Assembly: GCA_029775925.1 (NCBI GenBank)
Contig: JARVKB010000034.1
Location: forward strand, 1-39,173
Direction: 5' to 3'
Length of the DNA: 39,173 nucleotides
From: Nitrososphaeria archaeon
Lineage (GTDB): Archaea > Thermoproteota > Nitrososphaeria > Nitrososphaerales > JACAEJ01
Shown here: positions 1-39,173 of the stretch, one piece after another
Numbering within the stretch: position 1 is the stretch's first letter
Layout: each line of letters opens with the position of its first letter
Translations under genes and position numbers: made by a program
Notes under the pieces: generated by a model
Told to the model about the DNA's origin: nothing
Databases searched by the model: none
The model's input: only the letters and a program-made list of their open reading frames with translations

Positions 1-1
1 G

Positions 2-1159
2 TCCACAGTAAAAGAAGAAAACATTAATTATATTTTAAGTACGATAATGGAAGAAGTAATCAAATCTAAGGCTAAACGACTTGTCATAGACTCTTTTTCA
101 GCCATGGCTCGACCCTTTGAGAAATCCATAGATGTAGGAGTAGTACTTCAAATGATTTTAAACAGGATAATTAGACAAACAGGATGCACAACTTTAATGG
201 TAATTGAAGTGCCTTTTGGTGAGAAAAAATTAGGCTTGGGTATGGAAGAGTTTTTAGCTGATGGGATTATCTTACTTAATACAAGTATTGTAAATGAGCG
301 TTTATTCAGGAGTATGGAAATCGTAAAGATGAGAGGTACTCGTCTTTTTGAGCGAATAATGACATACACATTAAATGATGGGTTTAACGTTTTCCTTTCC
401 TTTAAAGTCAAGCCAATAGAAAAACCTAGGAAGTTTGAGCCCTTACTTGATCAAAATGGAAAGTTTTCGACAGGATCTCAAGATTTAGATTATCTATTAG
501 GAGGTGGCTTAACTAAAGGTTCAACGATGCTACTTGAGGTGGACGAGAAAGTTTCAACTCTTCAGTATCAGTTAATTTTAGCTCCATTCGCTTGGAATTT
601 TGCAGCAAAAGGAAGAGGTGTCATAATAATTCCATCAATTGGTGTTGATTATAATATTATAAAGGCACGAGTGATTGAGGCTGGATTTGAGGAAGACGTT
701 ATTAATAGTCTTTTAAGAATATGTCTTTCTAAAATTTCATCAATATTAAAAGAACCTTATCCTTATACTGTTATATTTCAAGGAAAAAATGCTGATGAAG
801 ATCTTCAAAAATACTTAAGTATTGAAGAGGAATTAATCAATAAGACTGGTCAGCCTGTACTACATATCGCTGGATTGGATTCCCTAATATCTTACTATGG
901 TAAAGAGACTGCGATAAAGATGATAAATACCGTTGCCTCAAGAATTAGAGAAAGAGAAGGGTTAGGTATATTGTTAATTAAACCTGGTTATAGAGAAATA
1001 TCTAAAATATTTGGAGCAATAGCTGACATACACTTAAAAGTAACTATAGAGCATGGAGCTCTAATCTTATATGGAATAAAGCCTAGAACATGTTTATATA
1101 TAGTAGAAATGGATGTGTCTAAAGGATATCCATTACCAAAACTTACGCCAATAATATAA
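2..1159 (+). CDS. KaiC-like RecA-superfamily protein, two domains (5' partial)
   Basis: The reading frame is open to the left edge with no stop, so the gene begins outside the window and the ATG at 47 is internal. The visible part starts inside a KaiC/RadA-type domain: a Walker B-like strand (RLVIDSFSAM) followed by the family pattern of a strand ending EVPFG and an EEFLADGIILL segment. A second KaiC-like domain begins near position 460 with a TGSQDLDYLLGGGL segment, but its Walker A region reads GSTMLLEVDEKVST, without the GKT needed to bind ATP phosphate. That domain keeps a Walker B-like HIAGLDSL and a C-terminal EHGALILYGIKPRT segment. The family includes circadian KaiC and many archaeal signalling or regulatory ATPases. 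The exact role is unknown; a one-active, one-degenerate arrangement suggests a regulatory second half. Confidence 0.75.
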   Translation, partial: STVKEENINYILSTIMEEVIKSKAKRLVIDSFSAMARPFEKSIDVGVVLQMILNRIIRQTGCTTLMVIEVPFGEKKLGLGMEEFLADGIILLNTSIVNERLFRSMEIVKMRGTRLFERIMTYTLNDGFNVFLSFKVKPIEKPRKFEPLLDQNGKFSTGSQDLDYLLGGGLTKGSTMLLEVDEKVSTLQYQLILAPFAWNFAAKGRGVIIIPSIGVDYNIIKARVIEAGFEEDVINSLLRICLSKISSILKEPYPYTVIFQGKNADEDLQKYLSIEEELINKTGQPVLHIAGLDSLISYYGKETAIKMINTVASRIREREGLGILLIKPGYREISKIFGAIADIHLKVTIEHGALILYGIKPRTCLYIVEMDVSKGYPLPKLTPII

Positions 1160-1397
1160 ATTATTACTCATATTTTTGGCAAATAATCTTATTTATAGTT
1201 TTATTAGTGATTCGAAAAGAAAAGCATAACTTTCTTTGATTCTTGGCTGAAAGTGTTTGCAGAAATTTAGGGTAATCATAAAAATCTTGATTCAAACCAT
1301 ATGTTGTTTATCAAAAGCTAGTCTTTTTTAGAACTAAATAATTTTTAATTTACTAGTCTTATGCTCAAAGATACAAATTATAATAAATAAATCATGC

Positions 1398-1405
1398 TTA
1401 TAAAA
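1398..1405 (+). promoter_or_regulatory. TATA box for hjc
   Basis: The sequence TTATAAAA lies so close to the ATG at 1410 that transcription, expected about 25 bp downstream, would begin after that ATG. This supports the second ATG at 1437 as the real start. Confidence 0.5.
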
Positions 1406-1436
1406 GTGAATGACAAGTGTAAAGAGAGGATTCAGA

Positions 1437-1928
1437 ATGTCGAAAGCATCAAGGCTTAGAAGGAAGAGAGGATGGGATTGGGAGGATACTTTGGTAAAGA
1501 GAATAGATGCTTGCTATTCTTATGAGGCATATAGACTAGGAGGAGCAAGCGCTTTTCTTCCAGATATACTAGCTATATCGAATAGATTTGGTAAATTAAT
1601 CGTTATAGAAGCTAAATCAGGTACAACAGATTATTTAATGGTACCTAGAGAGCAAGTAGAAAGATCGCTAAGGTTTCTTGAGAGCTTTAAGCTATATCCA
1701 AGTAGGCATTTAGTACTTGCATTTAAATTTTTAAGGAAAAGAAGGTTAAAAGGAGGAGGTTATGAAAAAAGAGAGTTAAGAGAATATTATAAAGAATTTA
1801 ATCAAAAACTTAACCGTGGTGAGAGAGCTCCAGATGTAATCTGTACATATGAAGGAAAATTCTACATAATAAGCAAAGGTATGAAGAAATCTGTTGATTT
1901 ACCTGACTTCAAGATGCCTTTTCTATAA
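1437..1928 (+). CDS. hjc: Holliday junction resolvase Hjc
   Basis: Endonuclease of the archaeal Hjc family, which cuts four-way DNA junctions symmetrically during recombination and fork repair. The type II restriction-like core is complete: Glu16 in a GWDWED helix, an RLGGASAF segment, Asp43 in LPDILA, and Glu58 and Lys60 in IVIEAKSG. These correspond to the E-D-E-K metal-binding set of known Hjc enzymes. The protein is about 163 residues, longer than many Hjc proteins, with a lysine-rich insert and a C-terminal extension ending near DFKMPFL. I chose ATG 1437 over ATG 1410 (nine codons upstream, same frame) because a GAGAGGA Shine-Dalgarno-like sequence lies 6 nt upstream and the TATA box fits it better. 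The last 20 nt overlap the convergent winged-helix gene. Confidence 0.9.
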   Translation: MSKASRLRRKRGWDWEDTLVKRIDACYSYEAYRLGGASAFLPDILAISNRFGKLIVIEAKSGTTDYLMVPREQVERSLRFLESFKLYPSRHLVLAFKFLRKRRLKGGGYEKRELREYYKEFNQKLNRGERAPDVICTYEGKFYIISKGMKKSVDLPDFKMPFL

Positions 1929-2133
1929 ATTCGATTCTTCTCGCATCCTTTCTTACCCATCTTACAGAAACAAGACCTATTATCTCTAAGCCTAGCAGAG
2001 CTTTGTTCACATCCTTCATGGTTATATTAGGATCTTCTTTTTTTAATTCGTTAAGTAAATCCACGTCCATGATATTTTTTTGCTGCTTCAATTTTTCATA
2101 GATTAAGTTCTTAAGCGGGTATCTCAAGTCCAT
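1909..2133 (-). CDS. Small winged-helix DNA-binding protein
   Basis: A 74-residue basic protein whose pattern of helices (residues 7-17, 22-33, 37-51) followed by a beta hairpin (SVRWVRKDARRIEFIE) looks like a minimal winged helix-turn-helix fold. I do not recognise a named family; a DNA-binding or transcription role is inferred from the fold alone. It faces hjc tail to tail with a 20-nt overlap. A TATA box lies about 24 bp upstream of the ATG, so the message is probably leaderless. That promoter is the main reason to believe this short frame is a gene. Confidence 0.65.
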   Translation of the reverse strand: MDLRYPLKNLIYEKLKQQKNIMDVDLLNELKKEDPNITMKDVNKALLGLEIIGLVSVRWVRKDARRIEFIEKAS

Positions 2134-2152
2134 GAGTTAAAGAGAATTTGTT

Positions 2153-2160
2153 TTTATAAA
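2153..2160 (-). promoter_or_regulatory. TATA box for the winged-helix gene
   Basis: A TTTATAAA sequence is centred about 24 bp from the ATG at 2133, the spacing expected for a leaderless archaeal transcript. Confidence 0.55.
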
Positions 2161-2256
2161 TCTTTAACGACAAAATATCTTAGCAGCATTAAGAAGTAAG
2201 GCCATAAGCTCAGCTTCAATCATTGAAAAATTTTTCTTTTAAGGAAAGGTATAAAA

Positions 2257-2373
2257 ATGATACAAGAGTGTTATTGCTTTTATTGCTTTAATCCATTTTT
2301 AAAATACGGTTGCAAGGACGCTTGTTTGGCACTTTCACTAATTATGGTGATCGACTCCCAACTTAAAGTATGA
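2257..2373 (+). CDS. Possible 38-residue Cys-rich peptide
   Basis: This lies in the 320-bp gap between the winged-helix gene and cdc48, which otherwise shows no gene. An ATG is followed by 38 codons with five cysteines (residues 5, 7, 10, 19 and 23), opening MIQECYCFYCF. A purine-rich stretch with AAGGAAAGG lies 7 nt upstream, reasonable for ribosome binding. The Cys-aromatic repetition partly reflects a tandem repeat in the DNA (TTATTGCTTT followed by TATTGCTTTA), so the pattern could be accidental. No family is recognised. Confidence 0.25.
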   Translation: MIQECYCFYCFNPFLKYGCKDACLALSLIMVIDSQLKV

Positions 2374-2455
2374 GAATATGCTTATAGTAATGGTAGAAGA
2401 ATATTATCAATCTTAATAGAAAGATAAGATGAGCTTAAACTTTTATCATTATTTT

Positions 2456-4648
2456 TTAACGATAAAACGATCTGTCTGCCTTTATTGAACGGCTCTTTAA
2501 TTGTTTATGAATATTTCCATACCATTCCTCAACTTCAGGGGTTATCGATGATCTAACTTTCTTCAAGGCTTCTTCGAAATCAACTTTTCCGACTTTTTGA
2601 TTATTCAAACTTCTATCCATAGCTATTATTGCAGCCTCTCTACAAAGAGCATCTATGTCTGCGCCACTAAAGCCCTTTGTCATTTTCGCCATATCTTCTA
2701 AATTGACATCACTAGCTAAAGGCATCTTCGATGTTAGTATTCTTAAAATTTCCATCCTTGTTTTCTCATCTGGAGGAGGAATGTAAATGAGTAAATCTAA
2801 CCTACCAGGTCTCAAAAGAGATATATCAATAAGATCAGGTCTATTCGTTGCACCTATAACGAATATGTTGCTGTTAAAAGAATTATCCATATCTGTGAGA
2901 AGCTGACTCAAAACTCTTTCCTCTACACCAGAATCTTCGGGAGAGAAAGATCTGGGCTTTGCTATCGAATCTATCTCATCAAAAAATATGACACATGGTG
3001 CTGATGCCCTTGCTTTTCTAAATATTTCTCTAATCGCCTTTTCAGACTCACCAACCCATTTGCTTAATATCTCTGGACCTTTGACGGTTATATAATTCGC
3101 GCCACTTTCAGATGCGATAGCCATGGCTAGTAAAGTCTTACCACAGCCAGGAGGACCGTAGAGTAGTGCACCTCTAGGAGGCTTTACTCCAAACTTTTGG
3201 AACTCTTCAGGATTTTTTATTGCACGTATTATATTTTGAGAAATTATTCGCTTAACCTCCTCTAAGCCTCCTACATCTTCCCATTTTACCAAAGGCTTCT
3301 CGATGTAGAATTCTCTAAGAGCTGTAGGAATTATTTCTCTACTAGCCATTTGAAAATCTTGCGCAGTAACTACCATCTTCTCTAAAATTTCAGGAGGTAT
3401 TCTTTCGCTCTCAAGGTTTATTTCAGGTAAGTATCTCCTTAAAGCTTTTAAAGCTGCTTCTCTACACAAAGCTCTTAAGTCTGCCCCAGAGTAACCATGG
3501 GTTTCGTGAGCTATCTTTTTTAGATTCACATCCGATGCTAATGGCATACCTCTTGTATGAATTTGTAGTATCTCAAGTCTAGCATCTGCGTTTGGTACGC
3601 CTATCTCCACTTCTCTATCAAACCTGCCAGGTCTTCTTAAGGCAGGGTCTATACTCTCAGGTCTATTCGTTGCACCTATAACAACTACTCTACCCCTCTC
3701 AGAAAGCCCATCCATCAATGACAACAATTGCGCAACTACTCTTTTTTCTACATCCCCGAAGGTCTCCTCACGTTTAGGAGCTATAGCATCCAGCTCATCT
3801 ATGAATATGATGCTGGGTGCATTCTCTTTCGCGTCCTTGAATATATCCCTGAGGCGGGCTTCTGTCTCACCGTAATACTTGTTCATAATCTCAGGACCGC
3901 TTATAGAGAAAAAGTTAGCTTCAGACTCGTTTGCTAAAGCTTTAGCCAAAAGTGTTTTACCACAACCAGGAGGACCGTAGAGCAATATACCATTAGGAGG
4001 ATCTATGCCAAGCCGCTGAAAGACTTCTGGATGGCGTAAAGGTAGCTCTACTATTTCCCTTAATCTCGTTATCTCGTCTTTTAGACCGCCTATTTCTTCG
4101 TAGGTTACTCTTAAAGGTATCGCTTTTTCCATCATCGGCTCTTGGAGTATAATTACATGAGTGTCTTGATCGATCTTTACAATCGATTTCGGCCTTATCT
4201 TAGTTACATTGAATAATATGGGACTGCCAAGTATTGCAACTGAAATATCATCACCTTCTGTTACAGGCATGCCCTTGAGCCTATTCTTCACAAATTCTGA
4301 GAATTCTTTATCGATGCTCAGTTTAACATTCACAGGCATCAAGGTTAAGCTCTTTGCCTTTTTTACACTTGCTACTTTAACACTTACATAATCATTTAAT
4401 ACCACGCCAGCATTTTTTCTTGTCAGCCCATCTATCCTTATTAACCCATGTAATTTATCCTCTGGGTCTGAAGGCCAAGCAATAGCAGGAGTCGATCTTT
4501 TACCTATGAGTTCGATTATATCGCCTGCACTTACACCTAATGCTTCCATGGCACCTATGTCTAATCTTGCTCTTGCCTTTCCTACATCTCTTTGTTTTGC
4601 TTCAGCCACTTTGAGTTGAATAATTACTGCCTTTCCCTCTTTGCTCAT
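2456..4648 (-). CDS. cdc48: Cdc48/VCP-type AAA+ ATPase (archaeal VAT)
   Basis: Hexameric unfoldase of the Cdc48/p97/VAT family, which unfolds substrates and can feed the 20S proteasome. The 730 residues give the full layout: N-terminal double-psi barrel plus CDC48_2 domain (about 1-180), D1 ATPase with Walker A GPPGCGKT at 225-232 and an FIDELDAI Walker B, and D2 with a second GPPGCGKT near 499-506 and an FFDEIDSI Walker B. Both rings keep the GATNRP sensor segment and arginine-finger regions, so both look active. The C-terminus ends in Phe-Tyr-Arg, which fits the HbYX proteasome-docking motif. The gene sits 35 nt downstream of aEF-1beta on the same strand and may be cotranscribed with it. 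Confidence 0.97.
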
Positions 4649-4683
4649 CTGATAATTAGATCAAAAATTAGAGTTAAAAATAT

Positions 4684-4965
4684 TTATTTTAGATCTGTCG
4701 AAAGTTTGCTCATTCCTAAAACTTCTATTTCACTTACCAAATCTGATGAATGTAGTAAATTTTCAAGTCTATCCATTTCACCTTCTTTGTCTTCTATTAT
4801 GAAATCTATTATCGGTGCAACAAGTCCAAAAGCTATTGGTTCTTCGAAAACTCTTCTAATTTCTATATCTGATGGTAGAATCTTTCGAATAGATTCTGAA
4901 ACCATTGAAGGGCTTATCTCAGCATCAGTAGGCAATATCTTCAATCTGACCAATATCTTTCCCAA
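4684..4965 (-). CDS. ef1b: Translation elongation factor aEF-1beta
   Basis: Guanine-nucleotide exchange factor for aEF-1alpha, reloading it with GTP during elongation. It is 93 residues, the usual size for the archaeal protein, which corresponds to the C-terminal exchange domain of eukaryotic eEF1B. Diagnostic segments are the opening strand GKILVRLKILP, the central FGLVAPIIDFIIEDKEG and the closing SEIEVLGMSKL. The start is TTG; an in-frame TGA lies four codons further upstream, and family members begin right at this strand, so TTG is well supported. In many archaea this gene sits beside a small four-knuckle zinc protein; here that partner lies about 4.4 kb away on the other strand. Confidence 0.93.
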   Translation of the reverse strand: MGKILVRLKILPTDAEISPSMVSESIRKILPSDIEIRRVFEEPIAFGLVAPIIDFIIEDKEGEMDRLENLLHSSDLVSEIEVLGMSKLSTDLK

Positions 4966-5085
4966 TTCTATTCTTCAAAATTTTTTAGAGACCTTATTAT
5001 AAACATAACGGCTCATCAACGTTTAAATTTAAATACTTCTTATTTTAATAAAGTACCAAAACGAATTGGAAAAAGATGAATAATC

Positions 5086-5307
5086 GTGAATGGAGATTAT
5101 TTGATACTATTTCCTAAAGAAAAGATATATTGTGTAAGGTGTGCAAAAGAAGTTGATACGTGATTTCAACTTCTTTTTTACTGCAACATGATAACTATGA
5201 CCTTGCTCAACTGCAAGCATTATTATCTAACTTTATGTCTAGAAAAAGAGTGGAAGAAGAGCCAGAATTATAGAGAGAAGATAGTCGAATCTATAATGAA
5301 GGCATAG
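5086..5307 (+). pseudogene. Small Cys-rich ORF interrupted by in-frame TGA
   Basis: This lies in the 360-bp gap between aEF-1beta and geranylgeranyl reductase. A GTG at 5086 opens a frame that reads YCVRCAKEVDT, meets TGA at 5161-5163, then stays open for 47 more codons to TAG at 5305-5307. The second half looks protein-like and adds cysteines (YCN, NCK, LCL), ending KKSQNYREKIVESIMKA. With the CxxC knuckle before the TGA this could be a small zinc-binding protein. A TTTAAATTTAAATA promoter-like stretch lies about 55 bp upstream. It could be a 25-residue peptide, a decayed gene, a sequencing error, or a recoded stop. No family is recognised, and 47 open codons can occur by chance in AT-rich DNA. 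Confidence 0.3.
5145..5177 (+). other. Perfect 12-bp hairpin followed by T-run
   Basis: The arms are AAAAGAAGTTGA (5145-5156) and TCAACTTCTTTT (5166-5177), separated by a 9-nt loop; the T-run continues to 5179. It resembles an intrinsic terminator, but the only frame it would end on this strand is the small ORF at 5086. The in-frame TGA of that ORF lies within the loop. Confidence 0.6.
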
Positions 5308-5361
5308 CATATCTAATAAGTAATTATATTAGAAAGAATGTGAATTAAAATACGAGCTATT

Positions 5362-6525
5362 TTGGAATCAGACTTCGATGTCATCGTGGCTGGAGGAGGG
5401 GTATGCGGCTTAATAGCTGCCAAAGAGATAGCATCCTCAAACCTAAGAGTTTCCGTTTTAGAAGAAAATTTTGAGATAGGTATTCCTGAAAGATGTGCTG
5501 GTCTGATCAGTGTTAAAGCTTTGACGAGCTTGGGTTTGTTCCCAAGTAGAAAAATTGTAAATAACGAGATTAAAAGAGCGTTGGTTTATTCACCTTTGGG
5601 CTCAAAAGTTGAGATTAATGCTACAAAGCAAAAGATCGTAGTATTGAATAGAAGAGAGTTTGATAGAGAGATAGCAAGAATTGCAGAAAAATATGGCGCT
5701 TTCATAGATTTAGGGCAAAAAGTGTTAAATGTTGATGATAAAGATAAATTAGTAAGAGTTAAGACTGCAAAATATGAGAGAAAAGCCAAGATATTAGTAG
5801 ATGCAAGAGGGCTTTCATCTTTAAGGTCTAAGCATGGTTTTTTACAGGCTGCTCAATATGATATTCAAGGCTCTTGGTTTGAGAAGGATAGAGTTGAAGT
5901 TTACCTTGACAACAAGGTTAGCCCGGGATTCTTTAAATGGCTTATTCCACTAAATGAAGACATTGCTAGATTAGGGGTTGCTGGCTATAGGATAAACCCT
6001 TATGAGATTCTTGATGAATTCATAAAAAATCGTAAAGCAAAAGTCATCAAAAAGGTAGCATCCCCTATCTTTGTAGGAGGGGCATTAAAGAATTTTGTCC
6101 ATGGTAAAATAGTATGCGTCGGGGATGCAGCAGGTCAAACAAAGCCTACAACTGGAGGAGGAATATTCACAGGAGGAGTTGGTGCTTTATTGGCTGGTAA
6201 AGCTATTTCAAGAAGCTTGATCAACGATGATCCATTAGCTTTAAGAGACTATGAGGCAGAGTGGAAAAGAATTTTTGGAAAAGAATTTATGATAATGAAG
6301 CAAGCAAGAAAGATTTATGAAAGAATCGATAATGAAAGAATAGAAGAGATAATAAAAAAATTATCATGCTCCAATATTCTTAACGAACTATCGGATAAAG
6401 CTGATTTTGACTATCATTCTATTGGAATATCCCAAATTTTAACTATAATAAGAGATTATCCATCTTTAGCTTTAGATTTTATAAAGTTAGGACTTAGTAC
6501 CCTGTTTAACTTATTTAAGTCCTGA
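5362..6525 (+). CDS. Geranylgeranyl reductase family flavoprotein
   Basis: FAD-dependent reductase that saturates the geranylgeranyl chains of archaeal membrane lipids; the family also includes bacteriochlorophyll-linked ChlP. The 387 residues open with a Rossmann dinucleotide motif (VIVAGGGVCGLIAAKE), followed by PERCAGLIS, the family's conserved cysteine segment. A second FAD segment (KIVCVGDAAGQTKPTTGGGIFTGG) lies near residue 250-275. These are the family landmarks and the length is typical. The start is TTG; homologs begin at the same Rossmann strand. Several paralogs usually occur per archaeal genome, so acting specifically on digeranylgeranylglycerophospholipid is likely but not proven here. 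It appears to be a single-gene unit. Confidence 0.88.
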   Translation: MESDFDVIVAGGGVCGLIAAKEIASSNLRVSVLEENFEIGIPERCAGLISVKALTSLGLFPSRKIVNNEIKRALVYSPLGSKVEINATKQKIVVLNRREFDREIARIAEKYGAFIDLGQKVLNVDDKDKLVRVKTAKYERKAKILVDARGLSSLRSKHGFLQAAQYDIQGSWFEKDRVEVYLDNKVSPGFFKWLIPLNEDIARLGVAGYRINPYEILDEFIKNRKAKVIKKVASPIFVGGALKNFVHGKIVCVGDAAGQTKPTTGGGIFTGGVGALLAGKAISRSLINDDPLALRDYEAEWKRIFGKEFMIMKQARKIYERIDNERIEEIIKKLSCSNILNELSDKADFDYHSIGISQILTIIRDYPSLALDFIKLGLSTLFNLFKS

Positions 6526-6663
6526 TAGATCATATTATTGTTTAACACTTGCTTTTAAAATTCAACCAAAAATAAGAATGTATGATAGTGTTTATTTTAT
6601 TATAATAACGTAATCTTAATAGACTAAAATATTAATAAAGACTAATTGGAGATCGTTGGCAGC

Positions 6664-8328
6664 ATGGTTAAACCAGATTTAGTGCTGTTACACCCACCGA
6701 GCATATACGATTTTAGGCAAGAATCAATAATGTATGGTCCTATTAACGATGTTGTTCCACCTACTCCTATATTCGATATGTATCCTATAGGCTTTGTAAG
6801 TATGTTAGGATATTTAACAAGGCATGGCTACAACGTAAGAATAATAAATTTAGCATCAAAGATGCTAGAGAATCGGAAATTTAACCCTGAAGCTTTAATT
6901 AAAAGCCTTGACCCTAAAGCATTTGGAATAGACCTTCATTGGCTAGTCCATGCTCAAGGGAGTTTAGAGCTTGCAAAGATCATTAAAAAGCATCACCCAA
7001 ACACTCCAGTTTTATTAGGAGGGTTATCTTCTACATATTTTCATGAAGAAATAATCAAGAATTATCAACAAGTCGATTATGTAATCCGTGGCGACTCGAC
7101 CGAACAACCTTTACTTCAATTGATGCAACATATAGAGGAAAATAAAGATCCAGAAGATATACCAAATGTTACATGGAGAGATGACAATAAGAGAATACAT
7201 ATCAATCCTTTAACATTCGTGCCTGATAAATTAGATGATTTTGTTTTGGATGCGAGTAGCATCGTAAAAGCCTCTTTGAGGTATTGGGATATATCAGGAC
7301 ATCTACCATACCATAAATGGGATGATTATCCAATAACTTCTGTTTTGGCTTGTAAAGGATGTATTTATAATTGTATAACTTGTGGTGGATCCAATTACGC
7401 TTACAAAAGAATATGCAATAGATCTTCGATCGCATACATGAAACCAGAAAAGCTTGTTGAGGGGATGAAGATAATCCAACAATATACAAATGGGCCTATT
7501 TTTATCCTAGGCGATCTACGCATGATTGGTAAAGACTACGCTGAATCCGTCTTGAATAATATGAAGAAGGAGAAGATCGACAACCCAGTGATATTTGAAC
7601 TTTTTGAACCAGCTGATGAAGAATACTTGTTGAAGATAGCCAAAAGCGTTCCCAACTATAACTTTGAAATTTCTCCTGAATCACATGATGAGAATATACG
7701 TTATGCTTTTGGTAGGCATTATAGAAATAATGAATTAGAGAAAAGCATATCAAAAGCACTCGAATTAGAATGCCAAAGATTTGATGTTTTCTTTATGATA
7801 GGATTACCTCATCAAACAAAGGAATCAGTTTTAAACACGATAGAATATTGCAATAGTTTGCTGAAGAATCATAAAGGAGATACAAGACTGCGTGCTTTTA
7901 TTGCTCCTCTGGCTCCCTTTTTAGATCCAGGAAGCATTGCTTTTGAAGATCCTAATAAACATGGATACCAGCTATTCTTTAAAGAGTTAGAGGAGTATAG
8001 ACAAGCTATACGCAATCCCAGTTGGAAATACTTTTTAAATTATCAGACTTTGTGGATGAGTAGAGATGAATTAGTAAATGTTACTTATGAAGCTGCGTAC
8101 TTATTGAATCGTATAAAAGTTCAGAACGATTTTATCGATTCTCAAACAGCTGAGAAGATGGAATTACAAATAAAATTAGCTCATAACACGTTACAAAAAA
8201 TAGATGAGATAATGAGTCTTGATGATCCTGAGCTACGTTCACAAAATTTAAAAAACTTAAAAGGTCAAATTGAAGAAGCGAACCAAAGGCTATTATGCTC
8301 TAAAGATGAACTACTAAGATGGTCTTAA
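6664..8328 (+). CDS. B12-binding domain radical SAM protein
   Basis: Radical S-adenosylmethionine enzyme with an N-terminal cobalamin-binding-like domain, about 554 residues. Residues 1-165 carry the usual opening (DLVLLHPPS), YPIGFVSMLGYL and the LLGGLSSTYFHEE and VIRGDSTEQPL segments. The iron-sulfur cluster motif is Cys233-x3-Cys237-x2-Cys240 followed by GGS, with an extra Cys230 just before it. The TIM-barrel continues through FEISPESHDENIR and a DVFFMIGLPHQT segment. It resembles the archaeal B12/radical SAM group typified by Thermoplasma Ta0216, recalled from memory rather than searched. The substrate is unknown. I chose ATG 6664 over the in-frame TTG at 6646 because GGAGATC lies nine bases ahead of it. 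The ArsA-like ATPase follows after 10 nt, suggesting one operon. Confidence 0.85.
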   Translation: MVKPDLVLLHPPSIYDFRQESIMYGPINDVVPPTPIFDMYPIGFVSMLGYLTRHGYNVRIINLASKMLENRKFNPEALIKSLDPKAFGIDLHWLVHAQGSLELAKIIKKHHPNTPVLLGGLSSTYFHEEIIKNYQQVDYVIRGDSTEQPLLQLMQHIEENKDPEDIPNVTWRDDNKRIHINPLTFVPDKLDDFVLDASSIVKASLRYWDISGHLPYHKWDDYPITSVLACKGCIYNCITCGGSNYAYKRICNRSSIAYMKPEKLVEGMKIIQQYTNGPIFILGDLRMIGKDYAESVLNNMKKEKIDNPVIFELFEPADEEYLLKIAKSVPNYNFEISPESHDENIRYAFGRHYRNNELEKSISKALELECQRFDVFFMIGLPHQTKESVLNTIEYCNSLLKNHKGDTRLRAFIAPLAPFLDPGSIAFEDPNKHGYQLFFKELEEYRQAIRNPSWKYFLNYQTLWMSRDELVNVTYEAAYLLNRIKVQNDFIDSQTAEKMELQIKLAHNTLQKIDEIMSLDDPELRSQNLKNLKGQIEEANQRLLCSKDELLRWS

Positions 8329-8338
8329 AATTATTTAA

Positions 8339-9295
8339 GTGATAATATTGATAGGTTTAAAAGGGCTTGACTACCTTGACTTTGAAAAGCCAAAGATACT
8401 GGCTTTTTGTGGCAAAGGAGGAGTTGGTAAAACTACATGTGCATCTTCTACTGCACTTCACTTTGCTAAAAAAGGGCTTAAAACATTGCTTATATCGAGT
8501 GATCCAGCCCCATCACTATCCGATATTTTAGAAGTTAATGTGAGAGGAAATATAACTCCAATAAATTACTGTGAGAATCTTAACGCTATAGAGTTGGATT
8601 ATGATCTAGTAGTAAAAAGATGGAAAGAAAAGTTTGGATATGAAGTTTATGAAGTCTTATCATCTTTTTTACCAGTAGGAGAAGAAATAATAGAGTATAT
8701 TGCTGGAGCACCAGGTATTGATGAAGAATTCGCATTGAGTTATGTACTTGATATTTACGAAAGTAGTAACTACGATACCATAGTCTGGGATACAGCCCCT
8801 GCAGGGGGTACTCTATCCCTTATAAAGTTGCAAGATAAGTTCTACAAGCATTTAGGCGAAGCAGCTAAATTGTATGTAAAAGTGCGCAAAGCATTAGAGA
8901 TGCTTACGAAAGGAAGAGCTAGAAGGGATCCGTTGAACATAATAGCGTCTTGGGAGAAATTGGCTGAAAGAGTTCTCAATATGCTAAGAGATAGAAGGAC
9001 TCATGCGATAATAGTAACCATTCCTGAAGCTTTAGGAGTTCATCAGACGGAGAGGGTCTTTAAGGAACTTGAAGCATTTGGCATGTATATCAGTAAAATA
9101 CTTGTAAACTATGTTATTACTGAAGACATTTGTGTTTGTGATTTTCATAGACAAAGGGCTAATATGCAAAAATATTATCTAAATATATTAAAGAATAGAT
9201 ATGAGAAAAAGCCTGGCTTAGCCATTCTTCCACAATTACCAAGAGAAGTTAGAGGAATAAAAGCCATAAATAAGGTAGAGGAACTTCTATTTTGA
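8339..9295 (+). CDS. ArsA/Get3-family ATPase
   Basis: Deviant-Walker P-loop ATPase of the ArsA/Get3 group, whose members deliver tail-anchored membrane proteins (Get3) or drive arsenite efflux (ArsA). The P-loop is GKGGVGKTT at residues 25-33, including the signature lysine; SSDPAPSLSD is the A-loop/switch I. Switch II reads DTAPAGGTLSL at 151, where Get3 and ArsA usually have DTAPTGHT, so the histidine is replaced by glycine. A late CDFHR segment replaces the usual metal-binding cysteines or client groove markers. At 318 residues it is a single ArsA unit. The start is GTG. Coupling to the upstream radical SAM gene is inferred from a 10-nt gap. The arsenic role is unlikely because no arsB or arsenite-binding Cys triad is visible. 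Confidence 0.85.
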   Translation: MIILIGLKGLDYLDFEKPKILAFCGKGGVGKTTCASSTALHFAKKGLKTLLISSDPAPSLSDILEVNVRGNITPINYCENLNAIELDYDLVVKRWKEKFGYEVYEVLSSFLPVGEEIIEYIAGAPGIDEEFALSYVLDIYESSNYDTIVWDTAPAGGTLSLIKLQDKFYKHLGEAAKLYVKVRKALEMLTKGRARRDPLNIIASWEKLAERVLNMLRDRRTHAIIVTIPEALGVHQTERVFKELEAFGMYISKILVNYVITEDICVCDFHRQRANMQKYYLNILKNRYEKKPGLAILPQLPREVRGIKAINKVEELLF

Positions 9296-9301
9296 TAAAA
9301 G

Positions 9302-9310
9302 ATATATAAT
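9302..9310 (+). promoter_or_regulatory. TATA box for the zinc-ribbon gene
   Basis: An ATATATAAT stretch is centred about 26 bp before the ATG at 9332, predicting a leaderless transcript. Confidence 0.5.
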
Positions 9311-9331
9311 AGTATTTGCAGTTGTTAGCAA

Positions 9332-9511
9332 ATGTCAGGAAAAGTATCATTACCAACATGCTCATCATGTAATAAACCTATAATGCCAGATGAGAAGGCA
9401 GTAAAGTTCTATTGCTTTAACTGTGGACAAGTACTGATATGGAGATGTGAAAGATGTAGAAAATTCTCAAGAGAATACAAGTGCATAAATTGTGCATTTA
9501 TAGGTCCTTAA
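9332..9511 (+). CDS. Small four-knuckle zinc-ribbon protein (HVO_2753/DUF1610-like)
   Basis: A 59-residue protein with four CxxC knuckles at Cys10/13, Cys28/31, Cys39/42 and Cys51/54, enough ligands for two zinc ions. The second knuckle is FNCG and the last is followed by FIGP, matching the conserved archaeal zinc-finger family represented by haloarchaeal HVO_2753, which often lies beside aEF-1beta and has been suggested to act around translation or RNA. Its function remains uncertain. ATG 9332 is the only suitable start and fits the TATA box upstream. It stands alone between the ArsA-like gene and FEN-1 rather than next to aEF-1beta. Confidence 0.88.
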   Translation: MSGKVSLPTCSSCNKPIMPDEKAVKFYCFNCGQVLIWRCERCRKFSREYKCINCAFIGP

Positions 9512-9626
9512 TAGATATCAAGTATACACTTTATTGATGAGCAGATTATTGGATTTCCTGATTATCTTGAAAGCGATAGTTTATCGACATTTATTTAAAC
9601 ATCTTTAAATAATTCACTTGTACAAA

Positions 9627-10652
9627 TTGGGTGTAGATTTAGGAGAGATAATCCAAAAGAAAAAATTGTCATTAGACGAATTATCAGGTAGAATACTTGC
9701 TATAGATGCCTATAATGCCCTCTATCAGTTTTTAGCAGTCATTAGAGGTGAGAAAGGAGAGCCATTAATGGATAAACAAAGAAGGATAACAAGCCATCTT
9801 AGCGGATTATTTTATCGGACTATAAATCTATTAGAAAAGGGAATAAAAGTGGTTTATGTCTTTGATGGAGAGCCTCCAGAGTTAAAAGAAGCTGAGATTG
9901 AAAGAAGGAAAGCGATAAGAAAAGAAGCCATTATCAAGTATGAGGAAGCGATAAGGTTTGGAAGATTAGAAGAGGCTAGAAAGTATGCTCAAATGACTTC
10001 CCAATTAAAGGATGCCATGGTTAAGGATGCAAAAAGATTATTAGATTATATGGGAATTGCATGGGTTCAGGCTCCATCAGAAGGAGAGGCACAGGCATCA
10101 TACATGGCAGAAAAAGGTTATGTGTGGGCAGTTGTTTCCCAAGACCACGATTCTCTATTATTTGGCGCCCCTAAGCTCGTCAGGAATTTGACGATATCTG
10201 GGAGAAGAAAGCTTCCTGGTAAAGATGAATATGTTGAGATAGAACCAGAAATTATAGATTTAAATCAAGTATTGACCAATTTAGGTATAACAAGAGAGCA
10301 ACTTATAGATATTGGGATCCTTGTTGGTACTGACTTTAATCCAGACGGTTTTAAGGGGATAGGGCCTGTAAAGGCTTTGAAGTTTATTAAGAATTATGGT
10401 AAACTTGAAAACATTCCTGAATTAAAAGATGAGTTAAAAAGTATAGACTATAAATCTATAAGAGAGATTTTTCTCAAGCCTAAAGTTACAGATTCTTTTA
10501 AACTAAGATGGGAAGAAATGAATGTAGAAGCAATAGTCGATTTCTTATGTCATGAAAGAGATTTTTCTGAGACAAGGGTAAGAACAGCCCTATCAAGGAT
10601 AGAGGCAATAAAAAAGAAGGAGTCCGAGTCTTTGGAAAGATGGTTCTCTTGA
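9627..10652 (+). CDS. fen: Flap endonuclease 1
   Basis: Structure-specific nuclease that removes 5' flaps during Okazaki-fragment maturation and long-patch repair. The XPG N and I regions are intact: IDAYNALYQFL, VYVFDGEPPELK, APSEGEAQASYM and VSQDHDSLLFGA supply the acidic metal ligands, then GTDFNPDGFKGIGPVKAL forms the helix-hairpin-helix/H2TH. The C-terminus ends ESLERWFS, a PIP box that would dock to PCNA. I place the start at TTG 9627, giving MGVDLGEII; FEN-1 proteins conserve the Met-Gly N-terminus because the glycine packs near the active site. A TTG three codons upstream (9618) is the alternative. The length, 341 residues, is normal. The gene overlaps PCMT by 13 nt, so the two are very likely cotranscribed. 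Confidence 0.95.
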   Translation: MGVDLGEIIQKKKLSLDELSGRILAIDAYNALYQFLAVIRGEKGEPLMDKQRRITSHLSGLFYRTINLLEKGIKVVYVFDGEPPELKEAEIERRKAIRKEAIIKYEEAIRFGRLEEARKYAQMTSQLKDAMVKDAKRLLDYMGIAWVQAPSEGEAQASYMAEKGYVWAVVSQDHDSLLFGAPKLVRNLTISGRRKLPGKDEYVEIEPEIIDLNQVLTNLGITREQLIDIGILVGTDFNPDGFKGIGPVKALKFIKNYGKLENIPELKDELKSIDYKSIREIFLKPKVTDSFKLRWEEMNVEAIVDFLCHERDFSETRVRTALSRIEAIKKKESESLERWFS

Positions 10653-11341
10653 GAAACTTAGATTACTCATTTATGAGAAAAAAGATGGTTGAGGATTTAA
10701 TAAGAGTAGGAATTATTAAATCTAAAGAGGTTGAGAGAGCTTTTCTTAAAGTTCCTCGTGAAGAATTTGTATGGCCAAATATAAAACATATCGCTTATGA
10801 AGATACACCTTTACCTTTAGGAAATACTGGACAAACGATATCAGCGCCACATATGGTAGCGATAATGCTAGAAGAACTCGATCTTAAGAAAGGATTAAAG
10901 GTTTTGGAGATAGGAGCTGGAAGCGGATATAGTGCAGCTCTTATGGCTGAGATAGTCCAACCTAACGAGAGTAATACAAAGGGAGGCCATGTTATAAGCA
11001 TAGAAAGAGTTTCTGAACTGATAGATTTTGCAAGAAATAATTTGGAAAGGACGGGGTACTCTAATAGAGTATCAATAGTATTTGGGGATGGTACTCTAGG
11101 TTATCCAGAAAGAAAGGAAGAGATGCTATACGATAGGATTGTAGTCACTGCTGCTGCTCCTCACATACCAAAATACTTAAAAATTCAACTTAAAGAAAAT
11201 GGTATAATTTTAATCCCTGTTGGAAATACTTTTATGCAAACTTTAATTAAAGGTTTTAAGCGTAAAGGAGAATTAGAAATACATGAAGTTTGTGGCTGCA
11301 TGTTCGTTCCTTTAATAGGGGAAGATGGATTTAGACCTTAA
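10640..11341 (+). CDS. pcm: Protein-L-isoaspartate O-methyltransferase
   Basis: SAM-dependent methyltransferase that methylates isoaspartyl residues in aged proteins so they can revert to aspartate. The family landmarks are present: VPREEFVWP, the substrate loop NTGQTISAPHMVAIMLE, and SAM motif I LEIGAGSGYSAALMAE near residue 85, followed by RVSELIDFARNN and DRIVVTAAAPHIP. The protein is 233 residues, within the archaeal range. The ATG at 10640 lies inside the end of FEN-1 in another frame; the next in-frame ATG at 10673 is possible and would remove 11 residues without touching a motif. Translational coupling to FEN-1 is likely. Confidence 0.93.
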   Translation: MVLLRNLDYSFMRKKMVEDLIRVGIIKSKEVERAFLKVPREEFVWPNIKHIAYEDTPLPLGNTGQTISAPHMVAIMLEELDLKKGLKVLEIGAGSGYSAALMAEIVQPNESNTKGGHVISIERVSELIDFARNNLERTGYSNRVSIVFGDGTLGYPERKEEMLYDRIVVTAAAPHIPKYLKIQLKENGIILIPVGNTFMQTLIKGFKRKGELEIHEVCGCMFVPLIGEDGFRP

Positions 11342-11342
11342 A

Positions 11343-11759
11343 CTAAATTGAGATTACCATTTTACCTTTAGTGTTGCTATTATTTAACATTAAAATTATA
11401 TATCTTGGAATATCTATGGCTGCTTTATCTGATTTTATAGCTAATGTCCTAGGACAGATATAATTGCTTTTTCTAACGACAATATCTTTATCATCAGTTA
11501 GTGTTAGAGATGGATGCCCCATCCCTTTAGCTTCAAAAACATATTCGCCAACCTGAATAGTTATCTTAATAGGAACATTGCCATTTATGAGTTTTTTTAA
11601 TCTATCATCTAAATCTCTACATGATTTGTTTGCTTTAACTCCTATTATACAATCTCCTCTTAAAGAGATTTCCTTTTCTTTTGTTATTTCAAAAGTAGTC
11701 TTATGGGTAGCTCTTATCAAAGGATGACCAAAGAATTCTACAATATCCATTACACTCAT
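11343..11759 (-). CDS. DUF371 family protein
   Basis: A 138-residue member of the archaeal conserved DUF371 family. Typical segments are FFGHPLIRATHKTTFEITK, SLRGDCIIGVKA and GMGHPSLTL, matching the family's GHxxIxxxHxTTxEIT and RGDCIxG patterns. There is no established biochemical function. The start codon lies 4 nt after the stop of the ACT-domain gene, so the two form an operon. ATG 11759 is used; a second ATG three codons in is possible. It ends 1 nt from the convergent PCMT stop. Confidence 0.85.
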   Translation of the reverse strand: MSVMDIVEFFGHPLIRATHKTTFEITKEKEISLRGDCIIGVKANKSCRDLDDRLKKLINGNVPIKITIQVGEYVFEAKGMGHPSLTLTDDKDIVVRKSNYICPRTLAIKSDKAAIDIPRYIILMLNNSNTKGKMVISI

Positions 11760-11763
11760 TTTA

Positions 11764-12477
11764 TTATTTCCTCGCTTCAGATATAAGCTCGGTTAGAGTT
11801 GAGAAAGCTGCACCAACATCTTCCATTTTGACGATCATTATAGTATCTGTAAAGCAACTTGTAGTATCGTCTATGTTTATCATTCTTCTGGAGAGTTGAC
11901 TATAAAAAGTGGCTATACACCCTGGTGTATCAGCTATTTCTTTAGGGCTCCTCACTATTATAGCTGCAAGGTTTGTCTTCTCCTCTAAGATATCTTCTTC
12001 TTTAAATAAAGAGCGAATTTCATGAAATAATTTTTGATCAAAGACAATGGTTATGGCAGATATACTTTCAGATACTTGAAGAAATTCCTCCTGATACTCT
12101 GCTAAAAGATTTCTTATAGTTAAAAGACTTTTCCTTGTCTTCTCAATAGACAGCTTAACTACATCAGTCCTTACGTTTATTGCACTCTTTGCTATGATTT
12201 CTTTCACATTTTCAAAAAATTTGTCATGAAATTTCTTTGCTCTTTTAACAGCAGTTATTATGCTTTGAATCTTTACATCTCTTTGTAAGATTCCCTCAAC
12301 CTTTGGCTTTATAATTCTCGCTATAGCACTGAAATTTCCATAACCTCTTCTGAGAGCGTCTTGGAATGCTACATCATTTTCTATAATTCTATTCACAATT
12401 TTTGATACAGATTCTCCTTTTATTGTATCTTGATCGATCGTTTTAACTTTTTTTCTTATTTGATCAATTTTGGTCAT
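11764..12477 (-). CDS. ACT-domain protein
   Basis: A 237-residue protein with an all-helical N-terminal half (about 1-135, many Lys/Arg/Glu heptads, and a segment resembling a helix-turn-helix: FQDALRRGYGNFSAIARIIKP) and a C-terminal ACT-like half starting near AITIVFDQ. ACT domains bind amino acids and regulate their metabolism. It is divergently transcribed from argG across a 70-bp promoter region, which suggests it senses arginine, lysine or a related amino acid and controls the adjacent operon. The sensing role is inference; the ACT assignment rests on the strand-helix pattern and the NIDDTTSCFTDTIMIVK segment. DUF371 follows 4 nt downstream. Confidence 0.65.
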   Translation of the reverse strand: MTKIDQIRKKVKTIDQDTIKGESVSKIVNRIIENDVAFQDALRRGYGNFSAIARIIKPKVEGILQRDVKIQSIITAVKRAKKFHDKFFENVKEIIAKSAINVRTDVVKLSIEKTRKSLLTIRNLLAEYQEEFLQVSESISAITIVFDQKLFHEIRSLFKEEDILEEKTNLAAIIVRSPKEIADTPGCIATFYSQLSRRMINIDDTTSCFTDTIMIVKMEDVGAAFSTLTELISEARK

Positions 12478-12482
12478 TTAAA

Positions 12483-12503
12483 TCTGATAATGATCGAATC
12501 AGA
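12483..12503. promoter_or_regulatory. Possible operator dyad
   Basis: Arms TCTGAT and ATCAGA are separated by 9 nt, immediately upstream of the ACT-domain gene start and next to the argG TATA box. On the minus strand it would cover the predicted transcription start of the ACT gene. A regulator of the Lrp/LysM type would bind such a site, but six-base arms may be chance. Confidence 0.3.
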
Positions 12504-12510
12504 CCAAAAA

Positions 12511-12518
12511 ATATAAAA
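12511..12518 (+). promoter_or_regulatory. TATA box of the arg/lys operon
   Basis: ATATAAAA places transcription start near 12540, just ahead of the ATG of a 20-codon upstream ORF at 12545 and about 55 nt before the argG start. Its AT-rich complement could serve the divergent ACT-domain gene. Confidence 0.5.
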
Positions 12519-12544
12519 ACATTTTGGAGATAAATATCCTGCTC

Positions 12545-12607
12545 ATGGAGTGGGATGCACAAAAATACAACAGCTTAGGTATGGGGGTTAAAGAAGCTGA
12601 CCGATAA
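12545..12607 (+). CDS. Possible 20-codon upstream ORF (leader peptide)
   Basis: ATG 12545 begins 20 codons ending KEADR and TAA at 12605-12607. It lies right at the predicted start of the operon transcript and overlaps the first codons of argG in another frame. Its stop falls four codons into argG, an arrangement compatible with coupled or attenuated translation. Equally, it might be a chance frame, or the true argG N-terminus disrupted by a one-base indel, since skipping one T at the stop would join it to the argG frame. Confidence 0.25.
   Translation: MEWDAQKYNSLGMGVKEADR
12583..12589 (+). promoter_or_regulatory. Shine-Dalgarno of argG
   Basis: GGGGGTT ends seven bases before CTG 12597. 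With no ATG, GTG or TTG in frame ahead of the PP-loop, this site decides the start. Confidence 0.5.
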
Positions 12608-13799
12608 AATTGTACTGGCCTACTCTGGTGGACTGGATACATCAGTCAGTATATTATGGCTTAAAGAGAAATTCATGGCTGATATAATAACAGTCACAGT
12701 AGATGTTGGTCAAAAAGAAAACCTTGAAGAAATTGGCGAAAGGGCTAAACAAATAGGAGCGATAAAGCATTATTTAATAGACGCAAAAGAAGAGTTTGTG
12801 AAAAATTACATATTTCCATCTATTAAAGCCAATGCTTTGTACGAATCAAAGTATCCGTTAAGTACTGCTCTCTCAAGGCCTCTTATAGCCTCAAAGGTTG
12901 TTGAAGTTGCTGAGAAGGAAGGGGCCTTCGCAGTTGCTCATGGTTGTACTGGTAAGGGCAACGATCAAGTGAGATTCGAGGTTACAATAAAGTCTTTAAA
13001 TCCGAATCTTAAAGTAATTGCACCAGCTCGTGAATGGAATCTTAGTCGCGATCGAGAGATCGAGTATGCAAAAGAGCACGGAATAAGAATTGAATTAAAG
13101 AAATCTATTTTTAGCATTGATCAAAACTTATGGGGGAGATCGATCGAATGTGGACCTTTAGAAGATCCTGATGTAGAACCCCCTCCAGAAGCTTTTGAGT
13201 GGGTAAAGCCGTTAAATCAAACATCAGAAAAAGCAACTTATATCAATATTAAGTTTGAAAAAGGAGTCCCGATTGCTATAGATGGTGAAGAGAAAAAACC
13301 TGTAGATATTATATCACATCTCAATCAAATAGCTGGAAAGAACGGAATAGGAATTATAGACCATATAGAGGATAGAGTAGTGGGGATAAAGTCTCGCGAA
13401 GTTTATGAATGCCCTGCTGCTCTATGCCTTATCGAGGCTCACAAAGATCTCGAAAAGCTTGTATTGACTCGAAATGAGTTATTTTTTAAGGATATCGTTG
13501 ATTCACAATGGGCTTGGCTTGTATACGCGGGCTTATGGCTAGATCCTTTAAGGTATGATCTTGATGCCTTTATCAATTCGACTCAAGAAAGGGTTAATGG
13601 GAATGTTAGAATAAAGCTTTACAAAGGTAATTATAGAGTTGTCGGGCGCTCTTCACCCTATTCACTGTATGATATGAACCTTGCAACCTATGGAATATCT
13701 TCCAAATTCGATCAATCATCTGCTGGAGGATTTATAGATCTTTGGGGATTGCCTACTCGTGTAGCCCATTCAATGCTATACAAGATGAAAAAGAAGTGA
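12597..13799 (+). CDS. argG: Argininosuccinate synthase, apparent CTG start
   Basis: Joins citrulline and aspartate using ATP to make argininosuccinate. The PP-loop AYSGGLDTS is at residues 8-16 if translation begins at CTG 12597, giving MTDKIVLAYSGG, the normal ArgG N-terminus, and 400 residues, the normal length. The first ATG in frame (12675) would remove the PP-loop, so it cannot be the start. In frame, an upstream TAG at 12576 is followed by no ATG, GTG or TTG before the motif. CTG 12597 has GGGGGTT seven bases upstream. Further landmarks are AHGCTGKGNDQVRFE and VGRSSPYSLYDMNLATY. The alternative is a one-base indel joining the upstream 20-codon ORF. It is the first gene of a seven-gene operon; the TGA stop overlaps the GTG of argH. 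Confidence 0.92.
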   Translation: MTDKIVLAYSGGLDTSVSILWLKEKFMADIITVTVDVGQKENLEEIGERAKQIGAIKHYLIDAKEEFVKNYIFPSIKANALYESKYPLSTALSRPLIASKVVEVAEKEGAFAVAHGCTGKGNDQVRFEVTIKSLNPNLKVIAPAREWNLSRDREIEYAKEHGIRIELKKSIFSIDQNLWGRSIECGPLEDPDVEPPPEAFEWVKPLNQTSEKATYINIKFEKGVPIAIDGEEKKPVDIISHLNQIAGKNGIGIIDHIEDRVVGIKSREVYECPAALCLIEAHKDLEKLVLTRNELFFKDIVDSQWAWLVYAGLWLDPLRYDLDAFINSTQERVNGNVRIKLYKGNYRVVGRSSPYSLYDMNLATYGISSKFDQSSAGGFIDLWGLPTRVAHSMLYKMKKK

Positions 13800-15298
13800 A
13801 GTTAATCATGGATATATTAAGAGGAAAAAGATTATCAGAATTTTCTCCTGATGCTGCTATCTATACTTCATCTATAGATAGTGATAAATTCCTTGTATCA
13901 TCAGTAATAAAGATAAACAAGGCACACATGATCATGCTAATAAAGAGAGGAATAGTGGATTTGGAGGAAGGGTATAATTGTATCCAAGCTCTGGAAGACA
14001 TTCCTAAGGATATAACTATGGATCCAAAACTCGAGGATGTTCATATGAATATAGAGGCACAAGTGATAGAAAAAGTAGGAGATGTTATAGGAGGGCAATT
14101 GAACCTTGCTAAAAGCAGGAACGATCAAGTTGCAACAGCCATAAGAATGGTGCTGAGAGATTTTATATTAGACATAGCATCATCTCTAAACCACCTAAGG
14201 GAGGTTATTCTAAAAAGGTGTGAAGAGAATTTAACAACACTAATGCCAGGTTATACTCATTTACAGCATGCTCAACCTATTACTCTTGCCCATCATCTTC
14301 TTGCCCATCACGACGCTATTATGAGAGATAGTGAAAGGTTGATGGAATCATATAAAAGGGTGAATTTAAGCCCTATGGGAGCATGTGCTTTAGCTACTAC
14401 TGGCTTTAAGATAGATAGAAATATGGTCGCTGATCTTTTGGGCTTTGATGGTTTAGTTGAGAATTCAATAGATGCTGTAAGTACAAGAGATTTTGCAGTG
14501 GAAATTATATCAGATCTTGCCATTCTTATGACGAATTTGAGTAGATTTTCAGAAGAATTAGTATTATGGAGTACTCAAGAATTCTCGATAGTAGAAATGC
14601 CAGAAGAATATTCATCAACTAGTAGCATAATGCCACAGAAGAAGAACCCAGTAGTAGCCGAATTGATTCGTGCCAAAGCTTCTAAGGTTTATGGTAATTT
14701 AATGGCTTCTTTATCAATATTAAAGAGTTTACCTTATAGCTATAATCTTGATTTACAAGATCTTACACCTAATATTTGGGATTCATGTCAAATCACTTTA
14801 ACATCAATAAATGTTCTCAAGAATATGCTTGAAAAGGTTAAATTTAACGAAAAAAGGCTTATGGAGCTTGTAAAAAATGGTATGCTAATGGCAACAGAAC
14901 TTGTAGATACTCTTGTAAGAGAACAAAAAATATCTTTTAGGATTTCTCATAGGATAGTAGGGATGCTCGTAAAAAAAGCCTTAAACGAAGGAAAAAGTTT
15001 AGAGCAAGCTGTCAAGGAAGATTTGATCAACATTATTAAAGAAAATACAGGAAAAAGCATAAGTATTCCTGAAGAAGTCTTAAGAAAAACTCTTGACCCT
15101 ATTGAGAATGTTAAGATTAGATCTGTAAAAGGGGGACCGAGCCCGGATGAAGTTTCAAGGATGGTAAGGGAGAGACAGAAAGCTTTAGAGAAGGATTATG
15201 AATGGATTATAAAGAAAAGAGAGTCTCTAAATTTTGCCGATGAAAAATTTTCTAAAGAAATCTTAAGCATAAAGGAGGTGATAAAGACACGAAAGTAA
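13796..15298 (+). CDS. argH: Argininosuccinate lyase
   Basis: Splits argininosuccinate to arginine and fumarate, the last step of arginine synthesis. It belongs to the fumarase/aspartase superfamily, with signature TSSIMPQKKNPVVAELIRAK holding the catalytic flexible loop. Other conserved segments are HMNIEAQVIEKVG, KSRNDQVATAIRM and PGYTHLQHAQPITLAHHLLAH. GTG 13796 overlaps the argG stop in GTGA, a typical coupling junction, and gives 500 residues; ATG 13808, four codons later, is an equally reasonable start. The frame extends back to 13742 but that part lies in argG. The 3' end overlaps lysW: a perfect Shine-Dalgarno for lysW sits inside the last codons. Confidence 0.95.
   Translation: MKLIMDILRGKRLSEFSPDAAIYTSSIDSDKFLVSSVIKINKAHMIMLIKRGIVDLEEGYNCIQALEDIPKDITMDPKLEDVHMNIEAQVIEKVGDVIGGQLNLAKSRNDQVATAIRMVLRDFILDIASSLNHLREVILKRCEENLTTLMPGYTHLQHAQPITLAHHLLAHHDAIMRDSERLMESYKRVNLSPMGACALATTGFKIDRNMVADLLGFDGLVENSIDAVSTRDFAVEIISDLAILMTNLSRFSEELVLWSTQEFSIVEMPEEYSSTSSIMPQKKNPVVAELIRAKASKVYGNLMASLSILKSLPYSYNLDLQDLTPNIWDSCQITLTSINVLKNMLEKVKFNEKRLMELVKNGMLMATELVDTLVREQKISFRISHRIVGMLVKKALNEGKSLEQAVKEDLINIIKENTGKSISIPEEVLRKTLDPIENVKIRSVKGGPSPDEVSRMVRERQKALEKDYEWIIKKRESLNFADEKFSKEILSIKEVIKTRK
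15274..15282 (+). promoter_or_regulatory. Perfect Shine-Dalgarno of lysW
   Basis: GGAGGTGAT is fully complementary to the usual archaeal 16S rRNA 3' end. It lies inside the end of argH and is spaced six bases from ACG 15289, the apparent lysW start. Confidence 0.8.
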
Positions 15299-15462
15299 AA
15301 TGCTTAGAGTGTGATGGAGATATAGAAATACCAGACGATGTTGTGGTAGGAGAGATAGTAACATGCCCCGACTGTGGCCAGGATTTTGAAGTATGTGCAA
15401 CTAATCCTGATGGCCTATCATTGAAAAGGGCAGAAAACATTGGCGAAGACTGGGGAGAATAA
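15289..15462 (+). CDS. lysW: Amino-group carrier protein LysW, apparent ACG start
   Basis: Small acidic carrier whose C-terminal glutamate side chain is linked to the amino group of alpha-aminoadipate or glutamate, protecting it during lysine or arginine synthesis. The 57 residues carry zinc ligands Cys5/Cys8 and Cys26/Cys29 and end EDWGE, the obligatory attachment motif. No ATG, GTG or TTG occurs in frame between the preceding stop (15253) and Cys5. ACG 15289, six bases after a perfect Shine-Dalgarno, gives MKVKCLEC, matching LysW N-termini. The gene overlaps the end of argH by 10 nt and is followed by lysX after 3 nt. A gene caller limited to usual starts would miss it. A sequence error at the start is the alternative. 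Confidence 0.93.
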   Translation, partial: TKVKCLECDGDIEIPDDVVVGEIVTCPDCGQDFEVCATNPDGLSLKRAENIGEDWGE

Positions 15463-15465
15463 GAT

Positions 15466-16329
15466 TTGGGAAGCATAAGTCTCGTATTCGATAGAATGCG
15501 CTTTGAAGAGAAGGTTCTAGTAGAGAAGGGTAGAGAAAAAGGTTTGAGCATAAAGCTGTTGGACGCAAAAAATTTTTGCTTAAATTTAAAGAGCTCGAAC
15601 GAGGAAGCTAGAACAATTTTCGGAGATTTAGTTTTACAAAGATGTATAAGTTACTTTAGAGGATTACATATTACTGCCTTTTTAGAGAGTAAAGGGGTAG
15701 ATGTCATAAATCCGTTAAAAGTAGCCCAAATATGTGGTAACAAAGTTTTAACTACCTTAGCTTTGGTGAAGGCTGGAGTACCCACCCCTGATACCCTTAT
15801 AGCTTTTTCTCCTGAAGGCGTATATGAAGCTATTGAAAAGATTAGCTACCCTGCAGTCCTTAAGCCCATAATAGGCAGCTGGGGAAGGCTAGTAGCCCTT
15901 CTTAAAGATAAAGACACAACAGATGCAATATTAGAGACAAGAGAGTTGCTGAATAATCCAATTCATAAGATATACTATATCCAAGAGCTAGTAAATCGCC
16001 CACCAAGGGATATAAGGACTATAATAGTTGGTGATAGGGTGATAGCATCAATATATAGATATGCGCCTGAAAAAGACTGGAGGACGAATGTAGCGAGAGG
16101 AGGTAAGACCGTCTCTATCCCATTGACTAAGGAGATCGAAGATATCGTGTTAAAGGCTTCAAAGGCGGTTGGGGGCGGAATTCTAGGAGTAGATGCCATG
16201 GAAAGTCCTGACGGGATTCTTGTCCATGAGATTAACAACACAGTAGAGTTTAAAGGTGCTATGGCTGCTGGTGCTACTTGTATACCTGATGAAATTTTGA
16301 ATTATATAATAGAATTAGTGAGGAGATAA
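15466..16329 (+). CDS. lysX: LysW ligase LysX (ATP-grasp)
   Basis: ATP-grasp ligase of the RimK-like group that attaches alpha-aminoadipate (LysX) or glutamate (ArgX) to the C-terminal glutamate of LysW. The 287 residues include NPLKVAQICGNKVLTTLAL, PAVLKPIIGSWGRLV (nucleotide-binding hairpin), DIRTIIVGDRVIASIYR and the C-terminal metal and specificity region EINNTVEFKGAMAAG. Start is TTG, 3 nt after lysW, with GGGGAG about eight bases upstream. Only one copy is present in the window. Sitting with argG and argH it very likely serves arginine; lysine as well is plausible because bifunctional LysX is known in other archaea. I cannot settle the specificity by eye. Confidence 0.92.
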   Translation: MGSISLVFDRMRFEEKVLVEKGREKGLSIKLLDAKNFCLNLKSSNEEARTIFGDLVLQRCISYFRGLHITAFLESKGVDVINPLKVAQICGNKVLTTLALVKAGVPTPDTLIAFSPEGVYEAIEKISYPAVLKPIIGSWGRLVALLKDKDTTDAILETRELLNNPIHKIYYIQELVNRPPRDIRTIIVGDRVIASIYRYAPEKDWRTNVARGGKTVSIPLTKEIEDIVLKASKAVGGGILGVDAMESPDGILVHEINNTVEFKGAMAAGATCIPDEILNYIIELVRR

Positions 16330-16331
16330 AA

Positions 16332-17384
16332 TTGAGGGTTGGAATATTAGGGGCTTCTGGATATGTTGGAGGAGAATTGCTAAGGATTTTGCTCTTCCAT
16401 CCTAAAGTTGAGGTTACATGTGTAACTTCTAAACGTCATGTAGGGGAATATATACACCATGTTCATTCAAATTTGAAAGGTTTAACAGAACTTAAATTCA
16501 TAGAGCATAATCCAGAAGAGATTTCTGATAAATGTGATTTGATTTTCTCCTCCTTTCCTCATGGCTTGTCTGTAAAGGTTCTTCCAGACTACATAGAAAG
16601 AGGTATGAAGATCATCGATCTAAGTGCTGATTTTAGGCTAAAGAATCCAGAGGATTATAAAAAATGGTATGGTTACGAGCACCCTCATCCTGAACTCATT
16701 GAGAAGTTTGTTTATGGAATACCAGAGCTTCATCGAGAAGATATTAAAAGATCTTCCTTGATCGCTAATCCAGGTTGCATGGCGATAGCATCTATTCTTG
16801 CTTTAGCACCTCTTGTCAAAAGTAATGTCATTGATAAGAGTAGGATGATAGTAGATGCAAAGATAGGCTCATCAGGGGCTGGAGGAGCTCCTTCTCTATC
16901 AACTCATCATGCTATCCGTTTTGGTGTAATAAGGCCCTATAAGCCTGTTAACCATAGACATACAGCAGAAATAGAGCAAGAGCTCAATCAGATTGCAAAA
17001 GATAACGTGAGAATAGCCATGTCAGCCCATGCAGTGAATGTAGTGAGAGGAATTCTATCCACATGCCACTTATTTACTCTAAAACCAATTACCATATCAG
17101 ATTTGTGGAAGATATACAGAGGCTTTTACCAAAAAGAACCTTTTATAAGGTTTGTAAAAGATAAGAAGGGTTTATACAAGCTCCCAGATCCAAAAATCCT
17201 GATAGGCTCAAATTATTGTGATATTGGCTTTGAAGTCGACGAGCATGTAAATAGAATTGTTATCTTTTCTGCAATAGATAATCTCATGAAAGGAGCTGCA
17301 GGAAACGCTGTTCAAAACATGAATATAATGCTTAACATTGATGAAAAAACAAGTTTACAAATGCCAGGGTTACACCCAGTGTAA
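16332..17384 (+). CDS. lysY: LysW-gamma-glutamyl/aminoadipyl phosphate reductase
   Basis: NADPH-dependent reductase (ArgC/LysY family) turning the LysW-bound acyl phosphate into a semialdehyde. The Rossmann start GILGASGYVGGELLRIL, the catalytic Cys149 in ANPGCMA, and AMSAHAVNVVRGI are present; length 350 is typical. Start is TTG 16332, 2 nt after lysX, preceded by GAGGAGAT inside the end of lysX at a 5-nt spacing. Function follows from the operon: it works on the LysW-attached product of LysZ. The same enzyme may handle both the glutamate and the aminoadipate series. Confidence 0.95.
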   Translation: MRVGILGASGYVGGELLRILLFHPKVEVTCVTSKRHVGEYIHHVHSNLKGLTELKFIEHNPEEISDKCDLIFSSFPHGLSVKVLPDYIERGMKIIDLSADFRLKNPEDYKKWYGYEHPHPELIEKFVYGIPELHREDIKRSSLIANPGCMAIASILALAPLVKSNVIDKSRMIVDAKIGSSGAGGAPSLSTHHAIRFGVIRPYKPVNHRHTAEIEQELNQIAKDNVRIAMSAHAVNVVRGILSTCHLFTLKPITISDLWKIYRGFYQKEPFIRFVKDKKGLYKLPDPKILIGSNYCDIGFEVDEHVNRIVIFSAIDNLMKGAAGNAVQNMNIMLNIDEKTSLQMPGLHPV

Positions 17385-17387
17385 GAA

Positions 17388-18197
17388 ATGGCCATAGTAG
17401 TAAAGATAGGTGGTAGCATATTAGAAAAAGGGGTAAACCCCACGATTGTAGAAGATATAAAGGATATCTTTGGTTATCAAAAGCTTTTGCTTGTTCATGG
17501 TGGAGGAGATATAGTTACTGAGATAGCTGAAAAGTTGGGTAAAAAACAAACCTTTATAGTATCTCCTGAAGGGATTAGAAGCCGATATACTGATTTAGAG
17601 ACTGTTATTATTTATACAATGGTCATGGTTGGTAAGGTCAACAAAGAGATAGTTTCTGCATTGCATAAAGTTGGAATAAACGCGATAGGCCTATCAGGAA
17701 TCGATGGTTCAATTATAAGGGCTGAGCGCAAAAAGAAACTGATAATAATTGATGAGAGAGGTAGAAAAAGACTGATTGATGGAGGTTATACTGGCAAGAT
17801 AAAATTTGTGAATGCTGATTTACTGAATCTTTTAATGAATAATAATTATATGCCTATAATAGCGCCTATAGCTGTTGGTGATGAAGGAGAATTATTGAAT
17901 GTAGACGGTGACAGAGCAGCAGCCTACATTGCAGGAGGGATAAAAGCGGATAAGATCGTATTTCTTACAGATGTACCAGGAGTTTTAATAAACAATGAAC
18001 CCATTTTAAAGATGAGCTTATCAAAAGCTAAAGAAATAATGCCAAAAATAGGATTTGGTATGGAGAAGAAAGTTTTAGCATCAATAGAGGCTTTGGAGAT
18101 GGGTGTAAAAGAAAGTATAATAGCTTCAGGTCTTGTTGAGAATCCTGTAAAGTCAGCTATTGAGCACAGGAATGGTACCGTGATATCGAATGAATGA
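17388..18197 (+). CDS. lysZ: LysW-glutamate/aminoadipate kinase
   Basis: Amino-acid kinase (ArgB/LysZ family) phosphorylating the side-chain carboxyl of the LysW-bound substrate. The 269 residues show VVKIGGSILEKG, LLVHGGGDIVTEIAEKLG, the DGDRAAAYIAGGIKADKIVFLTDVPGV nucleotide region, and GFGMEKKVLASIEAL near the end. The start ATG follows the lysY stop by 3 nt; no clear Shine-Dalgarno is seen, consistent with coupling. The stop overlaps the lysJ start by 8 nt. Confidence 0.95.
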   Translation: MAIVVKIGGSILEKGVNPTIVEDIKDIFGYQKLLLVHGGGDIVTEIAEKLGKKQTFIVSPEGIRSRYTDLETVIIYTMVMVGKVNKEIVSALHKVGINAIGLSGIDGSIIRAERKKKLIIIDERGRKRLIDGGYTGKIKFVNADLLNLLMNNNYMPIIAPIAVGDEGELLNVDGDRAAAYIAGGIKADKIVFLTDVPGVLINNEPILKMSLSKAKEIMPKIGFGMEKKVLASIEALEMGVKESIIASGLVENPVKSAIEHRNGTVISNE

Positions 18198-19383
18198 AAC
18201 CAAAATAAAAAACATTGAGGACAATTATTTTGCTCCTGTTTATGAAAAATTACCAATAGTTATAACAAAGGGTCAAGGAGCTATTCTTTGGGATATAAAT
18301 GGTAAAGAATACATAGACTGTATGGGGGGTTATGGAGTTGCTATAGTAGGACACTGCAATAAAAAAGTAATAGAGGCTATAAACGAGCAATCTAAGAAGC
18401 TCATAATTTGTCATGGCTCTTTATACAATGACGCAAGAGCGAACCTATTAGAAAAAATTGTAAAAATCGCTCCAAAAGGTTTGAATAATGTTTATCTTTC
18501 TAATAGTGGTGCTGAGGCAGTTGAGTGTGCACTAAAGCTTGCTAGAAAATACTCGGGAAAGCCAGAAATAATTGCTATGACAAGAAGCTACCATGGCAAG
18601 ACCTTAGGAGCTTTATCAGCAACGTGGAATCAAAAATACCGTTCACCCTTCTTACCATTGTTGCCTGATGTGAAATTTGCACCTTTTGGTGAAGTAGAAA
18701 AGGTAAAAAATGCTATAACAGAAAAGACGGGAGCAATAATAGTTGAACCAATACAAGGAGAGAGTGGGATATATGTTGCTCCAGATGGTTTTTTAAAAGA
18801 AATAAGAGAAATCTGTGATGAAAAAAACATAGTTCTGATTTTTGATGAAATTCAAACAGGGTTTGGTAGAACCGGAAAGATGTGGGCATGTGAACACTGG
18901 GGTGTAATACCCGATGTAATTTGCTTAGCAAAAGGTATTGCAGGAGGCCTACCATTAGGAGCAACTTTGGCTAAAAAAGAAATTATGTCATCTTTTAAGA
19001 CAGGAGAACATACTAGCACTTTTGGTGGCAATCCTCTTTCATGCGCTGCTGCATCAGCGACTATAGACTATATACTTGAGGAGAAACTTGTTGATAGAGC
19101 TGCTAATCTGGGGGCTATCTTTAAAAAAAGGTTAGAGAATATTAAAGAGAATCATAAAATAGTCAGGGATGTTAGAGGTTTAGGTTTAATGCTAGGAATG
19201 GAGCTAAGGTTTGATATTAAAAATTTATTATTAAGAGGTATTGATAAGGGTTTAATAATGATGTATTCAGGTAAGAATGTTCTTCGCTTTTTACCGCCAC
19301 TAGTCATAAACAAGGAGCAAATCCACAAAGCTATGGACATACTCGAAGTGTTAGTCTCTGAGGACGAAAAGACTAGATTATAG
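18190..19383 (+). CDS. lysJ: LysW-semialdehyde aminotransferase (ArgD/LysJ)
   Basis: Class III pyridoxal-phosphate aminotransferase adding the terminal amino group to the LysW-bound semialdehyde, giving LysW-ornithine or LysW-lysine. The 397 residues include SNSGAEAVECALKLARKY, IIVEPIQGESG, LIFDEIQTGFGRTG with cofactor-binding Asp219, and the Schiff-base Lys248 in LAKGIAGGLPLG. ATG 18190 overlaps lysZ; GTGAT lies six bases upstream. It closes the operon. The hydrolase LysK that would release the amino acid from LysW is not in the window. Confidence 0.95.
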   Translation: MNETKIKNIEDNYFAPVYEKLPIVITKGQGAILWDINGKEYIDCMGGYGVAIVGHCNKKVIEAINEQSKKLIICHGSLYNDARANLLEKIVKIAPKGLNNVYLSNSGAEAVECALKLARKYSGKPEIIAMTRSYHGKTLGALSATWNQKYRSPFLPLLPDVKFAPFGEVEKVKNAITEKTGAIIVEPIQGESGIYVAPDGFLKEIREICDEKNIVLIFDEIQTGFGRTGKMWACEHWGVIPDVICLAKGIAGGLPLGATLAKKEIMSSFKTGEHTSTFGGNPLSCAAASATIDYILEEKLVDRAANLGAIFKKRLENIKENHKIVRDVRGLGLMLGMELRFDIKNLLLRGIDKGLIMMYSGKNVLRFLPPLVINKEQIHKAMDILEVLVSEDEKTRL

Positions 19384-19452
19384 ACTGAATAAACTTAGTC
19401 CTTGATTTAACTGCGATAATTATTTATTTGCCTTAAAAATAATTTTCTAATG

Positions 19453-19591
19453 CCCGCGGTAGCTCAGCCTGGTAGAGCTTCCGACCCTTACCAAGGGGGA
19501 GATGCTGTAGAGATTTGCTTTGGCAAACCTCGCCAGCCCTACTAGGCACACAGAAACCGGAGTGTCGCAGGTTCAAATCCTGCCCGCGGGA
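19453..19591 (+). tRNA. tRNA-Tyr (GTA) with two introns
   Basis: Acceptor arms CCCGCGG (19453-19459) and CCGCGGG (19584-19590) pair fully, with discriminator A19591 and the C1-G72 pair typical of archaeal tRNA-Tyr. The D arm is GCTC/GAGC and the T arm GCAGG-TTCAAAT-CCTGC. The anticodon loop CTGTAGA is at 19505-19511, separated from both stem halves. Best fit: exon 1 ends at G19483, a 20-nt intron (19484-19503) lies between positions 30 and 31, exon 2 is 19504-19510, and a 45-nt intron (19511-19555) lies at the canonical 37/38 site. Splicing then gives TCCGG-CTGTAGA-CCGGA with a perfect stem and a 74-nt tRNA. CCA is not encoded. The first intron contains a CCCTT/AAGGG hairpin and the second a TTTGC/GCAAA hairpin. 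Confidence 0.9.
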
Positions 19592-19761
19592 CATTTCTTG
19601 GTAAAAATCTGTAACTATGATTTTGGGTCTTTGAATGTCAATTAAAATAATTTTAAGGTACTTGTTTGGAACTTCCTCAGCTAAACCGTCATCAATTTTT
19701 GCTAGCGAGTACATAATCTGTATTGAAGAGCAGAAAAATACTACTATAAAATTTCTGCAAG

Positions 19762-21297
19762 TTATACGCCATGCTCTCTTTTTACCTTGCCAAGCTTGGC
19801 AGGTTCGAGATTAAAGGTTATAGTCTTAAGCACGGTCATCTCATCTATGCTATAACCTATTCCCTCTCTGCCTATGCCAGATTCTTTTGTTCCGCCAAAT
19901 GGGAAATAACCGACACCATGTTTAGGAAGATCGTTAATAGTAACTTCCCCTGTCTCAAGCCTTTTTGCTATCTTCCACATTTTGTAGAAATTGTTTGTAA
20001 AAACACATGAATCTAAACCATATCTTGATTTCTTTCCTATTTCTATAGCCTCATCTTCATTCCTTATCTTTATTACTGTGATTACCGGTCCAAAAGTCTC
20101 TTCCCATGCAATTCTAGCATTTAACGGTACATCATAAAGTACTGTTGGCTCAAAGTAGCAACCTTTATGATTTCCTCCCATGATTAACTTAGCGCCCTTC
20201 ATTTTTGCATCATCAATCAGTCCTTTGATTCTTTCAGCAGCTTTAATGTTTATGACTGGTCCAACTTTCACAGAAGGATCTCTAGGGTCACCATGCTTCC
20301 AATTGAATACTTCTTCCATCACTTTCTCAATAAATTTATCAGCTATACTTTCAATAACAAGGATTGCACTTATAGCATCGCATCTTTGGCCTGCATTCTT
20401 TAGTGAGCCTTCGACGCATTTCTTTGCTGCAAGTTCCAAATCAGCATCTTCAAGAACTATGGCCATGCCTTTTCCTCCGAGTTCGAGATGCATCTTCTTG
20501 AGGGCTGCCATATTGGCTATTTGCCTCCCAACATCTGTGCTACCTGTGAAGTTGATCATGGTAACTTTTTCATTAGATATTAGATACTTTCCTATCTCTC
20601 CACTTCCTGTAACTACGTTGAAAGTTCCACGAGGTATACCAGCCTCTTCTAATATTCTTGTAAAAAGTAGTAAAGACACTGGATTCTCGCTCGATTGCTT
20701 TGAGACTACAGTATTTCCTGCTAATAATGCAGGGATTATCTTTGACGATGCAATGAAAAGAGGGTAGTTAAAAGGAGTTATAGTAACCACTACGCCTACT
20801 GGCTCACGAATAACTAAAGCTATCTTTCCTGTTGTATCATAGGACCAGTCTCCAGGAATGTATTCTCCAAATATCTTTCTTGCTTCCTCCATCGTCAGCC
20901 TGAGCCTATCAATCGTCGCCATCACTTCGCCTTCAGCGTCCTTTTTAGGCTTTCCAGCTTCCACCATTAGAGCTTTTATAAAATCATCTTTGTAATTTAA
21001 AAGATATTGGCTAGCCTTCCAAAAGATTTCTATGCGCTCTATACCCGGCATATCTCTTATCTTCTGCCTGCTGTTATGAGCAGCATCTATCGCTTTATCG
21101 ATATCTTCTTTGCTGGCATTTGATATCCTCGCCACTATACTGCCATCGATGGGCGTATCCACATCTATTACTTCGTCTGAGTCGGATCTGATCCATTCAC
21201 CATTTATGTACATCTTAAAAAAAGGTATTCCATCAGGCTCTTTAGTGTAAATAGGTCCGAAAAATTCACTAAGCTCGAGCACAGGTTTACTATGCAT
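19762..21297 (-). CDS. gapN: Non-phosphorylating glyceraldehyde-3-phosphate dehydrogenase
   Basis: Aldehyde dehydrogenase that oxidises glyceraldehyde 3-phosphate straight to 3-phosphoglycerate, bypassing the ATP-forming step in archaeal glycolysis. The 511 residues hold the family catalytic set: Asn176 in TPFNYP, FTGS at 250-253, Glu272 in LELGGKG and the nucleophile Cys306 in GQRCD. The GQRCDAIS wording and the N-terminus with MYINGEW agree with archaeal GAPN rather than general aldehyde dehydrogenases, but substrate choice is inferred. The ATG at 21297 fits. It is a single gene, divergent from the debranching-like gene across 95 bp and ending 170 bp from the tRNA. Confidence 0.85.
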   Translation of the reverse strand: MHSKPVLELSEFFGPIYTKEPDGIPFFKMYINGEWIRSDSDEVIDVDTPIDGSIVARISNASKEDIDKAIDAAHNSRQKIRDMPGIERIEIFWKASQYLLNYKDDFIKALMVEAGKPKKDAEGEVMATIDRLRLTMEEARKIFGEYIPGDWSYDTTGKIALVIREPVGVVVTITPFNYPLFIASSKIIPALLAGNTVVSKQSSENPVSLLLFTRILEEAGIPRGTFNVVTGSGEIGKYLISNEKVTMINFTGSTDVGRQIANMAALKKMHLELGGKGMAIVLEDADLELAAKKCVEGSLKNAGQRCDAISAILVIESIADKFIEKVMEEVFNWKHGDPRDPSVKVGPVINIKAAERIKGLIDDAKMKGAKLIMGGNHKGCYFEPTVLYDVPLNARIAWEETFGPVITVIKIRNEDEAIEIGKKSRYGLDSCVFTNNFYKMWKIAKRLETGEVTINDLPKHGVGYFPFGGTKESGIGREGIGYSIDEMTVLKTITFNLEPAKLGKVKREHGV

Positions 21298-21391
21298 TTC
21301 ATCATATATTCATTTGATCTAGTATAAAAATTTATGATGAGAAAATCAAGTCGATACACAAATAAATACTAATCATTACAAAAATAACCTA

Positions 21392-23674
21392 TTGGAAATA
21401 CCATATGATCTCATATTTGATTACGATCCTGTAGAGAACCCAGATTGGGGCTTTGCTAGAACGAACCGTTTTATTTTGCGTAACGAAGTAGCAGAGTTCG
21501 GTCTATCGGCTCACTCAACTTTTATTGACTTATCTTTTAAATCTAAAAACTTACATTTAACAGCGCCTAATAGAGATTACCCATATGAAGGTTTATCCGC
21601 TTTAATAGAAGGAGAAAATTGGAAGTTTCTCGATTGCTTTGCTTTTGGTATTATAAAAGAAGGAAATGTAATAAATCTCTATCCTAAAAAGGTATATGCA
21701 TCTACCTGGTTTCTTAACTATACATACGAAATGAGAAATAAAAATAAGTATCAAGGCTTGTTGAATACCTTATATTGGCTTGGCAAGAACAAGCATGCGT
21801 GTCTTAACCTAGAGATTGAAATTGATTCTTCTGATAAGGATTTTGAATTTATATTGGCACCCTTTGTTGATATTCGCCATATTTACTTTAATAGTGAACC
21901 AGAGAAACACACAATAAAAATCGTAAAGAATAAAGAGAAGTGCCCAATGGTTCATGTTGAGAAGGATGAACGTTTACTTGTCATATTCACTCCTAATAAG
22001 AGTGCCAGAATTGAAGAAGGTACAGCTTACCTAAATTGGTTTTATAAACTTGGAGACGGGTTTAGAACTCAGATACCTCAAGGTATAATCTTTAATGGTC
22101 AAAGTAAGAGACTTCTTATTCCAGCTTTGTTTCATTTCAAATCTCCTAAAAATATTATGAAAATTAAATTTCACGTTTTACCGATGATAAAGGAGGGTCA
22201 TTTAAATATGGATTCTATACAAGAATTGAGTGACAAATTAGAATCCGAGTCCAAAAAGTTATTATCCTTAAAGAAAATAATTAAGAAAAAGGAAGATCAT
22301 CAAGTTTACAATTCAATCCTTGCAAGAATCGATGCTTTTACGAGATTTGGTATGAAAATCATTCTTCCTAGAAGAAGGGAGTTAATAGTACCAGAGGCTG
22401 GAGGGTGGTGGTTTAGATCTCCTTGGATGCGCGATGTCTTCACCAATTTGTTACAAAATCTTGAATTATTAAAAATCTTAGATAAAAATCTAGAAATAGT
22501 TAAAGATTGTATCGCTCTAGCAATAGAGTTCTTTGATGATAAAACTGGAAGAGTTCACAATTATCTTCCTATGCTAGCTTCTGATTACGAATTTAGAAAC
22601 AGCCGATTATTACCATTAGAAAAATACTATTTCGCTGTAGATCCTACGTTGCTATTTTTTATTTTATCTTGGGAATACATAAAAATAACAAGAGATAAAG
22701 ATCTGCTCAATCTAATTCTAAGGTTAATTGCGCGAACTTTTCAAATATACCTAAAGGCTTCTCTCGATACAGTAAACGGGCCTCCAGTTATTTCAGATTC
22801 AGGATTAATTACATGTGTACCATGGCATTCTTGGACAGACTCTAAAAGAACGATAACATACAGAAGTTCAAGGTTTGATAATTTACCAAATAGAGTACCT
22901 AAAGAGTGGCAGATCGAGGAAATCGAAAATTCTAATGACTTAGAAAAAGTTAAAATAAGCTTTAACACACCAAAGTTCTACCTGCCTGAAATAAACGCCC
23001 TTTGGATAAAAGCATTAGAAGCAGCTATCAAAATGGTCGAGATGGAAAAAGACATCGTAAATCCAAAATTAACCGAATCTATCAAGAATACCTTATCGAT
23101 GGCAAAATCAAATTACTTGAAGATATTCTGGAATAGTAAAAAGGGATATCTTTATGATATTTTGTCTTATGATTTATCAAAAAAAGATGAGACTTTGGGA
23201 TCGCCCTCCGTAGTTGCGGCATCTATTATTCAGGATCTAATTCCAAAAGATAAGATAGAAGTTATGTGGGAAGTGATACAGAAAAAATTATTGGTATATA
23301 GAAGAATAAAATGGCTCAAAAAGTACTACGACAAGTTGTATCCTTTTGGGATAATAGTAAAAGATAATGAAGATAAAATCTACTTTAATGATGAACAATA
23401 TCACGGGGCTGTTGTATGGCCCAGAGACACACCATACTTAATTAGTCTTCTAGATCGGATAGGAAGATATGACGTTATAAAAGGGCTTTTGATAAGCAAT
23501 CTGGATCACCAGATGAACGAGGGTGTGATATTCTATAATCATGAATTATTTAGCCTTCCTCTTGGTAAAAATCCTAATCCTATCGATGAATTTAAAGAAA
23601 ATGTTGTACCTGTGAAAAATCCTATTCAATTTTGGTCACATTGGGTCGATCCTTACCTAAAGTATGAGATTTAA
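21392..23674 (+). CDS. Glycogen-debranching-like glycosidase
   Basis: A 760-residue protein with a beta-rich N-terminal half (about 1-260) and a helical second half of (alpha/alpha)6-barrel type. The barrel shows PEAGGWWFRSPWMRD, similar to the AGxxWFxxWGRD of amylo-1,6-glucosidase (GDE_C/GH133-like), and QYHGAVVWPRDTPYLISLLDRIG, like the YHxGxxWPxD segment near the end of such enzymes. This suggests hydrolysis of alpha-linked glucans. Family assignment is from these motifs, and a glucoamylase- or trehalase-like activity cannot be excluded. The start is TTG. It lies between GAPN and malate dehydrogenase, consistent with central carbohydrate use. The region around residues 250-310 is strongly lysine-rich. 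Confidence 0.7.
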   Translation: MEIPYDLIFDYDPVENPDWGFARTNRFILRNEVAEFGLSAHSTFIDLSFKSKNLHLTAPNRDYPYEGLSALIEGENWKFLDCFAFGIIKEGNVINLYPKKVYASTWFLNYTYEMRNKNKYQGLLNTLYWLGKNKHACLNLEIEIDSSDKDFEFILAPFVDIRHIYFNSEPEKHTIKIVKNKEKCPMVHVEKDERLLVIFTPNKSARIEEGTAYLNWFYKLGDGFRTQIPQGIIFNGQSKRLLIPALFHFKSPKNIMKIKFHVLPMIKEGHLNMDSIQELSDKLESESKKLLSLKKIIKKKEDHQVYNSILARIDAFTRFGMKIILPRRRELIVPEAGGWWFRSPWMRDVFTNLLQNLELLKILDKNLEIVKDCIALAIEFFDDKTGRVHNYLPMLASDYEFRNSRLLPLEKYYFAVDPTLLFFILSWEYIKITRDKDLLNLILRLIARTFQIYLKASLDTVNGPPVISDSGLITCVPWHSWTDSKRTITYRSSRFDNLPNRVPKEWQIEEIENSNDLEKVKISFNTPKFYLPEINALWIKALEAAIKMVEMEKDIVNPKLTESIKNTLSMAKSNYLKIFWNSKKGYLYDILSYDLSKKDETLGSPSVVAASIIQDLIPKDKIEVMWEVIQKKLLVYRRIKWLKKYYDKLYPFGIIVKDNEDKIYFNDEQYHGAVVWPRDTPYLISLLDRIGRYDVIKGLLISNLDHQMNEGVIFYNHELFSLPLGKNPNPIDEFKENVVPVKNPIQFWSHWVDPYLKYEI

Positions 23675-23717
23675 TGGGCATTAAGGTATTTTACATAGGC
23701 AACTATGAAGGAAATTT

Positions 23718-24632
23718 TTATTCATCATTTAAAAGCGAGATAGATTTCCTTATAACTTCAGCACTCTTAAAGAAAAGCTCCTTCTCATCGTTATCAAGCT
23801 CTAACTCTATTACTTTTTCAACGCCATTCTTTCCTATGATTACTGGAACGCCTATACAAATATCATTAAACCCATATTCGCCTTTTAAGTAAAAAGAAAC
23901 AAGGTGAACCTTTTTCTTATCTTTGATGATAGATTCAACAATGGAAGAAGTCGAAGCAGCTACTCCAAATGTTGTAGCTCCCTTAAGAGATATTACTTCT
24001 GCTCCTGACTTTTTTGTCTTCTCGATCAAACTAGCTATCTGGGATTCATTCAATAATTTTTTGATAGGCACTCCGTTAACATTTGATTGACTTTTTAAAA
24101 TTATCATAGAATCTCCATGCTCTCCTATAACAAATGTATTTATTGAAGAATTAGAAATTTTTAACATAGATGACAAATGATATTTTAGCCTTGCAGCGTC
24201 TAGCTCGCTACCGATTCCAAACACTCTACTACGATCGAATCCCGTTATCTTTAAGGTTTGGTAAGTCATCAGATCTAATGGATTTGTCACTACAATTACT
24301 TTCGATTTTGGTGCATAATCTAAAATTTTTTCCGATATCTGTTTTATTATTGCCTTATTTTTTTTAAGAAGATCTAGTCTGCTCATATCGGCAGTTCTTG
24401 GAAAGCCCGCCGATACTATCACTATATCTGAGCCTAATAAATCCTGGTAATCGTTAGAACCTTTGATTTTAACATCTATGTTAAGCTCAGCAGCCATATG
24501 ACCAAGGTCTAAGGCATTTCCTTGAGGTAATCCTTGAATTATGTCAATTAAGGTTAGATCATCCAGCCCCTTAAGCACTATGTGCTCTGCTATAGTGCTT
24601 CCAACCTTGCCAAGGCCTAATATACTTATCAA
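23718..24632 (-). CDS. mdh: Malate dehydrogenase (LDH-like)
   Basis: NAD(P)-dependent enzyme interconverting malate and oxaloacetate. Motifs: GLGKVGSTIAEHIV (dinucleotide binding), SAGFPRTADMSR with the Arg typical of malate rather than lactate specificity, VVTNPLDLMTYQTLK, and catalytic His in GEHGDSM. It is 304 residues, normal for the LDH-like group. Start is TTG, placed right before the Rossmann strand (ISILGLG). It converges on the debranching-like gene (43 bp gap) and diverges from cofE. Confidence 0.93.
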   Translation of the reverse strand: MISILGLGKVGSTIAEHIVLKGLDDLTLIDIIQGLPQGNALDLGHMAAELNIDVKIKGSNDYQDLLGSDIVIVSAGFPRTADMSRLDLLKKNKAIIKQISEKILDYAPKSKVIVVTNPLDLMTYQTLKITGFDRSRVFGIGSELDAARLKYHLSSMLKISNSSINTFVIGEHGDSMIILKSQSNVNGVPIKKLLNESQIASLIEKTKKSGAEVISLKGATTFGVAASTSSIVESIIKDKKKVHLVSFYLKGEYGFNDICIGVPVIIGKNGVEKVIELELDNDEKELFFKSAEVIRKSISLLNDE

Positions 24633-24762
24633 TCTTCCACCTAGCTATACCCTCATATTTGAACAATATAAAAATGGTCTCAATTTAAATTAAATTTAAT
24701 AACTTTAACTAAATGTATTTTAAAAAGACCACAATCTTATGTCGTAAATAGGTCGATCAAGT

Positions 24763-25518
24763 TTGTTACCAGAAATAAAGATTATAGGCATAGAAGGGAT
24801 CCCTGAAGTCAAGATTGGTAGCGACATAGCTAGTTTAATCGCTAATTCAATTAAAAAGCAAGGTATTAAGATTTTGAATAATGACATAATAGTTGTAACA
24901 CATAAAATAGTCTCTAAAGCTGAAGGGAGGATTGTTGATTTAAAGAAGATAAAACCATCAGATTTTGCTTTGAAGATAAGTAAACGTAGAAAAAAGGACC
25001 CTAGAATGGTGGAAGTAATTCTTCGTGAAGCAAAAAGAATAGTCAGGATGGATAGAGGGATGATAATAGCAGAGACGAGACATGGTTTTGTATGCGCCAA
25101 TGCTGGTGTTGATAAATCTAATGTAAAAGGCGAAGACATGGTTTCTTTATTGCCTATAAATCCCGATAGATCTGCCCAGCTCATTAAAGATGGAATAAAA
25201 AGAAAATTAAATGTCGATGTAGCTGTGATAATATCCGATACATTTGGCAGACCTTGGAGAGAGGGGCAAACAAATGTGGCAATAGGAGTTGCAGGTCTAG
25301 AACCAATATTAGATTATAGAGGTAAAAAGGACAATCATGGTTATACACTTAAAGCGACTGCTATAGCCGTAGCTGATGAATTAGCATCAGCAGCAGAGCT
25401 CGTTATGGGGAAATTAAAAAAGATACCTATCGCGATAATAAGAGGTTATAAATATAATGAAGGAAAAGGTTCTATCAAATCCCTTATTAGACCTCGTTTA
25501 AAAGATCTATTTAGCTAA
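24763..25518 (+). CDS. cofE: Coenzyme F420:L-glutamate ligase CofE
   Basis: Adds one or more glutamates by gamma linkage to F420-0 using GTP. The 251 residues show the family pattern: NDIIVVTHKIVSKAEGR, the ETRHGFVCANAGVDKSN segment, SDTFGRPWREGQTNVAIG and ELASAAELVMGK near the end. Start is TTG 24763. Unlike actinobacterial FbiB, it has no fused nitroreductase domain; a separate nitroreductase gene lies 1.8 kb away in the cofDC operon. CofE is convergent with cofC across a 124-bp gap that holds no gene. Confidence 0.95.
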   Translation: MLPEIKIIGIEGIPEVKIGSDIASLIANSIKKQGIKILNNDIIVVTHKIVSKAEGRIVDLKKIKPSDFALKISKRRKKDPRMVEVILREAKRIVRMDRGMIIAETRHGFVCANAGVDKSNVKGEDMVSLLPINPDRSAQLIKDGIKRKLNVDVAVIISDTFGRPWREGQTNVAIGVAGLEPILDYRGKKDNHGYTLKATAIAVADELASAAELVMGKLKKIPIAIIRGYKYNEGKGSIKSLIRPRLKDLFS

Positions 25519-25642
25519 ATAAAGATGAGGTTAGACAAGCATATTAGGTTATGTTATGCTATCGCCTTCCAAATCTATGTAGACTATAATTGGCCCTCGA
25601 AGTTTCAGATCTAAACTATAAATTTGAATGCTCAGCTAATTT

Positions 25643-26329
25643 TTATTTACTCAAAAGAGGTTTATGAATTTTTAAGTATTCATTAATCCGATTTATAAGG
25701 TTTGATTTCATTATATAATCATAAGTTTCTGTAAACTTTCCAAGCTTTAAAAAATTAATTAAATCATTCGGTGTATCTATGTCGAGTGCAATTCTTGGAG
25801 ATCTATAAATTATATATTGAATTTTATTAGCAATCGCTTCATTTATATGATTTTTAAAGCTATTTATTCCAAACTTTGGCTTAATTATATCAGGAGGACT
25901 TATAAGAAGTGCGTTTGTACCCTTTTCATCCATGGATGGCGATATAACTATAGATTTTGGAAGAAAGCTTTGCCTTATTATGGCATCTATATCATCACTC
26001 TTTACAAGAGGAATGTCTATTGGTAAAACAAGCATCGATTTAGCGCCATCGTTTGAACAAAATCTTGCCATTTTCTCGACAGCTGAATTCAAACCTCTCG
26101 ATTCTTCCTCATCTAGAGCTATTGCACCCATAGCTTCTACCAATTTTAGTACGCTTTTATCACAACTTATGATGACTATTCTCTCAACATATTTTGACAT
26201 ACTTACTGCTTTTAGAACATCTTTTAGCATTGCGATACAAAGTAAACTTCGCTCCTCAGGTCTTAATACTACCTCGAGTCTTCTCTTAGCATCTTTCAGG
26301 TCTTTTATAGGAATTACTACAAAAGCCAT
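25643..26329 (-). CDS. cofC: 2-phospho-L-lactate/PEP guanylyltransferase CofC
   Basis: Activates phospholactate or phosphoenolpyruvate with GTP as the side-chain donor for F420. The 228 residues fit the CofC nucleotidyltransferase fold: VVIPIKDLKDAKRRL, DEEESRGLNSAVEKM, LVLPIDIPLVKSDDID with metal-binding Asp, and LDIDTPNDLINFL. ATG 26329 starts 2 nt after the cofD stop, so it is the last gene of nitroreductase-cofD-cofC. Preference between lactate, PEP and 3-phosphoglycerate forms cannot be read with confidence, but the nitroreductase suggests PEP. Confidence 0.93.
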   Translation of the reverse strand: MAFVVIPIKDLKDAKRRLEVVLRPEERSLLCIAMLKDVLKAVSMSKYVERIVIISCDKSVLKLVEAMGAIALDEEESRGLNSAVEKMARFCSNDGAKSMLVLPIDIPLVKSDDIDAIIRQSFLPKSIVISPSMDEKGTNALLISPPDIIKPKFGINSFKNHINEAIANKIQYIIYRSPRIALDIDTPNDLINFLKLGKFTETYDYIMKSNLINRINEYLKIHKPLLSK

Positions 26330-26331
26330 TT

Positions 26332-27279
26332 TTATATTCCCATTATACTTAGTGCAGTCTTAGCTAATCTCATCTTCTCTTTTAAGTCTTTCATTATAGT
26401 GTTTGTAATAAAAACCTTTATTCCTAAACGCTCTATCTTCTCCCCAAGATTTGCATCTAAATTATCTATAATAAATACATCTAAAAAGTCTTCATATAAT
26501 TTTGCTACACCGTAAGCAGAAACATCTTCTTTTTTAATTTTAAGCTGTGCTGCTAAACTATTCATTAGCTTATCTGCTGGACCTTTTACTGTTGCACCTG
26601 CTATTAAAGGGCTTATCCCTACTATCTTAGCTTTTGTTTCTTTTAAGCTCTCTCTAACACCTGGAATGGAAAGAATCGTTCCTATGCTAACTATTGGATT
26701 GCTCGGGCAGATTATTACTCCTCTAGCTTTCATTATAGAGTCGATTACCCCTGGAGCTGGTCTTGCATTTTCTATGTTTTTGAAAATTACCTCAAGAACC
26801 TTGTCCTGAGCTTTTCTCTTTATTAAATATTCTTGGAAGTGCATAACACCTTTATCTGTCACTATCATAGTTTCAACTTTATCATCAGTCATAGGTATGA
26901 TTTTGGCCTTTACACCTAAAGCAGTACGCTCTTTATCTATTACGTCTGAGAGTTTCAGTCCTTTTTTTAAAAGGTTAGTTCTATATATATGGGTCGCAAG
27001 GTCTCTATCACCAAGCATGAACCATGTATCATAACCATATCTTCGGAGAGCTTCTAAGCAATTAAAAGTATCTCCTTTTATGCCCCAACCTTTTTCATTG
27101 TCAACTATTCCTGCTAATGTGTAGATTACTATGTCTACATCAGGAGATATATGCAAACCGTAGAGCTCTATATCATCTCCGGTATTCACAATAACCGATA
27201 TTTCCTCATCATCGACTACTCTAGCGAGCCCCTCAAGAAATTTTGCTGCTCCAACTCCTCCTGCTAATGCTGTTATCAA
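26332..27279 (-). CDS. cofD: LPPG:FO 2-phospho-L-lactate transferase CofD
   Basis: Transfers the phospholactyl or enolpyruvyl group onto FO to give F420-0 or dehydro-F420-0. Landmarks in the 315 residues: ALAGGVGAAKFLEGLARV, VNTGDDIELYGLHISPDVDIVIYTLAG, GWGIKGDTF, WFMLGDRDLATHIYR and ICPSNPIVSIGTIL. The start codon is TTG, 4 nt after the nitroreductase stop. It is in the middle of the three-gene F420 operon. Confidence 0.96.
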   Translation of the reverse strand: MITALAGGVGAAKFLEGLARVVDDEEISVIVNTGDDIELYGLHISPDVDIVIYTLAGIVDNEKGWGIKGDTFNCLEALRRYGYDTWFMLGDRDLATHIYRTNLLKKGLKLSDVIDKERTALGVKAKIIPMTDDKVETMIVTDKGVMHFQEYLIKRKAQDKVLEVIFKNIENARPAPGVIDSIMKARGVIICPSNPIVSIGTILSIPGVRESLKETKAKIVGISPLIAGATVKGPADKLMNSLAAQLKIKKEDVSAYGVAKLYEDFLDVFIIDNLDANLGEKIERLGIKVFITNTIMKDLKEKMRLAKTALSIMGI

Positions 27280-27283
27280 TTCT

Positions 27284-27904
27284 TTAACGCCATTTGTTGT
27301 AGCTGATTACACTCTTTAAGGGTTTTCTTGATGGCATTTTCGGGTGCTCTAAAGGATAACCTATCTCTATTAGAGCTTGCGGCTCAAATTTATCCGGAAT
27401 CTTTAAAACTTTTCTTACAGCATCAATACAGAATAAAGGTGCACATCTCCAACAAGCACCCAATCCTTTTGCATGAATTGCCAATAAGAGGTTCTGTATA
27501 GCAGCTGAGATAGATTGAACAGCCATTAGATATTCAGCATTTTTTCTTCTTTCATCTGGATACTTATCCATATCTTCCATTGTAAGGCATGGTACGACTA
27601 ATATTGAAGAGTTTATGATCCTCTGTTTTGATGCTTCTGTTAACCTTTTGATTTCATCTTTTGATAAACCGTCCTTTGATAAATCCTCTTGCCAAACCTG
27701 AGCCATAGAATCAGCGAGTTCAACTTTGACTTTATCATCATCTATTATTATGAAGTGCCAAGGCTGGGCGTTATGGGCTGATGGGGCGCTTATCGCTACG
27801 TTAAGAATTTCTTCTATAATATCCCTTGGTATAAATTCTGACTTCAGCTTTCTTATGCTTCTTCTCGATTTAATAAAATTTAAGAAATCATAATGCTCAA
27901 CCAT
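27284..27904 (-). CDS. Nitroreductase, FbiB-C-like (probable dehydro-F420 reductase)
   Basis: FMN-binding nitroreductase fold protein of 206 residues. The N-terminal FMN segment is SRRSIRKLKSEFIP, followed by SAPSAHNAQPWHFIIID and a later GLGACWRCAPLF segment. It is first in a tight operon with cofD and cofC. In mycobacteria the C-terminal nitroreductase half of FbiB reduces dehydro-F420-0, formed from PEP, to F420-0. By position and resemblance this stand-alone protein may do that job. The family assignment is firm; the role is inferred. The upstream gap to aspS is short and carries divergent AT-rich promoter sequence. Confidence 0.8.
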   Translation of the reverse strand: MVEHYDFLNFIKSRRSIRKLKSEFIPRDIIEEILNVAISAPSAHNAQPWHFIIIDDDKVKVELADSMAQVWQEDLSKDGLSKDEIKRLTEASKQRIINSSILVVPCLTMEDMDKYPDERRKNAEYLMAVQSISAAIQNLLLAIHAKGLGACWRCAPLFCIDAVRKVLKIPDKFEPQALIEIGYPLEHPKMPSRKPLKSVISYNKWR

Positions 27905-27983
27905 AGCTTTTTGACCAAAATTCTATTTAACATAAGAAAATATAAAGGAAACCATATTACCATCGGGTAATAAGACTTTGACA

Positions 27984-29306
27984 ATGAGAAAGATCGATGA
28001 ATTAAATGATTGGAGAAGGACTCATTACTCTGTAGAAATCAAACCAGAATTAGAAGGTAAAAAGGTTACAATCTTTGGTTGGTTGTCAAGCATACGTGAG
28101 CAAGGCGGCATAGTCTTCTTAATTCTTAATGATAAAGAAGGTATGGTTCAGATCACAGTGCATAAAGATAAATCTTCTAAATCAATTTTGGAGAAGTTAA
28201 AGATTCTTAGCGAACACTCAAGTATAGGTGTTAAAGGGATAGTCAAGAGCATTAATAAGGCCCCTCATGGAGCTGAGATAATTCCTGAAGAAATTAAAAT
28301 TCTAAGCATAGCTAAACGCCAACCTCCCTTTAGCCTTTTTGGAGGAAAGATGCCAACTATTGATAAACGCCTTGATATCCGAGTTATAGATTTAAGAAGA
28401 CCAAAAGCTCAAGCTATATTCAAAATAAGGCATACAGTATTAAAAGCGATAAGAGATTTTCTAATAGGTAAAAGATACATGGAGGTGAGCACTCCTAAGA
28501 TAATTGCTACAGCAACAGAAGGAGGAGCTGCATTATTCCCTTTATTGTATTATGATAAAGAGGCTTTTTTGGCCCAAAGTCCTCAACTTTACAAAGAGCA
28601 GCTAGTAATGCCTTTTGAGAAGGTATTTGAAATAGGGCCAATCTTTAGGGCTGAAGAATCCCGTACGTTAAGACATTTAAGTGAAATTATATCCGTAGAC
28701 GTTGAAGAAGCTTTCGTTTCTTATAAAGATACGATGAATCTTATTGAGCAAATGATAAGCCATGTTGTAAAAACGATAAACGATGAATGCAGTAAAGAAA
28801 TGGAATTGTTAAAGCAAAAAATTAAAATTCCTAAATCTCCATTCAAGCGCCTTACCTATGATGAAATTCTTAAAATTTTAGAAAAAGAGGGTATAATAAT
28901 GAATTGGGGTGAAGATTTATCCACTCAAACCATTAAAATTTTAGGAGAAATCTTACCTGAATTTTATTTCATAATAGATTGGCCTACTGCCATAAAACCT
29001 TTTTACATAAAACCGAGAGACGATAAGAAAGATATTTGTGAATCTTTTGATCTCATGCATAGTTCTATTGAATTAGCATCAGGAGGTTCAAGGATAAGCT
29101 CAAAAAGATTGTTAATAAAAAGATTAAAGGAGCAAGGTCTGAAGCCAAAACTTTTTGAATATCATCTAAGAATATTTGATTATGGAATGCCGCCTCACGC
29201 AGGATTCGGATTGGGATTAGAAAGGTTGATGATGGTATTAACAGGACAAGAAAACATAAGAGAGGTTTCAATTTTCCCAAGAGATCGGTTCAGACTGACA
29301 CCTTAA
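27984..29306 (+). CDS. aspS: Aspartyl-tRNA synthetase (archaeal type)
   Basis: Class II synthetase of 440 residues with an N-terminal OB fold that binds the anticodon (KVTIFGWLSSIREQGG) and a catalytic domain. Motif 2 is VFEIGPIFRAEESRTLRHLSE, motif 3 is GFGLGLERLMMVL, and AQSPQLYKEQL is the aspartate-binding segment. Start ATG 27984 is chosen over TTG 27978. GatCAB lies 1.5 kb downstream, so a non-discriminating enzyme that charges both tRNA-Asp and tRNA-Asn is possible; the deciding residues need an alignment. It ends 20 nt from the convergent glycosyltransferase. Confidence 0.92.
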   Translation: MRKIDELNDWRRTHYSVEIKPELEGKKVTIFGWLSSIREQGGIVFLILNDKEGMVQITVHKDKSSKSILEKLKILSEHSSIGVKGIVKSINKAPHGAEIIPEEIKILSIAKRQPPFSLFGGKMPTIDKRLDIRVIDLRRPKAQAIFKIRHTVLKAIRDFLIGKRYMEVSTPKIIATATEGGAALFPLLYYDKEAFLAQSPQLYKEQLVMPFEKVFEIGPIFRAEESRTLRHLSEIISVDVEEAFVSYKDTMNLIEQMISHVVKTINDECSKEMELLKQKIKIPKSPFKRLTYDEILKILEKEGIIMNWGEDLSTQTIKILGEILPEFYFIIDWPTAIKPFYIKPRDDKKDICESFDLMHSSIELASGGSRISSKRLLIKRLKEQGLKPKLFEYHLRIFDYGMPPHAGFGLGLERLMMVLTGQENIREVSIFPRDRFRLTP

Positions 29307-29326
29307 TTTTCGTGATTTTTTGATTT

Positions 29327-30469
29327 TCATCTGATCATCTTTTCATAAACTGTTAAGAGTTTATTAATACATTTGTCTATAGAATACTCGAGAGCAGTCT
29401 TCCTAGCATTTTTACCCATTATAGATCTCTCGTTTATTGTCTTTACTATCTTTTCAGCACAATCATCAGGATCATCAGGATTGAATAAGTAGCCATTATA
29501 TCCATTTTTTACTATCTCTTTTATAGCTAGAAAATCTGCACCAACCACAGGCTTACCACATGCCATAGCTTCAAGAGCTGTTAAGCCTTGGGTTTCAAAC
29601 TTAGATGGGAAGACAAATACGTCCGAAGCTGCATAGTAACTCGCTATTTTTTCTTCTTCAATATAGCCTTGAATTATGAAGCTATCTTTAACATTATTTT
29701 TGATTACCATATTCTCATAATATTTTTTAGCTGGTCCTACGCCAGCTATCATAAATTTACAGTTAGGTAATTTTTTGAGCACTTTAGGAGCTGCTCTTAT
29801 AAGAACATCAAGGTTTTTCTCCTTTACAATCCTACCAAGATAAAGCACTAAATACTCATCTTCCACTCCAAGCAATTTTCTAATAAGCCCGCCATTTACT
29901 TGAGGATTGAACTTATTTACATCAATACCAGTTGGGATTACGTGTATTTCTTTCTTCAATCCATGGCTGATTAAAATACTCTTAATTATATTGCTAGGAA
30001 CGATGACTGCATTTGAATGTTTTAAATAAAAAATTATGTAATCCCAAGCTATTTTTTTAATCAATCCTTTCATTCTATCACTTTTAGTTACATAATGAAC
30101 AGCTTCTGGAATCAAAGTGTGGAAAGTAGTGAGAACGGGTAAATTTAAAGACATAGCAATCCAAATAGCAACCCAGCCTGTAGTGGCTATACCATGAGAA
30201 TGGATAAGCTGAATTCCTAGTCTTTCGATTTTTCTTCTAGAGAAAAAGGGAAAGATGGCTATTTTATAATTAGGATAAGGCTTGAAAGGAATTGATGTAT
30301 AATAAAATACATGATCATCCAGATTTCTTTCTTTTGCTTGTCTCGAACCTGAACAAAAAATAAATACCTCATGACCTCTCTCTTCAAGAGCTTTACGTAG
30401 TGTAAGAATAGAGGTCACGACACCATCCCTATTCGGCAAGTAGGTATCTGAGAAGAATGCTATCTTCAT
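29327..30469 (-). CDS. GT4 family glycosyltransferase
   Basis: GT-B glycosyltransferase of family 4, 380 residues. The N-terminal domain opens KIAFFSDTYLPNRDGVV with acceptor-site SHGIATTG and TTFHTLIPE; the C-terminal donor domain has YLGRIVKEKNLDVLI and the E-x7-E signature FPSKFETQGLTALEAMACGKPVV. It resembles mannosyl or glucosyl transferases acting on lipids such as MGDG-type synthases. No signal peptide or membrane span is evident. The sugar and acceptor are unknown. ATG 30469 is taken; a TTG codon precedes it directly. Confidence 0.88.
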   Translation of the reverse strand: MKIAFFSDTYLPNRDGVVTSILTLRKALEERGHEVFIFCSGSRQAKERNLDDHVFYYTSIPFKPYPNYKIAIFPFFSRRKIERLGIQLIHSHGIATTGWVAIWIAMSLNLPVLTTFHTLIPEAVHYVTKSDRMKGLIKKIAWDYIIFYLKHSNAVIVPSNIIKSILISHGLKKEIHVIPTGIDVNKFNPQVNGGLIRKLLGVEDEYLVLYLGRIVKEKNLDVLIRAAPKVLKKLPNCKFMIAGVGPAKKYYENMVIKNNVKDSFIIQGYIEEEKIASYYAASDVFVFPSKFETQGLTALEAMACGKPVVGADFLAIKEIVKNGYNGYLFNPDDPDDCAEKIVKTINERSIMGKNARKTALEYSIDKCINKLLTVYEKMIR

Positions 30470-30814
30470 CAAAAAATTCCAAGGTGAAGAAACTTAATAA
30501 AACTATGCTTTAAAATGAATTTGTAGGTTTCCACTTATGGAGTATGGACTTTTATCACTTTCATTATCTATGCACAAATCGATCTTATTATCTTTTAAAA
30601 CCTTTCTCAATATTGTTTATGAATCCTTGCTAATCGCCTTTTAACGATAAGATTATAGAAAAGAAAAGATTAGAACTTCGATATATCTAAAATGCTCACT
30701 TTATACGAGTTTCAAATGTTAAACGGGTAAAGGAGAAAAAGGTCTTTTAGGATTGCTTATGATAAAAAGTTTAGAATTGTATAAATTCAAGTCAATATGA
30801 ACTTATTTTATTAA
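30470..30814. other. 345-bp intergenic region
   Basis: Lies between the divergent glycosyltransferase and gatC. I see no convincing gene. An ATG at 30537 opens 35 hydrophobic codons without a good ribosome-binding site, probably chance. The TATA box for gatC is at its right end. Confidence 0.5.
30780..30786 (+). promoter_or_regulatory. TATA box for gatCAB
   Basis: TATAAAT is centred about 35 bp before the gatC ATG, predicting a leader of roughly 10 nt. Confidence 0.45.
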
Positions 30815-30817
30815 TTG

Positions 30818-31129
30818 ATGAACGGTGATGATTTGATCAAAAGTAAGAAAAGAATTTCAAAGGAAGAAATAGAGAAGATTGCATGGTTAGCAAGGATTGA
30901 AATTTCTAAGAAGGAGCTAGAACTTTTCTCTAAGCAGCTAAATGATATCCTAGTTTACTTTTCAAAAATAGATGAAGTAAATACTGAAAGTATCCCTCCT
31001 TCTTATCATGTTTTAGATTTGGTTAACGTACTTAGGAAAGATGAAGCGAAGCCTTCATCTTTTGAGGAAATTTTACAAATTATACCTCAAACTAAGGGAA
31101 AATTTGTGAAAGCACCCAGGATGGTTTGA
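30818..31129 (+). CDS. gatC: Asp/Glu-tRNA amidotransferase subunit GatC
   Basis: Small bridging subunit of the GatCAB amidotransferase, which wraps around GatA and GatB. About 103 residues with the family segment KEEIEKIAWLARIEISKKELELFSKQLNDIL and the C-terminal LRKDEAKPS. ATG 30818 is chosen; TTG 30815 directly before it is the alternative. GatA starts 4 nt after the stop. Confidence 0.93.
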   Translation: MNGDDLIKSKKRISKEEIEKIAWLARIEISKKELELFSKQLNDILVYFSKIDEVNTESIPPSYHVLDLVNVLRKDEAKPSSFEEILQIIPQTKGKFVKAPRMV

Positions 31130-31133
31130 GCTT

Positions 31134-32600
31134 ATGTCCTACTGTGTAGAATTGTCAGCGTATGAAATCATTAAGAAAATAAAGGCTCAAGAATTAAAGG
31201 TAGTAGACTATATATCATATTTGTTTGAGAGAATCAAAAGAATTGAAAGAGAAATTCATGCTTATATAACCCTTACAGAAGATTCGGCTCTTAAAAAAGC
31301 TCAAGATATAGACAAGAAGATAGAAAGAGGAGAAAGAACGGGAAGATTATGTGGAGTTGGCATAGCCATAAAGGATAACATTTGTACAAAGGGAATTAGA
31401 ACAACATGCGCATCCCGCATGTTAGAAAATTTTATTCCACCTTATAATGCTACAGTTGTTAATTTAATAGAAGATGAAGATGGAATAATAATAGGCAAAA
31501 CCAATATGGACGAGTTTGCTATGGGCTCATCTACAGAACATAGCTACTTTGGTCCTACTCATAATCCTTGGGATTTAGAAAGAGTTCCAGGAGGCTCTTC
31601 TGGAGGGAGTGCAGCAGCAGTGATATCCTCCATGGCTACTTTAGCTTTAGGTTCGGATACGGGAGGCTCGATAAGATGTCCAGCCAGCTTTTGCTCAGCT
31701 GTAGGTCTTAAGCCTACATATGGTTTGGTAAGTAGGTTCGGATTGATAGCTTATGCAAACAGCTTAGAGCAGATAGGCCCTATAACTAAAGATGTTAGGG
31801 ATTGTGCACTTTTGCTTAGCTGTATAGCAGACCATGATCCATTAGATAGCACATCTGTAAATAAACCCAAAGAGGATTATACAAATTATCTTGTAGATGA
31901 TATTAAGAACATAAAATTAGGCATTATTAAAGAGCTTTTTGGCGAAGGTACTCAAGATTCGGTAGAAAAAGGGGTTTGGGACGCTATAAAAAAATTAGAA
32001 CAGCTTGGAGCCGATTATCAAGAAATTTCTCTTAAAAATCTTGATTATTCTCTTCCATCATATTATATAATAGCTATGTCAGAGGCAAGCTCGAATCTTG
32101 CCAGATACGATGGCCTCAGATATGGTTATAGAATTCCCAATAAATCTTATGACTGGAATGCTGTTTATTTAAAGAATAGAAGATTCGGTTTCGGTTTCGA
32201 AGTAAAAAGGAGAATAATACTTGGAACATTTGCTTTGTCTGCAGGTTATTATGATGAATATTATTTAAAGGCTCAAAAGATAAGAACTTTAATAAGGAGA
32301 GATTTTGAAACAGCATTTAAAAGATTCGATGTATTAATAGGACCTACCATGCCAGTACTCCCATTTAGAATAGGGGAGAAAGTTAACGATCCTTTAGAAA
32401 TGTATATGTGTGACATAGATGGAGTTCCGGCTAATTTAGCAGGAATACCTAGCATATCCATACCTTGTAGCTTCTCTAACGGTCTTCCCATAGGGCTCCA
32501 GATAATGGCACCTCCTTTTAGAGAGGATTTATTGATAAGAATTGGTTTCTCATTTCAGAAGAACTTTCCAATACTGAAGAAGTTGGGAGGCCATGAGTAA
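31134..32600 (+). CDS. gatA: Asp/Glu-tRNA amidotransferase subunit GatA
   Basis: Amidase that releases ammonia from glutamine (or asparagine) for transfer to Asp-tRNA-Asn or Glu-tRNA-Gln. All three members of the Ser-cis-Ser-Lys triad are visible: Lys80 in GIAIKDN, Ser155 in PGGSSGGS, and Ser179 in SDTGGSIRCPAS. The 488-residue length is normal. The ATG follows gatC after 4 nt; the stop overlaps gatB by 8 nt. In archaea, GatCAB generally makes Asn-tRNA, and GatDE makes Gln-tRNA, but the latter is not visible here. Confidence 0.96.
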   Translation: MSYCVELSAYEIIKKIKAQELKVVDYISYLFERIKRIEREIHAYITLTEDSALKKAQDIDKKIERGERTGRLCGVGIAIKDNICTKGIRTTCASRMLENFIPPYNATVVNLIEDEDGIIIGKTNMDEFAMGSSTEHSYFGPTHNPWDLERVPGGSSGGSAAAVISSMATLALGSDTGGSIRCPASFCSAVGLKPTYGLVSRFGLIAYANSLEQIGPITKDVRDCALLLSCIADHDPLDSTSVNKPKEDYTNYLVDDIKNIKLGIIKELFGEGTQDSVEKGVWDAIKKLEQLGADYQEISLKNLDYSLPSYYIIAMSEASSNLARYDGLRYGYRIPNKSYDWNAVYLKNRRFGFGFEVKRRIILGTFALSAGYYDEYYLKAQKIRTLIRRDFETAFKRFDVLIGPTMPVLPFRIGEKVNDPLEMYMCDIDGVPANLAGIPSISIPCSFSNGLPIGLQIMAPPFREDLLIRIGFSFQKNFPILKKLGGHE

Positions 32601-34047
32601 AATCAAATCATTAGAGATAAAAATTGGTTTAGAAGTTCATTGTCAATTAACGAACTTAAAGACAAAACTATTCTGTAGTTGCTCGTCAGATTACAGAGGA
32701 AAAGAGCCTAATACACTTATTTGCCCCATATGTATGGGCATGCCAGGGACTCTACCTGTATTGAACGAAAAAGCGTTAGAAGATGCAATAATGGTGGCCT
32801 TAGCACTAAACTCAAAAATATCTGAAAGAATGCTCTTCTTTAGAAAGAATTATTTTTATCCAGATATGCCAAAAAATTTTCAGATATCTCAGTACGATAA
32901 AGCTGGAGGAGTACCATTTGCTTTAGGAGGGTATATTCAGATAAATGGTAAAAAGGTTCGAATAAGGCGCATACAATTAGAAGAAGATCCTGGTAAGTTA
33001 AGCTATGATGGCACAATAGAGTCATCAAACCATACTTTAGTTGATTATAATAGAGCAGGAATCGCTCTAATAGAAATAGTTACAGAACCTGACATGGAAA
33101 CACCAAAAGAGGCAAGGCTATTCCTTGAAAAATTAAGATCCATTCTTGAGCACTTAAACGTTTCAGATGGTAGCCTCGAAGGTTCTATGAGATGTGATGC
33201 TAACATATCTCTAAAAGGAGGAAAAAGAGTTGAAGTTAAGAACATATCGTCCTTTAAAGAAGTCGAAAGAGCTTTAAACTTTGAAATTACAAGACAAAAG
33301 AATCTAGTTTTGAGAGGCATGGTAATAGGGCAGGAGACAAGACATTGGGATGAAACAAGAAGAATTACTGTTTCATTACGCATGAAGGAAGAAGAACAAG
33401 ATTATAGATACTTTCCCGAGCCAGACTTAGTTCCCATCATAATTCCAAGAGAAAGAATAAAAGAAATTGAGCAAAAGATGCCAGAGCTTCCCGATGAAAG
33501 AAGGAAACGTTTTATTGAGCAGTACAATTTATCGCCACAAAGTGCTGAGATCTTGACTCGTAGTAAAGCTATGGCTGATTTTTTTGAAGAAAGCGTTAAG
33601 ATTTATGGAAATCCAAAAGAGATTAGTAATTGGATGATAGGTGAGCTATCGTCTTATTTAAATGAGAAGAGCATAGAGATAGACGAATTAACGCTAACAT
33701 CAAAACAGCTTGTAGATTTGATAAAACTTATAGATGAAGGCGTTATAAGTAGGAAGATGGCTAAATCTGTGCTTCAGGATATGTTATTAACAGGAAAGAT
33801 GGCAGGCGATATTGTAAAGGAGAAAGGATTAGAAAAAATTCTCGATAAAGAGTATATAGGAAGTATCGTAGAAAAAATATTAAAGGAAAACCCTCAAGCA
33901 GTAAAGGATGCTATCTTTGATAAAAAAGCGATGAATTACCTTATGGGACAGTTAATGAAGAAAACTGAAGGTAAGATAGATCCCAAAATGGCTAGTGAAG
34001 TCTTAAGAAAAAGACTTTCAGAGCTTGCTAAATTTATCACTCCTTAA
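32593..34047 (+). CDS. gatB: Asp/Glu-tRNA amidotransferase subunit GatB
   Basis: Subunit that binds the misacylated tRNA and activates its side chain with ATP. The 484 residues show KIGLEVHCQL at the start, a zinc-type cysteine cluster (CSCSS and CPICMGMPG), FYPDMPKNFQISQYD, RIQLEEDPGKL and HTLVDYNRAGIALIEIVTEPD. The C-terminal third is a helical tail plus YqeY-like domain. It overlaps gatA by 8 nt. It is followed after a short promoter gap by the asparagine-synthase-like gene. Confidence 0.96.
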   Translation: MSKIKSLEIKIGLEVHCQLTNLKTKLFCSCSSDYRGKEPNTLICPICMGMPGTLPVLNEKALEDAIMVALALNSKISERMLFFRKNYFYPDMPKNFQISQYDKAGGVPFALGGYIQINGKKVRIRRIQLEEDPGKLSYDGTIESSNHTLVDYNRAGIALIEIVTEPDMETPKEARLFLEKLRSILEHLNVSDGSLEGSMRCDANISLKGGKRVEVKNISSFKEVERALNFEITRQKNLVLRGMVIGQETRHWDETRRITVSLRMKEEEQDYRYFPEPDLVPIIIPRERIKEIEQKMPELPDERRKRFIEQYNLSPQSAEILTRSKAMADFFEESVKIYGNPKEISNWMIGELSSYLNEKSIEIDELTLTSKQLVDLIKLIDEGVISRKMAKSVLQDMLLTGKMAGDIVKEKGLEKILDKEYIGSIVEKILKENPQAVKDAIFDKKAMNYLMGQLMKKTEGKIDPKMASEVLRKRLSELAKFITP

Positions 34048-34085
34048 CCAAATTAGTAAAAATTTCTATGAACATAAAGAATTTA

Positions 34086-34094
34086 TTTATAAAA
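34086..34094 (+). promoter_or_regulatory. TATA box of the asparagine-synthase-like gene
   Basis: TTTATAAAA lies only about 10 bp before ATG 34099, but about 21 bp before ATG 34111, supporting the latter with little or no leader. Confidence 0.4.
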
Positions 34095-34110
34095 TAAGAT
34101 GGTTGGACTT

Positions 34111-35070
34111 ATGGAAGTAGAAGAGATTTGTATTAAAATTCGTTCTTTACTTAAAGAATCAGTTTTAAGAAATTTATCTGAAGGTATACTTTTATCTGGA
34201 GGATTAGATACAAGCATCCTTGCATACTTAGCTTCTGATATTAATAAATTGAAAGCTATAACTGTAGCTTTTAACGGTGCTTTTGCTCCAGACGTAGAGT
34301 ATGCAAAGCTTATAACAAAAACACTGAATCTAGACCATATTGTCCATTTATTTGATAAGAATGAACTCTTTAATTCAATTCCTATGGTAATAAAGACGTT
34401 GAAATCTTTTGACCCTATGGAGATAAGAAATAGCGTCTCGATATTTATTGCTTTAAAATTGGCAAAAGAGAAAGGAATAAAATCAGTAATGACCGGTGAT
34501 GGTAGCGATGAACTCTTTGCTGGCTATAGCTTTCTTTTCGAACTAAATAAGGAGCAATTAGACGACAAATTAAGTAAAATATGGGAAAGTATGTCTTTTT
34601 CATCAATCCCTTTAAGTAAGGCCTTAAATATTGATGTTAAAATCCCTTTTCTAGACCAAGAGCTTAAATCTTATGCCATGAATCTTGACTCAAAATATAA
34701 AATAAAAAAAGAAGGCCATAAGACATGGGGCAAATGGATACTAAGAAAAGCTTTTGACGATATTTTGCCAAAAGCTATAGTTTGGAGGGAAAAAGCACCC
34801 ATAGAATATGGTTCAGGAACTAATGTACTAACAAGTTTATTAGAAAAAATGGTAAATGATTTTGAATTCGAAGAAAAAAGGAAAAGATATGTGGAAGAAG
34901 ATAATGTTGTAATTCGTAGTAAAGAGCAATTATGGTACTATGAAATATATAGATCAATTATCGGCATACCTAAAAAAGCCAGGCATAATGGCAAGAACTG
35001 TCCTTTTTGCCATTCAGATGTAAACGAGTATGCCAATTATTGTAGGGTTTGCGGGGCCTATCCGATATGA
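34111..35070 (+). CDS. Asparagine-synthase-like protein with C-terminal zinc ribbon
   Basis: PP-loop ATPase of the asparagine synthase type, 319 residues. The PP-loop SGGLDTS is at 29-35 and a second family segment, MTGDGSDELFAGYSF, carries the catalytic Asp/Glu residues, followed by IPFLDQELKSYAM and the C-terminal KWILRKAF/WREKAPIEYGSG pattern. It lacks the N-terminal glutaminase (no Cys2 domain) of AsnB, so would need ammonia from elsewhere. The last 25 residues form a zinc ribbon with Cys297/300 and Cys311/314. The substrate may not be aspartate. I choose ATG 34111; ATG 34099 lies four codons upstream. It is next to gatB but has its own promoter. Confidence 0.75.
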   Translation: MEVEEICIKIRSLLKESVLRNLSEGILLSGGLDTSILAYLASDINKLKAITVAFNGAFAPDVEYAKLITKTLNLDHIVHLFDKNELFNSIPMVIKTLKSFDPMEIRNSVSIFIALKLAKEKGIKSVMTGDGSDELFAGYSFLFELNKEQLDDKLSKIWESMSFSSIPLSKALNIDVKIPFLDQELKSYAMNLDSKYKIKKEGHKTWGKWILRKAFDDILPKAIVWREKAPIEYGSGTNVLTSLLEKMVNDFEFEEKRKRYVEEDNVVIRSKEQLWYYEIYRSIIGIPKKARHNGKNCPFCHSDVNEYANYCRVCGAYPI

Positions 35071-35103
35071 TAAATTTTTATCCTCTTAAAACATTTTAGA
35101 GAA

Positions 35104-37668
35104 TTGCAAAGGTATAGTTGCCCTTCTTGTGGTAAAAAGGTTGATGTAAAAAGACTTTATGATGGCAGATATACGATAAGCTGTAAATATTGTAGAATCC
35201 TTTACATATCTCAATCCATATTAGAAAGCGATGAAGCTTATCTAGAATTTCTTGAGAAATATGACAAGGACTTAATAAAGCGTAACATTAACATGGAGAG
35301 AGTTATGGAGGAAGAAGGTCTTGTAAGGTCAATGAATCAAATCATAAAAATGGTTGAAGATAATGGAATAAAATATGAAGAGTTACCAGATGTTATGAGA
35401 GATATTTTAAGTTCAAAAGAAGACTATATAGTCTATTATAAATTTTTTGATGCAAATACTCCAGAAATAGGCAATAGCCCTTATGAGATAGGTATCGATC
35501 CTTCTTTAGCTGAAGTAGTTGAAAAAAGTGGTATAGACAATCTGTATAGATTTCAAGAAGAGGCTATAAGGAGAATCTTAAAGGGTGAAAATATAGTTAT
35601 AGTGGCTCCTACAGGTAGTGGTAAGACAGAAGCTTTTGCAATCCCTATTATCCAATTAATTGGAAATGAGATAAAACATTTTGGCGCTCTTAGGGTTGGT
35701 GAAAGATTTGTTAAAGCCCTTTTCATTTATCCAACAAAGGCTTTAGCGAGAGATCAAATTTCAAAGCTGTCTAAACTTGTAAGATCAATAGGAGCAAGAA
35801 TAGATATATTTGATGGAGACACTCCAACCAATGAAAGACAAAGGATAATTTCTAACCCTCCTGATATCATCATAACAAACTTTGATACTCTTCATTACCA
35901 TATGATGTATAGAACTAGCTTTTCAAGATTGCTTCACAATGTAAAGTATGTAGTAGTTGATGAGGTTCATGTATACACAGGAACTTTTGGTTCTAATGTG
36001 CATTTCATAATAAAGCGCTTAAAGAGAATTTGCAATAATTTTCAAATTATTGCAGTATCAGCAACGATAAGCAATCCTTTAGAATTTTGTAAATCTCTTT
36101 TTGGAATCGATTTTTCTTTAGTCAAAGAAGAAGGAAAGAGAGGAAGAATGCATTTTGCTATTATTTTCCCAAGCCTAAGAACCCATAGGTCGTTAGTGAT
36201 AGACGTCTTAAAGAAGTTAGTAAAGCACGACTACAAAACATTAGTCTTTTCTAGCTCACATTTAGGAGCTGAGCTTACAGCTTTTTATGCTAGAAGGAAT
36301 GGCATAAATATATCTGTTCATAGAGCAGGACTTTTATCAAGTTATAGGAAAAGAGTAGAGAAGGAGTTCAGATTAGGATTATTGAAGGCTGTATCTTCAA
36401 CGCCGACTCTTGAATTGGGCATAGACATTGGTAACGTGGACTCTGTCATATCAGATCTGGTTACTATAACAAGGATGGTGCATAGGATAGGAAGGGCAGG
36501 AAGAAAGGGACAAGAGAGCATAGCAATATTAGCTTTAAGAGAGAACGATCCCATAAGTCAGTACTATAAGAATAATCCTAAGGATTATTTTGATGACATC
36601 GATCAAGGTTATGTTGATTCTAACAATCCTATAATAGCTGAAATGCAAATTTTAGCTTCTTCTTTAGATAAACCCATTAAAAAAGGAGAATTTAAAAACT
36701 TCGAGAACATATTAAAAAAATTGAAGACTAAAAAAATTCTATTTGAAAAAGGAGATAGGTTAATACCTAATTATTCATTAGCAAGAAGAATCCTTGGAAA
36801 GTATGATATTAGAGGTAGTAGTGATACAGTTTCTATAACTTTAAATGGTAAAAAGATAGGAGAAAGAGAGATGCCTCAAGCTCTCTTAGAACTCCATCCA
36901 GAAGCTGTTTATTTCCACGCAGGTTCTCGCTACAAATCCGTTGATTTTAAATTTGAGAAAGGAAAAGGAGAGGCTAAAGTTGAGCACTTACCAATAAACT
37001 ATCCGTACTATACTAGGCCTTTGATGGAAGATAGACCATTAATTCTTAAAATATTGAATAAGAAAAAAATAATGAACATAGAGGTTGCATATTGTGAACT
37101 ACTTATAAAGAAGAAGGTTATAGGATATGTTAATTTTGAGATAGGATCTGAAGGGATAAAAGGACAAAAAGTTTTTCTTAGTAATCCTGTTGAATACAAA
37201 TTTGAGACAAAAGGTATAGTCTTCAAGGCTCCTATTCCAAACAAGATTTTAAGCAAAACGCCAATAGAAAAAGTAGATTATATAGCATGTAGTAGCTACC
37301 ATGCAGCCGAGCATGTAACTATAGAGGGCACAAACATGATAACAGGAGGAGCAGCTCAAGATATGGGAGGAATTGCCTTAGGGTCTTCAGGACTAATCTT
37401 TATTTATGATGGTTCTATCGGTGGCAATGGTGCAACAATGCTTCTTTATGATAAAATGGATTTAGCCTTCAAAAGAGCTTTTAAAATACTAGAAGAGTGC
37501 ACTTGTAAATCAGAGAGCGGATGTCCAAGGTGCACATACTCTTATAAATGTGGAAATAATAATGAATATCTTAACAAACACGGTGCACTAGAAATTTTCC
37601 ATCTAATTTTATCAGGTGAAACTGCTCATTTAGTATCACCTATCGTTGGAGAGCGAGCGATTGTATGA
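35104..37668 (+). CDS. Superfamily 2 helicase, Hrq1/MrfA-like
   Basis: A 854-residue DNA helicase. Residues 1-40 form a zinc ribbon (Cys6/9/27/30). The helicase core starts with a Q-type motif FQEEAIRRIL, Walker A APTGSGKT at 168-175, YPTKALARDQ, DEVH at 286-289, SATI, then TPTLELGIDIG and HRIGRAGRKGQ of the second RecA domain. The C-terminal DUF1998-type part holds CTCKSESGCPRC and a later Cys, a metal-binding cluster. This layout matches the Hrq1/YprA (MrfA) helicases involved in crosslink repair. The start is TTG. The following transporter is convergent, 12 bp away. DNA-repair function is inferred from the family. Confidence 0.87.
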   Translation: MQRYSCPSCGKKVDVKRLYDGRYTISCKYCRILYISQSILESDEAYLEFLEKYDKDLIKRNINMERVMEEEGLVRSMNQIIKMVEDNGIKYEELPDVMRDILSSKEDYIVYYKFFDANTPEIGNSPYEIGIDPSLAEVVEKSGIDNLYRFQEEAIRRILKGENIVIVAPTGSGKTEAFAIPIIQLIGNEIKHFGALRVGERFVKALFIYPTKALARDQISKLSKLVRSIGARIDIFDGDTPTNERQRIISNPPDIIITNFDTLHYHMMYRTSFSRLLHNVKYVVVDEVHVYTGTFGSNVHFIIKRLKRICNNFQIIAVSATISNPLEFCKSLFGIDFSLVKEEGKRGRMHFAIIFPSLRTHRSLVIDVLKKLVKHDYKTLVFSSSHLGAELTAFYARRNGINISVHRAGLLSSYRKRVEKEFRLGLLKAVSSTPTLELGIDIGNVDSVISDLVTITRMVHRIGRAGRKGQESIAILALRENDPISQYYKNNPKDYFDDIDQGYVDSNNPIIAEMQILASSLDKPIKKGEFKNFENILKKLKTKKILFEKGDRLIPNYSLARRILGKYDIRGSSDTVSITLNGKKIGEREMPQALLELHPEAVYFHAGSRYKSVDFKFEKGKGEAKVEHLPINYPYYTRPLMEDRPLILKILNKKKIMNIEVAYCELLIKKKVIGYVNFEIGSEGIKGQKVFLSNPVEYKFETKGIVFKAPIPNKILSKTPIEKVDYIACSSYHAAEHVTIEGTNMITGGAAQDMGGIALGSSGLIFIYDGSIGGNGATMLLYDKMDLAFKRAFKILEECTCKSESGCPRCTYSYKCGNNNEYLNKHGALEIFHLILSGETAHLVSPIVGERAIV

Positions 37669-37680
37669 AACTTTATTTAA

Positions 37681-38250
37681 CTAGAATGAATGGACGGCTT
37701 GAAGAACAAATGATATTCCAAATAATATGAAAATAATGGATGCACCTATCTTTATGTATCGAATTGGAACAAACTTGACAAGATTTGAGCCTAGAATAAC
37801 CGCCATTCCCATTAATATAACATATGCAAAAATTAAACCAATAAATATGAGGATTGGCGAATTATAATTTGCAGCAAGAGCTATAATTGAGAATTGAGTT
37901 TTATCACCTAGCTCCATTAAAGTGATTAGGGAAAAAGAAGTAATAAAATTAAACCTTTGATTCTTAACATCAATAACATCTTTATCTTTAGATATTAAAG
38001 TCAGGATTCCAAATATTATGAAGACTATGCCTGATCCAAGACTTACTAATGATATAGGGATAAAAGCAGCAAGAGCCATACCAATCAATATACTAAAACC
38101 GTCAACTAAAGAAACTGCTAAAAGAGCACTCAGAAAAACACAAGTAGGGTTATACCTTGTTGATAAAGTAATAGTAGCAAGTTGAGTCTTATCACCGAAC
38201 TCAGTAAGGGCGATTATGCTAAACGATGATATTAATGGCGCTAAGTCCAT
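37681..38250 (-). CDS. GDT1/TMEM165-family cation transporter
   Basis: Membrane protein of the UPF0016 family, whose members move Mn2+ or Ca2+ (yeast Gdt1, bacterial MneA). The 189 residues contain two homologous halves of three membrane helices, each with the family's E-x-G-D-K-T motif: EFGDKTQ near 17-23 and ELGDKTQ near 112-118. The loop between halves is charged (SKDKDVIDVKNQR). Length and symmetry are standard. No metal regulator is seen. It diverges from tatC across a 115-bp promoter region. Confidence 0.93.
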   Translation of the reverse strand: MDLAPLISSFSIIALTEFGDKTQLATITLSTRYNPTCVFLSALLAVSLVDGFSILIGMALAAFIPISLVSLGSGIVFIIFGILTLISKDKDVIDVKNQRFNFITSFSLITLMELGDKTQFSIIALAANYNSPILIFIGLIFAYVILMGMAVILGSNLVKFVPIRYIKIGASIIFILFGISFVLQAVHSF

Positions 38251-38305
38251 ACATAATATATTCTAATTCATAAATATTAATTTGTCCGGGAAAGAACAAT
38301 TAAAG

Positions 38306-38312
38306 TATAAAT
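38306..38312 (+). promoter_or_regulatory. TATA box for tatC
   Basis: TATAAAT predicts a transcript start near 38335 and a leader of about 30 nt; an AGGTTA stretch lies a few bases before the TTG start. Confidence 0.4.
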
Positions 38313-38365
38313 CGTTGTTTAAATGAGAAGGTCATAAAAATATCGTTAGGAAATGGTGCAGGTTA

Positions 38366-39160
38366 TTGTCTAAAGATATGAGACTCCTTGAACATATAGA
38401 AGAGCTTAGAAGGAGGGTAGTTAAAATTCTTATATCAGTTATGGCTATTACTCTATTCACCTTCTTATTTAGTATACAAGAGTTTAGATATAGTGATCTT
38501 AGAATTTATCTTCCTTATCCAGATATTTACAATAATATTTCTGCTCAATTTTTAGAGAAGGTTAAAGAGGATTTACTCCCCAGTTATGTACAAATTATAG
38601 TGACATCTCCAGGGCAAGCGGTATTGGCTCAAATTAGCACTTCTTTATTCCTTGGTATTGTATTTAGCATGCCCGTAATAGCTTATCAGATAGGGAAATT
38701 TGTCAGTCCTGCTTTGTATCCACATGAGAGAAAAATGGTCCTAAGGATTATAATTCCTTCCACTATACTTTTTTCTCTTGGATGTATATTTTCATATCTC
38801 ATTGTAACGCCCTTTACTTTAGATTTCTTATACAGGTATAGCATAGCTTTAGGTGCACAAACATTCATAACTATAGATGATTTTATATCATTCGTTCTTC
38901 TATTTACCCTTGCTTTTGGTCTTTCCTTCCAATTACCAATAATAATGATTTTATTAACATCGATAGGAGTAGTAGATGCACAGTTTTGGAAGAAAAATTT
39001 CTCTTATGCTATAGTAGCGATAGTTATCTTTGGAGCTTTTATTACGCCTGATACGAGTGGAATAACGATGTGGTTTGTAGCAATGCCCATGATATTTTTA
39101 TATATTATTGGTTATCTATTTACCCGCCGAAAAGTTAAAGTAAACCCCCGACCGAGTTAA
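38366..39160 (+). CDS. tatC: Sec-independent protein translocase TatC
   Basis: Core receptor of the twin-arginine translocase, which exports folded proteins whose signal carries paired arginines. The 264 residues have six predicted membrane helices, the conserved N-terminal MRLLEHIEELRRRVV, a first external loop of about 80 residues, and PALYPHERKM plus FGLSFQLP later. Start is TTG 38366, a few bases after AGGTTA. TatA is not adjacent in the window. The gene ends 13 nt before the right edge. Confidence 0.96.
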   Translation: MSKDMRLLEHIEELRRRVVKILISVMAITLFTFLFSIQEFRYSDLRIYLPYPDIYNNISAQFLEKVKEDLLPSYVQIIVTSPGQAVLAQISTSLFLGIVFSMPVIAYQIGKFVSPALYPHERKMVLRIIIPSTILFSLGCIFSYLIVTPFTLDFLYRYSIALGAQTFITIDDFISFVLLFTLAFGLSFQLPIIMILLTSIGVVDAQFWKKNFSYAIVAIVIFGAFITPDTSGITMWFVAMPMIFLYIIGYLFTRRKVKVNPRPS

Positions 39161-39173
39161 ACTCATGTACCTT

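Follow-up and report, generated by a model that had tools for sequence, protein, structure and literature searches.

An intron that can clamp the D-loop of an archaeal precursor tRNA-Tyr, and its possible role as a cis-acting H/ACA-like guide

Why does the tRNA-Tyr gene of a Nitrososphaerales archaeon carry two introns, and does the larger of them do more than wait for its removal? The window analyzed here, a stretch of 39,173 nucleotides, contains a pre-tRNA-Tyr(GUA) gene of 139 nt without an encoded CCA (19453-19591, + strand). A sequence-only reading had proposed a tRNA-Tyr with introns of 20 nt at position 30/31 and 45 nt at 37/38, and our data bore out both the gene and its segmentation. 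The Rfam tRNA model (RF00005) matched the window at 19453-19591 (+) with 44.8 bits, and a cloverleaf-plus-BHB search, which considers combinations of bulge-helix-bulge (BHB)-like introns whose removal leaves a cloverleaf, ranked the removal of a 20-nt segment following position 30 and a 45-nt segment following position 37 first among 122 solutions. The exact introns are 19484-19503 and 19511-19555 (both +), and the spliced tRNA-Tyr from this search comprises 74 nt with every stem paired, an anticodon loop CTGTAGA, and an anticodon stem of 5/5 pairs, the perfect anticodon pairing that had been claimed. Both introns have the features of BHB introns, namely a complete 4-bp central helix and two 3-nt bulges with the cuts within the bulges: the non-canonical intron at 30/31 combines the central helix CUUC/GGAG, which includes one G-U, with a 5-bp inner helix and the bulges CG^A and AU^G, and the canonical intron at 37/38 has the central helix CUGU/ACAG with the bulges AG^A and AA^A. 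In a shuffled-intron control (20,000 trials), each single 4-bp central helix arose in about 2.3-2.4% of trials and both together in 0.05%, and the inner and central helices of the 30/31 intron never occurred together in 20,000 shuffles.

ARAGORN did not detect a tRNA-Tyr gene at 19453-19591 in the window, and the gene was not among the 35 matches of a genome-wide RF00005 search. Its acceptor end, C1-G72 with discriminator A73, fits what we take to be the archaeal tRNA-Tyr identity. The possibility that this copy is a pseudogene beside a normal tRNA-Tyr, raised in the sequence-only reading, was rejected since the assembly of the window's genome (G000), 96% complete, yielded no second tRNA-Tyr(GUA); locus L259 was ruled out as a second copy by its G1-C72 end. 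Among Rfam families, only tRNA stood above chance at the locus, which disposes of another RNA family. That the locus is one intact tRNA-Tyr(GUA) gene, interrupted by a BHB intron at 30/31 and another at 37/38, is nearly certain in our view. Taken alone, a two-intron tRNA-Tyr is another case of an already known intron type.

The non-canonical intron had also been taken to inform lineage and enzyme type, and both expectations agreed with the genome. By the ArgD-like protein encoded beside the tRNA (best full-length match 85%, in CALLJF010000032.1), the window falls among Nitrososphaerales/Nitrososphaeria MAGs, which come nearest of the named genomes, and G000 belongs to the order Nitrososphaerales. 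Archaeal housekeeping genes lie around the tRNA (window 5362-38250), encoding ArgH, an ArgD/LysJ-like transaminase, an archaeal non-phosphorylating GAPDH, malate dehydrogenase, GatA, GatB, a DEAD/DEAH helicase, and a B12-radical SAM protein. For the expected broad-specificity endonuclease, G000 encodes two PF01974 splicing-endonuclease proteins (L088 and L089), apparently one catalytic and one structural: L088 retains the GPGIDHAP motif seen in catalytic subunits, the solved splicing endonucleases closest to it being the Sulfolobus-type 2cv8 (1.9e-45) and 3p1z, and L089 lacks the catalytic histidine. Judged from their sequences, the two proteins fit an alpha2-beta2 arrangement predicted to be able to cut non-canonical sites, and alpha2-beta2 endonucleases are associated with non-canonical introns in the available part of PMC4090602.

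To place the introns among relatives, we used an order sample of 61 genomes, of which the loci of 58 were passed to the solver and 57 were resolved (G020 was unresolved; G033, G043, and G050 were not submitted). All 57 resolved relatives yielded a clean spliced tRNA-Tyr, and in all 57 the anticodon loop is interrupted at 37/38, including G042 and G056, for which the solver placed the intron at 35/36. These two placements, like those at 44/45 in G238 and at 20/21 in G030 and G047, are probably solver misplacements. From other orders and classes, 93 further loci were collected, 92 were solved, and five were dropped at a score of 50 or less (G067, G353, G323, G230b, and G253b), giving 87 accepted entries and, with the order sample, 144 in total; the 87 are biased towards a 37/38 intron because they were found with a model of that intron.

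The 37/38 intron contains a deeply conserved core made up of a hairpin, CAGC, a 9-nt complement of the D-loop, and ANA about 15 nt after CAGC. CAG is invariant in 53/53 distinct 37/38 introns of the order, the hairpin is conserved in the alignment, and the intron-core model R1 matched 176 of 200 class genomes and 99 of 200 phylum genomes (overlapping samples). In the window, the D-loop segment G15-G22 (GCCTGGTAG; 19467-19475, +), the 5' strand of the putative clamp, can form 9/9 pairs with the covarying intron segment CTACTAGGC (19539-19547, +). The minimum free energy (MFE) fold of the window precursor pairs G15-G22 with CUACUAGGC and G31-G34 (GCTG; 19504-19507, +) with CAGC (19534-19537, +), leaving U35 and A36 (19508-19509, +) unpaired between the two helices below the intron hairpin, which together with G37 spans 19510-19531 (+). 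Direct reading and a survey of spacing place an ACA (19550-19552, +), here within the BHB strand, at 16 nt from the start of CAGC, with another ACA overlapping it at 14 nt. This additional content of the intron, together with relatives carrying up to five introns, was beyond the view of the sequence-only reading.

When the best site was chosen for each intron with one bulged base allowed, 134 of 143 precursors formed 9/9 clamp pairs and the other nine 8/9, with a bulge in 27 of 143 (G266, which has a longer D-loop, was left out of the count). As a best site is selected, we gave more weight to a fixed-column alignment of 52 single-intron precursors, in which 95.9% of cells pair, as against 16.5-50.0% in six slid controls. 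Its covariation score was 0.203 versus 0.162 and was reached by none of 500 shuffles; two weaker measures, two-sided changes (2 pairs) and further pair types (9), were equaled in 29 and 69 of 500 shuffles, respectively. The clamp pairs vary at D-loop position 17 (C-G 109, U-A 33, U-G 1) and position 20 (U-A 101, U-G 20, C-G 17, A-U 4, A-G 1), and where the D-loop changes at 17 or 20 within families f1, f4, f9, f22, f25, and f34, the intron matches in all, with one U-G intermediate. In the order sample, introns formed 493 of 513 pairs with their own partners, compared with a mean of 479.1 after swapping between genomes; none of 5000 swaps reached 493. Control introns, 18 of them drawn by the solver from 21 distinct other G000 tRNA sequences (16 of 38 loci unsolved; several clearly spurious, e.g., variable-arm 'introns' and L259), reached at most 8/9 pairs with the D-loop and at lower strength. 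Of 34 core-negative genomes searched, nine loci were examined: G074 (L290) and G310 (L291) retain, by eye, a degenerate clamp; in G279, G314, and G334, the D-loop is shorter and the clamp is absent; and four loci yielded no tRNA-Tyr. These data suggest, with high probability in our judgment, that D-loop residues G15-G22 and the intron segment CUACYARGC form a conserved clamp before splicing. A literature search for a D-loop clamp and an H/ACA-like layout in the canonical intron of tRNA-Tyr found none.

The clamped fold is incompatible with the D-stem, the anticodon stem, and the cloverleaf; because the clamp crosses the anticodon stem, the 37/38 BHB cannot form alongside it either. After removal of any other introns, the clamped form was computed to be more stable than the cloverleaf with BHB in 121 of 140 precursors (median 3.35 kcal/mol). 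The MFE fold had fewer than seven clamp pairs in 37 of 140, and the clamp was not present in that of G239/L234.

We propose that the clamped precursor could serve as its own modification guide. Before splicing, CUACYARGC would clamp G15-G22, and the release of residues 25-28 from the D-stem allows the 30/31 BHB to form within the clamped fold; given this compatibility, intron 1 would probably leave first or at the same stage. The D-loop:intron helix would be the lower stem with the ANA box next to it, G37 and the intron hairpin the upper stem, and CAGC the 3' guide strand pairing with G31-G34 as the target's 5' flank, so that U35, unpaired in the pocket, would be the target converted to pseudouridine by Cbf5 without aPus7/TruD. 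The RNA would then refold into the cloverleaf, the 37/38 BHB would form, and the intron would be cut out and the exons ligated. As a whole, the modeled chain from two-intron precursor through clamp, cis box H/ACA-like guide for Psi35, and refolding to splicing is tentative, and we place somewhat less than half of our belief in it. The broader proposal, that half-exon, half-intron H/ACA-like guides direct Psi35 in cis phylum-wide and would have allowed repeated loss of aPus7/TruD, seems more doubtful still. The 30/31 boundary was dropped as proof of the precursor fold, since tRNA-Phe has the same site: tRNA-Phe(GAA) of G000 (L020, G000:C23:150451-150548) carries a 24-nt intron at 30/31, so that this site is not peculiar to tRNA-Tyr. 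Its context, TCCG^GCTG, is similar to that in tRNA-Tyr, a sequence likeness that suggests movement of an intron between the two genes.

The position of the ANA box argues for a guide. Among 32 introns (16 families) in which the BHB strand lies further downstream, and in which ANA at the clamp is therefore not needed for splicing, ANA was found 1-3 nt past the clamp in all 32 and at exactly +2 in 24, whereas each of the offsets 4-9 had one in only 4-9 of the 32; G245 and G360 were manually re-anchored for this count. Against a guide, ACA falls on the BHB strand in most introns, where it would be retained regardless. ANA follows CAGC at 14-16 nt in most introns, shorter values coming mainly from an overlapping ANA at +0, in agreement with the archaeal H/ACA ruler of 14-16 nt from ANA box to target position given in the available part of PMC7991803. 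A lower and an upper stem surround the pocket, the former covarying and the latter a conserved hairpin. Of two guide arms, only CAGC:G31-G34 was found, the 3' side of the target running directly into the hairpin; with an invariant exon strand, these pairs leave no room for covariation. Inspection by eye, the only inspection applied to the relatives as well, found no tandem G-A of a K-turn or K-loop in the window hairpin (GAGAUUUGC/GCAAACCUC). With the K-turn/K-loop and the 5' guide arm missing, the element falls outside the archaeal H/ACA definition. CAGC is degraded in several core-positive, aPus7-positive genomes, e.g., G281, G315, G335, G360, and G375.

Archaeal Pus7 normally makes Psi35 of tRNA-Tyr, an H/ACA guide serving in S. 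solfataricus and A. pernix, according to the accessible portion of PMC6313347. PF01142 (aPus7/TruD) was not found in G000 or six other genomes of its family (f1), nor in the six f9 genomes examined, eight of f29, and two of f36. It is missing throughout in 12 of 39 core families versus none of 23 core-negative families (Fisher 0.002, with families treated as independent, which phylogenetically they are not); eight of the 12 are represented by a single genome, and only f1, f9, f29, and f36 by two or more. Across 200 phylum genomes, 16 are core-positive without PF01142, four lack both (G298, G300, G310, and G393), and 83 of 180 aPus7-positive genomes keep the core; because of the latter two groups, the core is not simply a replacement for aPus7, and that reading was rejected. 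In G066, G069, G072, and other f19-f22 genomes, TruD/Pus7 matches are split into two pieces within a single open frame and lack the central part of the profile, which may reflect either a shortened or a divergent aPus7.

The clamp itself could be the whole function. As a folding checkpoint without guided modification, it would hold the 5' half off the D-stem, let non-canonical BHBs form, impose an order on intron removal, and keep the unspliced pre-tRNA out of the L-shape. Consistent with this, the clamped fold is computed to be more stable and, in the window, accommodates the 30/31 BHB, and the 22/23 and 30/31 introns sit at the two edges of the clamp and of the G31-G34 helix. However, 58 of 144 entries keep the core without any other intron, the 30/31 intron of tRNA-Phe occurs without a clamp, and CAGC and the ANA spacing are left unexplained; a checkpoint alone appears credible to us but on balance doubtful. 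Alternatively, the 37/38 intron, once excised, could target the D-loop of mature tRNA-Tyr in trans, serving as either an antisense or a guide RNA; this would predict the same covariation. Such an RNA could hardly distinguish several other G000 tRNAs with related D-loops, and the adjacent CAGC and hairpin form a continuous fold in cis, both of which speak against this improbable route. The plainest view, ordinary BHB introns with no further function and a D-loop complement inherited by chance, draws on the facts that such archaeal tRNA introns are known and that both BHBs are complete, but a 9/9 clamp of the window's strength arose in 0.1% of shuffled introns and the compensatory changes recur in six families; it is already disfavored, and we give it very little credence.

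The cis guide reading has partial counterparts in known systems. The tRNA-Trp intron of Haloferax and Pyrococcus is a box C/D guide, and both it and the Tyr intron would guide modification of their own anticodon region, whereas the proposed modification in tRNA-Tyr is pseudouridine; a box C/D guide was rejected for 19511-19555, as boxes C (RUGAUGA) and D (CUGA) are both missing. In Sulfolobus solfataricus, Psi35 of pre-tRNA-Tyr is H/ACA-guided, and an Aeropyrum guide has been predicted (Muller 2009 as cited in the available parts of PMC7991803 and PMC6313347). Target, ANA box, spacing rule, and weak or missing aPus7 activity are common to that system and ours, whereas here guide and target would be one molecule, with the D-loop giving half of the lower stem. 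Eukaryotic Psi35 formation in tRNA-Tyr by Pus7 concerns the same nucleotide at the precursor stage and needs the intron (PMC11408192, in part), but relies on a protein-only enzyme whose aPus7/TruD homologue is missing here. If true, the guide reading would explain the long retention of one tRNA intron across an archaeal phylum and, next to the C/D intron of tRNA-Trp, supply a second guide encoded in an intron; the old question of why the tRNA-Tyr intron is kept would then lend itself to reconstitution.

Among the 144 tRNA-Tyr entries, 58 have the 37/38 intron alone, 59 have an intron at 30/31, and the number of introns reaches four in ten entries and five in two, which makes tRNA-Tyr an intron hot spot in the phylum. 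The five-intron genes, G017/L075 (200 nt) and G362/L207 (216 nt), belong to different classes and share the sites 9/10, 30/31, 37/38, 53/54, and 59/60 (9/10 and T-arm boundaries may slide by one or two bases); either the set is ancestral or introns entered the same preferred sites repeatedly. As far as the available text of PMC8450103, PMC4033280, and PMC3293823 goes, archaeal tRNA genes have up to three introns, and that of PMC11291895 describes multiple introns in Asgard tRNA genes and states no maximum; a literature search for archaeal tRNA genes with four or five introns found no report in the portions accessible. Such genes, which gene finders easily miss, thus exceed the maximum of three stated in these sources. 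The non-canonical BHB tRNA introns of Thermoproteales and Thaumarchaeota share with ours the BHB geometry, sites in several arms, and an alpha2-beta2 endonuclease, but the maximum given for them in the same accessible texts is three, as against four and five in the tRNA-Tyr relatives here. A tRNA-Gly(GCC) of G000 (L263, G000:C29:86263-86370) has apparent introns at 37/38 and 53/54, the latter a T-arm site also used in tRNA-Tyr relatives. The 22/23 D-arm introns of L083, L109, L079, and L112 carry a short clamp-like copy (GCCAA/ACCAA) that would compete with the 37/38 clamp.
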